Both the position numbers and the translations under genes were made by a program. From Spirosoma fluviale (GTDB taxonomy: Bacteria; Bacteroidota; Bacteroidia; Cytophagales; Spirosomataceae), in NCBI GenBank assembly GCA_945901025.1, contig CAMDJW010000002.1:264004-328003 (forward strand): a stretch of 64,000 nucleotides of DNA. The letters run 5' to 3'. Under the pieces are notes generated by a model. The model had not been told where the DNA came from. It saw only the letters and a list, made by a program, of their open reading frames with translations, and ran no database searches. Position 1 is the first letter of the stretch, and each line of letters begins with the position of its first letter. Of the stretch, positions 1-64,000 are shown in pieces.

Positions 1-127
1 AGAAGAATTAAAAATCTCATTACTAGGGGTTCGAACCACAAAAATCGGTTAAATATATTTAATTTCGTAAGATATTTTTGGAAAATAAATTGGCCTTAAA
101 AATTCTACCCAAGATATTCATTGATCC

Positions 128-1678
128 ATGCAAGTCAAAAGTTACCCAATTGAAAGTCTGCAATCCTTCTCAAAACTGCTAATTGATTACTTAGCGGAGT
201 TTCCTGCGTTAGCTAAATTTTATGGAAATACTCCTCATTTGGAAAGTTTTGAAAGGCAAATAGCTGAAAAAAAATCAATTAGTCAATCAAATAGAATCAT
301 TTTACACGAGGTGATTAAGGGTCAATACAATGACCTTAGCCTTGAAGTGGAGATTGATTCTATATTAGATGAAAATACGTATACGGTTACCACTGGGCAC
401 CAATTAAATATTTTTACGGGGCCGCTGTATGTGATTTATAAAATCGTGTCTACGATCAATCTTGCGAAAAAATTAAAAGCAACATACCCGAAAGCTAATT
501 TCATTCCGGTCTATTGGATGGCCACGGAAGATCATGACTGGGATGAAATAAATCACTTCCATTGGTTAGGTAAAAAATTCGAAATTGACACTTCACAAAA
601 AGGTGCTGTAGGCCGATTTTCTTTATCGGAATTTGCGCCTTTTTTGAAAGAGATTCCATTCACAACATCAGCCTTTCAGGATGCCTATTCACAAGCAAAA
701 AACTTAAGCCAAGCGGTACGCCATTACATGCATGAATTGTTTGGAGACCAGGGTCTAATCTGTCTTGATGCAGATGATGCTAGATTGAAATCCATTTTTG
801 CGCCGATTGTTTTGGCTGATTTATTTGACCATTCGCATCTTGCGTCCGTGGAAAATGCAACCAAATCTTTAATCGAAATGGGGTATAAAACCCAGATTAA
901 TGCCAGAGAGATTAATTTATTTTATTTAATGGATGGGCTGCGTGAGCGCATTGAAAAAAGGGGAGAAATTTATCAAGTAGTCAATACTAGCACTACTTTT
1001 TCTGTTAAAGAATTACATGCAGAAGTAGCGGAATTTCCTGAAAGATTTAGTCCTAATGTTGTTTTAAGGCCCTTATATCAAGAAATGATTCTGCCAAATT
1101 TGGCCTATATTGGAGGTCCTGCAGAAGTTGGATATTGGCTCCAATTAAAAGGGATTTTTGACTTACATCAAGTGTCATTCCCTATTTTGTTGCCCCGTAA
1201 TTTTGCCATTATCGTGGACGAAAAACACCAACAAAAAATAAACAAATTAGGTATTGAACTAATCGATTTGTTTTTAGAAGATTTCGAATTAAAACGAAAA
1301 TTTGTAGCGAGTCAGAGTGCGCATGTGTTGGACTGTCAATCTGAATTAAACTTGTTAAGTCCGATTTTTAACGAATTGGCGAAACGAGTGAAATCAATAG
1401 ATTCTACTTTAGAGGCTAGTGCAAAAGCTGAGTATAAGCGAGTAGAAAATGGCCTTGAGCGGCTAGGGAAAAAGTTGAAAAGAGCAGAAGAAAGAAATCA
1501 TGAAACCTCGATTCGCCAATTAAGCCAATTAAAAACTGCGTTATTTCCGGAAGGTGAATGGCAGGAAAGGCATGAGAATTTTTTAAATTATTACATGGGG
1601 CATCCTGCTTTCATTCAACAATTACTAGACACATTTGATCCACTTCTTTTTGAGATGTACGCGATCAATTTGGATTAA
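128..1678 (+). CDS. bshC: Bacillithiol biosynthesis cysteine-adding enzyme BshC
   Basis: 516 aa ORF; TVTTGHQLNIFTGPLYVIYKI and PVYWMATEDHDWDEINHF are BshC-like signatures. Confidence 0.93.
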   Translation: MQVKSYPIESLQSFSKLLIDYLAEFPALAKFYGNTPHLESFERQIAEKKSISQSNRIILHEVIKGQYNDLSLEVEIDSILDENTYTVTTGHQLNIFTGPLYVIYKIVSTINLAKKLKATYPKANFIPVYWMATEDHDWDEINHFHWLGKKFEIDTSQKGAVGRFSLSEFAPFLKEIPFTTSAFQDAYSQAKNLSQAVRHYMHELFGDQGLICLDADDARLKSIFAPIVLADLFDHSHLASVENATKSLIEMGYKTQINAREINLFYLMDGLRERIEKRGEIYQVVNTSTTFSVKELHAEVAEFPERFSPNVVLRPLYQEMILPNLAYIGGPAEVGYWLQLKGIFDLHQVSFPILLPRNFAIIVDEKHQQKINKLGIELIDLFLEDFELKRKFVASQSAHVLDCQSELNLLSPIFNELAKRVKSIDSTLEASAKAEYKRVENGLERLGKKLKRAEERNHETSIRQLSQLKTALFPEGEWQERHENFLNYYMGHPAFIQQLLDTFDPLLFEMYAINLD

Positions 1679-1680
1679 AT

Positions 1681-2721
1681 ATGCCAGAAAAGTTAGATGT
1701 CATTTCGTTTTTGGCTGAAGCCAAGCAATATCCGCTCATCGATGTTCGGTCTCCGGCTGAATTTGAACGGGCACATATTCCAGGAGCGATATCATTTCCC
1801 ATATTCACCAATGAGGAACGCGCGCAGGTGGGAACCACCTACAAGCAACAAGGCAAAGACCAAGCCGTAGAATTAGGGTTGGAAATCGTGGGGCCACAAT
1901 TAGCGAAATGGGTAAAAAAGGCAAAAAAAATAGCCAAAGAAGGGGTTCTATTAGTCCATTGTTGGCGCGGGGGCATGCGTTCCGGCAGCATGGCCTGGCT
2001 CTTTGAAACCGCCGGATTAGAAGTAAAGGTGTTAGTTGGCGGCTATAAAGCCTATCGAAAAAACGTTTTAGCTGAATTAGAGAAGAAGATCCCTTTACTC
2101 GTTTTAGGAGGAAAAACTGGCAGTGGTAAAACGGAAATCTTGATTGAGATGAAGAGGAGAGGTGTACAGGTCATTGATTTGGAAGGAATTGCACATCATC
2201 GGGGTTCGGCCTTTGGGCATTTAGGTTTAGAGGAACAACCCAGTAGTGAACACTTTGAAAATCTGTTGTCTCATGAATTACAACAAATGGATTTTAAAAA
2301 ACCTATTTGGGTGGAAGATGAAAGTAGGCATATAGGCAAGGTGTTTATGACGGAATCATTTTATGACCGTTTGCGCGAATCCCCTTGTTTATTTTTAGAT
2401 ATAGACGCAAAATATCGACTTCCCCATTTGGTCCAAGTGTACGCACAATATCCAAAAGCTGATTTATTAAGGGCTTTGGAAAAGATAAAGAAGCGTTTGG
2501 GTGGTCAACATTTTCAAAGAGCTGTGGAATGCTTAGAAATAAATGATTTTAGTGAAGTGGCGGCTATTACGCTAAACTACTACGATAAGGCGTATCTACA
2601 TGGCTTAATGCAGCGGGATGACGCACAGATTAATAAGCTAGAAATTCATACGCTAGACACAAATTTGCAAGTAAATTCGGTTTTAGCCCATGATCTAGTT
2701 AATTTCAATTTTAATCCCTAA
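1681..2721 (+). CDS. mnmH: tRNA 2-selenouridine/geranyl-2-thiouridine synthase (rhodanese + P-loop)
   Basis: Rhodanese core LLVHCWRGGMRSGSMAW followed by P-loop LGGKTGSGKT; length typical of MnmH/SelU. Confidence 0.92.
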   Translation: MPEKLDVISFLAEAKQYPLIDVRSPAEFERAHIPGAISFPIFTNEERAQVGTTYKQQGKDQAVELGLEIVGPQLAKWVKKAKKIAKEGVLLVHCWRGGMRSGSMAWLFETAGLEVKVLVGGYKAYRKNVLAELEKKIPLLVLGGKTGSGKTEILIEMKRRGVQVIDLEGIAHHRGSAFGHLGLEEQPSSEHFENLLSHELQQMDFKKPIWVEDESRHIGKVFMTESFYDRLRESPCLFLDIDAKYRLPHLVQVYAQYPKADLLRALEKIKKRLGGQHFQRAVECLEINDFSEVAAITLNYYDKAYLHGLMQRDDAQINKLEIHTLDTNLQVNSVLAHDLVNFNFNP

Positions 2722-2725
2722 TTCT

Positions 2726-3529
2726 ATGCTGCCTGAATCTTTTATAACAAACATCTTAGAAAAGCATATTCATACCCGTGCATTTCCGGCTACATCTGAA
2801 ATCAAAAAGTTATTTACAAAAATTGTCTTAACGCTATTTCCTGAGCAGTCTAAAATGCATTTCAAAACAAAAGCAGAATTAAAGGCTGTGTTTGAAAGTT
2901 TAGAAACTGGATTAGAAAGTATTTTGCATTCGATGAAAGGGGAGTTAAAAGGATCTCCTGAAAAATTAGCCCAAGAATACTTCAGTAAAATACCGGAAAT
3001 CCATGCATTATTATTGACCGATGTAGAGGCCATGGTACAAGGCGACCCCGCTGCTAGCACAGATTATGAAGTAATTAGAACATATCCAGGGTTTTACGCC
3101 ATGGCTTTTTATAGGTTGGCCCATGGATTACACCAACTATCCATCCCGTTGATCCCCAGAATTTTAACCGAATATGCCCATTCAAAAACGGGAATCGATA
3201 TTCATCCGGGGGCCAAAATAGGTCGGTATTTTTTTATGGACCACGGAACAGGAATTGTGATCGGTGAAACATGTACGATTGGTGAGCGAGTGAAAATTTA
3301 TCAGGGAGTGACCTTGGGCGCACTTTCTGTCGACAAGCGAATGGCAGCGACTAAAAGACACCCAACCATCGAAGATGGAGTGGTTATCTATTCAGGCGCT
3401 ACTATTTTGGGAGGAGAAACCGTCGTAGGAAAAGAATCCATTATCGGTGGAAATGTTTGGCTGACCCATAGTGTTCCTGCACAAACTAAAATTTATCATC
3501 AGGCTAATTCAAAATTAATCAAAGGTTAA
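2726..3529 (+). CDS. cysE: Serine O-acetyltransferase (left-handed beta-helix)
   Basis: GIDIHPGAKIGRYFFMDHGTGIVIGETCTIGERVKIYQGVTLGALS, typical EpsC/CysE; followed by cysteine synthase. Confidence 0.92.
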   Translation: MLPESFITNILEKHIHTRAFPATSEIKKLFTKIVLTLFPEQSKMHFKTKAELKAVFESLETGLESILHSMKGELKGSPEKLAQEYFSKIPEIHALLLTDVEAMVQGDPAASTDYEVIRTYPGFYAMAFYRLAHGLHQLSIPLIPRILTEYAHSKTGIDIHPGAKIGRYFFMDHGTGIVIGETCTIGERVKIYQGVTLGALSVDKRMAATKRHPTIEDGVVIYSGATILGGETVVGKESIIGGNVWLTHSVPAQTKIYHQANSKLIKG

Positions 3530-3530
3530 A

Positions 3531-4406
3531 ATGAGCAACTTGTTAGATTTGGTTGGTAATACCCCGTTAGTGGCCCTCACACATTTGCATGATAATCCCA
3601 AAGTAAAAATTTTTGGGAAATTAGAAGGTGATAATCCTGGGGGTTCTGTCAAAGATCGTGCGGCTAAAAGCATGATTCAAGGGGCATTAGAGCGAGGAGA
3701 AATAAAGGCGGGGACTAAATTAATTGAAGCAACTTCAGGAAACACAGGCATCGCATTAGCCATGATTGCCCGTTTATATGGAATCGAAATTGAATTGGCC
3801 ATGCCATCCAATTCGACCAAAGAACGCGTTCTGACTATGGAGGCTTTTGGTGCCAAAGTAACCTTAACCGAAACCATCGAATCAGCTCGTGATTATGCCA
3901 TAGAAAAATCGAAATCTGGCGAATTTATTTTGCTGAATCAATTCGAAAATCCTGATAATTATTTAGCCCATTATAGAACCACGGGTCCTGAAATTTATCG
4001 AGATACCCAGGGAAAAATTACTCATTTTGTTAGCTCCATGGGAACTACGGGCACGATTATGGGGACTTCCATGTATTTAAAAGAACAAAACCCTGATATT
4101 CAAATCGTGGGTTGCCAACCGACTGAAGGATCTAAAATACCCGGAATAAGACGTTGGCCCATCGAATACCGACCCAAAATTTATGACCCTTCACGGGTGG
4201 ACCGAATTATGGATGTTTCCGAGCAGGATGCCATCGAAATGACTCGAAAACTAGCGAAAGTAGAAGGCGTTTTTGGAGGAATGAGTAGTGGAGGGGGGGT
4301 ATCAGCCAGCATACGCCTTGCCAATGAATTAGAAGAAGGTCTAATTGTTTGTATTATCTGTGATCGGGGAGATCGCTATTTATCCAGTGGATTATTTGGC
4401 GATTAA
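3531..4406 (+). CDS. cysM: Cysteine synthase B (PLP-dependent)
   Basis: NTPLVAL, GDNPGGSVKDRAA (PLP lysine), EATSGNTGIALAMIA. Confidence 0.93.
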   Translation: MSNLLDLVGNTPLVALTHLHDNPKVKIFGKLEGDNPGGSVKDRAAKSMIQGALERGEIKAGTKLIEATSGNTGIALAMIARLYGIEIELAMPSNSTKERVLTMEAFGAKVTLTETIESARDYAIEKSKSGEFILLNQFENPDNYLAHYRTTGPEIYRDTQGKITHFVSSMGTTGTIMGTSMYLKEQNPDIQIVGCQPTEGSKIPGIRRWPIEYRPKIYDPSRVDRIMDVSEQDAIEMTRKLAKVEGVFGGMSSGGGVSASIRLANELEEGLIVCIICDRGDRYLSSGLFGD

Positions 4407-4952
4407 TACGCCTAATATTTGATAGCTCGTGGGTTCCGCTAAAAAAAACTGCTGCATTCCTTCAATATAATACGTTTGAATCCGTCCCTCTGAAAAATTC
4501 ATAAAGAGCTTTTTCCGAGTTTCAAATAAAAAGTTTTTTTGAGAAATCTCAATTTCTACCTTGGTGGGGCGCTCATCAGGATCTAAATGAATAATCATTT
4601 TTTTGACTGGCAAACTTTCGTCCTTTTTCAAAGAATACCAATAAAATCCAGGCTCCGAAAGGTTATCGTAACTCTTTTCATAAGCTGGCTTATTAAGATC
4701 TGCTTCTAGATATAGCGCAAATTCCTTTTCCCAATCTAAATTTGAGACAATTTTTACTTCCTTTTTCCCATCAAGGACAACCGTCTTGTGAACCCTTTGA
4801 TTTGATTTGTCATACCCAATAATTTGCTGCTTTAAGAAAGCCGACCATGCAAAATAATTATTTTTTTGTACTGATTTCTCAGCACTGCCACAACCTAGGA
4901 GCAATCCAAAAACGAAAATAAAACTCGTTAAATTTTTCAGATAAATAATCAT
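4392..4952 (-). CDS. Hypothetical lipoprotein
   Basis: Signal peptide with lipobox-like LLGCG; no family recognised. Confidence 0.7.
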   Translation of the reverse strand: MIIYLKNLTSFIFVFGLLLGCGSAEKSVQKNNYFAWSAFLKQQIIGYDKSNQRVHKTVVLDGKKEVKIVSNLDWEKEFALYLEADLNKPAYEKSYDNLSEPGFYWYSLKKDESLPVKKMIIHLDPDERPTKVEIEISQKNFLFETRKKLFMNFSEGRIQTYYIEGMQQFFLAEPTSYQILGVLIAK

Positions 4953-4985
4953 TATTCAAAGGTACGCATATTAAGCAAACGAATA

Positions 4986-5016
4986 AAAATCCTTGGAGAT
5001 TAAGTCCAAGGATTTT
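4986..5016 (-). terminator. Intrinsic terminator downstream of XRE gene
   Basis: AAAATCCTTGGA-GATTAAG-TCCAAGGATTTT, 12-bp perfect stem; T-run follows on the minus strand. Confidence 0.7.
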
Positions 5017-5021
5017 AATGG

Positions 5022-5228
5022 TCAACCGCCAATCATTTCTTCAATAGGTATACTTAAAACTCGAGTTAATGAAAAAATCTTTTGAACGTTTGGGTAATGT
5101 TTTCCTGACTCCCAATAATTGTAAGCGCTTTGGCTTACCCCAACGGCCTGTGCCACTTCTCGTTGGGTCAGCCGTTTTACCCGTCGAGATTTAATTAAAA
5201 GGACAGAGAAATTCAATTTTGTTTTCAT
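5022..5228 (-). CDS. Helix-turn-helix (XRE) transcriptional regulator
   Basis: LTQREVAQAVGVSQSAYNYWESGKHYPNVQKI; ORF track starts at 5303 but MKTKLNFSVLL at 5228 is the more plausible start. Confidence 0.8.
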   Translation of the reverse strand: MKTKLNFSVLLIKSRRVKRLTQREVAQAVGVSQSAYNYWESGKHYPNVQKIFSLTRVLSIPIEEMIGG

Positions 5229-5417
5229 AGTGTTAGGCGTTTTTGGGTTAGAATATATACCTATTTCAAATATGTTACCCAGATTACCTATTAAATTGTA
5301 CAATAATATGAATTTTAATAACTATACTGATTTTCATTTTGCCTATAACGCATTTTAATATCCTGTAAGTTGATACATGTCATTTAACGACATATTTGAA
5401 TTTAAATAATTACAAAA

Positions 5418-5444
5418 AAAGGAGTAGAATAAATTCCACTCCTT
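5418..5444 (-). terminator. Intrinsic terminator after amidohydrolase remnant
   Basis: AAAGGAGTAGAAT-AA-ATTCCACTCCTTT, near-perfect stem, T7 on the minus strand side. Confidence 0.7.
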
Positions 5445-5464
5445 TCATTTTTGACCTAATTTTT

Positions 5465-6021
5465 TTACTCAATCGAATATTTATACTTATATCTTTCAAA
5501 CAATTGGCTATGCTTATTATCCAAGTTTATCGCTCGGCCTTGAATAAAAGCATGCGTTACGGTGCTTGATTTAATATCTAAAATATCGCCATTCGATATA
5601 ACGATGTTGGCATCTTTCCCATTTTCAAGACTTGGTTCCATGAATAAGGCCCCTTGGTATTAGAAAGCATTTGTGAAGGCGACCGATAAGTAGTCATAGA
5701 AGGCTGCACTTGGCTCATCCCGTAATCGCTGTATATATCGATAAAGGAAGGATAAATCGATTTCCCTTTGCAATCGATCACGATGGCGTCTTTGGGTATA
5801 GGCAAATTAACCCCTACAGCTTCAATTTTCCCTTGTTTGATAATTAGGGTAGCTGAGTTGAGGATTGTTTTGGCGTCTTTATAAATTTTTGCGTTTGTAA
5901 AAGCGTAGTATCCAGACCGTGGGGTGGCCACATCGTTAGCGGGATACGTGGTTTGGGCGAAGACCGGACTAACGAATAGCCATAGAATAAGGGATAACCC
6001 ACCGAAGGATTTTAATTTCAT
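5465..6021 (-). pseudogene. Amidohydrolase remnant: N-terminus joined out of frame to C-terminus, catalytic core missing
   Basis: N-terminal signal peptide plus ...YYAFTNAKIYKDAKTILNSATLIIKQGKIEAVG (5578-6021); a different minus frame 5465-~5650 encodes SLENGKDANIVISNGDILDIKSSTVTHAFIQGRAINLDNKHSQLFERYKYKYSIE*. Confidence 0.8.
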
Positions 6022-6051
6022 TTTTCGTTTGCTGATTGATTTAATTTAAAA

Positions 6052-7401
6052 TTATTTAAGTAATTGTACTTCTGTTTTGCCGTAATAGTTAGCGATGCAT
6101 TTACACCAAAGATGCTTTGGGTCAGTGGATAATTCTTCCATGAAAAACATGGTATTTTTATTTTGAATGGGGGAAATTACAACTTGTTTATTCTTTGATT
6201 TAAGTATCAGATCAAACCTTTTTGCATTTTCATTGGCGTATTTTTTAGCTTTATCAAAACCCCATTCATCATAAAATTTTTTTGAGTTTTGATTAAAAAA
6301 CAAGAGCGTTAAAAATACAACTAATAATGAAATTTGAGAAATAGCTAGGCTTGCAGGATTTATGTGGCCTACCTTGTATTTAATCCAAACAATAAGATAT
6401 CCAAACCCCAAAATCAAATACATCAAGATTAAACTCTGAATTCGATCAGGAATAAAATCTTCGCCTAGCGCTAAAGCCATGGGAACAAAAGCTAAAAAAT
6501 AGCTCACGAGGAACAAGATTAAAAGACCTATGATTTCCTTAAATGACAGAAGATATTGTTTTTTTGGCTTATCAATAGTAAAGAACAAAAGCAAGTTGAA
6601 AACCCAAATCAGCGGTGATTTAACATAAATTTTAAGTAACATACCAAAATTCAACATAGACTCTGTAAGGCCTTTCATGTAATCAATATGTTTAGGGGCA
6701 CGGACTTTATTTCCGGGGGAAAGGAAGACTAGTCCTATGGAAATGCCCCAAATGATGAAAAATAAAATAGTCTCCAATTTGATTTTTCTCTGTTTCCAAG
6801 CTGTATATAATTGGAATGGCCAGAAAATTCCTGAAAACATGATCATCGAAATTTCGCTTGACCCAATCAAACAAAAAATGATGCAAGAAAGCAAAGTGAT
6901 TCTTAATATGGGCTTAGAGCAATAGAAATATACGTTGACAAATAATAGAACTAAATGAAAAGATAAGTAGTAATAATGGCCTGAGAACCAATAAAATAAT
7001 TGGAAAAGGCCTGGTATTGTATACCAACAAACGGCTTGGCTGACAAATGAAAGAATCCAGAGATTAGGATTATTGTGCGGGATTTGGAATACATTTTTTA
7101 GAAAATAATAGCCATTAGCAAAGCCAATTACAATTAAGGCGATCGTTCCCCACTTAAAATGTTCAAAGGAAGTACTGAAAACTAAGGGATTAAAATGAAG
7201 GAGAAGATCGGCGAAATAACGCCCGCTCCAACCCACATAATAATGGTAGGTGCCCAAAAATATTCCATATTCCCTGCCCATCCAGCCGAAGCAAAAGTCA
7301 TCAGTGATGCTGGGTTGATTATAAAATGATAGGGAAATTAATAGGAATGCCATAAATCCCCACACTAATAAGCTAAGAAATAAAGGGATTTTTGAGAACA
7401 T
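6052..7401 (-). CDS. Multi-pass membrane protein, DUF6056/GT-C-like
   Basis: 449 aa, many TM segments; N-terminal SITDDFCFGWMGREYG...WSGRYFADL resembles DUF6056-type proteins. Confidence 0.7.
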   Translation of the reverse strand: MFSKIPLFLSLLVWGFMAFLLISLSFYNQPSITDDFCFGWMGREYGIFLGTYHYYVGWSGRYFADLLLHFNPLVFSTSFEHFKWGTIALIVIGFANGYYFLKNVFQIPHNNPNLWILSFVSQAVCWYTIPGLFQLFYWFSGHYYYLSFHLVLLFVNVYFYCSKPILRITLLSCIIFCLIGSSEISMIMFSGIFWPFQLYTAWKQRKIKLETILFFIIWGISIGLVFLSPGNKVRAPKHIDYMKGLTESMLNFGMLLKIYVKSPLIWVFNLLLFFTIDKPKKQYLLSFKEIIGLLILFLVSYFLAFVPMALALGEDFIPDRIQSLILMYLILGFGYLIVWIKYKVGHINPASLAISQISLLVVFLTLLFFNQNSKKFYDEWGFDKAKKYANENAKRFDLILKSKNKQVVISPIQNKNTMFFMEELSTDPKHLWCKCIANYYGKTEVQLLK

Positions 7402-7419
7402 GGTTTTATCGCAGACTCA

Positions 7420-8145
7420 TTAAAAAATGACTCTATTTTTTCGTAAGTATTGCGTGAAAAATAAATAGGCTATGTATAAAAATCGATTTTTAGCTCGTTT
7501 TATTTCGCTAGAAATATTTCTTTTTCTTGCTTCAGCTATGCGGCAAGTCACTTGAGTTTCTATCCATTGAGCAGATGAGTTTAGTAATTTCCCCGTATGA
7601 TCTAATGAATAATTCATGTACCTAGCGTCTAATTTTAGCGATTGAAGCAACGGGGTTTTGACTAATTTAAATGCGCAAGAGAAATCATGAAGTTGGGAAT
7701 TAAAGATAGAGTTACAAAGTTGATTAGAAACCTTTTGCCCAAAGCGATTAAACTCATTATCATATTTACGATTCCGGTGAGTAAAAACAATATCCGCATC
7801 TTGGCTGCCTAATGCTAAAAGCATTTGATTCACGTTATCGATGGGAAATTGGCCATCCGAATCGGTGATTAAAGTCCAGTCGTATTGGGCCTGTGAAATG
7901 GCTTTTTGAAATGAAAATCCCGGCCCTTCATTTTGCTCATTTCGTAAAATAGTAACTCGTTGGTTTCCTAAAAAGGAATCTCGGACCGATTCGTATTGGT
8001 GTAAATCACTATGGTCATCACAAATGATTACTTCTCCTGCTGATATATCAGGATGTTGATCGAAAAACGCAAGCCATTCGTTTGCCAACTGGATTATTCC
8101 GGGGCATTCGTTAAAGGCTGCGGTGACGATGCTGATGGATTTCAT
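7420..8145 (-). CDS. Glycosyltransferase family 2
   Basis: ISIVTAAFNE...EVIICDDHSD...WTLITDSDGQFP (GT-A with DSD). Confidence 0.9.
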   Translation of the reverse strand: MKSISIVTAAFNECPGIIQLANEWLAFFDQHPDISAGEVIICDDHSDLHQYESVRDSFLGNQRVTILRNEQNEGPGFSFQKAISQAQYDWTLITDSDGQFPIDNVNQMLLALGSQDADIVFTHRNRKYDNEFNRFGQKVSNQLCNSIFNSQLHDFSCAFKLVKTPLLQSLKLDARYMNYSLDHTGKLLNSSAQWIETQVTCRIAEARKRNISSEIKRAKNRFLYIAYLFFTQYLRKNRVIF

Positions 8146-9029
8146 ACTTCGATGAGTTGGCTTATTCCTTGTTCAAGCGATATTTCAGGATTCCAATCTA
8201 AGTATTTTTGCGCTTTTGATATATCGGCTAATGTTTCTTCAGCGTCCCCAGATCTCCTTTCGGTATGGTAATTCTCGATCGGGAAGAAATTCGCTAGTTC
8301 TTTAATGGAATAATTGATGCCCGAACCGATGTTAAAAATTTCTCCTACAGTCTCGGAATTCATTGCGGCCACATTCGCTTTGACGATATCTAATACATGA
8401 ATAAAATCTCGCCTTTGTTCGCCGGAACCATGAATTTCAAGCTTTTCTCCTTTTTTAAATCGATCTATAAAAATCCCGAGTACGAGTGCATACGCCCCGG
8501 TGGCTGGCTGGCCCGGTCCATACACATTAAAGTACCTCAAAATATTGCACTTAAGGCCAAAATTTCGATAAAACTGCTGCACATACAATTCGCCGACATG
8601 CTTGGTAAGGCCATAAAAATTCAAGAAATCACCTGGATCTCCTTCTTTTTGAACCCCCATTTTATTTCCATAAAAGGTTGACGAACCTGAATACACAATG
8701 CGTTTAACTCCATTTTTTTTACACGCTTGCAAGATATTTAAAGTCCCTAAAGCATTGCTTTCATGACATTGTTCAGGCATATCGAAAGACGGACCACTTC
8801 TGGAAAAGGCCGCCATGTGAAAAACACCATCGATATTTTTAGTTACCTCTAGGCACAAATTGCTGTCTTCAATTTTACCAATAATCAATTTTGCTTTTGG
8901 ATTAATTTTTGTAGGATCGCCAAAAGACATATCGTCCAAAATGCTCACTTGATGACCTAAAGAAATCAGGTAATTACACAAATGAGTCCCAATAAATCCG
9001 GCGCCGCCGGTCACTAAATAATGCATCAT
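8142..9029 (-). CDS. NAD-dependent epimerase/dehydratase (extended SDR)
   Basis: YLVTGGAGFIGTHLCNYL; YGLTKHVGE (YxxxK); overlaps next gene by 4 nt. Confidence 0.92.
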   Translation of the reverse strand: MMHYLVTGGAGFIGTHLCNYLISLGHQVSILDDMSFGDPTKINPKAKLIIGKIEDSNLCLEVTKNIDGVFHMAAFSRSGPSFDMPEQCHESNALGTLNILQACKKNGVKRIVYSGSSTFYGNKMGVQKEGDPGDFLNFYGLTKHVGELYVQQFYRNFGLKCNILRYFNVYGPGQPATGAYALVLGIFIDRFKKGEKLEIHGSGEQRRDFIHVLDIVKANVAAMNSETVGEIFNIGSGINYSIKELANFFPIENYHTERRSGDAEETLADISKAQKYLDWNPEISLEQGISQLIEV

Positions 9030-9069
9030 ATATGGTTAATCGACAAATTTACAATTTATCCCTAGATCC

Positions 9070-9816
9070 TTAACGGATTTGATCTTTTTGGTTTAAAAAT
9101 AAATTAGCTTCATTAAGTTCCTCTGGGGTATTTATTCCAATAGACTTATAATAAGGCTGATCTAGGCGCCAAAAAATTTCAGTTTTTTGCTGAATGGTTT
9201 CAAAAAATTTAACAAAATTTCGTTCGCCGGTAACTTTCCCAAAGGGCGCATTCAATTTATACACTGGCCATGCGGACTCAATTGACCCGCGGGTAAAGGC
9301 AAAAATCCCCATATCTTTAAATCCAAACGCATCACATTTTTCACCTTCCCTACTCTCCCAAACAGCTAATGGGGAACCTAATTTAAACTGAACATAGGGA
9401 GAAGAAACCCAGACCAGAGGGACTGAAACTTCGTATTTATTCAGATCTGAAAACAAGGTTTGATGCAATTCGGCATCACAAAACGGTTGATCTCCCCATT
9501 GCACAATCACTTGAAAATCTTCAGGACGATTGAACAAGGATTCAAATAATTGATTCATTGCATCAAACATTCCAGTGGCAGATTCTTGTACCCAAACATG
9601 TATGTTTTTGGGTGCGGAAGAGGCGATATGAAGGTCGAAATATTCCTTTCCAGCGGGACTTAAGAGTAAAATCATTTCGTCGACATGGGAAGTGCCCTGC
9701 TCCACAATCAAATCAAAAATAGATTTAGACTGATAAATGGCTGTAAAAATTTTGGGCAAATCGCTATGAAGGCGACTTCCTTTACCGGCGGCTGGAATTA
9801 CAATGAACTTTTTCAT
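9070..9816 (-). CDS. NTP-transferase (sugar nucleotidyltransferase-like)
   Basis: IPAAGKGSRLHSDLPK signature; QWGDQPFCDAEL. Confidence 0.85.
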   Translation of the reverse strand: MKKFIVIPAAGKGSRLHSDLPKIFTAIYQSKSIFDLIVEQGTSHVDEMILLLSPAGKEYFDLHIASSAPKNIHVWVQESATGMFDAMNQLFESLFNRPEDFQVIVQWGDQPFCDAELHQTLFSDLNKYEVSVPLVWVSSPYVQFKLGSPLAVWESREGEKCDAFGFKDMGIFAFTRGSIESAWPVYKLNAPFGKVTGERNFVKFFETIQQKTEIFWRLDQPYYKSIGINTPEELNEANLFLNQKDQIR

Positions 9817-10433
9817 CCTTGGGCAATTAAATATTTCAAATATTCATTTATTTCAGGAAAATACAAATCTGATTTTTTAGCAATTAGTGGATTATGAACT
9901 CCAACGGCTAATATACCTGCATTTTTCAAACTTTCGATTCCTTGTATTGAGTCTTCGATTCCATGCACTGAACCTGAGATATTGAATTTTGAAATACATG
10001 TTAAAAAAGGTTCAGGATCTGGTTTGGATTTTTTATAATCGTCGGCGGCAATAATTCCGTCAAAAAACCCAGCAATTTGATGCACATTAAGTAATAGGTC
10101 GATGGAGAGCCGATTTCCTCCCGTCACAATAAATACTCGATTCCCTGCACTTTTCAAATTCCGGATAAGGTCAAAATCGACCAAGGCTTTTATGGAATTT
10201 AGGTCGGCCTGATAGGTTTGGGATTTATATGAAGCCAGTTTTTTCACCATGGCCTCATCATCGGAATAATTGGCAAACACGTCTTTGGTTTTAATTCCCT
10301 TCAATGATTCATAAGGAGGGCATTCCCCTAACTCAAAAGTCAAAAAAGTCTTTTGAAAAGCTAATTCGTGCGCTGAATCAGTGTCAAAAAGAGTTCCATC
10401 AAAATCAAAAAGTAGATTATACATAGAGCCCAA
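9813..10433 (-). CDS. HAD family hydrolase (beta-phosphoglucomutase-like)
   Basis: LLFDFDGTLFDTDSAHE; VTGGNR; KSKPDPEPFL; GIEDSIQGIESLKNAG. Confidence 0.92.
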   Translation of the reverse strand: MGSMYNLLFDFDGTLFDTDSAHELAFQKTFLTFELGECPPYESLKGIKTKDVFANYSDDEAMVKKLASYKSQTYQADLNSIKALVDFDLIRNLKSAGNRVFIVTGGNRLSIDLLLNVHQIAGFFDGIIAADDYKKSKPDPEPFLTCISKFNISGSVHGIEDSIQGIESLKNAGILAVGVHNPLIAKKSDLYFPEINEYLKYLIAQG

Positions 10434-12138
10434 ACAAGTTGACGATTACATTTTTTATTTTGGTTAAGATTTTAACTTTTTTAAATGTGCGGTAACTGAT
10501 GGGTAGGGAAACAAATTCGAAATTCTTTTTTCTATTTATTTTTTTCAAGAAATAGGATAGGCTTTTGTAGGGGATATCATGTTTTGATTTGATCAAATAA
10601 ATCCCGCTGAGTGGATCAGGCATAATTCTCCAAAATCGAATAAAATAGACAATACTAACCCAATATGAGGTAATGAGGGCGAATAAATAGATCAAATTAG
10701 ACTCTACAATGGAGTGTTTGAACGAGTTGATTAGTTGGCGCCTCGACTCAAATCTTGATCCAATAACAGCATCCAATTGGTTTAGTTGCATGATTCGAAT
10801 CCAAGCATCTATTTCATAAAGAGACACTTTACCCGAAGCATCTAAATGCAGCGTGTAGGAAGAAGACTCTTTTTCTCCAGCTTGATAGAATTTGATAATC
10901 CTTGTTGGATCGCTATTAAGACTTCCCATTTCATTATGGTAATAGTCCTTAATAAATTCCTCGGTATTCTTGGCAAAAGAGATGAGCACGGGAACTTCTC
11001 CCAACTTAATATCCAGTGATCGATTGATCCAAGTCCATAACTTTTGCCCATCGTGTTTCCCTGAAGGATCAGCAACATTAGCGGTGGTCAAGTTGGGAAG
11101 CGATTGATTAGGCTTGATAACTGAATTTGTATCTACAATAATGGAGTCAAAAAAATCACAATTTGTTTGGTCTAATTCATGGAGAATTTTTTGTGTAAAC
11201 TCGTCAAATTGAATATTTCTAATGTCGTTATCATAATTATTATTGACAACTAATACCTTTTGGGCCTTCGATTTTAGGATTGAATTCTTACAAATTCGAT
11301 ACGAGGGAAGGAGGGAAGAAAACTGCGTTCCAGATCCGAAAATGATTAAATCTGCCTCTTTCAAAGCCTTTATGGCTTCTTTGGATAAAGACGGTATTTT
11401 TGAAATTCTAGCTATTTCTTCCTTGTTATATTTGCCTTGTTTATCGAGCGCATTAAGCTCATCTAGAGGCAATAAATAAAAATCTGAAAGGGGCTTATTG
11501 CCATCGTAGTTGACAATATCCGCTTCATTAGCTAAAAAATTACCCTCCCCGTCAAAGGCCACTAATTTAGAATCGTCAGCTGTGGATATATTGATAATTT
11601 TAGCTGTTAATTCAAATTGAGTTGTTAGCAGATATAGCGCAAGGTTGAAATCATTTGTTTCCGCATAAATACCACCTATTATGATATTACCAACACTAAA
11701 ACCATTTAAAATGGAAAAGTTATGGGTAAATTTTAAAAGCTTTTGAGAACCTAATTCAAAGTATCGCGTGATGAAATTTTCTGAACGGCGGTCTAAAGCA
11801 TAATGTTCTTGAATCAGATTTTTGATCAATTCTTCAGGGTTATGCAAAAGAACTCTGGTTTCTTCTTCACTTAATCGATGTTCAAAAAGCTTTTTTAGAT
11901 TGCGGTTATAATCGGTGAAATCATCTAAAATATAGGTGAAATTCTTGCGATAATCTGAGGGTCCAAGCATACCTTGGTTGGCACTCCGAATAACTCCCGT
12001 TGAAAGCCCGTCGTCATATCCGTTGATTAAAAGGCTTAAATTCACATAGGATAAATCTTTTAAATGCTTAATAAAATTAGCATTTCCATTACCCCCTGTA
12101 AAAACAACGACGTTCATAATAAACTTGATAAGTTTCAA
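10417..12138 (-). CDS. CofD/YvcK-like domain protein with GT2-like C-terminal region
   Basis: N-term VVVFTGGNGNANFI...NGYDDGLSTGVIR...GMLGPSDYRKN...SVGNIIIGGI...ADLIIFGSGTQFSSLLP parallels YvcK/CofD; C-term YTLHLDASGKVSLYEIDAWIRIMQLNQLDAVIGSRF...PDPLSGIYLIK...FVSLPISYRTFKK parallels GT2; likely start MNVVVFTGG at 12117. Confidence 0.75.
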   Translation of the reverse strand: MKLIKFIMNVVVFTGGNGNANFIKHLKDLSYVNLSLLINGYDDGLSTGVIRSANQGMLGPSDYRKNFTYILDDFTDYNRNLKKLFEHRLSEEETRVLLHNPEELIKNLIQEHYALDRRSENFITRYFELGSQKLLKFTHNFSILNGFSVGNIIIGGIYAETNDFNLALYLLTTQFELTAKIINISTADDSKLVAFDGEGNFLANEADIVNYDGNKPLSDFYLLPLDELNALDKQGKYNKEEIARISKIPSLSKEAIKALKEADLIIFGSGTQFSSLLPSYRICKNSILKSKAQKVLVVNNNYDNDIRNIQFDEFTQKILHELDQTNCDFFDSIIVDTNSVIKPNQSLPNLTTANVADPSGKHDGQKLWTWINRSLDIKLGEVPVLISFAKNTEEFIKDYYHNEMGSLNSDPTRIIKFYQAGEKESSSYTLHLDASGKVSLYEIDAWIRIMQLNQLDAVIGSRFESRRQLINSFKHSIVESNLIYLFALITSYWVSIVYFIRFWRIMPDPLSGIYLIKSKHDIPYKSLSYFLKKINRKKNFEFVSLPISYRTFKKVKILTKIKNVIVNLFGLYV

Positions 12139-12258
12139 AGTTAATGGATTTTAATGAAATGAGATTTGCTAAAATTATTTTTAGGGGTATTATTTCAAAA
12201 TAATTTGGCGATTTGTTGTAAATTGGGGGCTCTTAAAAGCAAAGCCTTATTACCTGAG

Positions 12259-14007
12259 ATGCAAAAAATTATTTTACTTTTATTTTTTAGTTTATTTTTA
12301 TTAGGTAGAACTTCAGCTCAAACTTTTGGCTCATTTACTTTCAATAAATTACCCCAAGATTTTCAATTATATCCTAGAGAGTCTACGAATTTTGCTGATA
12401 TTACGGTGGAAGGAGTAGCAAAATCTGCCGAGTTTACCGCCGTTTCCATTCGAGTTTTGCGAAATAGTGCCAACAATAAATACCAGAAAGTGGCTTTAAC
12501 CTTCAGCGGATCCTCGGCTAAATTTTCAACTAAATTTCAAATCCCAGCAGAATTAGCAGAATATGATTTTGAGGTATACGGGTTCAAAGGAAAAGATTCT
12601 AGCTTAGTTGTTAAGCGAAAAAATATAGTCGCCGGCGATGTTTTTTATGTCACCGGACAATCGAATGCATGGATTGGGCCCATTGATGATTTGGTATATC
12701 AGGGTGAATGGGTAAGGTCATTCGGCGCAGTTCAGGGAAATGAAAATTTTGGGCCTTATAGTTTAGCTGATACTTTATGGTCACTTCCTGTGGGTCGTGC
12801 CAGAATTGGGCCTTGGGCTGCAGAGATGGCTAGATTACTTTATGAATCTGAAAAAATCCCAATTTCGATCATAAATTCGGCTGCCGGTGGGTCCAATATT
12901 GATTGGCTTTCAATTCTAGATGGCAATATTTCATCTCCAGATGGAGGAAATATCATGTATTATAAAGCCTTGAAATCTGGAACTTTAAACCATGTCAAAG
13001 GAATCATTTACCGACAAGGAGAATCCGAAGCCGCGGCTTCCATAGGCACCAAATATACATGGGGGGTAAAATTTGAAAGCCTAAAACAAAAATATAAAAA
13101 GTTTTTTCCAAGCTCTCAGTTTCTATTTGTTTCACAAAACAACGTGTACGAATATCCTTATCCTGAGGCCGCTTATGTTCGAGAGGATCAAAGAAAACAA
13201 GCATATGATCCTTATGTAAAGGTTTATGCAACGGTGGGAATCAAAGGTTTTGACCGACTTCATTACAGCAATGATGGATATCGCCAAGCGGCTTATGAAC
13301 AATTTAGAATTATCTCAAAAGAGATTTACAAGCGTAATTGGCCCACCGAAATTAATAGCCCAAAAATCCAAAGAGCGTACTTTCTATCTGAAAAAGATCG
13401 AGATAAACTTTTCATTGATTTTGAAGAAGGGCAAAATATTGTAATTCCTAATGACACAATGGTCGTAGACCTAAAAAACAAAACACATAAATTAAGCCTC
13501 GCTGATCAATTTTTTTGGGATGAAATAAACACTAAATCCATGTCAAAAAATATCAAAAAGATCGAAGTGATTAACGGGAAAAAAATAGCCATCACTTTTA
13601 CCTTACAATATGAAGGCAATATTGTGAGTTACATTCCTAGCTTTCATTCAAATTTTGTCGTAGGCCTTACCGAGTATCCATATCCTGGGCCTTATTTAAA
13701 AAATAAATTAGGCATGAGGGCGCTTGGATTTTCTGGATTTCCTATTCAAATGGTTGACGGAGAATCTGACGTTTTCACCATTGGGCCAAACCCCGCAACT
13801 AAACAATTTACCCTGCGCTGGCCTCGTTTGATTCAAGGAAGTATTAAAATTTATGATATGAATGGCTTTGTATTCTACACGGATACGATAGACGTGGAGC
13901 GTGAAAGGGTTGTGGATGTAACCAACTGGCCTAATGCCAATTATTTTATTTCCTACATTAGTAGAGAAGGAAGGACGAGTACAAAGAGGCTTGTTATTAT
14001 CAATTAA
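12259..14007 (+). CDS. Sialate O-acetylesterase-like SGNH esterase with T9SS-type C-terminal sorting domain
   Basis: FYVTGQSNAWIG; IINSAAGGSNIDW; C-term FTIGPNPATKQFTLRWP...STKRLVIIN; signal peptide begins at M 12259 (ORF track start 12166). Confidence 0.8.
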   Translation: MQKIILLLFFSLFLLGRTSAQTFGSFTFNKLPQDFQLYPRESTNFADITVEGVAKSAEFTAVSIRVLRNSANNKYQKVALTFSGSSAKFSTKFQIPAELAEYDFEVYGFKGKDSSLVVKRKNIVAGDVFYVTGQSNAWIGPIDDLVYQGEWVRSFGAVQGNENFGPYSLADTLWSLPVGRARIGPWAAEMARLLYESEKIPISIINSAAGGSNIDWLSILDGNISSPDGGNIMYYKALKSGTLNHVKGIIYRQGESEAAASIGTKYTWGVKFESLKQKYKKFFPSSQFLFVSQNNVYEYPYPEAAYVREDQRKQAYDPYVKVYATVGIKGFDRLHYSNDGYRQAAYEQFRIISKEIYKRNWPTEINSPKIQRAYFLSEKDRDKLFIDFEEGQNIVIPNDTMVVDLKNKTHKLSLADQFFWDEINTKSMSKNIKKIEVINGKKIAITFTLQYEGNIVSYIPSFHSNFVVGLTEYPYPGPYLKNKLGMRALGFSGFPIQMVDGESDVFTIGPNPATKQFTLRWPRLIQGSIKIYDMNGFVFYTDTIDVERERVVDVTNWPNANYFISYISREGRTSTKRLVIIN

Positions 14008-14401
14008 TCTCATCCACATCGTTGATAAAATAACAGTGTGGATGGTTTTGCATTCCAATTTTTGGATAATAGCCTTCAGCCGCGGGAGCCGCTAATAAAA
14101 TCAATTTTGCTCTTGGGATATTAATTTTCAACAATCTAATTGATTCCTTCCCTATGCCTTTGGATTGATATTTCTCGTCCAAAGCCAAGTAAGTCGTATA
14201 AACAAAATCAGTCATCGCGCGCGCTAAACCAACCAACTTCCCATTTTCATACGCCCCAATGTAGTAGTTGGCATGCGCCAACATACTCTCCATCGCCTCC
14301 AAGTCCGACAAAGGCCTACGTAAACCTAAGGTGGACTTCTTTAAAATATCAATCAAATCATGCACTGAAATTTCTGGATTAATCTGGTAACTAATCTGCA
14401 T
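14000..14401 (-). CDS. GNAT family N-acetyltransferase
   Basis: YLALDEKYQSKGIGKESIRLL acetyl-CoA motif; probable start MQISYQINPE at 14401 (ORF track 14470). Confidence 0.85.
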   Translation of the reverse strand: MQISYQINPEISVHDLIDILKKSTLGLRRPLSDLEAMESMLAHANYYIGAYENGKLVGLARAMTDFVYTTYLALDEKYQSKGIGKESIRLLKINIPRAKLILLAAPAAEGYYPKIGMQNHPHCYFINDVDEIN

Positions 14402-14533
14402 GGAATTTATTTGTAATGAGTTGAACAAATTAAATAAGTAATTTAAAAAATCTTCTTTCAGGGATGGCAAAGAAATTACACTTAGTTAACAAATCTTTTT
14501 TTTCTCTTTACTACCTTGCAGCTTAAACACATT

Positions 14534-16978
14534 AAAATGAAATTATCTACTCCTATTAACCTACTCATTTGCCTATTCATTCCTTTTTTAGGAATTAGTC
14601 AATCGAAATCTCTCGCGGGCCAATTAGCCTCCAAACGAGTGACCTTACCAAATAGCTGGAAGCTTTCCCCACATGGAAAATCGGTGTCTTTGGGTGACCT
14701 GCCTCTCAACCTAGTCGTGTCGCCCAATAAATTGTACATGGTGGCAACCAACAATGGACAGAGTATTCAAAGTCTCCAATTATTTAATGTAAAAAAAGGT
14801 GAGATTGTCGACAGCAAAGTCATTCCGAAATCTTGGTACGGACTAAAAATTGCTGCTGACAACAAAACGATTTATGCCTCAGGGGGAAATGATAATGTCA
14901 TTTTACACTTTGAGATAGACCAAGATAAACTCGTTGACAAAGGAACCATCGCTTTAAGTAATATCCCTAAAGACAATATATCGCCGGCCGGAATTGATTT
15001 AGATGATGCAACGGGTATTCTTTATGTCGTTACGAAGGAAAACAATAAACTCTATTTAGTCGATACTCGCCAACAAAAAGTTCAGGAATCCTTCGCGCTA
15101 CCTGCGGAAGGATACACGTGTCTTTTGGATAAATCAAAAGGGATTCTTTATATTTCTGTTTGGGGTGGACGCCAAATTTTACCCTTTGACATAAAAACTA
15201 AACAATTCCAAAAAGCGATTCAAGTAGGTGATCATCCGAACGAAATGGTTTTGACAAAGAATGGAAAAACCCTTTTTGTGGCCAACGCAAACGACAACTC
15301 TGTTTCGGTCATTGATCTTGAAAAAGGAAAAGAAATTGAAGTTTTAAATGCTGCTTTATTTCCAAATTCATTAGAAGGCTCATCCACGAACGGTATCGCT
15401 CTTTCCGAAGACGAGGAAAAATTATACATCGCAAATGCCGATAACAATTGCTTAGCCGTTTTTGAAGTGGAAGATTTAGGCAAATCAAAATCCTTAGGAT
15501 TCATTCCAGTCGGTTGGTACCCGACCCAAGTAAAAGTCGTTAACGGGATGGTTTATGTAGCCAATGGAAAAGGGTTTTCCTCTTTTGCCAATCCAAAAGG
15601 ACCTAACCCAGTCGCTAAAACACAAACCGTTACCTTTCAAAAATCAGATAATAATCGCGCCGTCCGAAATGAATACATCGGTGGATTAATGAAAGGGACG
15701 ATGTCCATTTTCCCAGAGCCTTCAGCCGCTGATATGGCTATCTTATCCAAAGCTGTTTACCAAAATACGCCATATACCAAAGCGGGAGAAATGAACGCAA
15801 AAGGGGAAAAAGGAAATCCAATTCCCATGAAAGTGGGTGACAAGTCGCCTATCAAATATGTCTTTTATATCCTGAAGGAAAATAGGACTTATGACCAGGT
15901 TTTAGCAGATGTAAAGGGAGGAAATGGCGATACTACTTTGTTATTATTTGGCGAAAAATACACGCCTAACCAACATAAACTTGTCAAGGATTTTGTTCTT
16001 TTGGATAACTTTTATGTGGATGGTGAAGTAAGTTCTGATGGGCACAATTGGTCTACATCGGCTCATGCCACAGATTATTTAGAAAAAACATGGCCGACTT
16101 CCTATGGCGGCCGTGGAGGAAAATACGATGGCGAGGGAAATCGCGAAATCGCTAATCCTAAAAATGGTTTTATCTGGGATTACTGCAAGAGGGCTGGGGT
16201 CAGTTATCGGACTTATGGTGAATTTGCAGATGACTTTAAACCGAACATCCCATCTATCGCGGGACATTTTTGCACGTATTTCCCTTCGTTTGACCAAAAT
16301 ATTATGGACACGTTAAGGTTTAACCGTTGGCGAAAAGACTTCGATTCCTTATTAGTCAAAGGTCAAGTGCCGCACTTTAATTCATTGCGTTTCCCAAATG
16401 ACCATACCGAAGGACAGAAAATTGGTGCAAAAACCCCTTATGCTTACGTTGCCGACAATGACTATGCCATTGGATTGTTTGTCGAGCACCTTTCCAAGTC
16501 TCCTATTTGGAAAGAAACGGCCATTTTTATTATCGAAGATGACGCACAAAACGGTTCCGATCACGTAGACGCACACCGTACAACCGCTTATGTAGCGGGA
16601 GGATTTGTAAAAAGAGGTTTTGTGGACCACACTCCTTATTCTACCTCCTCGATGTTACGAACGATGGAATTAATTTTAGGTTTGCCTCCAATGAGTCAAT
16701 ATGACGCATCCGCCACACCGATGTTTAGAAGTTTTTCTTCTAAAGCCACATTAACTCCTTTTAATCATATTTTACCAAAAGTAGATCTCTTTGAAAAAAA
16801 TACCAAGGAGAATGCGAGTTCTCGGTTAAGCGAAAAGTTTGATTTCTCTAAAGAAGATTCCGCTCCAGATTTAGAGCTTAATCAGGTTATTTGGAAAGCT
16901 GTCAGAGGGGAAGATTCCGAAATGCCGGCACCAAGAAGAGCTGCGTTGTTGAACACAGTAGAAGAAGATGAAGATTAA
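14534..16978 (+). CDS. YncE-like beta-propeller / phosphoesterase (alkaline phosphatase superfamily) fusion
   Basis: Propeller repeats (SVIDLEKGKEI...NGIALSEDEEKLYIANADNNCLAVF) then YVFYILKENRTYDQVLAD...SSDGHNWSTSAHATDYLEKTWP; probable start MKLSTPINLL. Confidence 0.87.
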   Translation, partial: KMKLSTPINLLICLFIPFLGISQSKSLAGQLASKRVTLPNSWKLSPHGKSVSLGDLPLNLVVSPNKLYMVATNNGQSIQSLQLFNVKKGEIVDSKVIPKSWYGLKIAADNKTIYASGGNDNVILHFEIDQDKLVDKGTIALSNIPKDNISPAGIDLDDATGILYVVTKENNKLYLVDTRQQKVQESFALPAEGYTCLLDKSKGILYISVWGGRQILPFDIKTKQFQKAIQVGDHPNEMVLTKNGKTLFVANANDNSVSVIDLEKGKEIEVLNAALFPNSLEGSSTNGIALSEDEEKLYIANADNNCLAVFEVEDLGKSKSLGFIPVGWYPTQVKVVNGMVYVANGKGFSSFANPKGPNPVAKTQTVTFQKSDNNRAVRNEYIGGLMKGTMSIFPEPSAADMAILSKAVYQNTPYTKAGEMNAKGEKGNPIPMKVGDKSPIKYVFYILKENRTYDQVLADVKGGNGDTTLLLFGEKYTPNQHKLVKDFVLLDNFYVDGEVSSDGHNWSTSAHATDYLEKTWPTSYGGRGGKYDGEGNREIANPKNGFIWDYCKRAGVSYRTYGEFADDFKPNIPSIAGHFCTYFPSFDQNIMDTLRFNRWRKDFDSLLVKGQVPHFNSLRFPNDHTEGQKIGAKTPYAYVADNDYAIGLFVEHLSKSPIWKETAIFIIEDDAQNGSDHVDAHRTTAYVAGGFVKRGFVDHTPYSTSSMLRTMELILGLPPMSQYDASATPMFRSFSSKATLTPFNHILPKVDLFEKNTKENASSRLSEKFDFSKEDSAPDLELNQVIWKAVRGEDSEMPAPRRAALLNTVEEDED

Positions 16979-19073
16979 CTCTAATTTGAATATTGATTTT
17001 TTTAGGTATGTCCTAAGCTTTACTAACTTTTCAAAAGTTAGTAAAGCTAAAGGACATAAAAAATGGCTCATTTTTATTTTATCAGTTAATTGGATTACTC
17101 CATTTGTGAGTTTTGGACAGATAAATAATCCCGACACCCTAGCCAATGTTGTTGTTAGTGCTAGTAGGCAACAAATTTCAGCTTTAAAAACTCCCTATTC
17201 CGTTAGTGTGTTCACGCACAAAGAAATTAATCATTTGGCACCTCGTGCCACTCCAGATATGCTTTCGAATATCCCAGGAGTCTTCATTCAAAAAACGAAT
17301 TTAGGAGGTGGTTCTGCATTTGTCAGGGGCTTAACAGGGAATCAAACGCTACTCATTATCGACGGAATTCGATTTAATAATTCCACCTTTCGTTATGGCC
17401 CCAATCAATACCTTAATACCATAGATCCATCCATTATATCCAAAATAGAATTGTTAAAAGGAAGCGGATCCGTCCAATATGGATCAGATGCATTAACGGG
17501 TATCGTCAATTTCTTCACGCTTCAACCTGAATTTGCTGCTCAAAAAACCTTTGGGGGCCAATTGTCAGCGCGAATCGCCACACAAAGAATGGAGCTGAGC
17601 GAGCAGGTAAAAATGAGTTATGCCTCAGAAAATACGGGTATCATTTTGGTGGGCGCTAATAAAAAATTTGGTGATATAGTAAGAGGGGGTGGTTTAGGGT
17701 TGCAAGGCCCAACAGGTTATAATGAGTGGGATTTTTTTGGCAAAATTCGACAAAAAGTTTCAAAAACATGGGTTTTGGAAGGCCTGATTCAAACCACTCA
17801 GCAAACCCAAGTCCCCGTTTTTCATAAAATCAAATTGGAAAATTTCAAAATCAATGAAATGGATTTGCAAAAATTCCAAAGAAGCTATTTAAAAGCTATT
17901 GGTCAATACGAAAATCCCATTTTTAAAAAAATCGAGCTTTCCATATCCCAACAAACCAGTATCGAACAAAGAAAACTTCAAAAAAATGCATCTTCAACTC
18001 TTCGTGCAGAAAGAGACCTAGTGAATACGGTTGGAATTTTGGCCGATATACAAAGTCAATTTTCTCCAAAATGGTCCGCTCATAGTGGCATCGATTATTT
18101 TAATGACCGGATAAATAGTACCAGGGAGGATATTAATTTAACAAGTAATTTGATCAAACCCTTAAGGGGACTTTACCCAAATAATGCTGGATATCAATAC
18201 CAATCCGTCTATTCCATCCATCATTTAGACTTCAATGCATGGCAAGTGGAAACCGGTTTGCGCTTTCACCAAAACGTGGCTAGTTTGCCTGATACCACAC
18301 TGGGTTTATCGAAGGTAAAATCAAGTGCTTTAGTCTATTCATTAGGAATAGCCCGCGCTATCACTTCAGGAATCTCCGTCTATGTAAATACAAGTTCAGG
18401 GTTTAGGGCGCCAAATATGGACGATTTGGGTAGTCTGGGTATTGTAGATTTCAGGTATGAGCTACCTGCTTTTGATCTAAAGCCCGAATATTCTCAAAAT
18501 TATGAGATGGGAATCAAAATTTCAAAAGCTGCCTTTTTTCAGGAATTTACCCTTTTCCAAACCGAATTGGAAAATTTAATCACCCGTATAAAAACATCCA
18601 ATGTCATTCAGGGCTATTCAGTGTACGAAAAAAGAAATGTGGATCAAGCATTTTTACGAGGAGCAGAATGGAGTGGCCGATTTGATCTTTCAAATTCCTT
18701 TTCTACCAAAGCTAATATTTCCTACGTCTATGGCCAGAGCGTAACATTAAACGAACCCATGCGGCGCATACCTCCGTTGCATGGTGGCTTTAACCTAAGC
18801 TATTCAAGAAAAAAACTGTTTTTAAATTCTGAACTTTTATTTGCCGCTACTCAAAACAGGTTAAGTGCAGGAGATAAAGCAGATAATCGAATGAATCCCT
18901 CAGGAACTCCTGGGTGGGCAATAATCAATGTTCAGGCCAATTACCTATTTAATTCTCACTTTAGCATTTCTTTACAAGCTCAAAATATTGGCGATGTCGA
19001 TTACCGCATGCATGGATCTGGCATCAATGGTGTAGGAAGAAGTTTATGGGGTCAAATTCACTTGAAATTTTAA
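16968..19073 (+). CDS. TonB-dependent receptor
   Basis: Plug LKTPYSVSVFTHKEINHLAPRATPDMLSNIPGVFIQ...GGGSAFVRGLTGNQTLLIIDGIR and beta-barrel C-terminus ending in F. Confidence 0.92.
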   Translation: MKINSNLNIDFFRYVLSFTNFSKVSKAKGHKKWLIFILSVNWITPFVSFGQINNPDTLANVVVSASRQQISALKTPYSVSVFTHKEINHLAPRATPDMLSNIPGVFIQKTNLGGGSAFVRGLTGNQTLLIIDGIRFNNSTFRYGPNQYLNTIDPSIISKIELLKGSGSVQYGSDALTGIVNFFTLQPEFAAQKTFGGQLSARIATQRMELSEQVKMSYASENTGIILVGANKKFGDIVRGGGLGLQGPTGYNEWDFFGKIRQKVSKTWVLEGLIQTTQQTQVPVFHKIKLENFKINEMDLQKFQRSYLKAIGQYENPIFKKIELSISQQTSIEQRKLQKNASSTLRAERDLVNTVGILADIQSQFSPKWSAHSGIDYFNDRINSTREDINLTSNLIKPLRGLYPNNAGYQYQSVYSIHHLDFNAWQVETGLRFHQNVASLPDTTLGLSKVKSSALVYSLGIARAITSGISVYVNTSSGFRAPNMDDLGSLGIVDFRYELPAFDLKPEYSQNYEMGIKISKAAFFQEFTLFQTELENLITRIKTSNVIQGYSVYEKRNVDQAFLRGAEWSGRFDLSNSFSTKANISYVYGQSVTLNEPMRRIPPLHGGFNLSYSRKKLFLNSELLFAATQNRLSAGDKADNRMNPSGTPGWAIINVQANYLFNSHFSISLQAQNIGDVDYRMHGSGINGVGRSLWGQIHLKF
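17007..17092 (+). repeat. Copy 1 of 86-nt hairpin-bearing element
   Basis: TATGTCCT-A-AGCTTTACTAACTTTT-C-AAAAGTTAGTAAAGCT-AA-AGGACATA, then AAAAATGGCTC...TTTTATCAGTTAATTG; same sequence +2070 nt downstream with 9 mismatches and no indels. Confidence 0.92.
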
Positions 19074-19076
19074 TTC

Positions 19077-19162
19077 TATATCCTAAGCTTTACTAACTTT
19101 TGAAAAGTTAGTAAAGCTAAAGGATATAAAAAATGGCTCCCAATGCTTTTATCAGTTAATTG
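19077..19162 (+). repeat. Copy 2 of 86-nt hairpin-bearing element
   Basis: TATATCCT-A-AGCTTTACTAACTTTT-G-AAAAGTTAGTAAAGCT-AA-AGGATATA, then AAAAATGGCTC...TTTTATCAGTTAATTG; starts 3 nt after the receptor stop codon. Confidence 0.92.
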
Positions 19163-19213
19163 AATGTAAGAAATATTGATTAAACATTTTGGCTATTAAT
19201 TTGTTACCTGAGC

Positions 19214-21670
19214 ATGAAAAAACTTCAACTTTTATTCCTTTTTTCCCTTTTACTGACCATCAATCATGTTGGTTGGGCACAATCAAATGGTAGAATTTCA
19301 GGAAAAATCGTAGATAAATTTACTCAAAAGCCTATTGAAGGAGTTAATGTAAATTTAGAATCGACCACTAAAATTGGACAAACCGATAGCCTCGGTAAAT
19401 TTAGAATCACTGGAATAAACTTCAAATCATATAATTTGGTGCTTTCCATGATTGGATATAAAAAGCAAATGCTTTTCAATATCGTAGTCAGTGCAGGGAA
19501 CGAAAACTTTTTCAATATAGAATTAGAGCCGGCCAACAATGAGTTAAATGAAGTCATTGTCACTCAAAGCCGAAAAACCGCTAAAGTGGCCACACTTGAA
19601 TCTCCCCTTAGTGTTCAGAGATTGACAACCGAGGAAATAAAAAGTAATCCAGGAGGAAATTTTGATATAAGTAAAGCAATTCAAGCGCTTCCAGGTGTGG
19701 GGGGTGGCGCTCAAGGTGGAGGCTTCAGAAATGATATCATTATTCGTGGTGGAGGCCCCAATGAAAATGTTTATTACCTAGATGGAATTGAAATCCCAGT
19801 ACTAAATCACTTTCAAACTCAGGGTTCCAGCGGCGGACCTCAAGGAATGTTAAATGTTTCCTTTATTGAAGATGTTAAATTGAGCTCGTCGGCTTTTGAT
19901 GCTCGGTATGATAATGCCCTAAGTTCCGTTTTTCAGTTTCGCCAAAGAACCGGGAACCCCAATAAATTTCAAGGAAATGTTCGTTTAAGTGCTACTGAAT
20001 TCGCCTTAACTTCAGAAGGTCCCTTAGCTAAAAATGGCAAAACAACTTTTTTGGCATCCGCGAGACGCTCGTATTTGCAGTTCCTTTTCCAAGCTTTAGA
20101 CATCCCCATAAGACCTAATTTTTGGGATTTCCAAACCAAAATCACGCATCAAATTGACAGCAAAACCTCCCTTTCATTTATGGCTTTGGGGGCCATTGAT
20201 GACTTTAGTTTCTCCACCATCAAAAAAGAAACTCCTGAAAAACTATACGTCTATAATTCAAATCCCATCATCAACCAATGGAATTATACAGCAGGGTTAA
20301 GTTTAAAAAGATTGACGGAGAACGGATATTTTAATTTGGCCATTAGTCGGAATGCTTTTGATAATGATATCAGAAAATACGAAGACAACCAGATAAAAGA
20401 TCCAAATCTGGTTAATTTATCCCTTCAGTCGAGAGAAACAGAAAACAAATTGCGATTCGATTTTAATACCAATCAAAATGGGTGGAAAATTAGTTATGGA
20501 TTGTCGGCCCAAATCGTTGACTTCACAAACAATACCCGCACTGTGATTCGGAAAAAATTAAGCGATGCGGTAGGAAATATCATTCAACCTGAACTTAAAT
20601 ATACGTTTAGTAGCCCATTAGGGACATTTACAAAATATGGGGCTTTTGGCCAGGTGAGTAAAGCATTTTTTGATACCCGCCTAGGCATCAGTGCAGGTTT
20701 GAGAACCGACATGAATTCATTTACGGAAGAAGGCAGCAATCCTTTACAAACCTTATCCCCTAGGTTATCTTTAAGTTATGTTTTATCCGACAAATGGACT
20801 TTAAATGGATCCATAGGCCGCTATTATAAATTAGCGCCTTACACTATTTTAGGTTTTGCCGATAATAATGGAAAATTGGTCAATAAAAATGCCAAATACC
20901 AAGCGAGTGATCATTACGTGGCGGGACTTGAATATTTAGTCAATGATGGTTTAAGATTTACCGCGGAAGCATTTGTAAAAAATTATAGCCAAGTGCCTAT
21001 TTCGATCAGCAAAGGGATTTCATTGGCCAATTTAGGAGGCGATTTTAACGTGCTTGGCAATGAACCCGTGACCACCACAGGGAAAGGCGAGGCCTATGGA
21101 TTTGAATTTTTTGCTCAAAAGAAACTGACGGATAAATTTTTTGGCATACTTTCCTATACCTATTACAACAGCTCATATAGTGGATTAGATGGCGTTTTAA
21201 AACCAAGTAGTTGGGATAACAGACACTTACTTAGCCTTTCATGGGGATATAAATTTCCTCGTAACTGGGAACTCGGTTTAAGATTCAGATACCAAGGAGG
21301 AGCGCCTTATACACCTTTTGACAACATTGCTTCCAAAGCTAATTTTATGACACAGGGCTCGGGGATTTTTGATTATGCTCAACTAAACACACGTAGATTA
21401 AGAAGTTTCCATTCGAGTGATGTGCGAATTGACAAGAAATACAATTTAAAATCGACGACCATTGATTTATTTCTAGATGTGACCAATTGGTATATCGCGG
21501 CAGCCGACGCAGTTCCCTATTACGCATTTAAAAGAACAGATGATAATAAGGGTTTTGCAACGACGAACGGTCAACCGATTCAAACTAATGGGAGCAATGG
21601 CATACCGGTTTTATTGAATAATGACAAGCCATCTGTCACCCCTACGATTGGTTTTATTGTGGAGTTTTAG
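19214..21670 (+). CDS. TonB-dependent receptor with carboxypeptidase-regulatory-like N-terminal domain
   Basis: GRISGKIVDKFTQKPIEGVNVNLEST...; NDIIIRGGGPNENVYYLDGIEIP plug. Confidence 0.92.
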   Translation: MKKLQLLFLFSLLLTINHVGWAQSNGRISGKIVDKFTQKPIEGVNVNLESTTKIGQTDSLGKFRITGINFKSYNLVLSMIGYKKQMLFNIVVSAGNENFFNIELEPANNELNEVIVTQSRKTAKVATLESPLSVQRLTTEEIKSNPGGNFDISKAIQALPGVGGGAQGGGFRNDIIIRGGGPNENVYYLDGIEIPVLNHFQTQGSSGGPQGMLNVSFIEDVKLSSSAFDARYDNALSSVFQFRQRTGNPNKFQGNVRLSATEFALTSEGPLAKNGKTTFLASARRSYLQFLFQALDIPIRPNFWDFQTKITHQIDSKTSLSFMALGAIDDFSFSTIKKETPEKLYVYNSNPIINQWNYTAGLSLKRLTENGYFNLAISRNAFDNDIRKYEDNQIKDPNLVNLSLQSRETENKLRFDFNTNQNGWKISYGLSAQIVDFTNNTRTVIRKKLSDAVGNIIQPELKYTFSSPLGTFTKYGAFGQVSKAFFDTRLGISAGLRTDMNSFTEEGSNPLQTLSPRLSLSYVLSDKWTLNGSIGRYYKLAPYTILGFADNNGKLVNKNAKYQASDHYVAGLEYLVNDGLRFTAEAFVKNYSQVPISISKGISLANLGGDFNVLGNEPVTTTGKGEAYGFEFFAQKKLTDKFFGILSYTYYNSSYSGLDGVLKPSSWDNRHLLSLSWGYKFPRNWELGLRFRYQGGAPYTPFDNIASKANFMTQGSGIFDYAQLNTRRLRSFHSSDVRIDKKYNLKSTTIDLFLDVTNWYIAAADAVPYYAFKRTDDNKGFATTNGQPIQTNGSNGIPVLLNNDKPSVTPTIGFIVEF

Positions 21671-21859
21671 AAAATATTGAATTACATCAATAAATAAACA
21701 AGCGGATAAAGTTTGATCATTTAAAAACGGAACTTAGTCAATAGAAAAGCGGAAATAGTCATCAAAAAATTAAGCGCATTGACGTTAAGAAAATACTTTG
21801 CCAGTTTACAGAAAAACACAAAGCCCTAAATACTTGATTTGACAGATTTCAATATGATT

Positions 21860-22771
21860 TTATAAAACCTTTTTTGACTCCTCAATCAAAAGATCCAAGT
21901 CCGCTTTCATCGCATCGGTCAATTCCCCCACATCGCGGCGTGTATACAGATCCATTTCAAATCCCGTTTTTTGTAACACATATTTAGCAGCCGTAGGATA
22001 AGATGTGTGCATCACATCCATGTTGTCTGCAAAAAATGCTTGGACCTTCGCGACTTGCGCCAATTTCCCCGCATCGTTGAAATGCGTGCAAAGCCACACA
22101 ATTAATTCTGGAAATAAATTTCCTTGTATACAGGAAAGTCCTTTGGCTCCTGCTTGCAAGGATAAAAGCGCGTGGCCCATATAGGCGTCATATAAACCAA
22201 AATTATATCCAGCGCCTGCCTTCACTCGAGCCCTCACTTGTTCGATGTCTAAACTCGTATCCTTATGGTAAACCAAACGGCCCGTTGGCAATAAATCTTC
22301 CAAAATCTCCACCGTAATCAATCGTTTATACGGAACAGGACATTCGTAAATTCCCAAGGGAATTCCTGGCGTCAAATCCATAAACTGATGCATCCGTTCT
22401 AAAAAAACGGCATCCGATTCATGTTCTTGAGTTAAAATGTTATTCAAGACAATCACTGCCTCAACACCCAAGGCATGTAATTTTTTAGAAAAATCAGCCA
22501 TCTGCTCCATCGTTCCTTCGATGGTCCCAGTCGCCACCACAGGCACTCGGCCAGCCGCCGTTTCCACCACCGTTTTCACTACATCCAAACGCTCCTGCAC
22601 AGATAATTCATACATTTCACTCGAAAGGCAATTGGCAAATAATCCCTTGGCTCCCACCTGAATATACATATCGGTCAAGCGCACAAGTCCTTTAAAATCA
22701 ACTTGGCCCGTAGGCGTAAAAGGGGTCAACATCACGGGGATAAATCCCTCGGGTAATTGGCTCATAAACAA
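21860..22771 (-). CDS. Dihydrodipicolinate synthase/N-acetylneuraminate lyase family protein
   Basis: GFIPVMLTPFTPTGQVDFKGL; VYHKDTS (Schiff-base Lys region). Confidence 0.88.
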   Translation of the reverse strand: MFMSQLPEGFIPVMLTPFTPTGQVDFKGLVRLTDMYIQVGAKGLFANCLSSEMYELSVQERLDVVKTVVETAAGRVPVVATGTIEGTMEQMADFSKKLHALGVEAVIVLNNILTQEHESDAVFLERMHQFMDLTPGIPLGIYECPVPYKRLITVEILEDLLPTGRLVYHKDTSLDIEQVRARVKAGAGYNFGLYDAYMGHALLSLQAGAKGLSCIQGNLFPELIVWLCTHFNDAGKLAQVAKVQAFFADNMDVMHTSYPTAAKYVLQKTGFEMDLYTRRDVGELTDAMKADLDLLIEESKKVL

Positions 22772-24274
22772 TTATTTTTTAAAAATTTTTGATAAAATAA
22801 ATCCGGTTCCCACAATGCTTAATGTCCCTAAAACTACCGTCATCTTTGAATCTAAAGGCAAACGATAGGCCTCAGGTAAATTATCTTTAAATGAAATCAT
22901 GGCAATAATAACCACACCGACGGTCGCTGCAATCTTGGCTTGCCAGTTGACGACGTTCTTCGCCAAATAGCCCATCAAGAAAATCCCCAACATCCCCCCA
23001 GCAAAAATACCGGATAATTTCCACCAGACGTCCAACAAACTTTTTACCCCTATCATGCTAATCCCAAACGTAATTCCCATGATTCCCATCACCGCCGTAG
23101 CCACATGTAAAATCCTTAATTGTTTTTTGGGCGCCACATCTTTATCCACATAGCGCATGTAAATATCATTTAAGAAAACCGTCGCGGAACTGTTCATCCC
23201 ACTACTCATCGTACTCATCGCGGCAGACAATAATGCCGCCATCAACAAGCCCAAAAAGCCTGTAGGTATTTGAGTCTTCATGAAAAAAGGTAACACCTTG
23301 TCTCCATAATCGGCCGCTTTTAAAGCCTCCATCGCGATCCCTTTTTCCGCCGCCACTTGCTGTTTTAACTCAAATATTAAAGCTGGATTTTGGCCGTAAA
23401 AAACATACAGCGCCGTGCCAATCAAGAAAAACAAAAATGAAACCGGTAGAAAATACATGGCACATAGCCAAACGCTTTTGGCCGCATCCTGCGTATTTTT
23501 TGCCGTATGATATCGCTGAATGTAATTTTGGTCAATACCAAAATTGGTCAAATTGATAAAAAATCCATACATCAATACCACCCAAAATGAACTGGTGGAA
23601 AAATCCAAAGAGAAATCCCCTAGGTCAAATTTATGTTCCGCCACCCCTGTTTCAATCACTTGGCTTATCCCCACTTGTGATAAAATAATGCCTAAAATCA
23701 ACAAAGCCCCCATCGTCTTGATGACCGCTTGGATTACCTCCGTCCAAATCACCGCTTCCATTCCACCAAGCACCGTGTAAAAAATAATGCAAAAGCCCGA
23801 CACAATGATAATCAATCGCATGTCTAAACCTGTCAGCGCATTCAACGTCAAAGCAATTCCATAAAATATGGTTCCCATGCGGGCCAATTGGGTCATGATG
23901 AAACACAGCATCGCATAGGTCCGTGCCCAAGATCCAAAACGTTTCTCTAAATGCGTATAGGCACTGATCTCACCACTATTTCGATAAAAGGGTACAAAAT
24001 AACGGGTGGCCACAAAGGCGGCAAATGGGATCGATAGACTGAAAACAAAGGGATTCCAATTGCTTCCAAACGATTTTCCTGGATCTCCTAAAAAGGTAAT
24101 CGCACTTAGAAAAGTAGCATAAAAACTGAGACCAAGCGCCCATCCAGGGATAGATCCTGATGCCGTGGTAAACTGCTCCGAACTTTTATTTTTTCTCGAA
24201 AAGTAAAAACCGATCGCCACCATCGTGATTAAATAGGCGACAATAATTAGGAGGTCTAAGATGGGAAGGCTCAT
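22772..24274 (-). CDS. Sodium:solute symporter (SSS family)
   Basis: 13 TM-like segments; AYLITMVAIGFYFSRKNKSSEQFTTASGSIPGWALGLSFYATFLSAITFLG. Confidence 0.92.
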   Translation of the reverse strand: MSLPILDLLIIVAYLITMVAIGFYFSRKNKSSEQFTTASGSIPGWALGLSFYATFLSAITFLGDPGKSFGSNWNPFVFSLSIPFAAFVATRYFVPFYRNSGEISAYTHLEKRFGSWARTYAMLCFIMTQLARMGTIFYGIALTLNALTGLDMRLIIIVSGFCIIFYTVLGGMEAVIWTEVIQAVIKTMGALLILGIILSQVGISQVIETGVAEHKFDLGDFSLDFSTSSFWVVLMYGFFINLTNFGIDQNYIQRYHTAKNTQDAAKSVWLCAMYFLPVSFLFFLIGTALYVFYGQNPALIFELKQQVAAEKGIAMEALKAADYGDKVLPFFMKTQIPTGFLGLLMAALLSAAMSTMSSGMNSSATVFLNDIYMRYVDKDVAPKKQLRILHVATAVMGIMGITFGISMIGVKSLLDVWWKLSGIFAGGMLGIFLMGYLAKNVVNWQAKIAATVGVVIIAMISFKDNLPEAYRLPLDSKMTVVLGTLSIVGTGFILSKIFKK

Positions 24275-24275
24275 A

Positions 24276-25289
24276 TTATAATTGGATTACCACGTGTTTA
24301 ATTTTCTCACGTTTCCAAGTATAGGTAATGTGAATTTTACCATCTTTTGTTTGAATGACCGCAGGGTAAGAAAATTCTGCTTTAGGCTCATTTTCTAAGA
24401 CGGAAATCTCATCCCATTTCTGGCCATCTTTCGAAATCACAACATTGAGTGGTGACCGTCTTCCACCCCATGCTTGGGATTCTTTTGTTACGTGATTGTA
24501 CACAAGGACATGTCGGCCATCTTTTAAGGTTACCGCATCAGTTCCCGAGTTAGGGTTAGGCAATGAAGTGGCTTTTAAGGCGGACCATGTTTTTCCTTGG
24601 TCACTAGAAAAAGATTCTAAAATCAGCCCATTTTTACTCCGACAAAGCAATTGCAAGCGGCCATTAGGCAGAAATAAAACGCTGGGTTGTATCGCTGAAA
24701 ATTCCTTTCCATCGTTGATGGCCTCCGTGCGGGACCAAGTACGACCACCATCTTTTGTCATCTCAAAATGTACCCGCCAGCCTTGATCTTCCGAGGAGGT
24801 AGGACATAATAAGGTGCCATTCTTTAACATAACAGGTTTATTTTTGATCGGCCCATAAATGCCATCCGGTAATTTTTCTGCCGCAGACCACGTTAATCCA
24901 TTGTCTTTTGAGCGCTTAAGCATACCCCACCAAGTAGAAGGTGTGGGCCCCACTTTATAGAATAAAATCAAATCTCCTTTCGGCATTTTGAATAATACGG
25001 GATTCCAAGTTGGGTAGCGCAATGATTCATTTTGAACCCCATTGGCCACTTCGACCGGTGCTGTCCATTTTCCTTTTTCCAATCGGCTCACCCAAATTCC
25101 CACATCTTTATCTTTTTCAGCGGTTCCACCAAACCAAGAAGCAATGATTCCTCGTGGAGTTTCTTCCAGGGTGGATGCATGGCAAGAAGGGAAAGGAGCC
25201 TTTTCGTAGATAAACTCCGAAGTAATTTTTTGTGCGAAAAGAGTATTGGCTAAAATGCAAAATGCAAAGGCTTGAATGAATTTGATCAT
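24276..25289 (-). CDS. Exo-alpha-sialidase family protein
   Basis: Asp boxes SKDNGLTWS, TKDGGRTWS, SSDQGKTWS; signal peptide. Confidence 0.88.
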   Translation of the reverse strand: MIKFIQAFAFCILANTLFAQKITSEFIYEKAPFPSCHASTLEETPRGIIASWFGGTAEKDKDVGIWVSRLEKGKWTAPVEVANGVQNESLRYPTWNPVLFKMPKGDLILFYKVGPTPSTWWGMLKRSKDNGLTWSAAEKLPDGIYGPIKNKPVMLKNGTLLCPTSSEDQGWRVHFEMTKDGGRTWSRTEAINDGKEFSAIQPSVLFLPNGRLQLLCRSKNGLILESFSSDQGKTWSALKATSLPNPNSGTDAVTLKDGRHVLVYNHVTKESQAWGGRRSPLNVVISKDGQKWDEISVLENEPKAEFSYPAVIQTKDGKIHITYTWKREKIKHVVIQL

Positions 25290-25511
25290 GGTTTAAATAG
25301 GTTTATTCGCAAGTTAGAAAAAAAATATTTTAAACTTGAAGGAATGTTTTTATCCCTTTTTCCAGGTTCAAAATTCCACATATCTCTTAAATAATAACTA
25401 AATTAAAAAAACATTTGGGTAAAGAAGAATAACAAACATTAGATTAAAATTTGAGTTATCATGTATTAATTCAATAATTTTTATACATTTATTTCGTAAA
25501 AATCATTCAAA

Positions 25512-28502
25512 ATGAGATATCTAATTTTAGCGATTAGCCTGTTGATTATCAGTTGTCAGGGCAAAGAACATCCCATGATTAAGCTCACAGAGGAGCATCA
25601 AAAAGCCTTAAATTCCATTCAAGTGATGGATGGATTTGAAGTAGAATTAGTGGCCGCTGACCCCTTAATCGCAGATCCAGTGGCGATGGAAATCGACGAA
25701 GATGGCAATTGGTTCGTGCTAGAAATGTCAGGTTATCCATTAGACCTAAGCAAAAAAGGACACGTTAAAAAATTGGTGGATACGAATCAAGACGGCTACC
25801 CAGACAAGAGTATTTTGTTTGCGGACAGCCTAACCTTACCCATGGGAATCATGAAATGGAAGAAGGGAATTTTAGTCGCTGATTCCCCTAACATCATTTA
25901 TTTAGAAGACACGGATGGAGATAATAAAGCCGATAAGCGCGAAGTAGTTTTGACGGGATTCTCTTTATCGAATCCGCAACACAACATGAATAGCCCTAAA
26001 TTTGGGATAGACAATTGGATTTATTTAGGTCATTCGGGGGCTATCAATTCATTCTCCTATGAAAATATTTTTGGAGATAAAGGAAAAGAAATCACGTTCG
26101 CTGGCAATCCCAATGCCCCTAAATTACCACAAAACGGGAATGGCCGAAATGTTCGTTTTAAGCCAGGCTCATTTGAGATCGAATCCTTATCTGGGGAGAC
26201 CCAATATGGACATACGACGGATCCATGGGGCAGACGTTTTTATACCGACAATGCCGACCATCTTTTTCATGAGGTGATCGACGCACGCTATGTAAATGCC
26301 AATAAAAATTTAGTGATTTCAGAAGCCATGTCTAAAATACCCGATCATGGGGATGCATGTGAAGTGTATCCAATTTCAGAAAATCCAAATCACCAATTGC
26401 TTACCGACATCGGAGTGGTGTCTTCCAGTTGCAGTGTGACTTGGTATGATGGGGGAGCTTTTGGGAAGGACTTTAAAAATGTGACATTCATAGGCGAGCC
26501 CACACACAACCTAGTTCATGCCGACATAATTGAGTCCAAAGGAGCTACTTTTTCAGGCAAAAGACTCCTTGAAAAAAAGGAATTTTTAGCCTCAAAAGAT
26601 CCATGGTTCCGACCAGTTAATTTTTACGTGGGTCCTGATGGTGCGCTTTATGTGGTTGATTATTATCGCCAATTGATTGAGCATCCAGAGTGGATGTCGG
26701 ATGAGGTAAATAAAAGTGGGGCATTATATAACGGCTCGACCAAAGGACGAATCTATCGCGTGACTAAGAAAGGAAGCGACCCGATGGATTGGATGAAATC
26801 GGTCCGCTTGAGTGAAAAATCTTCAGATGAATTAGTCAAATTACTGAGCCATGAAAATGGTTGGTTTAGAAAGACAGCCCAACGGCTTTTATTTCAACGC
26901 GGAGATAAAAAAGTAGCTTCAGCGCTATCTGATTTAGTCCGTTCAGATGCGGAATATGGCACTGTTGCCGCATTGTGGTTGCTACATGACTGGGGAATTT
27001 TAAATCCCAAAGATCTTGAAAATGCGTTAAAATCGGGTTATGAAGGTGTTCGTGAAAATGCATTACAACTCGCAGATCGCATGGCGCAAAAACCAGGATT
27101 TAAAGGAAATTTGGCTATAAATGAGTCCCTGATTAAATTAGCTGATGACCCTTCGGCGCGCGTTAGATTTCAATGGATATGTTCGTCGAGCTATCTGAGT
27201 TTACCCAAAATGGCTGAATTAAAAGCGAAGATTTTGACCAAGGACATCGATGATCATTGGACTGGAATCGCAGCCATCGCCTCTTCTCAAGGGGCAGAAT
27301 ATGATTTATTGAAATTTAGTACACAAGCGATGGGGCCTACTGCCAGCGAAGGAAAATCTGAATTTTTAGAATATCTCGCGGCCACCTTAGTGAAAAAAGG
27401 AGATACTGAATTTTTGAATTTGGCGATTGACACTAATCCCAAAAATGACTGGTGGCAGGCAGCAATCTTAAAAGGAGTTGCCGCTTACGTCAATGAAACA
27501 CACAGCGCATTCCAAGTTTCAGAATCGCAAAAAGATTTAATGGCTCAAACTTTTTATAGCACCGAAAACCATGAATTGAGAGGATCAATCATTCGCATAT
27601 TTGCGATCAGTGGTTTACCAAAAAATACCGCTATAATTGCAGAAGGCAGTAAAAAAGCAAGTGTTTCTGCCAACAAAGAATTACAGGCTAGTTCTTTAAA
27701 ACTGGTGGCATTAGCTAAGACCCCTGCGGTGGAAGCCCAACTAGTCAACCTGTTAAGTCAAAAAAATCCAGAGCATTTACAGGTAGCAGCCATCACTTCA
27801 TTGCCTGAAAAAATTAAGCCTGCCGATTTAATTGCGATCAATCGAGCGTATTCTTCGATGGCACCAAAGGCTAAAAAAGAATGGATTAAATACATGCTTT
27901 TCAATGATGCATACATCACTAGCTTGCTCAAAGAAGTTGAGAAAAATAACATTCCCAAAAGTGATTTAGCTTGGCCACAGTTTGTCGAGTTAATGAATTA
28001 TTACGACAAGGGAGTGCGCGCATTGGCGAGAAAAGTTTTGGCCATCTCAGAAGACCGTAAAGCCATTTTACAAAACTATTTGCCGGCGGCAGATATGGTC
28101 GGAAATGTGGAAAACGGAAAGAAAGTTTTTGAGGCTAATTGTACTACTTGTCACATTATTAAAGATGTAAAAGGCGTGGAGTTTGGGCCTAATTTGTCGA
28201 CGTTAAAAAGCAGAAATGCCTTATCGATTGTTACAGAAATCATCAATCCGAATAATTCCATTGCCGATAAATATGGCCAATGGGAAATGGAGATGAAGGA
28301 TGGTACTCGATTAACGGGAATTATAACCTCAGAAAACAATCAATCTCTTGCCCTAAAATTAATGGGGGGAACGATTCAAAACATCGAAAAGACACGAATT
28401 AAATCGAAGCGAGATCAGCGTGTTTCAGCTATGCCTAATGGCTTAGAAGGTAACATCAATCTGAAAGCTATGGCTGATTTAATCGCTTATATTAAGAAAT
28501 AA
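25512..28502 (+). CDS. PVC-type heme-binding dehydrogenase with HEAT-like repeats and C-terminal c-type cytochrome
   Basis: Lipobox LLIISCQG; NWFVLEMSGYPLD...DTNQDGYPDKS; C-terminal CTTCH haem motif. Confidence 0.88.
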   Translation: MRYLILAISLLIISCQGKEHPMIKLTEEHQKALNSIQVMDGFEVELVAADPLIADPVAMEIDEDGNWFVLEMSGYPLDLSKKGHVKKLVDTNQDGYPDKSILFADSLTLPMGIMKWKKGILVADSPNIIYLEDTDGDNKADKREVVLTGFSLSNPQHNMNSPKFGIDNWIYLGHSGAINSFSYENIFGDKGKEITFAGNPNAPKLPQNGNGRNVRFKPGSFEIESLSGETQYGHTTDPWGRRFYTDNADHLFHEVIDARYVNANKNLVISEAMSKIPDHGDACEVYPISENPNHQLLTDIGVVSSSCSVTWYDGGAFGKDFKNVTFIGEPTHNLVHADIIESKGATFSGKRLLEKKEFLASKDPWFRPVNFYVGPDGALYVVDYYRQLIEHPEWMSDEVNKSGALYNGSTKGRIYRVTKKGSDPMDWMKSVRLSEKSSDELVKLLSHENGWFRKTAQRLLFQRGDKKVASALSDLVRSDAEYGTVAALWLLHDWGILNPKDLENALKSGYEGVRENALQLADRMAQKPGFKGNLAINESLIKLADDPSARVRFQWICSSSYLSLPKMAELKAKILTKDIDDHWTGIAAIASSQGAEYDLLKFSTQAMGPTASEGKSEFLEYLAATLVKKGDTEFLNLAIDTNPKNDWWQAAILKGVAAYVNETHSAFQVSESQKDLMAQTFYSTENHELRGSIIRIFAISGLPKNTAIIAEGSKKASVSANKELQASSLKLVALAKTPAVEAQLVNLLSQKNPEHLQVAAITSLPEKIKPADLIAINRAYSSMAPKAKKEWIKYMLFNDAYITSLLKEVEKNNIPKSDLAWPQFVELMNYYDKGVRALARKVLAISEDRKAILQNYLPAADMVGNVENGKKVFEANCTTCHIIKDVKGVEFGPNLSTLKSRNALSIVTEIINPNNSIADKYGQWEMEMKDGTRLTGIITSENNQSLALKLMGGTIQNIEKTRIKSKRDQRVSAMPNGLEGNINLKAMADLIAYIKK

Positions 28503-28506
28503 AACG

Positions 28507-28533
28507 ATGGGCGAAGCTCGATGCTTCGCCCAT
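28507..28533. terminator. Bidirectional intrinsic terminator between convergent genes
   Basis: ATGGGCGAAGC-TCGAT-GCTTCGCCCAT, 11-bp perfect stem, T-rich on + side and A-rich (T on -) on the other. Confidence 0.8.
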
Positions 28534-28538
28534 TTAAT

Positions 28539-29738
28539 TTATTTTTTCCAGGTTTCTTTTTCAGAAATTTCGCCGGTCTTTTTATTTTTCAAAATCACTT
28601 TTTTATCTCCGTTAGGTAAAATCTCATCCTTGATGAACCAATGCTCCGCGTCATATTCCTGATACACGGACGGTTTTTGTACGCCTGTTTGGCCTCGCCA
28701 AACTGGCAAATTAACTGGCTCCCACAATTTGGTTTTGGCAGATTTATAGGCCGCATCCACAATCGCGTTGACTACATATCCATCGTAAAAAGTTTCACGG
28801 GGTTGTACTCCTTTTTCAAATGAATCAAACATGTCATTAAACATTGTTGGGTAGCCTAATTCATGTGCTTCATCACCTACAGGAAATTGCCAACCGGTAG
28901 TCGATTCAGCCTTTTCGGCTACATAATCGGTCCCAGCACCGGTAGTAAACATTTCAAAACCCGTACGTAAAAATGAATTGACCCAAATCGTTCCTTCGGT
29001 TCCCATCACCTCATCTCTTAAATCCATGCCTCCACGAAAAGTCCAAGAAACTTCAAATTGGCCAATCGCTCCATTCTCATATTTCACTAAACCGATGGCA
29101 TGATCTTCTGCGTCTATTGGCTTCACTTGGGTGTCGGCCCAGCACATCACCTCAACAGGCAAAATATCTTTTCCAATAAAATTTCTTGCAATTTCAATGC
29201 AATGGCAACCTAAATCCAACACAGCTCCACCCCCTGCTTTTTCAATGTCCCAAAACCAATCAGAATGCGGACCTGGATGCGTTTCCCTCGACTTCGCCCA
29301 AAGTACTCGGCCTATGGAACCCGCCTCCACACTTTTCACCGACTTTAAAAATTTCGGGGTATAACATAGGTCTTCCAAATAACCCGCAAAAACACCGGCT
29401 TCCTCGCAGGCCAAAGTCATCCTTAATGCCTCCGCTGCAGTCCGACCCAATGGCTTGGTACACAATACCGCTTTTTTATGTTTCACACAAAGCATTACGG
29501 CTTCTTCATGTAGGTAATTTGGCAAAGCTATGACCACAAATTCCGTCTCCGGATGAGCGATAGCCTCTTCCATTTCGGTGGTAAAATGAGCGACTTGATA
29601 GTCCGTCGCAAAGCGAATCGCTGTTTCTTTTTTACGTGCATAAACCACGGTCACAATATCTTTCCCGCGTCTGCCGCAAAGAGATTCCGCATAAAAACGG
29701 CCGATAAATCCCCCGCCTAAAATACATACTTTAGCCAT
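28539..29738 (-). CDS. Gfo/Idh/MocA family oxidoreductase
   Basis: VCILGGGFIGRFYAESL; CTKPLGRTAAEA; GGGAVLDLGCHCIEIARN. Confidence 0.92.
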   Translation of the reverse strand: MAKVCILGGGFIGRFYAESLCGRRGKDIVTVVYARKKETAIRFATDYQVAHFTTEMEEAIAHPETEFVVIALPNYLHEEAVMLCVKHKKAVLCTKPLGRTAAEALRMTLACEEAGVFAGYLEDLCYTPKFLKSVKSVEAGSIGRVLWAKSRETHPGPHSDWFWDIEKAGGGAVLDLGCHCIEIARNFIGKDILPVEVMCWADTQVKPIDAEDHAIGLVKYENGAIGQFEVSWTFRGGMDLRDEVMGTEGTIWVNSFLRTGFEMFTTGAGTDYVAEKAESTTGWQFPVGDEAHELGYPTMFNDMFDSFEKGVQPRETFYDGYVVNAIVDAAYKSAKTKLWEPVNLPVWRGQTGVQKPSVYQEYDAEHWFIKDEILPNGDKKVILKNKKTGEISEKETWKK

Positions 29739-29746
29739 AATCTTTT

Positions 29747-30649
29747 TTAATTAAATAATGCTTTGACTACTTTTAAATCGATGGCATGAGCCTGAGCGGC
29801 ATCCATCGTTTGAACCGTTTTAGCTTCAAGACACTGCTCGATGACTAAATGGGGTTTAATTTTTTTCCTTTTTAATTCTTTAGCCAAGCGAACATAATCG
29901 ATGTCCCCTTTTCCGGAAAAGGTTTCGGTCCAAATTCCATTGATTGACTGACGAATATGCAAAGCAACAATCCTATTTCCATAGGTTTTCAAAATATCAA
30001 AAACCGTTTGTTCTGAATTTCCCGAACCTCGATAAACCCAATGCACGTCCATGCAAAAAGCCAGATTTTCGGGTTTTGTATGTTGCAAAACATAATGAAA
30101 TTCTCGTGCGTTTTCACGAAACTCAACATCGTGTGTATGATAAGCTAAGGTGATTCCTTTTTGTTTTAATTGACTCCCCAGCAAATTCAGTTTTTCCACT
30201 TGGCATACTAGTTCCGCATCCGTTTTTGCCACGCCATTTTTTAGCGGACTGGGATTCGTTACGAAGATGTTGGTTCCTTCCGATTTCAATCGATCTGCGA
30301 TCGCTAAGATTCGTTGGATCGACAAATCCGCTTCCTTAGGTTCATGTAAAATACTGCCCACATAAATAGAAGGCAGGGCAATCTCATATTTTTTTAACGC
30401 GGGAATTAGCTTATTTAAATCGGCTACATTTCCGATGGATGGCTCCAAAGCCTTCAAACCTGAACGCGCATAATCTTGGATACATGCATCCCAATCTTGG
30501 CCCCATATTTTTCCCGCTCTTTGGTAAAATGTAATCCAGTTGTATCCGTTGCTTGAAATCACTCTTTGCTCTTGGCCCTCATAAAAAAGCGAGGCTCCTA
30601 CCGGTAACATCAGCAAAAATTCGCGTCTGGAAAATGGCTGCGTCATCAT
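29747..30649 (-). CDS. Sugar phosphate isomerase/epimerase (TIM barrel) with twin-arginine-like signal
   Basis: FSRREFLLMLPVG; LAYHTHDVEF; FCMDVHWVYRG; ALHIRQ...GKGDIDY. Confidence 0.88.
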   Translation of the reverse strand: MMTQPFSRREFLLMLPVGASLFYEGQEQRVISSNGYNWITFYQRAGKIWGQDWDACIQDYARSGLKALEPSIGNVADLNKLIPALKKYEIALPSIYVGSILHEPKEADLSIQRILAIADRLKSEGTNIFVTNPSPLKNGVAKTDAELVCQVEKLNLLGSQLKQKGITLAYHTHDVEFRENAREFHYVLQHTKPENLAFCMDVHWVYRGSGNSEQTVFDILKTYGNRIVALHIRQSINGIWTETFSGKGDIDYVRLAKELKRKKIKPHLVIEQCLEAKTVQTMDAAQAHAIDLKVVKALFN

Positions 30650-31458
30650 TTAATTTGGAGTGTGATTTCTTTTTCTTTCAATAGAAAATCGGCCTGATTC
30701 ACTTCCTTTTTCCCGCTGGCAAGCAAAGCTTCATCGGGCACCATCGACACCGGTGTAATGCAAGAAGTATTTTTTTCCCTGAAAGGAATATTGTGGGCTA
30801 AGTTGTAGGCGGAAATGACAGACCAACGGGCAGTATCCGAAAGATTTGCTTCGGAGCGATGGAGGACATTGGGGTGGAAAAACAGAACGTCTCCCGCTTT
30901 TAATTCACAGTATATAAGGTCGGAAACCTTTTCCGCTTCTTGGACAAAATCCATGTCAGCGCCTTGTTGCTCCCCCGCAAAATGATGCTCAATTCTTTGC
31001 ATTTTATGGGTGCCTTTCAAAACTTGCAGGCAGCCATTTTCGATCGTAGCATCCGTCAAAGCAACCATAACCGAAATCATATCTTCGGGATATAAAAATC
31101 CATTTTTATACCAATATCCATAATCTTGATGCCACTCCCAAGCGCCTCCTACTCGAGGTTCTTTTTGCATCACTTTCGAGTGAAAATGACATACTTCCCC
31201 AGGACCTAAAAGACTTTGTACCCCTTGAACCAGTCGGGCGCAACGAGACATTAAACCGAAAGAATCATCGCCAGCAGTAAACCAAAGCGTTAATTTTGTT
31301 TTCTTTCCGTTTTGATCATTTAAGTCAAATGAATTGTTGACCACAGAGTCATCCGTCGCCACCCCATACAATAAATCAATTTCTGCTTGGCTAAACATGC
31401 CAGGTATTTGGACATAACCATCTTGATGATAGGAATCGATTTGAGCTTGGGTTAACAT
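30646..31458 (-). CDS. Phytanoyl-CoA dioxygenase family protein
   Basis: WEWHQDYGYW (HxD) and DVLFFHPNVLHRSEAN (distal His); overlaps neighbour by 4 nt. Confidence 0.9.
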   Translation of the reverse strand: MLTQAQIDSYHQDGYVQIPGMFSQAEIDLLYGVATDDSVVNNSFDLNDQNGKKTKLTLWFTAGDDSFGLMSRCARLVQGVQSLLGPGEVCHFHSKVMQKEPRVGGAWEWHQDYGYWYKNGFLYPEDMISVMVALTDATIENGCLQVLKGTHKMQRIEHHFAGEQQGADMDFVQEAEKVSDLIYCELKAGDVLFFHPNVLHRSEANLSDTARWSVISAYNLAHNIPFREKNTSCITPVSMVPDEALLASGKKEVNQADFLLKEKEITLQIK

Positions 31459-31542
31459 ACGTGTATAATTAGGTTTAGCGATGCCAAATTAATAAATAAT
31501 ATTAGAATTAAATGCGCTGGATGAATTCTTAATTTGGTGTAT

Positions 31543-33306
31543 TTATTTGTTGGGCTGAGCGGTAGTCGCCGAACTATTTCCTGTGGCTGCATTTGCTGTG
31601 GGAGCCATAGGCGCTGTCGCTGAACTTGTTTGTAAAGTGCTCGTCGGCGAAGCCTGAGGTTTTACTTCAGGGACAACGGTGGGCGTAGTCGCAGGATTTG
31701 CCTGCAAGGTGCTCGTCGACGAAGGTTTGGTTTCAATTGTTCCAGCAGGGGTGCTCGTTGGCGCAGGCGCAGGACTCGCTTGCGCAGGAGTCGTTGCCGT
31801 AGCTTGCGGTTTAGGTTCAACTTTCACTTCGGGGCCCGCCGCGGGGGTGGTTGGCGCGACAGTCGGATTAAGACCCGAACTTGGTTTTGCCTCTGGAATT
31901 GCTTTAACCTCTGGACTCGGTTTTACTTCTATAGCAGCAGGCTCAGGTTTAACTTCAGGTTTGGGATCTGGCAAAGATTCTAACACCATCACCCAGTCCA
32001 ACCCATATCCTTTGGTGGGTGGGGTAAAAGTCTGAATCCCTGTATTGTTGATGTTGTTTTTTGTTGACTTTTCGCCCGTCCTAGGGTTAACCCAAAAGAA
32101 AGCCGATTTTTCACCGGGGATTTGACCCATTTTTAAACGGAAACGTTTTCCTACGCATGAGTACACAAAAACATAGTCTTTTCCACGAGTGGCTTGAATA
32201 CGCTCCCCGGGGGTTTCATCGGACTCAATTAAAATGGATTGGTCTGGGATTCGGTCGAGCATGGATTTAGATTCCATTAGTTCTCGGGCAAATTTCATTT
32301 GGTTTGCGCCGGGTAAATCTAAGGCAATTTTCCAAGGGAAATGGGGGCCATTGATTCCGACTCGGGTAGAATCATACATTTGCCACACATCATGGCAGCC
32401 ATAGGTATGACCAAAAGCTCCTGCAAATAAATCCAAATAGGCATATTTTCTGATGTCGTAGGCACTAGAGGTTCCTAAGTCTTTTGCATTAAAACAAACG
32501 GGATGATCTTCGTACATCGGTTCGCCGTCGATGATCGGCTTAAAGGGTGCCTTGTTATATAGAGTTGATACTTTTAAATAATGTTCTTGATCTCGGCAGT
32601 GGCCATTTTGAAACATATTGAAATCTAACCATTCACTTTGGTGAAACCATTCGGCAGATCCTAGGGCATTGGGTTGTGGATGAAAACTCATGAGTACCTT
32701 GTTGGGTCCGCCGGCTCCTGCTGTAACTCCTTCGGCTAAGGCATTCCATATTTCAACTTGCTGGGCATTCTTGGGATTGCGATCCCCACCCATGATCCAA
32801 ATCAAATTGGTCTTTTTTTCAAAGCGCTGGCCGATCCCTTTTCCATAGGTATTTGCGTTTTTGGCATTGAAAATTTCTGGGCCTTTTCCCCAGGTCGACT
32901 TATCCACTTTGTCCCCCCAGGTCGGAAGTAATGCAATGGTCAGGCCAAATTTGCCCGCAATATTGATTAGACTATCTACGTGAGCAAAATATTTTTCATT
33001 GGGTTTTGTGGGGTCTAAATCGATCAGTGGCAAGTCACCATTGGCATTCGGTGTTTGCAATCCATCCAATTCCGCTAAGGCCACCGCTTGGATCACGGTA
33101 AATCCTTGCTCACTTCTTTTCTTGAAATAATAGGTGGCATCTTCTTTGGAAAGTCGATGAAAAAGTTCCCAGGCAGTATCTCCAAGCCAGAAAAATGGCT
33201 TGCCATCGCGTGTAATAAATCGACGATTTTCGCTTACTTGAAACTGGCCAAAAGTGCTTGTGGACCACGTTAAAATAAAAACAAAAACGAATAATAAGCG
33301 AATCAT
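31543..33306 (-). CDS. DUF4038 / GH140-like glycoside hydrolase with Pro/Thr/Ala-rich C-terminal tail
   Basis: FITRDGKPFFWLGDTAWELFHRLSKEDATYYFKKRSEQGF; signal peptide start at 33306 (ORF track 33348). Confidence 0.87.
   Translation of the reverse strand: MIRLLFVFVFILTWSTSTFGQFQVSENRRFITRDGKPFFWLGDTAWELFHRLSKEDATYYFKKRSEQGFTVIQAVALAELDGLQTPNANGDLPLIDLDPTKPNEKYFAHVDSLINIAGKFGLTIALLPTWGDKVDKSTWGKGPEIFNAKNANTYGKGIGQRFEKKTNLIWIMGGDRNPKNAQQVEIWNALAEGVTAGAGGPNKVLMSFHPQPNALGSAEWFHQSEWLDFNMFQNGHCRDQEHYLKVSTLYNKAPFKPIIDGEPMYEDHPVCFNAKDLGTSSAYDIRKYAYLDLFAGAFGHTYGCHDVWQMYDSTRVGINGPHFPWKIALDLPGANQMKFARELMESKSMLDRIPDQSILIESDETPGERIQATRGKDYVFVYSCVGKRFRLKMGQIPGEKSAFFWVNPRTGEKSTKNNINNTGIQTFTPPTKGYGLDWVMVLESLPDPKPEVKPEPAAIEVKPSPEVKAIPEAKPSSGLNPTVAPTTPAAGPEVKVEPKPQATATTPAQASPAPAPTSTPAGTIETKPSSTSTLQANPATTPTVVPEVKPQASPTSTLQTSSATAPMAPTANAATGNSSATTAQPNK
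31546..31973 (-). repeat. Low-complexity imperfect repeats encoding EVKPxP / STSTLQ / PTxTPA tail
   Basis: DPKPEVKPEPAAIEVKPSPEVKAIPEAKPSS...SSTSTLQANPATTPTVVPEVKPQASPTSTLQTSSATAPMAP. Confidence 0.75.
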
Positions 33307-33366
33307 GTAAATCGATTTGGTTTGCAAATTTAGCCCGAATTTACACAATTTATATAAAAATGAATT

Positions 33367-33693
33367 TTAATTTTGGAAGTCGAACCCCTTCAAATCAAAT
33401 GTTTCTTCAGGGGAGGTTTGAAAAGCTAACCATTCCTTTTCAAATTGTTTTATCGCCGAGCCCTTCATCTTTTTATACAGACATATACTATTGTCCAAAT
33501 CCATTTTCAAACAAATACGAACCTCGTCTAATTCAAATATGATGGTCCATTCGTTTGATTGAATAAAAAAATTAGCTGGTAAAATCCAGGCCTGGCTATC
33601 ATGTATTCGCGTGGGCATACGATATTTTTTTTCTGGATAGGGATTAAAATATAGCCCTGATTCCCACAATTGAATTTGTGTTGTAGTAATCAT
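33367..33693 (-). CDS. Hypothetical protein
   Basis: 108 aa ORF in an otherwise empty interval; no family recognised. Confidence 0.55.
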   Translation of the reverse strand: MITTTQIQLWESGLYFNPYPEKKYRMPTRIHDSQAWILPANFFIQSNEWTIIFELDEVRICLKMDLDNSICLYKKMKGSAIKQFEKEWLAFQTSPEETFDLKGFDFQN

Positions 33694-33918
33694 TGATTTA
33701 TTATTTCTACTTATTTGGCGTTAGTTTGCGGAATTAAAACAAAATTTAATTTAAGCTGCATATTGTAATAAAAAGCAACTCAATCTTCCCTTTCTTGTAC
33801 TATATCATAAAATGGGTACAAAATAATAAATCTATTAACAGATAAATAATCACAATTGTCATCAAATTTATTCGATTTATTAACACTGTTCATTATATTT
33901 GCAATGTAAATAAAAGCC

Positions 33919-34539
33919 ATGGGGATTTTAGAAAGAAAGGAGAAGCAAAGGGAAGAAATCAGGAAAATGATTTTGGAGGCTTCCATGCAGTTGTTTGTCA
34001 AGGAGGGCTTTGAAAACGTTTCCATTCGGAAAATTGCAGACCTCATAGAATATAGCCCGACTACCCTGTACATTTATTTTAAGGATAAAAATGAAATCTT
34101 ATTTCATCTCTGTGAGATGGGATTCGAGCGAATGATTGCGTCTAATTTGGCACTGGTACAAATTGAAAATCCGATTGACCGACTGTATGTATTGGGTGAA
34201 AATTACATCAATTTTGGTTTAGAGAATCCTGAATATTATGATTTGATGTTCATTCAAAATGCTCCCATGAAAACGATTAGAGAGCAAAATGTGGGTCATT
34301 GGCCCAACGGAGATGTCGCATTAGAAACCTTAAAACATATTATTCAAGAATGCATGGATAAGAAATTAATTCAAACAGGCGATGTAGCCACGATATCCAT
34401 GGCCGTATGGGCGGTTGCCCATGGTCTGGTTTCGTTAGCGATACGCCAACGATTGGAGCGATTAGTAGAACCCGATAAGGTGGTAAAATCCATGCATGAG
34501 TCGATTAGTTGGATGATTAATACACTGAAAAAAGCCTAA
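33919..34539 (+). CDS. TetR/AcrR family transcriptional regulator
   Basis: EEIRKMILEASMQLFVKEGFENVSIRKIADLIEYSPTTLYIYFKDKNEIL. Confidence 0.93.
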   Translation: MGILERKEKQREEIRKMILEASMQLFVKEGFENVSIRKIADLIEYSPTTLYIYFKDKNEILFHLCEMGFERMIASNLALVQIENPIDRLYVLGENYINFGLENPEYYDLMFIQNAPMKTIREQNVGHWPNGDVALETLKHIIQECMDKKLIQTGDVATISMAVWAVAHGLVSLAIRQRLERLVEPDKVVKSMHESISWMINTLKKA

Positions 34540-34543
34540 GAAA

Positions 34544-35899
34544 ATGAAGTTACTATTGCCCTTATTATTTTTGCTATTTCCATTTGCCGTGGCCATGGGC
34601 CAAAAGTCCATTTTGGATGAATACATCGAAATGGGGTTTCAGCAAAATATTGTACTCCAACAAAAATCTATATCGGCGGAAAAGGCCCTTTTGTCTTTGC
34701 AATCTGCACAAAGTCTATATCAGCCAACGCTTGCTTTTCAAGGGGGGTATCAAACGGGTGAAGGAGGTCGAAGCATTTCATTTCCAGTAGGCGATATGCT
34801 TAATCCGGTATATGCCACGTTAAACCAGTTGACCAAAAGCGCTGCATTTCCTCAAATTAACAATGTAGAAACGAACTTCTTCCCGCGTAATTTCTACGAT
34901 GTTAAATTGACCAGTGTCATGCCCATTTACAATCGGGACATCTCGATCAACAAAGAAATCCAAAGTCAAACATTGGGTATTCAAAAAGCAGACATTCAAG
35001 TATATAAAAGGGAGTTAGCCAAAAACATTAAGATCGCTTATTTAAATTATTTGATGTCCCACAAGGCAATTGGCATCTACCAAAATGGATTGATTTTGGC
35101 CCAAGAAGGCAAAAAAATAAATGAGAAATTATTGGCCAATGGCAAAGGCCTACCCGCCTATATTCTTAGATCGGAAAATGAAATTGCACAGTTGGGCTCC
35201 CAATTATCCGAAGCAGAAAAACAAGCAGAATCTGCCAAAATGTATTTCAATTTTCTCCTAAATCGCGAATTGCTTACGGAGATTAAAACGAATTATAATG
35301 AGCAAGAAGCGATAGACATTTTGAAAAAAAATCAAATCGCAGAGGTAGATCAAAGAGAAGAATTGAGCATGTTGAAACAGGCCATTTCGTTGCAACAGTC
35401 GGTCGTAAAAATGAATGAAGGTTTTTATTTACCTAAATTAAATGGCTATTTAAACTTAGGTTCGCAATCGTCCAATTGGGATTTTAATCAGAAATCGACC
35501 TACTATTTATTGGGCATGCAAGTAGACATTCCCATCTTTTCAGGCAAGCGAAATTTGAACAAAATAAAGCAATCGGCGATGGATGTTGACATGGCAAAAA
35601 AATCACTTGACCTAACCAGCAAGCAAGTCAATCTCGCCCTTCAAATCGCACAAAAAAATCTAACACAAACATGGGTTGCTTTCCGAGCAAGTCAGAAACA
35701 AATTGACGTGGCGAACACCTACCAGAAGTTGATCGACAAAGGATATAAAGAAGGTGTAAATACATACATAGAAACCTTAGATGCAAGAAGTCAATGGACC
35801 AATGCCCATTTATTATTGAATTTAAATCAATTTAAAATATTAATTGCCGCAGCCCAAGTAGAACGTGAAGCGGCCACCTATCCTTTAAAAAATGACTAA
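34544..35899 (+). CDS. TolC family outer membrane efflux protein
   Basis: Signal peptide, coiled-coil repeats, operon position next to MFP and RND. Confidence 0.87.
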   Translation: MKLLLPLLFLLFPFAVAMGQKSILDEYIEMGFQQNIVLQQKSISAEKALLSLQSAQSLYQPTLAFQGGYQTGEGGRSISFPVGDMLNPVYATLNQLTKSAAFPQINNVETNFFPRNFYDVKLTSVMPIYNRDISINKEIQSQTLGIQKADIQVYKRELAKNIKIAYLNYLMSHKAIGIYQNGLILAQEGKKINEKLLANGKGLPAYILRSENEIAQLGSQLSEAEKQAESAKMYFNFLLNRELLTEIKTNYNEQEAIDILKKNQIAEVDQREELSMLKQAISLQQSVVKMNEGFYLPKLNGYLNLGSQSSNWDFNQKSTYYLLGMQVDIPIFSGKRNLNKIKQSAMDVDMAKKSLDLTSKQVNLALQIAQKNLTQTWVAFRASQKQIDVANTYQKLIDKGYKEGVNTYIETLDARSQWTNAHLLLNLNQFKILIAAAQVEREAATYPLKND

Positions 35900-36947
35900 T
35901 ATGAATCTGATAAAATACATTTTTTCAAGCTTTGTTTTGATCTTTTTCTTATCGGCCTGCGCTAAGAAAAAAGTGGAAGAAACCAATATGGCTACCGATG
36001 TGATCCCGGTAAAAGTGATTCAAATAAACCAAGAAGCGGTAGGTCAGTCGATTCATGCCTCCGGTGTTTTTACGACAGAAGACGAGACGTATTTAGGGTT
36101 TAAAATAGGGGGCATTATTCAAAATATTATGGTTAAGGAAGGGGATGCGATCAAAGCGGGCCAATTATTAGCCACGCTAAATTTGACTGAAATAAAGTCT
36201 CAGGTCCAACAAGCACAGATTGGGGTTGAAAAAGCAGAACGTGATTTTAAGCGTGCAGGAAACTTATACAAAGATAGTGTGGCAACTTTGGAACAATTCC
36301 AAAACAGCAAAACGGCTTTAGATATGGCGAGGCAACAAATTTCAGTATTAAAATTCAATCAGAATTATGCGGAAATCAGGGCCTTGAAATCTGGATATGT
36401 GTTAAAAAAATTAGCGAATGATGGACAAGTCGTAGGCCCTGGAACACCCATCCTCATGGTCAATGGCACTACAAATAATTGGGTGTTAAAAGTTGGCCTA
36501 AGCGACCAAGACTGGGCATCCGTTTCTATCGGCGATCAAGCTACCGTGACCATTGACACTGAAAAAGATCAAAATTTCTCTGCCACGATTCGGGCAAAAT
36601 CAGAAGGAGTGGATCCGATTACGGGCACCTTATGGGTTACGTTAAAAACAAATGGAATCCCTGCCAAAAAGATTGCTTTAGGGATCTTTGGGAAAGCGAA
36701 TATCCAGCCTAAGAAAAAAACAAATGCTTGGGTTATTCCATTTGACGCATTGGTAGAGGGAAATGAAAACGAAGGATTTATTTTCATTACCAAAGATGAA
36801 AAAACAGCTGAAAAAATACGCGTCAAAATCAGTGGCATCGCGCATGGAAAAGTCTATGTCACTCAGGGCCTAGAGGACGTAAAAGGAATCATTACCAGTG
36901 GAAATGCCTATTTAAATGCCGGTTCGGCTATTAAAATAATTCGCTAA
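35892..36947 (+). CDS. RND efflux periplasmic adaptor (MFP)
   Basis: Lipobox FFLSACAKK; GGIIQNIMVKEGDAIKAGQLLATLN; SGYVLKKLANDGQVVGPGTPIL. Confidence 0.92.
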   Translation: MTNMNLIKYIFSSFVLIFFLSACAKKKVEETNMATDVIPVKVIQINQEAVGQSIHASGVFTTEDETYLGFKIGGIIQNIMVKEGDAIKAGQLLATLNLTEIKSQVQQAQIGVEKAERDFKRAGNLYKDSVATLEQFQNSKTALDMARQQISVLKFNQNYAEIRALKSGYVLKKLANDGQVVGPGTPILMVNGTTNNWVLKVGLSDQDWASVSIGDQATVTIDTEKDQNFSATIRAKSEGVDPITGTLWVTLKTNGIPAKKIALGIFGKANIQPKKKTNAWVIPFDALVEGNENEGFIFITKDEKTAEKIRVKISGIAHGKVYVTQGLEDVKGIITSGNAYLNAGSAIKIIR

Positions 36948-36952
36948 GTAGC

Positions 36953-39900
36953 ATGAAAATATCAAATTACGCCGTAAAAAATTATCAATTTACCCTCATC
37001 ATATTCTTAATGATTGTGGTGGTAGGAATCACGACGGTCCTCACGATGCCACGCGCGGAAGATCCTGAAATGAATGCGCCGCAATTTCCTTTGATTGTCG
37101 TTTATCCGGGAACAAGTCCAGAAGATTTGGAAGAAATGGTGGTCAAGCCCATTGAAAAGAAATTATTTGAATTAGAAGACATAAAACGCGTCAATACCAC
37201 AGTCTCAGACGGAGTGGTCATTATGGGTATTTACTGCAATTATAGCGTGGATGTGGATGAAAAATATAGCGAGCTAGTTCGAGAGATAAATAGTTTGAGT
37301 GCTGTTTTGCCCAAAGATATTGTGAAAATTGACTTGCAAAAAGTCACTCCTACCGGTACGAACATTTTACAAATGGCGCTCGTGTCAAACAATGCATCAC
37401 AGGATAAATTAAAAATCTATTCTGAGCAATTGCAGGAAGATTTGGAAAAAGTCACAGGCCTAAAAAAGATCGAAATCTCTGGTTTGCCTGATCAATTTGT
37501 CAAAGTAGATTTGAATATCGAAAAAATGGCACAAATGATGATTTCGACGGAGCGAGTATTTCAAGCCATTCAAAGTGAGATTGCAAACATTCCTGGAGGG
37601 AATTTAGTCGAAAATAATAAGTCGTTTAACATCAAAACGAGTGGGCAATATCGAAACATTGACGAAATTAAAAATACCGTTGTTTTCGCTTACCAAGGAA
37701 AAAATGTGTTGTTGAAAGATGTGGCTTCCGTTTATTTTAGCTACGGAGCTAATAAGCATGTTACTCGGCTCAATGGGAATCGTTGCGTGTTTGTATCTGC
37801 CGCGTTAAAGGGCAATGAAAATATCGCCAATACTCAAAAGGAATACCTTCCCATCATTGAGAATTTCAAAAAAACCTTGCCTTCGAACATCGATTTGGTT
37901 GTCCATTTTGATCAAGCATACAACGTGAATGAACGCTTAAGTGGCTTGTTCAAAGACTTTCTGATTGCCATCTTACTCGTCGCGATAACGCTTCTGCCTT
38001 TGGGATTGCGGGCGGCATTGGTCGTGATGATTTCCATCCCACTTTCTCTTGCGATTGGAATTATCATGTTGAATTTATTGGGCTATAGCCTAAACCAATT
38101 AAGTATTGTGGGTTTTGTGGTTGCCTTAGGATTATTAGTCGATGACAGTATTGTGGTTGTTGAAAATATCGAAAGATGGATGCGTGAAGGCCACACAAGG
38201 TTAGAGGCTACTTTAAAGGCCACGAACCAAATTGGCATGGCGGTTTTAGGTTGCACCATTACATTAATTGTCGCCTTTATGCCCCTCGTATTTCTACCTG
38301 ATTCCTCCGGAGATTTTATCAGAAGTCTACCCATGGCGGTTATTTCCTCCATCTTGGCTTCCTTATTAGTTTCCTTAACGGTCGTTCCATTTTTATCCAG
38401 TAGAATCTTGAAAAAACATGAGGGCCATCCGGATGGAAACATTTTTTTAAGAGTCATCAAAAAACTAATCTCAGGGAGTTATTCCAAATTACTGGACGTT
38501 GCCATTAAAAAACCGGTCATCACGCTTTTAATTGCCTTAGGTATTTTTATTGCCTCCCTTCAACTATTCCCAATCCTGGGTTTTAGTCTTTTCCCCTCCT
38601 CAGAAAAGCCTCAATTTTTAGTCAATATTTTTAGTCCTATGCAGTCCAATATTGCCTATACGGATTCCATTTGCAAAAAGATTGAAAAAGAGCTAAAACT
38701 GATCCCTGAAGTTCAATATGTATCGGCCAATGTGGGAAAAGGAAACCCAAGAATTTATTATAATGTTATTCCATTAAATGAGCGCAGTGACTATGCTGGT
38801 TTATTTGTGCAGTTAAAAGAAGGGATAGGGGCCGATCGGAAAATTGAAATCATAGACCAACTTAGAAACAAATGGACCCCATATCCAGGTGCGAAGGTAG
38901 AGGTGAAGAACTTTGAACAAGGACCGCCTGTCGTCGCGCCAGTTGAGGTGCGTATTTTAGGAAAAAATATAGATACCCTGCGGATATTAGCCATTAAAGT
39001 CGAAAATTTACTCGCAAAAAATAAGGCAAGTATTTACATCAATAACCCATTAAAAAATCTAAAATCAGATATTCGCGTCGAAATTGACAAAGAAAAAGCG
39101 AGTATGCTGGGTATCCCAACGGTCAGTATCGATCGAATGGTTCGGATGGTTATTTCGGGTTTTGATTTAGGGAAAATGACGGATGACGATGGAAATGAGT
39201 TTACCATTCAGGTTTCCAAACCCCATTCAAATCAACCCGATCTTCGCGTTTTTGATGATTTATATGTCAATAATGTTCAAGGTACTGCGATCCCCTTGTC
39301 ACAAGTTGCCCATTTGAAATTAGAAACATCCCCACAAAGCATAAATCATTTCAATAAATCACGCTCGGTTTCCGTCGGCTCATTTGTCAAAAAAGGATAT
39401 CTAAATTCTGAGGTAATCAGTGAGGTGGAGTCCTCATTAAAACAGAATAATTTACCCCAGGGGTACCGCTTCCAAATGGGGGGTGAAGTGGAAAGTAGAA
39501 ATGACTCTTTTGGGGGATTTGGTACCATCATTTTAGTCACGATTTTTACTTTTATAGCCGTTTTAATCCTAGAATTTGGGACATTTAAAAGTACGCTAAT
39601 TGTTCTTTCCGTCATCCCATTAGGCATTGTAGGGGCCTTATTAGCGCTCTATTTTACTGGAAATTCTATGTCGTTTGTGGCAACCATCGGCATGATTGCG
39701 CTCGCCGGAATTGAGGTAAAAAACACTATTTTGTTGGTCGACTTTACGAACCAATTAAGAAGAGAAGGAATGCCCATGGAAGAAGCGATTCGTGAGGCTG
39801 GAGAGGTTCGGTTTCTGCCCATTATTTTAACAACATTTACGGCTATAGGGGGTTTAATTCCGATCGCTATCTCGACTAATCCGTTGATTTCTCCCTTGGC

Positions 39901-39991
39901 CATTGTGATGATTGGTGGACTTATTTCGTCCACCCTTTTATCCCGTATAATAACTCCCGTGGTTTATAAGTTGATCCCACCACGGGTTTAA
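36953..39991 (+). CDS. RND family efflux permease (AcrB/MexB-like)
   Basis: 1012 aa; VVGITTVLTMPRAEDPEMNAPQF; VGFVVALGLLVDDSIVVVENIER; GMIALAGIEVKNTILLVDF. Confidence 0.95.
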   Translation: MKISNYAVKNYQFTLIIFLMIVVVGITTVLTMPRAEDPEMNAPQFPLIVVYPGTSPEDLEEMVVKPIEKKLFELEDIKRVNTTVSDGVVIMGIYCNYSVDVDEKYSELVREINSLSAVLPKDIVKIDLQKVTPTGTNILQMALVSNNASQDKLKIYSEQLQEDLEKVTGLKKIEISGLPDQFVKVDLNIEKMAQMMISTERVFQAIQSEIANIPGGNLVENNKSFNIKTSGQYRNIDEIKNTVVFAYQGKNVLLKDVASVYFSYGANKHVTRLNGNRCVFVSAALKGNENIANTQKEYLPIIENFKKTLPSNIDLVVHFDQAYNVNERLSGLFKDFLIAILLVAITLLPLGLRAALVVMISIPLSLAIGIIMLNLLGYSLNQLSIVGFVVALGLLVDDSIVVVENIERWMREGHTRLEATLKATNQIGMAVLGCTITLIVAFMPLVFLPDSSGDFIRSLPMAVISSILASLLVSLTVVPFLSSRILKKHEGHPDGNIFLRVIKKLISGSYSKLLDVAIKKPVITLLIALGIFIASLQLFPILGFSLFPSSEKPQFLVNIFSPMQSNIAYTDSICKKIEKELKLIPEVQYVSANVGKGNPRIYYNVIPLNERSDYAGLFVQLKEGIGADRKIEIIDQLRNKWTPYPGAKVEVKNFEQGPPVVAPVEVRILGKNIDTLRILAIKVENLLAKNKASIYINNPLKNLKSDIRVEIDKEKASMLGIPTVSIDRMVRMVISGFDLGKMTDDDGNEFTIQVSKPHSNQPDLRVFDDLYVNNVQGTAIPLSQVAHLKLETSPQSINHFNKSRSVSVGSFVKKGYLNSEVISEVESSLKQNNLPQGYRFQMGGEVESRNDSFGGFGTIILVTIFTFIAVLILEFGTFKSTLIVLSVIPLGIVGALLALYFTGNSMSFVATIGMIALAGIEVKNTILLVDFTNQLRREGMPMEEAIREAGEVRFLPIILTTFTAIGGLIPIAISTNPLISPLAIVMIGGLISSTLLSRIITPVVYKLIPPRV

Positions 39992-40034
39992 TTGAAAAAA
40001 TTTAATAATTTGGTCTATCTAAACCTAAATAAAA

Positions 40035-41579
40035 ATGTTTTTAACGATCGCCCTTAGCTTATTAAGTTTTGCACCAGCAGATTCTTTGACACACCAACTC
40101 GTGGTAGGTTCCTACACACAGACTGGAAATCCAGGTATTGAAGTCTTTGATATCAGCCTTCAAAGTGGGAAATCAAGAAAAACCTACGATTTGCAAGCCC
40201 CCGCAGCATCTTTCCAACATATTTCCGCGGATGGTCAATATTTATTTTCGATCACAGAAGAAGCCGGAGGGAAGTCGGCCATTAGTTCCTTTGTAAAAAA
40301 TGCCAAGGGCCAATTTGAAAAATTAAGTTCAAGCTTAACCGTTAGTCCAGGTCCATGTTATGTTTTATACCGGGAGGCGAGTAAAACTTTGTATGCGGCC
40401 AATTATTCAGGAGGTAGTTTAAGTGTATTTAAAACATTTGAGGGCCGTATTTCACCGGTAAGTCAGGTCATTCAATATACGGGATCAAGCGTTCATCCAA
40501 GTCGTCAAAAACAACCCCATGCTCACATGGCGATCCTTTCGCCCGATCAAAATTACCTGTATGTGAATGATTTAGGGACGGATAAAATATACCAACATAA
40601 AATTTTTGCGGATGGAACGGTGGAAGAAAAGTATACGGCAACAACCGTGCCGGCAGGCCAAGGTCCACGGCATTTAATATTTAACAAAGCCGGTAGTCAT
40701 GCCTATTTGATTACCGAGTTGAAGGGGCAGGTCGACGTATTTAAAGTGAGTAACAACCAATTAAATTTAGTTCAAACATTGGATGCCGATACGGCAAAAT
40801 CCCCTGATAAAGGAAGTGCTGATATTCACCTTTCTCCCAATGAAAAGTGGCTGATTAGTTCTAATCGGATAAGTTCTAATGAATTAACTATTTTCGCCGT
40901 GCAAGCTGATGGGCTTTTAAAGAAAGTTAAACATCAGACCGTCGCGCGCAAACCTAGAAACTTCAATTTTGACCCTACTGGCCATTTTGTATTTGTGGCA
41001 AGTCAAGATGATCACAAAGTGGAAGTATATTCCTTTAACGATCGAACAGGTGAATTAACCAATACCCACCAGGACATTTTGGTGCAGGCGCCTGTCAGCC
41101 TACATTTCATTGAAAAAGAAATAGATGCAGAAGCACAAATAAAAACGTTAAAAATAGGATTGAAAGCGCCTACCACTCCTATGGCCAATTACATAAAGTG
41201 TGTAATTTCAGGAAATATGGTCTATTTATCTGGTCATATTCCAGACAGGCCAGAGGGGGGCCAAGTGGTAGGAAAATTAGGAAAAGAGCTAAGTGTTGAG
41301 CAAGGCCAAGTAGCCGCAAGGCTCGTGGGAATTAATTTACTGTCAACCTTAAAGGCAAACATTGGAGATTTAAATCGGGTGAAAAGAATTGTAAAAGTCA
41401 ATGGGTTTGTAAATTCAGAATCTAATTTTACTCAACAGCCTGCCGTAATGAATGGATTCTCCAATCTGATGGTCGAAATATTTGGAGAACGCGGTCGACA
41501 TACCCGTTCAGCTATTGGCGTGAATGTATTGCCCAATAATGTTGCAGTGGAAATCGATATGGTAGTGGAGTTAAAATAA
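40035..41579 (+). CDS. 6-phosphogluconolactonase-like beta-propeller fused to RidA/YjgF-like domain
   Basis: aa 1-~355 lactonase (HQLVVGSYT...GPCYVLY...QPHAHMAILSPDQNYLYVNDLGTDKIY...GPRHLIF); aa ~372-514 RidA-like (GNMVYLSGHIP...ANIGDLNRVKRIVKVNGFVNS...GRHTRSAIGVNVLP). Confidence 0.88.
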   Translation: MFLTIALSLLSFAPADSLTHQLVVGSYTQTGNPGIEVFDISLQSGKSRKTYDLQAPAASFQHISADGQYLFSITEEAGGKSAISSFVKNAKGQFEKLSSSLTVSPGPCYVLYREASKTLYAANYSGGSLSVFKTFEGRISPVSQVIQYTGSSVHPSRQKQPHAHMAILSPDQNYLYVNDLGTDKIYQHKIFADGTVEEKYTATTVPAGQGPRHLIFNKAGSHAYLITELKGQVDVFKVSNNQLNLVQTLDADTAKSPDKGSADIHLSPNEKWLISSNRISSNELTIFAVQADGLLKKVKHQTVARKPRNFNFDPTGHFVFVASQDDHKVEVYSFNDRTGELTNTHQDILVQAPVSLHFIEKEIDAEAQIKTLKIGLKAPTTPMANYIKCVISGNMVYLSGHIPDRPEGGQVVGKLGKELSVEQGQVAARLVGINLLSTLKANIGDLNRVKRIVKVNGFVNSESNFTQQPAVMNGFSNLMVEIFGERGRHTRSAIGVNVLPNNVAVEIDMVVELK

Positions 41580-41599
41580 TTTATAAATAGCAATACAAA

Positions 41600-42856
41600 A
41601 TGAAGTTGAAAGTTGGGAATCCTTGGTTGATATTTAGTCCGTTTTTAGCCATTTTTATCTTATTGGTTTTGAAGTTACATTCCGATAAAATGGAGGGTGA
41701 CGAAAGCAGGTACATCATGTATGCCCAAAATCTTTTGCAAGGATTCTATTCCCCTAAAAATGTAGTATTCCTTTGGAATGGTCCAGGGTACCCACTTTTT
41801 TTGGTACCATTTTTATATTTCAAATTACCCTTAATCACCATCCCACTCGCGAATGCAATCATGCAATACATGAGCATTGTCTTTTTATTTAAATCCATCA
41901 AAGCATATACAAATACGAAAGTCGCCTTCATTGCATCTTTAGCTTGGGGCTTGTACTATTTGGGATACCAAGAAATTCCATCCGTATTGACCGAACCATT
42001 CACCTCATTTTTAATGAGTTCTTTGTTGTTGACAATAACCTCATTTTATACCAAAGGCAATAAAAATTATTTATATGCATCCGGTGTCATTATTGGATTA
42101 ATCGTTTTGACAAAGTTCATCTTTGGGTACATTTTATTACTCATGATTATTTTCTGGGCCGCTACATTCTTATTTTTTCGAATCAAAGTTATCGCCAAAC
42201 CTAAGATAAAAAGTTTACTCATTGCGCTAGGAATTGCCTTTGCAATAGTCACTCCATACCTAGCTTATACCTATAATTTAACCGGTAGAGTATTTTACTG
42301 GGGCAATAGCGGTGGAATGAACTTATATTGGATGAGTACCCCGTATGAAAATGAATTTGGCGACTGGTTTCCAGAAACATTATTTAATGGCCAAGAAGTG
42401 GGTGGACCCACTTTATATAAAAACCATTTAAGTGACTTTACGTATTTTTTAACCCTGAAAGGGGTTGAAAGCGATGATGCTTACAAAAAAAAGGGAATTG
42501 AAAATATCAAAAAATACCCAATAAAGTATCTTAGAAATTGGTTCACAAACCAGGGTAGATTATGGTTTAACTTTCCGCAAACAGGTTTTTCTCACACAGA
42601 AAGGGGATTATTGAGATTCGTACCCAATGCGATTTTGCTAACTTTTTTTATATTATCGCTTTATTTGTGGGGGTTGAATTTCAGAAAATGCCCCCTTGAA
42701 ATTAACTTTTTGGCCCTCTTTATATTGGCCTATTTGGCCTTGTCTTCACTGATTTCTGCATTGCCAAGACAACTGACTATTTCGGTGCCTATTTTACTTT
42801 TTTGGATTTCGTATATTCAATTTAGAAGCACGAAAGTTACCATTAAATTCGACTAA
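41600..42856 (+). CDS. GT-C/ArnT-like membrane glycosyltransferase
   Basis: Multi-TM with EGDESRYIMYAQNLLQGFYSP near N-terminus (DE-type GT-C motif). Confidence 0.75.
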   Translation: MKLKVGNPWLIFSPFLAIFILLVLKLHSDKMEGDESRYIMYAQNLLQGFYSPKNVVFLWNGPGYPLFLVPFLYFKLPLITIPLANAIMQYMSIVFLFKSIKAYTNTKVAFIASLAWGLYYLGYQEIPSVLTEPFTSFLMSSLLLTITSFYTKGNKNYLYASGVIIGLIVLTKFIFGYILLLMIIFWAATFLFFRIKVIAKPKIKSLLIALGIAFAIVTPYLAYTYNLTGRVFYWGNSGGMNLYWMSTPYENEFGDWFPETLFNGQEVGGPTLYKNHLSDFTYFLTLKGVESDDAYKKKGIENIKKYPIKYLRNWFTNQGRLWFNFPQTGFSHTERGLLRFVPNAILLTFFILSLYLWGLNFRKCPLEINFLALFILAYLALSSLISALPRQLTISVPILLFWISYIQFRSTKVTIKFD

Positions 42857-42861
42857 AAATT

Positions 42862-44325
42862 TTAAACTTTGCCTGGAACAGCGCGTCCCACGATGCCTGA
42901 TTCAGCCCCGCGGTCACCACCTTCATGGTATTCAGCGTCTTCGTTGACATCCCAAACATCGTATATTTGACTGCCAGAGATGATATTTTTAGCGGCTAGC
43001 ATCGCTGTCATCATGCTATGATCTTGATTATTGTACTTATGCATTCCGTTGCGGCCCACCAAATACAAACCAGGATAAGATTCAAGACCTTTCCTTATAT
43101 CTAACAAATGCTCTTTATACTCATGGTCATACACCGGATAGGCTTTGGGTTGGCGTACAACATACCCATCTATGACCGAGTTTTCGTTCGTCAAACCTAT
43201 TTGTGAAATCTCTTTTTTACCCAAAGCGATCAACTCCTCATTTGAGCTAGTCCATAATCCATCCCCTTCAAAGCAAAAATATTCAAGTCCGTAACATGCC
43301 ATAGAAGGATCAGGAACCATATAAGGGCTCCATGATTTAAAATTCTGTACTCGGCCTACTTTTACTTTAGGATCATGAATGTAAATCCAATTATCAGTGA
43401 AGGCATCTTCATCTTTACAAATTAAAACCACAGTTAAAAAATCGCGATAGCCCAATTTAGATGCGGCTGTCAAGGATTTTTGAGGCAATGCCGGAATAAT
43501 ACATGGAATCAACTCACGCATTGGGGCGGAAGAAAGTACGTGAGAAAAACCCTGTAACACATCACCATTGGATATATGAACATTCCACAAATCTCCCTTT
43601 AATTCGATGTTTTTTACTCCCCTGTTCATCAAAATTTCAACCCCGAAGGCCTTACTTTTTTCAACGCATGTTTCCCACATTAATCCGGGGCCACTTTTAG
43701 GATAGCGGAAAGAATCGATTAACGTTTTAATTACTCCGTCCCCCTTCTTTTTATTTTTATTGGGGAACAAAGCATTCCAAATAGCTGAACTTAAAGACAA
43801 GCCTTTGATTCGTTGGGCTGCCCAATCTGCCGAAATTTCATTGCAAGGAATCCCCCAAACTTTTTCTGTATAAGTCTTAAAAAAGATATTAAATAAGCGC
43901 TTCCCGAATTGATTAGTCACCCACTCTTCAAAATTCTTTGGATCTTTAATTGGGAAAACCTTAGCTTGTAAATAACTAAGGACACATAAAATACTTTCGA
44001 ATATACCCAATTTCAAAAGTGCCTCCATCGCAACTAATGGATATGAAAAGAAATTGTTATTGTAATAAATACGTGAACTACGAGGTCTCTCTAACATCTC
44101 ATCTCCCAAAATCTCCGTCCAAAAATCTTCGACTTCCTGGGATTTAGAAAAAAACCGATGCCCTCCTATATCGAAATGAAATCCTTTATACGACTCAGTC
44201 CTGGAAATTCCTCCCACGTAGGTAGGATCTTTTTCAAAAACCGTGACCGCTACATTAGCCTTCCCTAATAAATATGCCGCCGTTAAACCAGCAGGCCCCG
44301 CACCTATAATCGCTACTTTTTTCAT
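42862..44325 (-). CDS. FAD-dependent oxidoreductase (UDP-galactopyranose mutase/protoporphyrinogen oxidase-like)
   Basis: [63 protein letters not shown]. Confidence 0.88.
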
Positions 44326-44463
44326 TTATAAATCACCTTAAAATAAACGTAATATTCGATACTGAGCTTTTCTTAATAATTTAAAATCTATTTTTAAAAT
44401 TAAAAAATATCCATCCACAAAACTATGAAAAATAGTTGATTAAACCTCAATTGGGCCTAATTA

Positions 44464-45741
44464 TCAAGCCGCCGCCATTTCTTTAATCGCCTTAACCAAC
44501 ACATCTAACTCAGCCGTGGAGGTAAAAACATTGGCCGTAATTCTACAACCGTGCACATTTGAATTGTCGATGGCCACCGTATAAATTCCGTATTGATTCA
44601 AAAGCTTCTTGGCTAAATCCGGCGCTGGAATTCCTTTAATACCTACATTAGCAATGGCGCAATTTCGAGCAGGATCCTTCGGTGTATTCATTAACACACC
44701 ATCAATATTGCGAACACGAGAAGTCCAATAATTTTGCAAATAACGTAATCGGGCCAATTTATTTTCTGGACCCATTTTTTTATAAAAATCAATCGAACTT
44801 GAAATAGCTAAATGTGCATGCACAGGATGTGTTCCCAAATGACTTAAACGCTTGATATCAAATTCCTCATCTGGAAATTCCGCCTCCGCAATCAATGGCC
44901 AAATCTTGGCTATCTTTTCTTTTTTAACATATAACATGCCGACTCCTAAAGGAACTGCTAACCATTTATGTAAACTAGCCCCGTAATAATCACAACCCAA
45001 CTCAGGAAGCGTGTAAATAAGTTGGGCCACCGCATGTGCACCATCCACCATCACCTCAACTCCCTTTTCATGTGCCATTTGGCAGATCTTTTTAACCGGC
45101 ATCACTTGGCCCGAGATATTAACCACATGAGAAATTAACAACAACTTGGTTTTGGGTGTAATCGCATTGGCATACAAAGCCACAAGTTCATCATCTGAAG
45201 CCGGATCCAAAGGCAAAGAAACTACGTTGTTTTTCACTCCATAGCGCTTGGCGACCATTTTAAACATGTCCAACATCGCAGGATAATCTTGCTGAGCCAT
45301 CACCGCCTCATCCCCCGATTTCCAAGGGTATCCGCCAATAATCATATCCAAAGATTCCGTAGTATTGCGCGTTAACGTCAACTCTTTGGCTGAACAGCCC
45401 ATTAATTCCGCGACTAGACTGGTAGCTTTTTCCCGATTCGTAATTTGAGCCGTTCGCATATAATAAGCCCCTTGTAAATTTACCTCTCGAATATGCTTAA
45501 TGTATTGCTCTAAAATCTCTTCTGGAAGTATGTTATAATAGCCACTTTCCAAATTAATGTATTCCGATTTCAAGCGATATAATTTGCGGTATTTGGCCCA
45601 ATAGGCTTCGTCAATAGCTAAATCCTCCGAATTTTTCTCCTTCGCATACTCCATCAATTCTTCGATTTTACTAACAGGGGTCTTGATACTTGCGAATCCT
45701 GAAAGCAATGCCATATTTTTCAAAAAGACTCTTTTTTCCAT
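44464..45741 (-). CDS. Class V aminotransferase-fold PLP enzyme
   Basis: LTRNTTESLDMI; EVMVDGAHAVAQ; YYGASLHKWLAVPLGVGMLYV. Confidence 0.9.
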   Translation of the reverse strand: MEKRVFLKNMALLSGFASIKTPVSKIEELMEYAKEKNSEDLAIDEAYWAKYRKLYRLKSEYINLESGYYNILPEEILEQYIKHIREVNLQGAYYMRTAQITNREKATSLVAELMGCSAKELTLTRNTTESLDMIIGGYPWKSGDEAVMAQQDYPAMLDMFKMVAKRYGVKNNVVSLPLDPASDDELVALYANAITPKTKLLLISHVVNISGQVMPVKKICQMAHEKGVEVMVDGAHAVAQLIYTLPELGCDYYGASLHKWLAVPLGVGMLYVKKEKIAKIWPLIAEAEFPDEEFDIKRLSHLGTHPVHAHLAISSSIDFYKKMGPENKLARLRYLQNYWTSRVRNIDGVLMNTPKDPARNCAIANVGIKGIPAPDLAKKLLNQYGIYTVAIDNSNVHGCRITANVFTSTAELDVLVKAIKEMAAA

Positions 45742-45755
45742 GGTTACCAGATAAA

Positions 45756-46589
45756 TTAATAGTCCGTTTTGATATCTTTATTAAACGGCAAACCTAATTG
45801 GTATGACATGTTTTTATCTTGCCCTCCATCTAAAACATCAAGTCCATAGCGAATTTCAGTCAATTCCATCACTTGGAAAGTGCCAAAAATACGATCCCAA
45901 ATAGAAAAAATATTGCCATAATTTGAATCAGTTTGAGGCCTCACCTCGTGGTGATGAATCTTATGCATATTAGGCGAAACAATGACATAGGAAATGAATG
46001 TATCCACCGCTGCCGGCAAAGAAATATTGGCATGATTAAACTGAGACAGCAAAGCACTCAAGCTTTGATACACCATCACTAGCCACATAGGTGCCCCACA
46101 AATAAATACACCAATCAGCGTAAAAATCGCCCTAAATACACTCTCCCCGGGGTGATGGCGATTAGCCGTCGTGGTGTCCACATGCGTATCTGCATGATGG
46201 ACCATATGAAATTTCCAAAGAACTTTTACCTTATGTTCGATCCAGTGAATAAAATAAGCTCCCACTAAATCCAATAACAACATCCCCATTAAAAAGAATA
46301 GCCAAGTGGGCAAAGCATATATTTGCAAGAGTCCATAATGATTTAAAACTGTCCAATCACTTGCTTGCACAATGATCGTGGCAAAAATGAAATTAATGAT
46401 GATAGTCGTTAACGTAAATATCAAATTTAACTTAGCATGCTTCCATTTGCCATACTCATTTTTAAACATGGGGATCACTCCCTCGATGATCCAGAAAAAG
46501 GTAATTCCTCCGGCTAAAATAAGCGCTCTATGTGAGCTAGGAATGGTATCAAAATATGCAATCATTTGTTCTAACATCGCTAATATCAT
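45756..46589 (-). CDS. Sterol desaturase / fatty acid hydroxylase family protein
   Basis: HWIEHKVKVLWKFHMVHHAD...ANRHHP...HKIHHHEV histidine boxes. Confidence 0.92.
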   Translation of the reverse strand: MILAMLEQMIAYFDTIPSSHRALILAGGITFFWIIEGVIPMFKNEYGKWKHAKLNLIFTLTTIIINFIFATIIVQASDWTVLNHYGLLQIYALPTWLFFLMGMLLLDLVGAYFIHWIEHKVKVLWKFHMVHHADTHVDTTTANRHHPGESVFRAIFTLIGVFICGAPMWLVMVYQSLSALLSQFNHANISLPAAVDTFISYVIVSPNMHKIHHHEVRPQTDSNYGNIFSIWDRIFGTFQVMELTEIRYGLDVLDGGQDKNMSYQLGLPFNKDIKTDY

Positions 46590-46662
46590 TTAAAATGCTT
46601 TGCAGCAAAGTCTAAAAATTAAGGCCCATTGAGCTCAGGGCTAAGGCCTTTTTCATTAAAAA

Positions 46663-47763
46663 TTATAAATCCTTCACACAACGAAATCCAGTATGCTCCA
46701 ATCCAGAATCCGGACTTGATTTCATTCTAGCCGCCACTCGGTAACTAGCACAATACGAATCATTACACAAAAATGACCCGCCCCGCATGACTTTTTTGGG
46801 AATTCCTGGCTCATCAGGATCAAAACTATCCTTGGGACCTCTGGGTGAAATCGCCAATTTAGGTTTTAAAACTTTATAATAATCAGGCCTATAATTATCA
46901 AAACACCACTCCCAAACATTGCCTCCCATATCCGACAAACCAAAGCCATTCGCCTGAAAACTTTTTACGGGAGCCGTGGTAAATTTATAGCCATCTTTCG
47001 CATCATCTTGATAAGGAAATTTCCCCTGCCAAGTATTTGCCTTGATTTTTCCCTTGTCCACCGATTCAGCTCCCCACGGATATTCCATATTTTTTAATCC
47101 CCCACGAGCGGCCCATTCCCATTCCGCCTCCGTAGGCAAACGTTTCCCAGCCCATTTCGCATAGGCCTGAGCATCATCCCAAGAAACTTGAACCACAGGA
47201 TGGTTTTCCTTTCCTAAGATATTGGAAAGTGGACCCGATGGATGACGCCAATCGGCCCCACGCTTAAATTGCCACCATTGACTATAATCACTTAAGTTTA
47301 CGGGGCCGAGGGTTGGCATAAAAACTAAAGAACTGGCGGCCAGTAAAGAATCCGGGGGTTTTGGGGTGCCAACAGGTACCTGTTTTTTCATTTCATCCCA
47401 ATCAATAGGTCGTTCAGCCGTAGTCACATAGCCCGTTGCCTGAACAAACTCCTGAAATTGAGCATTCGTAACCTCGGTTTGATCCATCCAAAAACTAGCC
47501 AACTTAACCATGTGAACGGGATACTCATCCGTTCTTCCCTCTTTGGTATGAGATCCCATACCAAAAATACCTGCTGGAATTCGAACCATTCCCTGCACAT
47601 TTATCCCCTTCGTATTGCTCGAGTTAATGACATTTTTGGCCAATATAAAACCCTTCTTTGAAGGTACAGGAACATGGCAAACAGGGATTTTTTTTGTTTG
47701 GGCAAACAAATTAAATCCGCAAAATAGGAGCATCAACAAAGCCTTTATTTTAAATCTAGTCAT
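46663..47763 (-). CDS. Formylglycine-generating enzyme family (SUMF1-like) protein
   Basis: RIPAGIFGMGSHTKEGRTDEYPVHMVKLASFWMDQTEVTNAQFQEFV; GNVWEWCFDNY; RGGSFLCNDSYCASYRVAAR. Confidence 0.92.
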   Translation of the reverse strand: MTRFKIKALLMLLFCGFNLFAQTKKIPVCHVPVPSKKGFILAKNVINSSNTKGINVQGMVRIPAGIFGMGSHTKEGRTDEYPVHMVKLASFWMDQTEVTNAQFQEFVQATGYVTTAERPIDWDEMKKQVPVGTPKPPDSLLAASSLVFMPTLGPVNLSDYSQWWQFKRGADWRHPSGPLSNILGKENHPVVQVSWDDAQAYAKWAGKRLPTEAEWEWAARGGLKNMEYPWGAESVDKGKIKANTWQGKFPYQDDAKDGYKFTTAPVKSFQANGFGLSDMGGNVWEWCFDNYRPDYYKVLKPKLAISPRGPKDSFDPDEPGIPKKVMRGGSFLCNDSYCASYRVAARMKSSPDSGLEHTGFRCVKDL

Positions 47764-47875
47764 ATATTCATTTAGCTTTTCGCCAAATCCTGATATTCAT
47801 TTCAAATTGTTTTAGCTAATTTAATAAAATTTAGAACTTTTATCATCTAATTTACAAGGGTAAACTTGATTTATT

Positions 47876-48553
47876 ATGATTTATGAAAACCTTAAGGGCT
47901 ATGATATTTATGCACTGGGCGATTCGGCGATCACGATTGAATTCGGGAAACATATTAATCCAGAGACCAATGACCTCGTCATTGCGCGCTTCAATCAATT
48001 TCAAGAAAATCCTATCAAAGGGGCCCTAGACCTAATTCCATCCTATCATTCTTTGACAATCTGTTATGATTTAAGCTTTGTGGCCAAACAAAAAATGGGG
48101 TTAAATTCGCTGATAGACCAAGTGAAATCGCGTTTAGAAGAACCTGTAGAATTACAGGCTAATTAGTCCAAATTACATGAAGTCCCTGTAGTTTATGGCG
48201 GCAAAAACGGATCAGATTTGTTGCGAGTGAGCCAAGAAAAAGGAATTGACCAAAATGAAATTATTCGTTTACACGCGGAACCTACCTATCGGGTGTATAT
48301 GTTAGGCTTCATCCCAGGATTTGCTTATTTAGGAGAACTAGATGCTAAACTTACGATGCCTCGAAAATCTTCCCCACAGCCCATGATCCCTGGTAGCATT
48401 GGAATCGCAGGTCTCCAAACAGGTATTTATCCATCCTTTTCCCCTGGAGGTTGGAACATCATAGGACATACCGATTACCCCCTTTTAACGAATGGAATAC
48501 CCATTCTGCAAGCAGGCGACCGAGTAAAATTCATTCCTCAAAACCAATTATGA
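47876..48553 (+). pseudogene. pxpB: 5-oxoprolinase subunit B interrupted by one in-frame TAG (48164-48166)
   Basis: 47876-48166 encodes YDIYALGDSAITIEFGKHI...; frame stays the same after TAG: SKLHEVPVVYGGKNGSDLLRVSQE...MLGFIPGFAYLGELDAKLTMPRKSSPQPMIPGSIGIAGLQTGIYP. Confidence 0.85.
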
Positions 48554-49476
48554 GCCTAATTATCCATAAGGTAGGAATTTTAGATACGATCCAACATTTT
48601 GGAATGAAAGGGCTGCAATCAAAAGGTATTCGGCCAGGAGGTGTCATGGACCAATTTTCCGCTTCGATTGCCAATGCACTCGTGGGCAATAAACTAAATG
48701 AAGACCTATTGGAAATTCATTTCCCCGCTTGCGAAATCACCTTTAAAAAATCATGCATCATTGCTCTAGTGGGCGCCCATTTTTCTGCTAAATTAAATGA
48801 AAAATACCTCCCCTTAAACAGGCCCATTCTGATTCCAACCAATGGCAAATTACAATTTGTCGCCCCTAAATCTGGCAGAATAGTGTATTTAGCTGTCCAA
48901 GGAGGACTGATGGGCCAAGGGCGACTCATAAAAAATAGTGAAATAGAATTTAAAAAGAAGCCCAAACTGAATTCCTCTTCCTTGCATATATTTCCATGGT
49001 CAGCAGATGTCGATTGGCAGAAATATTCCCCCGAAATTCATGTCATTCAAGGCCGAGAATGGGAGCGATTAAATGAAGAATCGCAAAGAAAATTTTGTTG
49101 CAAGCCCTTTAAATTATCCCACCATGCTGATCGCATGGGCTACCGATTGCTACATGAACCTTTCCACACAAGAACCAAGGAAGAAATCATTTCCTCTGCC
49201 GTTAATTTTGGAACGATTCAACTGCTTCCCAATGGACAAACGATTGTGCTGATGGCTGATCATCAAACGACCGGAGGATACCCAAGAATTGCGCACGTCA
49301 TTTCGGCCGATCTCCCCAAACTAGCGCAAAAAAGTCCCGGGGATGAAGTCGTATTTCATCTAACAGATCAAGAAACTGCTGAGAAAGAATGGGCAGCCCA
49401 ACAAAAACACATTAGACAAATTCAAAATATAAGCCAATTAAAACTAGATGAATTCTTTCAAAAAAATTCCAATTAA
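48550..49476 (+). CDS. pxpC: 5-oxoprolinase subunit C (KipA/biotin-dependent carboxyltransferase-like)
   Basis: IHKVGILDTIQHFGMKGLQSKGIRPGGVMDQFSASIANALVGN; ATGA overlap with pxpB (ORF track start 48451). Confidence 0.92.
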   Translation: MSLIIHKVGILDTIQHFGMKGLQSKGIRPGGVMDQFSASIANALVGNKLNEDLLEIHFPACEITFKKSCIIALVGAHFSAKLNEKYLPLNRPILIPTNGKLQFVAPKSGRIVYLAVQGGLMGQGRLIKNSEIEFKKKPKLNSSSLHIFPWSADVDWQKYSPEIHVIQGREWERLNEESQRKFCCKPFKLSHHADRMGYRLLHEPFHTRTKEEIISSAVNFGTIQLLPNGQTIVLMADHQTTGGYPRIAHVISADLPKLAQKSPGDEVVFHLTDQETAEKEWAAQQKHIRQIQNISQLKLDEFFQKNSN

Positions 49477-50161
49477 TTGTGATTTAGGAGAAGGGATGCC
49501 TGACGATGCGGCTATAATCCCTTTCATCGACGAAGCGAATATTGCCTGTGGATTTCATGCAGGTAATTCGTTAACCATGCGAACAACGATCGCACATTGC
49601 CTCTCCCACCAAGTAAAAATAGGTGCCCATCCTTCCTACTTAGATCGGGAAAATTTTGGCCGAACCGTTGTCCCATTAAGCCCAACAGAAATATACCTAC
49701 TGGTCCAAAAACAAGTACTCATTTTACAGAAAATAGCAGCCGAGTCAGGGGCTAAACTAAACCACGTAAAACCTCATGGTGCTTTATACAATGAATCTGC
49801 GAAAAATGAAACCGTCGCTCGTGCCATTGCAAAAGCTATTTTTGACCTGGATCCATCCCTTATTTTATTTGGCCTAAGCCAAAGTCATTCCATTACTCAA
49901 GCTAGAATAATGGGATTAAAGGTAGCTAATGAAACTTTTGCAGATCGAGCTTATGTTGAGGATGGCAGTTTAATGCCGAGAAGCCAAAACGGGGCTGTTC
50001 ATGAAGACGTGGACTCATTAGTTCAGCAAGTCCTTAATATTCAAAATGGATTTGTAAAGACCAGCCATGGCCACAAAATAAAGTTAACATCAGACACTAT
50101 TTGCATTCATGGGGATGGCCCAAATGCACTAGCTTTTGCTAAAAAGATTCACAGCCTATAG
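49448..50161 (+). CDS. pxpA: 5-oxoprolinase subunit A (LamB/YcsF family)
   Basis: INCDLGEGMPDDAAIIPFIDEANIACGFHAGN; VKPHGALYN; RAYVEDGSLMPRSQNGAVHED. Confidence 0.95.
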   Translation: MNSFKKIPINCDLGEGMPDDAAIIPFIDEANIACGFHAGNSLTMRTTIAHCLSHQVKIGAHPSYLDRENFGRTVVPLSPTEIYLLVQKQVLILQKIAAESGAKLNHVKPHGALYNESAKNETVARAIAKAIFDLDPSLILFGLSQSHSITQARIMGLKVANETFADRAYVEDGSLMPRSQNGAVHEDVDSLVQQVLNIQNGFVKTSHGHKIKLTSDTICIHGDGPNALAFAKKIHSL

Positions 50162-50163
50162 AC

Positions 50164-51381
50164 CTATTTAATCTGGTCCACGGTAATGCCAAAAACTTTC
50201 AAACTGATTTGATTTAAGTCTTCTTTAGGCCCCATAAAATGGATCGTTCGATGATGATGAGTTAACGTTTTTCCAGGATCCAATTCCGCTGCCGGAGAAG
50301 AACTCTCAATCTCATAAAATTTACCCAATTGGTTTCCATTGTTAACGCCATCATTGTATGCATTTACTACATCGCCACTTAAAGGGTCCTTTTGAAGCTC
50401 CCACTTTCCATTGACATATTGAGAATTACCCCCTGGCAAATCAAATTGGGCCACCGTCAACACCTTTTTTTCCGAATCATAACTTCCAATAAATGGCAAA
50501 GCCCGGGACGGAGAAATGCCTATCTTACTCCGATATTTTGCATCGGCCTTAAAAAATATAACTCCATTTTCATGTCTTAATCGGTCAGCCGGTACCTTCC
50601 CAAAATAATCATCCGTATAAACGGGGCCTGCCGCATCTTGTTTAAATGGCGCAACAACCATTGTTCTTTCAGAAGCATTTAACATGCTTAAAATCCAAAT
50701 GGATAGCATTCCATTGGTTTTATTCCAAGGATTTTTTCCTGTATTGGTAATGGAATTAGCGGTTTCAAACCCAACCATCTTAACCTCATTGGACAGATTA
50801 ATGCCGAGCAATTGGTTAATGTTTTCTTTACCCAATAATCGAATATCCCGATCCACACGCAGGTCCAAAGCTGTCCCTATATAATTTTCAAAATGCATAT
50901 CCTTGGTCAATTTCGCCTCCGATTTAGTCGCGGAAATGAGTTGGAACGCCTCTGAATCAATTTCCTTAGGTACTTGCCAATTTTCAAATGAAAAGTCATT
51001 CCCCTTCTTAAAATAAATGGAAAATTGGCCCCCCTCCGGCCCCAACCAAAACCGCTCTTCCCCCCCAAATGCCGTCATATGTTGGGTCGTCTTTCGGGTA
51101 GCCAATAAATCATAATTAAGCCAACCAAAAGAAGTACCATGATCGCCTTCGGCAGTACTGGTCATCACACGACCTTGTAAATTAGGGGAAATGATGATTT
51201 TAGCATCACCGCTAGAATCCTCTAATACTAGAATTCCCGGCTCACTTTTTTGAAGAAATTCGAGATCAAAACCAAAAGTGCCTTGGGTTGAAGGAGTGTT
51301 TGTGCAAGAAAAAGCCATAAATAAAAAACAGATTATATATTTCATGAGCAAAATCATCTTAAAATTTGGCGATTTTAACAT
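50164..51381 (-). CDS. DUF6786-like lipoprotein
   Basis: Lipobox FMAFSC; GRVMTSTAEGDHGTSFGWLNYDLL; FGGEERFWLGPEGGQFSIYF. Confidence 0.75.
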   Translation of the reverse strand: MLKSPNFKMILLMKYIICFLFMAFSCTNTPSTQGTFGFDLEFLQKSEPGILVLEDSSGDAKIIISPNLQGRVMTSTAEGDHGTSFGWLNYDLLATRKTTQHMTAFGGEERFWLGPEGGQFSIYFKKGNDFSFENWQVPKEIDSEAFQLISATKSEAKLTKDMHFENYIGTALDLRVDRDIRLLGKENINQLLGINLSNEVKMVGFETANSITNTGKNPWNKTNGMLSIWILSMLNASERTMVVAPFKQDAAGPVYTDDYFGKVPADRLRHENGVIFFKADAKYRSKIGISPSRALPFIGSYDSEKKVLTVAQFDLPGGNSQYVNGKWELQKDPLSGDVVNAYNDGVNNGNQLGKFYEIESSSPAAELDPGKTLTHHHRTIHFMGPKEDLNQISLKVFGITVDQIK

Positions 51382-51448
51382 TTAATCTACGACATTTTTA
51401 AGATTAATTGTAAATTACAAACTTACAAATCTTGTTAACATCAAAAAA

Positions 51449-51949
51449 ATGATAAAAAAAATCGCCCTAGGCCTCATTGGCCTCTTGATCGTAATTCAAT
51501 TTATTCCCCAAGAGAAAAATCTTTCGGATGATCAACTATTTGATATTTCAAAGAAATACGAAATTCCTGCCGACGTACAAGTTATCTTGAAAAATGCGTG
51601 CAATGATTGCCACACCAATAAATCTACGTACCCATGGTATAGCAAGATCGAACCTGTAGGGTTTTGGTTAAATCACCACATCAATGACGGTAAAAAACAT
51701 TTGAATTTCTCCACTTTTTTACAAAAACCAATCGCGGTTCAGAATCATAAATTGGAAGAAGTTGTTGAACAAGTAGAGGAAAAAGAAATGCCAATGCCTT
51801 CGTATACCTATTTAGGCTTGCATGGGGATGCTAATTTAACAGACCAACAAAGAGAGATTTTGATCAAATGGGCAAAATCACAAATGGCAATGTTGAAAGC
51901 AACATATCCAGCGGATAGCTTGAAAATGAAGCCCCGACCTAAATCTTAA
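51449..51949 (+). CDS. Haem-binding domain-containing protein
   Basis: NACNDCHTNKSTYPWYSKIEPVGFWLNHHINDGKKHLNFS. Confidence 0.88.
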   Translation: MIKKIALGLIGLLIVIQFIPQEKNLSDDQLFDISKKYEIPADVQVILKNACNDCHTNKSTYPWYSKIEPVGFWLNHHINDGKKHLNFSTFLQKPIAVQNHKLEEVVEQVEEKEMPMPSYTYLGLHGDANLTDQQREILIKWAKSQMAMLKATYPADSLKMKPRPKS

Positions 51950-51953
51950 CTAA

Positions 51954-51996
51954 TATTTATTGGCTTTGGCAGAAAAATCACCAAAGCCAATAAATA
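51954..51996. terminator. Bidirectional hairpin terminator overlapping the end of the PepSY gene
   Basis: TATTTATTGGCTTTGG-CAGAAAAATCA-CCAAAGCCAATAAATA, 16-bp perfect arms; right arm encodes the last codons YWLW of the minus-strand CDS. Confidence 0.75.
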
Positions 51997-52592
51997 ATTC
52001 CAACAGCAATGATGCCAATCATGGCAACAAGCAATCCATTGCTGCGCCGTTTTTTTAAAAATAGCATTAGGATTAAACCCGTTATTGAAATTAAAGTCAT
52101 AAAAATGGCGGACAAATCGATCATCCAAGACCAGCCTTCGCCTGTGTCCCGGCCTTTGTGTAGGTCATTCATGACAGCTACAATTCCCATATTTGTTTCC
52201 GTTAAATGGTAGGCCCCATCTTCCCGGCTAATAAATATATCTGAAGTATATCCCGGGCCCTGAAACGATATAGAACATTCGCGGTCATCAATTCTAAAAT
52301 CATTCAACAATCCTTTCACTCCATGTGTCGCCCTAAAATATTCGACTATGGTCAATTTAGGAATTTTTGCGGTGTCGGATTGATTCACCCAAGCAGGATT
52401 TAATTTGGCATCTATTTCTTTGACCAATGTTTTTTCTGGAAACCAATCGACATGATTCAATGTCAATCCCGTGACCGCAAAGAAAAGGACAATGATAAAG
52501 CTAAACATGGATAAGTAAATATGGAGCCAGCGAGTCCATGTAGCGACTGGCGTCTTCCAATTTGTTTTTGAAGTGGCCATAGTTTTTTCCAT
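51978..52592 (-). CDS. PepSY-associated TM helix domain protein
   Basis: WKTPVATWTRWLHIYLSMFSFIIVLFFAVTGLTLNHVDWF; C-terminal TM. Confidence 0.85.
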   Translation of the reverse strand: MEKTMATSKTNWKTPVATWTRWLHIYLSMFSFIIVLFFAVTGLTLNHVDWFPEKTLVKEIDAKLNPAWVNQSDTAKIPKLTIVEYFRATHGVKGLLNDFRIDDRECSISFQGPGYTSDIFISREDGAYHLTETNMGIVAVMNDLHKGRDTGEGWSWMIDLSAIFMTLISITGLILMLFLKKRRSNGLLVAMIGIIAVGIIYWLW

Positions 52593-54077
52593 TTATTTAT
52601 TTCTATACGCTAATGATGCGGAAGTAATTTCCTCGTTACCCGGTAGCACTTGGTCTTTCGGTTTCCCATCAAAATTCATCTCTTGCTTAATTAATTGGTA
52701 CGTTCCATGCTCCCGAGCCGCCTCCACAAATACGGTATATTTCCCCTGATTTACATATTGGCCTGCATCATTCTTTCCATCCCAAACCAACGCGTAATTT
52801 CCAGCGGGTCGGGTTGCGCCAGTAATAGAAGACACATCAATTTCATTCGCCCTTTGTGCTGCATACCAAGATCTTAAATCTGGAAGCCAACGAGGTTTGT
52901 TATACCAAAGTGCAATTCTGCGAATCGGTTTATGAGCTTCATCTTCAATCCAAACCGCCACAAATGGACGTCTAAATCTTCCTTCAAATCTGGCCAGTTC
53001 AAAATTGATCACTAGCTCTTGGTTAGCACTCCAGGCCTTTTCTTTCAAATGAACCATTGAAATTGAAGATTTTGCTGCTACATTTTCAGTCGATATAATT
53101 TGATTATGCCAATGGTCACTAGTCGTTATCTGACCCTCACGATTCATCAATAAAAATTCAGTGCCTGGGATTGTTGATGCCAACGCTTTAGACTCAGCAA
53201 TAGACAACACATTAAATGCAGTCGCCAAAGCCCCAGCGGTCACCGCATCTGAATGTACCACGGTAGCACTAATAATTTCCTCCGCCGGAAGAGCCGTTCT
53301 TGGATCCACGACATGCGAATATTTCGCTCCATTTATTTCGACTCCTCTTCTATAATCGCCACTGGTTGCTACAGCCTTATTATTAACATGGACAATGGCT
53401 AATGGCTCCGCATTCTCTGAACTATTTCTAGGATCAGTCAACGCAATTTTTTCTGTATAATTTCCTTTGACAATTAAATCTCCACCGATATTAATCACCA
53501 AACCTTCCACTCCTTCTTCTTTCATAGCCTTCTCACTCGCTTGTTCCATAATATACGACTTCGCAAATGTGTGCAAACGTAAAGCTGCATCTGTCGCATG
53601 AGTCGCTGTCCCTTTCCCTAATTCCCAATGCGCTTGATTTGCTTTCGCAGCCACTTCATCTAAACGATCTTTCGAGGGAAGCTTATTTTCCATCGCTGCA
53701 AAATTCCATAATTGGTTTATTTCCTCCGCTGCAGATTGGATAACCCCACTCGTTTTCTTATTCCAAACATCAAACGATTGTAGAACGGAATGCAATTCGT
53801 CAGAAACCGGAACGGCTTCATTCATTGTTTTTTGCCACCGACTAAATTCAGTCGACGAATCAAAAGAACCCAAGATATGACTAAGTCTTTTAATCTCATC
53901 CAAAACTACCTTTTCAGCTTTTTCAGCAATTTCAAACGTATTTGCGATGATTTTTAAGTCCATCGAAGTCCCTAAAATATAATCAAAATGGGCAGATAAA
54001 ATCCCGGAATGGCTTGAGGCGGATGCTTGGGGAATAGCCGAAATTAATGATGCTAACCCTATGTTCAATGCTGGCAT
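52593..54077 (-). CDS. ApbE-like FAD:protein FMN transferase fused to DUF2271 domain
   Basis: ApbE part: HILGSFDSSTEFSRWQ...GLVINIGGDLIVKG...YSHVVDPRTALPAEEIISATVVHSDAVTAGALATAFNVL; C-term RFRRPFVAVWIEDEAHKPIRRIALWYNKPRWLPDLRSWY...SSITGATRPAGNYALVWDGKNDAGQ. Confidence 0.9.
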   Translation of the reverse strand: MPALNIGLASLISAIPQASASSHSGILSAHFDYILGTSMDLKIIANTFEIAEKAEKVVLDEIKRLSHILGSFDSSTEFSRWQKTMNEAVPVSDELHSVLQSFDVWNKKTSGVIQSAAEEINQLWNFAAMENKLPSKDRLDEVAAKANQAHWELGKGTATHATDAALRLHTFAKSYIMEQASEKAMKEEGVEGLVINIGGDLIVKGNYTEKIALTDPRNSSENAEPLAIVHVNNKAVATSGDYRRGVEINGAKYSHVVDPRTALPAEEIISATVVHSDAVTAGALATAFNVLSIAESKALASTIPGTEFLLMNREGQITTSDHWHNQIISTENVAAKSSISMVHLKEKAWSANQELVINFELARFEGRFRRPFVAVWIEDEAHKPIRRIALWYNKPRWLPDLRSWYAAQRANEIDVSSITGATRPAGNYALVWDGKNDAGQYVNQGKYTVFVEAAREHGTYQLIKQEMNFDGKPKDQVLPGNEEITSASLAYRNK

Positions 54078-54198
54078 ATATTTAATGGGGTTTATTGTGC
54101 AAACATAAGAAGTCAGCTACATCGAACTTGATCAAATAGACCAAATTAAGCATTTTGTCTACCTAAAAAGATGAGCAAAACCTGATTGAAAAAAAATA

Positions 54199-54224
54199 CC
54201 CCTAGAAAAATGAATTTCTAGAGG
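54199..54224 (-). terminator. Intrinsic terminator downstream of alcohol dehydrogenase
   Basis: Minus strand CCTCTAGAAA-TTCATT-TTTCTAGGGG (one GU) followed by TATTTTTTTTC. Confidence 0.7.
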
Positions 54225-54253
54225 CATTTAAAAAATGATTAAAAGACTATTAG

Positions 54254-55297
54254 CTACATCGAAGCCATGTCTATGACAAAGCGATACTTCACATCTGAAT
54301 TTGAGATACGGGTATAGGCTTCATTAATATCCTTCATTTGAATCATCTCCACATCGGATAAAATATTATGTTCCGCACAGTAGTCCAACATTTCCTGCGT
54401 TTCCGCAATGCCGCCAACGTTAGAACCAATGATGCTTCTACGCCTCGAAATTAATTTGGCACTCCCTAATTCATTGTCTTCCGGAGGAATTCCCACTAAA
54501 AGCATTTTACCTTCGACGGTCAATAAATCCAAAAATTTATTCAAATCATATTTAGCCGCGACGGTATTCAATATAAAATCGAATTGGCCACGCAAAGCTT
54601 TCATTTGTTCCTTGTCGGTCGACAAAGCAAAATGATGTGCCCCTAACATTTTGGCATCATTTTCTTTAGAAGGCGAAGTACTTAACATCGTCACTTCCGC
54701 ACCCATCGACACCGCAAACTTAACGCCCATATGGCCCAAACCACCTAGACCTAAAACCGCCACCTTATGTCCTTTTCCTACGCCTGCGTATTTTAACGGA
54801 GAATACGTCGTGATTCCCGCACACAATAAAGGAGCCACGCGTTCTAGTTCTTTTGTAAAGGGGATATGCAACGTAAAGGCTTCATCCACCACATATTGTT
54901 TTGAATAACCTCCAAAAGTAGGCGTTACTCCATCGCGATAAAATCCATTGTAAGTAGGCGTAAACCCTTCATCACAATACTGCTCCTGGCCTTTTTTGCA
55001 TGATGGACATTCCCGACACGAATCGATAAAAACACCTACCCCTGCCATTTCGCCAACTTTAAATTGGGTTACCCCAGAACCGATTTGGCTAATTTTGCCT
55101 ACAATCTCATGCCCAGGAACAATAGGATAGACAGAAGGTCCCCACTCAGAACGTGCCATGTGAATATCAGAATGGCAAACGCCACAATATAAAATGTCAA
55201 TTAGAATATCTTTCTCACCTAATTCCCTACGTTCAAATTCGATAGGAGCGATTGAAGACGTGGCATTTAAGGCGCCATAGCCTGAAACTTGAATCAT
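54254..55297 (-). CDS. Zinc-dependent NAD(P) alcohol dehydrogenase (CAD/YahK-like)
   Basis: GVCHSDIHMARSEWGPSVYPIVPGHEIVG; CRECPSCKKGQEQYCD; GLGGLGHMGVKFA. Confidence 0.93.
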   Translation of the reverse strand: MIQVSGYGALNATSSIAPIEFERRELGEKDILIDILYCGVCHSDIHMARSEWGPSVYPIVPGHEIVGKISQIGSGVTQFKVGEMAGVGVFIDSCRECPSCKKGQEQYCDEGFTPTYNGFYRDGVTPTFGGYSKQYVVDEAFTLHIPFTKELERVAPLLCAGITTYSPLKYAGVGKGHKVAVLGLGGLGHMGVKFAVSMGAEVTMLSTSPSKENDAKMLGAHHFALSTDKEQMKALRGQFDFILNTVAAKYDLNKFLDLLTVEGKMLLVGIPPEDNELGSAKLISRRRSIIGSNVGGIAETQEMLDYCAEHNILSDVEMIQMKDINEAYTRISNSDVKYRFVIDMASM

Positions 55298-55342
55298 AAA
55301 TATCTATTTTTAAACCTAAACAAAAATGCAGAAAAATGGTTT

Positions 55343-56095
55343 TTAGAAATCCGTTGCCGCCTGAACAAAATCCATATCTTTCATCCAAATATTCCGATAA
55401 CGAACATCGTGTCCTTCAGCCTGCAATTTCAGCCCTTGAGGAGAATCTGTGATCCCTTTTCCGCCATTATTTCCACCGTCAATTCCCGAGTTTGGACCAC
55501 CCCATACTTGGTTAATGACCTGATTTTTGTGCACTTTCTTTCCATTAAAATACATCGTAACCATCGGCTTTTCTGTTAATACCCCATCTTTAAATCGGGC
55601 CGCGCGGAACTGAATATCATACGCATTCCATTTCCCAATCCCATTATAAGCATAATAAGGAGATGGAGTTTCATTAATCACCGCAGCCATTCCATGCTTC
55701 GTAGTGTCGCCATCTAAGACTTGAATTTCATACCTATTTTGTAAATACACCCCTGAATTTCCCCCTTTAGAAGGAATGAAGAATTCGATGTGTAATCTGA
55801 AATCACGAAATTTTCTTTTGGTAACAATATCCGCAGAACCATATTTCCCACCAGCTCCTGCCGGATCATTCGTCGAAACCGTGGTTCCTTTATCCACAGG
55901 ATCTGAAACAATTTCCCATTTAATAGGCATTTGGGCTGCAAAGCGAGGCCCTTCCCAATAGGTCCATTTTTCATCTAACATAGACCGAGATCCATCAAAC
56001 ATCATATCAGCATTTTTGGGTTTTTTAGCACCTAGGCCAATTTGCGCGATGGCCCCCACAGATACCATCAAAAATAAAATAGTATACTTTTTCAT
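55343..56095 (-). CDS. DUF1080 domain (3-keto-disaccharide hydrolase-like) protein
   Basis: KFRDFRLHIEFFIPSKGGNSGVYLQNRYEIQVLD. Confidence 0.9.
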   Translation of the reverse strand: MKKYTILFLMVSVGAIAQIGLGAKKPKNADMMFDGSRSMLDEKWTYWEGPRFAAQMPIKWEIVSDPVDKGTTVSTNDPAGAGGKYGSADIVTKRKFRDFRLHIEFFIPSKGGNSGVYLQNRYEIQVLDGDTTKHGMAAVINETPSPYYAYNGIGKWNAYDIQFRAARFKDGVLTEKPMVTMYFNGKKVHKNQVINQVWGGPNSGIDGGNNGGKGITDSPQGLKLQAEGHDVRYRNIWMKDMDFVQAATDF

Positions 56096-56164
56096 AACAA
56101 TAGGTTTGGTTTAAGCTTGCAATAAAAGAAAAATTTGGCAAAAGCCGTCAGAATTAGCGTAATC

Positions 56165-57463
56165 CTATAGATAATTTTGTAAAACGAGTACTCCTAATAA
56201 TCCCACGACCGCTAAAATTGTTTCCATAATGGTCCAAGATCTCAATGAATCTTTAATGGTCACCCCAAAGTATTCCTTGTACAACCAAAATCCCGCATCA
56301 TTCACATGAGAAAGGACCATAGATCCGGCACCGATACTCAGCGCCATTAAATTTGGATTCGTCCCGCTCGCACTTAAAATAGGTAAAATTAATCCAGCAG
56401 TCGTTATGCCCGCAACGGTCGACGAGCCCGTCACAATACGCAAAACCCCCGCAATCATCCACGCAATAATTAAAGGATCCAAGGTACTTTGTTGGGTTAA
56501 TTTCAAAATCTCATCACCAACTTTCATCGCCTGCAATATTTCTTTAAATGCTCCCGCACCACCGAAGGTCAACATCAACGGAGAAATATCTTTGATGGAT
56601 TCCAACAACCATCCTTGCATTTCCGACCAAGAAATACCCCGATTAAATCCCAATAAGTAAATAGCCGCGCCTAGTGAAATTAGGAGTGCGACGATCGGCT
56701 CGCCGACAAACTCAAGTACAGGATTGTGAAGGTTTTTGGCAAAAGATTGCATGGCAATTAAACCTACGGGCAATAATAATACAAACAAGCTGGCGCTTAA
56801 ACTAGGGGCCTTTGCAGCCGTGGGAGGTTCTACAAAAGACATGGGAGAAGCAGGAATATTTCTAAGAGTCTTCCCAAAAAGCCAGCCAGAAGCAAGCATC
56901 GCGGGAATTGAAATCACAATTCCTAATCCCAAAGTAACACCCATGTCGGCACCTGGTAAATGCGTGACCAAATAATAAGGCGCGGGGTGTGGAGGTAAAA
57001 ATCCCTGCGTGATGGACAAAGAAGCGAGCATCGGAATGCCCAAGTAAACCACCGGTAAATTATGTCGCTGTGCCGTGGATAAAACCAAAGGGGCCATCAG
57101 CAAAAAAGCCACCGAATAAAACAAAGGAAGGCCCACAATAAACCCAATGATCATAAAGGCAAATGGCAAGTTTTTATGCCCTAAGACATCCACTAGCCAG
57201 TCGGCAATGACCGTAGTCGCCTGACTTTTAGCGACCATTTTACCAATCATCGCCCCCAAAATAATAATGGGTATAATCGAACCTAAAGTGCCCCCAATTC
57301 CTTTTTGGATCGCTATAATTGTATCCCCCGTAGTTAATCCACTCGCTAAACCTAAGCCTAGGGAAACCAGTAAAAAGGATATAAATGGCTGAAGCTTGAG
57401 TACTGAAATAAACAGCACCAATAAAACAATGGCTACACAAATGAATACCCAAATACTGATCAT
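56165..57463 (-). CDS. GntP family gluconate/organic acid permease
   Basis: Multi-TM; GDTIIAIQKGIGGTLGSIIPIIILGAMIGKMVAKS; SHVNDAGFWLYKEYFG. Confidence 0.93.
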   Translation of the reverse strand: MISIWVFICVAIVLLVLFISVLKLQPFISFLLVSLGLGLASGLTTGDTIIAIQKGIGGTLGSIIPIIILGAMIGKMVAKSQATTVIADWLVDVLGHKNLPFAFMIIGFIVGLPLFYSVAFLLMAPLVLSTAQRHNLPVVYLGIPMLASLSITQGFLPPHPAPYYLVTHLPGADMGVTLGLGIVISIPAMLASGWLFGKTLRNIPASPMSFVEPPTAAKAPSLSASLFVLLLPVGLIAMQSFAKNLHNPVLEFVGEPIVALLISLGAAIYLLGFNRGISWSEMQGWLLESIKDISPLMLTFGGAGAFKEILQAMKVGDEILKLTQQSTLDPLIIAWMIAGVLRIVTGSSTVAGITTAGLILPILSASGTNPNLMALSIGAGSMVLSHVNDAGFWLYKEYFGVTIKDSLRSWTIMETILAVVGLLGVLVLQNYL

Positions 57464-57487
57464 CTTATCATTAAACGACTAAAATAA

Positions 57488-59707
57488 TTATTTTCCTGAT
57501 ACCGGTGCACTAATTACCTTTAAATATCTTCCCATCCAATAAGGCAATAACCAAATGTCCCCGGCGCTATGTTCGGAATTTCCATTCCCCCCATTGCGGT
57601 CCATATTAAACATACTTCCATTATGGCGTTGAACAGGTCGCTCATCTGGAGGCAAAACCTCTTTGGTTTTTTGATCTCTAAAATTAGGGGCTAGCTTTTC
57701 GATATCACCCCGATGGCTATTTTGAATGACCCAATCCACCAAGTCCATGGGATGCTCACGTAAATACCAAGCCGCCTCATCTAAATCAAATTTTTGTGTG
57801 CCTGTTAACGCCGTAAAAATATTCCAAGCACCTTCTTTTTCAGGCCTTTCAATTTCCCAATGGTCGATGATGGATTTTTTAAAACTAGCCTTCAAAGTAT
57901 CATTGAATGCATAGCGATATAAACCCCAATACCCAACATAATACATTTCATCATCCGAATGATTCCAGCCGTCCGACAGATTTTTTGCGTTCGGATCAGC
58001 GTTATCTGGTGCATGTCCAATTTGGCCAATTGGCCTCATCAAGTTCTCATAGTATCCATGCTTTTGCATGAGCTCAAAAGCCTTTTGTTTGTAAATTGGT
58101 TTTTTGGTAAACCGATATGCCGTCTGCAACATCGCCACAATATTGGATGAGTTCAATTTGCGATCCCCAATGTTTGTCGGGAAGCCATTCACATACTCTG
58201 GATTCCAACGCCCCCACAAAGTAGGCTTACCATTGTAGTCAATTAAGTACCAATTATTTTTGATGATATGTGACATCAGCGTGTCAATCAAAACAATGGA
58301 ACGTTTTTGCAAATCAGGGACATCCACTAATTCCGCCAAAGCGCCAAAGGCAAAAATATGCCCAATCACTTCGTCTGATGAGGTGGTAGATTTCCAATCC
58401 CACTCGGGCTCAGGAGAATGTTGCCAGCGCTCAGGGTCTGAAAGCTGTGAAATAAACCCACGTCTCTCAAAGGAGCGTGCAGGAAACCCCGGTACCGGAT
58501 TAACCGTATACAACCTTTCCATCGACTCAAAGGCCTCGCGTACATTCGCTAGGGCATCTGCTTCCTTGGTCACTGCATACCTAAAAATCTCTCCTCCCAA
58601 ATACATCGAAGTCCATAGACCGTCATTATCAGAATCCGATAAATATCCAGTCGTAATATTCCCATGATCCATGTTATCCAAGTGTGCATTAAAGCCATTT
58701 CGAATATGTCGGTCACGCACTTGAGCCTCATAGTACATCGCCTTTTCATGCAAGGTCATCGACTTAAAACAAATTTGACCCAAACCAGCTTTCGTCAACA
58801 CCAATACGGAATTTTGGGGTCCTGCACTGATCGATGTGACTGCATTGCTTGGAAGCCAGCGCTCCCCTTGGTAATAATCAAACTTACCATCTTTGCGTAA
58901 AGCAAATGCTCCGTTAGTGGAACCAAACCATATTTTATCCCCTAAAATCTTGACGGCTGTAATTGATTTAACCGGAATTTTTTGTTGGAGTACCCCCGCC
59001 TTTTTACCTGCCAAATCCACTTTAAAAAATCCTTCACTACTACCTACAACGGCGTCATTTCCTTTGACGTCAAATGCCGTTAAATTATTTCCAGAAACCC
59101 ATAAAGATAATTGGCCCGTAGCCGCATCAAAACGATGCAAACCTTTAGAAGTAAGTACCCAAAAATAACCTGTACTTTTATCAAAATTGATTGCCAGCAA
59201 TGGGTCTCCCGCTACGTTTAATTTAAAAATAGTCTTTGATTTTTTGACCAAATGCAAGGAAGAGCCATCGGAAATTAAAAACGTAAAATCATTTCCGCCA
59301 GCGGCCAAATTCGCTCCTGGCAATTCATGGGTGGAATAAAGAGTTCCAGCCCAAGCATGGCTAAAAATAGCTTTGTCATCGACAAAAACAAATTGGTTTT
59401 CATGGGCTAATAAGCTTTGAATTTTTTTAGGGGCGCTGGTCCGGTTTCGCTTGTCAGCCATTAAAACCCCGGGGTATAAAAATTGGCCATCATGAGGCAA
59501 TAGCAAACCCGCCGAACTAAATATTTTGATAGATCCGTTGCGGTCGGCAAAGGCAGACTTCAACGCGACCTGACTATCTTTTACATAGTATTTGATACTA
59601 TAATCCTGCATGTAGGGCTTATCTACATAAACTGGCTGAGTTGTTTTTTTTTGCCCATAAACACCCCCACTTAAAAACAGCAAAAATAATGCGATACTTT
59701 TTTTCAT
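57488..59707 (-). CDS. Secreted propeller + alpha/alpha-barrel-like protein
   Basis: Signal peptide; propeller-like ITAVKILGDKIWFGSTNGAFALRKDGK; then DSDNDGLWTSMYLGGEIFRYAVTKEADALANVREAFESMERLYTVN. Confidence 0.7.
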   Translation of the reverse strand: MKKSIALFLLFLSGGVYGQKKTTQPVYVDKPYMQDYSIKYYVKDSQVALKSAFADRNGSIKIFSSAGLLLPHDGQFLYPGVLMADKRNRTSAPKKIQSLLAHENQFVFVDDKAIFSHAWAGTLYSTHELPGANLAAGGNDFTFLISDGSSLHLVKKSKTIFKLNVAGDPLLAINFDKSTGYFWVLTSKGLHRFDAATGQLSLWVSGNNLTAFDVKGNDAVVGSSEGFFKVDLAGKKAGVLQQKIPVKSITAVKILGDKIWFGSTNGAFALRKDGKFDYYQGERWLPSNAVTSISAGPQNSVLVLTKAGLGQICFKSMTLHEKAMYYEAQVRDRHIRNGFNAHLDNMDHGNITTGYLSDSDNDGLWTSMYLGGEIFRYAVTKEADALANVREAFESMERLYTVNPVPGFPARSFERRGFISQLSDPERWQHSPEPEWDWKSTTSSDEVIGHIFAFGALAELVDVPDLQKRSIVLIDTLMSHIIKNNWYLIDYNGKPTLWGRWNPEYVNGFPTNIGDRKLNSSNIVAMLQTAYRFTKKPIYKQKAFELMQKHGYYENLMRPIGQIGHAPDNADPNAKNLSDGWNHSDDEMYYVGYWGLYRYAFNDTLKASFKKSIIDHWEIERPEKEGAWNIFTALTGTQKFDLDEAAWYLREHPMDLVDWVIQNSHRGDIEKLAPNFRDQKTKEVLPPDERPVQRHNGSMFNMDRNGGNGNSEHSAGDIWLLPYWMGRYLKVISAPVSGK

Positions 59708-60889
59708 CTATTTGATTTTTGAGGGGTCAACGACCACATATTTAATTGATTTTTGATCTGTCCCCACATGTGATGAATACGTCATGCGCAACATTCCATC
59801 GGGAGTTTGAATGAATGAAGGATACGAAAAACCTCCCTTTCCTGGTGCTACATTTTCAATGGGAATTTTCCATTTCCATGTTTTGCCCTCATCTTCTGAA
59901 AGATATAATTGAAAGCGATAACGACCATCTGTGATGTCATTGCCCAAAAATGCCAAACGGCCATCTTTTAAAACGAGTAATTCTACGCTGGCTGTATTGG
60001 GGATTTCGGATTTGATGGTAGGTGTCCACGTCTCCCCTAAATCCGCCGATTCGCTGATATGAACACGAGGAGGATCATCTCCACTATCTCGCATAAATGC
60101 CATGATATTTCCATTTTTTTTACGGACCAAAGCAGGCTGAATGGGTCCACGTCCTACGACAGGTAAACTTGGATGCCATGTGGACCCTTGATCATCTGAA
60201 ATGGCCATAATGGACAGGTTAAATCCGTCTGAATATAAGGGTAAAACGATTCGGTTTTCACCAATTAGCAAGGGTTTGATTCGAGTCATCCAACCTAAAT
60301 TTCGTTTCATTGGGTCTAGCGCAGCTGCGTTAATCATCTCATCGTATTTGGGGGCGTAACCAGCCCAACCAATCTCATGGCTAGGCAAAGCCTTCAGATT
60401 AGTAGCTATTTCTTTAGCAAAACGGTCATCCATTTTCAATAAAATATTGTCTTGCCATTCCCATACAGGCGCACCGGCCTTCGCATAATTGGTCGTCGTT
60501 TTTACGCGCAAAATGGATTGTTCCCAACGGTTCGATTGGACCGCAATCCAGACCAAAAATAATTTACCGCTTTGGTTTAAAAATAATACGGGATTACAAT
60601 CAGGTAGGTTAGGCGTATCGGCCATTAAAAAGGGTTCGCTCCATGCCTTTGCGCCTTTTTGTAATCTAGCCCCCATCAATTTCACATCGTCTGAATTTCG
60701 TTCGCCATTTCCATAAAACCAAACAGAAAGAAGATCGCCATTGGGCAAAGCCACCATACTACTTCCATGCACATGTTTTTCCTGTCCAGGAAAAATAAGC
60801 ATAGATTCCACCACAGGACTAGCTAATTTTTGCGTGAAGGCAAAAAATGGGAATCCTAATATGAGTGTTAAAACGAAAAACCTGCGCAT
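59708..60889 (-). CDS. Exo-alpha-sialidase family protein
   Basis: Asp boxes SDDQGSTWH, SADLGETWT, SEDEGKTWK; GSSMVALPNGDLLSVWF. Confidence 0.9.
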   Translation of the reverse strand: MRRFFVLTLILGFPFFAFTQKLASPVVESMLIFPGQEKHVHGSSMVALPNGDLLSVWFYGNGERNSDDVKLMGARLQKGAKAWSEPFLMADTPNLPDCNPVLFLNQSGKLFLVWIAVQSNRWEQSILRVKTTTNYAKAGAPVWEWQDNILLKMDDRFAKEIATNLKALPSHEIGWAGYAPKYDEMINAAALDPMKRNLGWMTRIKPLLIGENRIVLPLYSDGFNLSIMAISDDQGSTWHPSLPVVGRGPIQPALVRKKNGNIMAFMRDSGDDPPRVHISESADLGETWTPTIKSEIPNTASVELLVLKDGRLAFLGNDITDGRYRFQLYLSEDEGKTWKWKIPIENVAPGKGGFSYPSFIQTPDGMLRMTYSSHVGTDQKSIKYVVVDPSKIK

Positions 60890-60890
60890 C

Positions 60891-61961
60891 TTATTTAAGT
60901 TTTTTACGGCGTTCCAATAACTCGCGGAAAGTCGTCAAAATGATACCTTCTTTTTCAATATAAGCCCTTAAATCAGGATTCATCATGGAATTCATATCGG
61001 CTAAGCGAGAACCCCCAGACCCAGAAACATATTTAAATTCTTCCGTAATATCACTGCTATGAACAATCATCATGGCCACTCCCTGATTCATATTTTTAAT
61101 CGTCTCAATCCATTGTTGGGCCTTGTATTTTCCCCATTCCTCCGCTGTGGGATTACCAGCGGGCTTCCAGTCGCCACTAAACGTATGTAAGTCATCCAAC
61201 ACAGGAAGTCCTGCATTCCAAAGTCTCTCTCCCATTTTACTAGCTTCGCCAAATAAGTCGGTCAGACCATAGCGTTTAGCTTCTAGTTTTGTTCCCTCTT
61301 TCCAAGTTCCCTCCGCTTTCATTTTTTTGATGAGAGGCAAGTTCATAGACTCAATCATCATTTTATTGTTGCCCCCAGGAAACATCACCGGGATTCCTAA
61401 TTCAATGCCTACTTTCACGTAACGTTCCAAAAATGGAGGGTACGCAAATAGGGTTCCCATGTGCGAGTCTAGATGTGAAGGAGCCCAACCTAAACGTTTG
61501 GCGCGTTCTACTTGCGCTCTAATTTCTCTTTCCACTTCATCAGGACTTGCATTTTTAATCACCTGCTCTACGCTATGGTATAAACAACCATCTCCATCGC
61601 TCAATCCGGGAACTTGTTGGAACCCGGCCAGCGCAGGCCAGCGGTAATCATTCCATTCCGAAGTTAAAGTCAGGTGTAATCCTGCATCTGCTTTCGGATT
61701 ATTTTTCTGCAAATAATGAATAAAACTAGCGGCCCATGGGCAAGGCATCATGATGCTACATGAAGTGGCAACACCCTGCTCCATCGATTTATAAGCTCCT
61801 TGGTTTGAAGAATAGGACATTCCGCAATCATCCACGTGGAAAATCAATACCTTTTTTCCTTTTGGAAACCCTAATCTTTCCGCATAGGTTTTCTCTGTTT
61901 GGGCAAATATTTGGGCACTAAGAAGGCAAAAAATGGCCAATAAATTAAAGCGATTATTCAT
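60891..61961 (-). CDS. ChbG/HpnK (YdjC-like) family carbohydrate deacetylase
   Basis: VLIFHVDDCGMSYSSNQGAYKSMEQGVATSCSIMMPCPW; DAGLHLTLTSEW; HLDSHMGTLF. Confidence 0.9.
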   Translation of the reverse strand: MNNRFNLLAIFCLLSAQIFAQTEKTYAERLGFPKGKKVLIFHVDDCGMSYSSNQGAYKSMEQGVATSCSIMMPCPWAASFIHYLQKNNPKADAGLHLTLTSEWNDYRWPALAGFQQVPGLSDGDGCLYHSVEQVIKNASPDEVEREIRAQVERAKRLGWAPSHLDSHMGTLFAYPPFLERYVKVGIELGIPVMFPGGNNKMMIESMNLPLIKKMKAEGTWKEGTKLEAKRYGLTDLFGEASKMGERLWNAGLPVLDDLHTFSGDWKPAGNPTAEEWGKYKAQQWIETIKNMNQGVAMMIVHSSDITEEFKYVSGSGGSRLADMNSMMNPDLRAYIEKEGIILTTFRELLERRKKLK

Positions 61962-61985
61962 GTTGTAAATTGGTTTAGCGATTAT

Positions 61986-63281
61986 TTAATTCTGTGGTTT
62001 AGGACTTTCTTTAACTAATTTAAGGGCTTGTTCCATGTAAATTTCGGCGGTCATTTCACCTAAGGAAGTGCGCGAGACATATTCATATCGTTTGAAGGAA
62101 TTGAAATCTACTTTGGCCAACATATACCCAAAGGCGTCATTGGTCAGCCCAAATAAAAATGGCATTTTGGTATTCATGTTTCTTTTCACATAATAACCCA
62201 CATTAGGTAAAGCCTCGCCAGGAACGGTTAAGATTTGTGCGGGCCCAATATTCAAAAGATTGAGCTGAGTCGTGACATAATTCTCTTTCCCTCCCTCATA
62301 TTTCAAGGGAGATTTTTTCAAAATATACCGCATGATTTCAGAGTCGATGGGCAATTCTAATTTTCTAGAGGTGCAATAAAGGGCTGGGTTAACCAGTACG
62401 GGAGCGGCGGCTACAATGCGCATGGCTTCGCCCGCTAACAGCTCTCCGATTCGAATGCATTCTTCCCAAGTATTGGCTTCTTTTTGCCCATCGCCTTCCT
62501 TCCCATATTCCAATCGGGTATCTGCGGTAACCATTCCACCCTGAGCGCCATTCATAAATAAGGCCACACCACCGATGGTGGATTCGATTTTTTGATACAA
62601 AGGCCCAATCATGTCGGGACTTAAAATTCCTCGGCTATTTCCTAAAACCTCTGGATGAACGGCATAATTAACTAAAGTGGCAATCGGTTTTCCGGTACGA
62701 GGACCTGAAGTAGCAATGGCTTGAATGACACCGCAACGAGGATCATAAAGCGCAGGGGCATAATAATTATAGGCGATTTTCCCTTTTGCTTCGCCCATCG
62801 CAACTTTTAAAGATGCCGATTGCAGGTTAGCAGATGCCTCATTCACCGCATCAGCAATTTGCTTCACACACCAATCCAAATATGTTAAATCCGCATAAGA
62901 TTTCCCCGACATATCTGGAAAACCATAGGCATCTGGTGCACTGTGCGTATGTGTGGCACCAATCAAAATATTTTCAGGGGCGATGCCTTTAATCAGGGCA
63001 CGAGAACGGTTTCCTAAGATAGAAGTCCAACCTAAATTATCGACATTGACGATCGCAAAACGTGTATTTCCTTGTTCAAAGACCATCGCTCGGGCAAACA
63101 AATCACCCCGCTTTTCCTTCACTGGATGTGGTACGCCTATTCCACCCGACACGGGCAAAAGGGGATCTGGAGTGATGATGCGAACGGCGGCACCCACACG
63201 GATATTTTGTGCTTGGGTCGTCAAGCAAGTCACTAGTAATAAGCCAATAAAAATGAAGCGATGCATCATAAATTGAATCAT
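61986..63281 (-). CDS. Neutral/alkaline ceramidase-like N-terminal domain protein
   Basis: IRVGAAVRIITPDPLLPVSGGIG; ILIGATHTHSAPDAYG; NYAVHPEVLG. Confidence 0.87.
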   Translation of the reverse strand: MIQFMMHRFIFIGLLLVTCLTTQAQNIRVGAAVRIITPDPLLPVSGGIGVPHPVKEKRGDLFARAMVFEQGNTRFAIVNVDNLGWTSILGNRSRALIKGIAPENILIGATHTHSAPDAYGFPDMSGKSYADLTYLDWCVKQIADAVNEASANLQSASLKVAMGEAKGKIAYNYYAPALYDPRCGVIQAIATSGPRTGKPIATLVNYAVHPEVLGNSRGILSPDMIGPLYQKIESTIGGVALFMNGAQGGMVTADTRLEYGKEGDGQKEANTWEECIRIGELLAGEAMRIVAAAPVLVNPALYCTSRKLELPIDSEIMRYILKKSPLKYEGGKENYVTTQLNLLNIGPAQILTVPGEALPNVGYYVKRNMNTKMPFLFGLTNDAFGYMLAKVDFNSFKRYEYVSRTSLGEMTAEIYMEQALKLVKESPKPQN

Positions 63282-63294
63282 TAAAAGAAAAAAA

Positions 63295-63320
63295 AACCAC
63301 AGGTAAAAATACCTGTGGTT
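63295..63320 (-). terminator. Intrinsic terminator downstream of SusD fragment
   Basis: AACCACAGGTA-AAAA-TACCTGTGGTT, 11-bp stem, T8 on the minus strand. Confidence 0.78.
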
Positions 63321-63339
63321 AAATTAATAAAAATTTTAA

Positions 63340-63875
63340 TTAATAAGGCTTACTCGTGCCGATTAAAAGCCAAGGCTTAGACCAAGCGCTATTTTTACCA
63401 TCCGCTTGTGAAAAATTAGTAACTTCTAATTTATCCATGGCAGCTGTCGCATTTTTTGCATTGATTCTGATTTCATCTTGCATATAATAAAAACGCAATG
63501 GCAATGCTTGGCGTTTCGCAGCAGGACCAGCTGTTAATGCAGGAAGTCCAGTTCTTCTGTAATCAAACCAAGATTCCGTAGCTGCAGTCCAAGAAGCGAT
63601 CCATTTTTGCTCGATGATTTGCTTTAAAGTTCCATTGTAAGCTACACCGCTACCAGCAAGATATGCTGATGATGAACCACTAACACCCCAAGTAGCTAAA
63701 GATGCTTTCACACCTGCTTCATAAAATGATTTGGCATCGCCAACAGACCAGCCTTTTTGGGCTGCCTCCGCTAAAATGAAGTTTACTTCTGCAGCTGAAA
63801 CTAAACGAGCTCTCAATAATGCTCCTGTCGCATTTTTATACATAGGAGCTAAAAAAGCAACCTTATTCTCGAGCT
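63340..63875 (-). pseudogene. RagB/SusD family outer membrane lipoprotein, C-terminal part only
   Basis: LLRARLVSAAEVNFILAEAAQKGWSVGDAKSFYEAGVKASLATWGV...IIEQKWIASWTAATESWFDYRRTGLPAL; frame continues only to ~63875 then hits TAA TAA. Confidence 0.8.
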
Positions 63876-64000
63876 TCTTAAATTATTAGATCCCCTCTCA
63901 CAAAGTCCAGAAATCGAAATGTTAGCGACCCGGATTTTAGAGCATAATCCGAGCGATAAAGAAACAGCACGATTAAATTCGATCTATAATTTTTCTGCCA

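Follow-up and report, generated by a model that had tools for sequence, protein, structure and literature searches.

The 86-nt hairpin repeat that lies on both sides of a TonB-dependent receptor gene in the window (the whole 64,000-nucleotide stretch of DNA that was analysed) very probably represents two members of a REP-type family, that is, of the short, non-autonomous palindromic repeats that belong to a RAYT (REP-associated tyrosine transposase), and the system as a whole is a REP/RAYT system of the type known from Bacteroidota, lacking the classical GTAG tag. The RAYT would be a single-copy domesticated relative of the IS200/IS605 HUH-tyrosine transposases, and its recognition unit would be a conserved 33-bp palindrome with 16-bp arms and one central base. 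At about half of the sites this core sits on a site-specific outer stem of 7–9 bp, and many copies have the motif AACTGAT/ATCAGTT 30–65 nt to one side.

The two copies in the window (17007-17092 and 19077-19162; Table 1) align without gaps at an offset of 2070 nt and differ at 9 of 86 positions (17010, 17032, 17055, 17070-17073, 17075 and 17076). In the predicted fold a 1x2 internal loop separates an outer stem of 8 bp from an inner stem of 16 bp; the z-scores are -6.8 and -5.5 against dinucleotide shuffles, none of which folded equally well. A G-C pair of the outer stem in copy 1 (17010/17055) is an A-T pair in copy 2 (19080/19125), and the two copies differ in the central base (17032), C against G. 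The original prediction had described this pair of copies, from their coordinates and offset to the nine differences, the paired change and the free centre, exactly to the base. It took the paired change as a sign of selection on structure or of independent copies of a structured family; the reading as independent copies of such a family is supported and the change is real, but the change is weak evidence for RNA structure, because the symmetry of perfect palindromes can also come from template-switch mutation or from recognition as single-stranded DNA. The compensatory change is compatible with recognition at the level of structure, and also with template-switch mutation that keeps palindromes perfect.

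Table 1. Features of the hairpin pair and of the neighbouring receptor genes in the window.
Feature	Position	Strand	Remarks
TonB-dependent receptor (heme/hemoglobin-type, NCBIfam similarity below cut-off)	16968..19073	+	codons ~14-42 are copy 1
Copy 1 outer stem, left arm TATGTCCT	17007..17014	+	first codons of the element-encoded peptide; TAT is codon 14 of the receptor ORF
Copy 1 core palindrome (REP), 33 bp, AGCTTTACTAACTTTTCAAAAGTTAGTAAAGCT	17016..17048	.	
Copy 1 unpaired bases	17015 and 17049-17050		
Copy 1 outer stem, right arm AGGACATA	17051..17058	+	
Copy 1 tail AAAAAATGGCTC...TTTTATCAGTTAATTGGAT	17059..17095	+	encodes the hydrophobic signal-peptide stretch KKWLIFILSVNW
ATCAGTT motif in copy 1 tail	17081-17087		common to other family copies
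Copy 2 outer stem, left arm TATATCCT	19077..19084	+	
Copy 2 core palindrome, 33 bp, AGCTTTACTAACTTTTGAAAAGTTAGTAAAGCT	19086..19118	.	intergenic, directly after the receptor stop codon
Copy 2 outer stem, right arm AGGATATA	19121..19128	+	
Copy 2 tail	19129..19165	+	homologous to the tail of copy 1; not coding at this site
Second outer-membrane receptor (CarboxypepD_reg + Plug)	19214..21670	+	downstream of copy 2, uninterrupted

The inner palindrome of these hairpins, AGCTTTACTAACTTTTnAAAAGTTAGTAAAGCT, belongs to a dispersed family. Its own genome holds about 20 copies (20 matches at no more than 3 mismatches) and 11 of the 38 genomes of the genus carry it, with copy counts that rest on MAGs of uneven completeness; the genomes sampled from 35 other genera of the family do not have it, and every one of the 72 loci returned by a scan of GTDB contigs lies in a MAG labelled Cytophagales, Cytophagaceae or Spirosoma. 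The outcome that had been allowed for at the start, two copies only with identity running on into their flanks, did not come about. When 108 copies are grouped by flank they fall into 25 site families, and at orthologous sites the core is retained amid drifting flanks, with a centre base that is free to vary. The copies mapped in the genome of origin (G000) all lie between genes, copy 1 excepted; they adjoin unrelated genes, in divergent, convergent and tandem contexts, and the consistent location upstream of outer-membrane genes that had been expected is not seen, most copies being away from receptor genes. A suggested role as a phase-variation site fits poorly with sites that hold their position across species and show no inverted state. 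Within the carrier clade, where sites are conserved across species, neither a new insertion nor an empty-to-filled site was seen; BLAST searches with the flanks for empty sites among the carriers gave 0 clean empty sites, and returned altered cores and one collapsed palindrome.

Two kinds of rearranged copy were noted in passing. Arrays of partial half-palindromes stand beside a full core at L219 (1501) and at L129 (~5300-5400), for example GTCAAATCTAA repeats and TAGCTTTACC repeats, and look as if half units had duplicated in tandem. The copy-2 locus has undergone natural palindrome deletions (L163 in G154, L157 in G187), with a collapse to TATATCCTAAGCTTTAGGATATA in one species and a deletion between short GCTTT repeats in another; at L158, L159 and L160 its core now reads AGCTTTAAAACTTTTCGAAAAGTTTTAAAGCT, the arms having been altered jointly (in L159 one arm is off by a base).

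A gene for a 197-aa RAYT (G000:C2:246701-247291) lies 34 kb from the hairpin pair and is bracketed by two copies of the palindrome. Its product resembles the NCBIfam family REP_Tyr_transpos (NF047646; E=2.6e-13, 50 bits, below the curated cut-off of 80) and, marginally, Pfam Y1_Tnp (22.2 bits, also below the curated cut-off), and the HUH histidines (NHxH) and the tyrosine motif YIHxNP (Y-x-x-NP) are invariant in 17 homologues. The best PDB match of its AlphaFold model (pLDDT 87) is 4er8, the E. coli RAYT with a bound REP hairpin (E=1e-7), and the next structural matches are the IS608 and ISDra2 transposases; by its similarity to NF047646, its invariant motifs and the match to 4er8 the protein is a Y1 HUH transposase of the RAYT type. 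Among the 11 genomes that bear the palindrome, 8 also have a RAYT of at least 89% identity, and among the 27 others 0 have one (raw counts that ignore kinship). Palindromes stand on both sides of the gene at the 7 loci of this lineage (A) that could be read whole, at 6 loci of a lineage B and at several of a lineage C. Of the roles first proposed, that of a non-autonomous mobile palindrome is thus the one borne out, by the ~20 dispersed copies, by a RAYT flanked with the same palindrome and by the co-occurrence of the two. Three carriers are without a detected RAYT: in G154 and G178 the locus is cleanly absent, the whole RAYT unit missing between its neighbours pirin and cysG, and in the third the locus is cut by a contig end. 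Many cores in these three genomes are shortened or changed, mostly in both arms together, which is suggestive, from few genomes, of RAYT-dependent upkeep of the core. As for a GTAG/GTGG guide, no common tetranucleotide was found at the palindrome foot across 98 copies. In several lineages (L201, L209, L202, L196 and L198) the stretch from the flanking palindrome to the start of the RAYT contains another short palindrome, TTATCAA...TTGATAA, which is possibly an operator or a second recognition site.

A perfect outer stem of 7-9 bp surrounds the core in 11 of the 25 site families. These stems vary in sequence by site yet pair (for flanks swapped between sites the mean is 0.4 and the maximum 4), and the unpaired bases at such sites usually total 3. 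Pairing of this site-specific kind might mean that existing 8-bp hairpins, such as terminators, received the 33-bp core in their loops, and that the stem is not part of the element, and removal of the core does leave palindromes such as CATACTGTTAACAGTATG. We regard this account, which concerns the outer stem only, as possible but rather unlikely, given the near-constant stem length and number of unpaired bases, the presence of the same stem and tail in copy 1, copy 2 and a third site, and palindrome families B and C, in which outer stems were sought and none found. The AACTGAT/ATCAGTT motif is present 30-65 nt from the core at 10 of 25 sites, and at 0-1 in zones farther out. At the third locus the same outer stem is followed by a diverged version of the tail of copies 1 and 2, and this tail, ATCAGTT included, is therefore part of the element unit.

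RAYT homologues of ~50% identity adjoin cysG in non-carrier genomes. RAYT B is flanked by a 33-bp palindrome of its own, AGATTTGACAACTTTTnAAAAGTTGTCAAATCT, which has 13-22 copies in exactly the six RAYT B genomes (6/6 vs 0/32 genomes, kinship ignored); lineage C, a second RAYT in the same six genomes, is flanked by the palindrome AACGCTGTCAAGGTTTnAAACCTTGACAGCGTT, present there in 41-52 copies. RAYTs B and C coexist in these genomes (G012, G041, G057, G070, G081 and G090; loci L211-L215 and L228-L240) and their palindromes are unrelated. A fourth set of orthologous RAYTs beside cysG (L194-L200, L202, L204 and L205) has no 33-bp palindrome nearby, and GC-rich terminator-like hairpins are found there. 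A RAYT profile search of the order gave matches in 64 of 195 genomes. Outside the genus, 39 of 68 RAYT loci have a perfect palindrome (arms of at least 11) within 500 bp; at 25 of the 68 a palindrome of exactly 33 bp is present, with many unrelated sequences, and 33 bp is by far the commonest length (48 of 90 palindromes). Sixteen palindrome sequence families have in common only A at position 1 (16/16), and mostly C9, A10 and T15; an internal hairpin with a stem of at least 4 bp is found in 69% of arms vs 16% of shuffled arms. Dispersal was checked for one of the families from outside the genus: its own two genomes hold 16 and 7 copies, a third holds 3 and seven others hold 0.

With moderate confidence we favour the general view that Bacteroidota RAYTs use a length ruler, namely perfect 33-bp palindromes (16+1+16) with an outermost A...T and usually CA at arm positions 9-10, of any sequence and with arms that are often mini-hairpins; that RAYT and palindrome have diverged together many times; and that exaptation has, in at least one case, turned a copy into the part of a TonB receptor gene that encodes the signal peptide. 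A fixed length of 33 bp would also suit an operator recognised by a nucleoid protein or a regulator of the host, of which the RAYT gene merely has two, and so would a core that is invariant at orthologous sites while its flanks drift and its centre base is free. Such an operator is nevertheless very unlikely, since each of the three RAYT lineages has a different palindrome, with a dispersal that follows that RAYT, RAYTs in other families of the order are flanked by unrelated 33-bp palindromes, and cores are altered where the RAYT has gone.

Nothing in the ORF annotation had seemed to explain the element, but copy 1 sits in frame within the TonB receptor ORF and encodes receptor residues ~14-42, the hydrophobic signal-peptide stretch included. 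The frame is open through copy 1 in 9 of 9 carrier genomes that have this receptor gene, the distance from start codon to element differs among the nine by whole codons only, and the encoded peptide, YVLSFTNFxKVSKAKGHKKWLLLLLSVNW, shows little variation; in G154 the altered core still keeps the receptor frame. The receptor orthologues of 13 non-carriers have no insert and a short ordinary signal peptide, and the start codon overlaps the upstream stop in the carriers and in several non-carriers. In the window, that stop is the end of a gene for a beta-propeller and phosphoesterase-domain protein (14516-16978) directly upstream. Because carriers read the element in frame and non-carriers have a short signal peptide without the insert, the element was, by sequence comparison, gained inside the signal-peptide region of the receptor, where it now supplies both the charged and the hydrophobic parts, and the receptor may be exported through this element-encoded signal.

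A cis-acting regulatory RNA of TonB receptor genes (an attenuator, a riboswitch-like leader or an mRNA stabiliser) had been among the first suggestions for the hairpin, and the strong predicted fold, the presence of a copy before each of two receptor genes and the two-sided change of a base pair in the outer stem would all be in keeping with it. It is highly improbable that the hairpin acts in this way: the neighbours of the ~20 copies are unrelated genes, in intergenic regions that may be divergent, convergent or tandem, receptor genes are not close to most copies, copy 1 is within a coding region, and two copies bracket a RAYT gene. Nor does any Rfam family match at threshold; the original prediction had left room for a known family, and an Rfam scan of the element gave only sub-threshold chance matches to miRNAs. 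That a local segmental duplication of the receptor 5' end alone made both copies is hardly credible, for although the outer stem and tail are common to copies 1 and 2, which have the same orientation at a distance of 2070 nt, it would explain at most the origin of copy 2, the core with related stem and tail occurs elsewhere in the genus, and as a full explanation it is contradicted by the dispersal of the copies. Two further candidates were dropped: an integron attC site, since no R'/R'' motifs and no integrase link were seen, and an intrinsic terminator, already doubted at the outset for want of a T-run, since the stem is AT-rich and the aligned copies have no consistent 3' T-run.

Returning to the REP-type element, we infer that the RAYT binds, cleaves and mobilises the palindrome and maintains its core. 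At the replication fork the palindrome would be extruded as a single-stranded hairpin and bound in that form by the RAYT, which in earlier times would have spread the unit, by copying or moving it, to new sites that are mostly intergenic, and would have kept the core sequence uniform; copy 1 would have landed in frame in the 5' end of the TonB receptor gene and been retained there. Points against this account are the RAYT scores below the NCBIfam and Pfam cut-offs, the lack of GTAG, the three carriers in which the RAYT was not found and the fact that no insertion event was seen among the carriers.

The system resembles the gammaproteobacterial REP/RAYT systems, or REPtrons (E. coli TnpA-REP, Stenotrophomonas; PMC2817692, PMC8266576), in its single-copy Y1 transposase gene flanked by inverted palindromic repeats, in its dispersed and mostly extragenic palindrome copies, and in the covariation of palindrome and RAYT between lineages, with an orthologous RAYT locus at which the palindromes have changed. 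It differs from them in having no GTAG/GTGG tetranucleotide, an AT-rich perfect 33-bp palindrome with a one-base centre where theirs is a looped or bulged hairpin of 20-40 nt, and tens rather than hundreds of copies. The main text of PMC6006769 describes a Bacteroidetes TnpA-Y1 subclass 2.6, or RAYT group 5, without GTAG, in which "atypical secondary structures" flank the gene and have copies elsewhere in the genome. Our RAYT agrees with that description in phylum, size (~180-200 aa), YIHxNP motif, SS motif, lack of GTAG and dispersed flanking structures; it departs from it in the middle residue of HuH (Y/F here, L/I/V in the published motif) and in its perfect 33-bp palindromes, the main text calling the structures weaker. 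Subclass 2.6 / RAYT group 5 is the most likely home of the system, placed by motifs that mostly, not fully, agree and by the main-text description in PMC6006769. In the open main texts of the literature we found no description of a 33-bp RAYT palindrome or of a REP-derived signal peptide. As details of a system whose kind is known, the rule of 33 bp and the exaptation for a signal peptide appear to be new.

The insertion into coding sequence is not new in kind, because in-frame REPs and Rickettsia palindromic elements are known (PMC3733652); as there, a short palindromic repeat lies in frame in a protein gene and adds ~20-30 residues. Here, unlike in those cases, it occupies the signal-peptide region of an outer-membrane receptor and the frame is kept in nine genomes, and, unlike the CGTC/RPE repeats, which have no cognate RAYT (PMC3733652), the repeat has an identifiable one. 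With IS200/IS605, whose subterminal hairpins are recognised as single-stranded DNA, the RAYT shares the HUH-Y1 fold; it differs in being single copy at a conserved locus beside cysG, with non-autonomous copies that far outnumber it. REP/RAYT systems occur widely but are little understood, and those tested depend on a GTAG tag. Recognition, as it seems here, by a tag-free perfect palindrome of fixed length would offer a clean way to ask how domesticated transposases choose their repeats, with many natural RAYT-palindrome pairs of different specificities on offer, and the receptor would be a case of a mobile-type repeat turned into the signal sequence of an exported protein.
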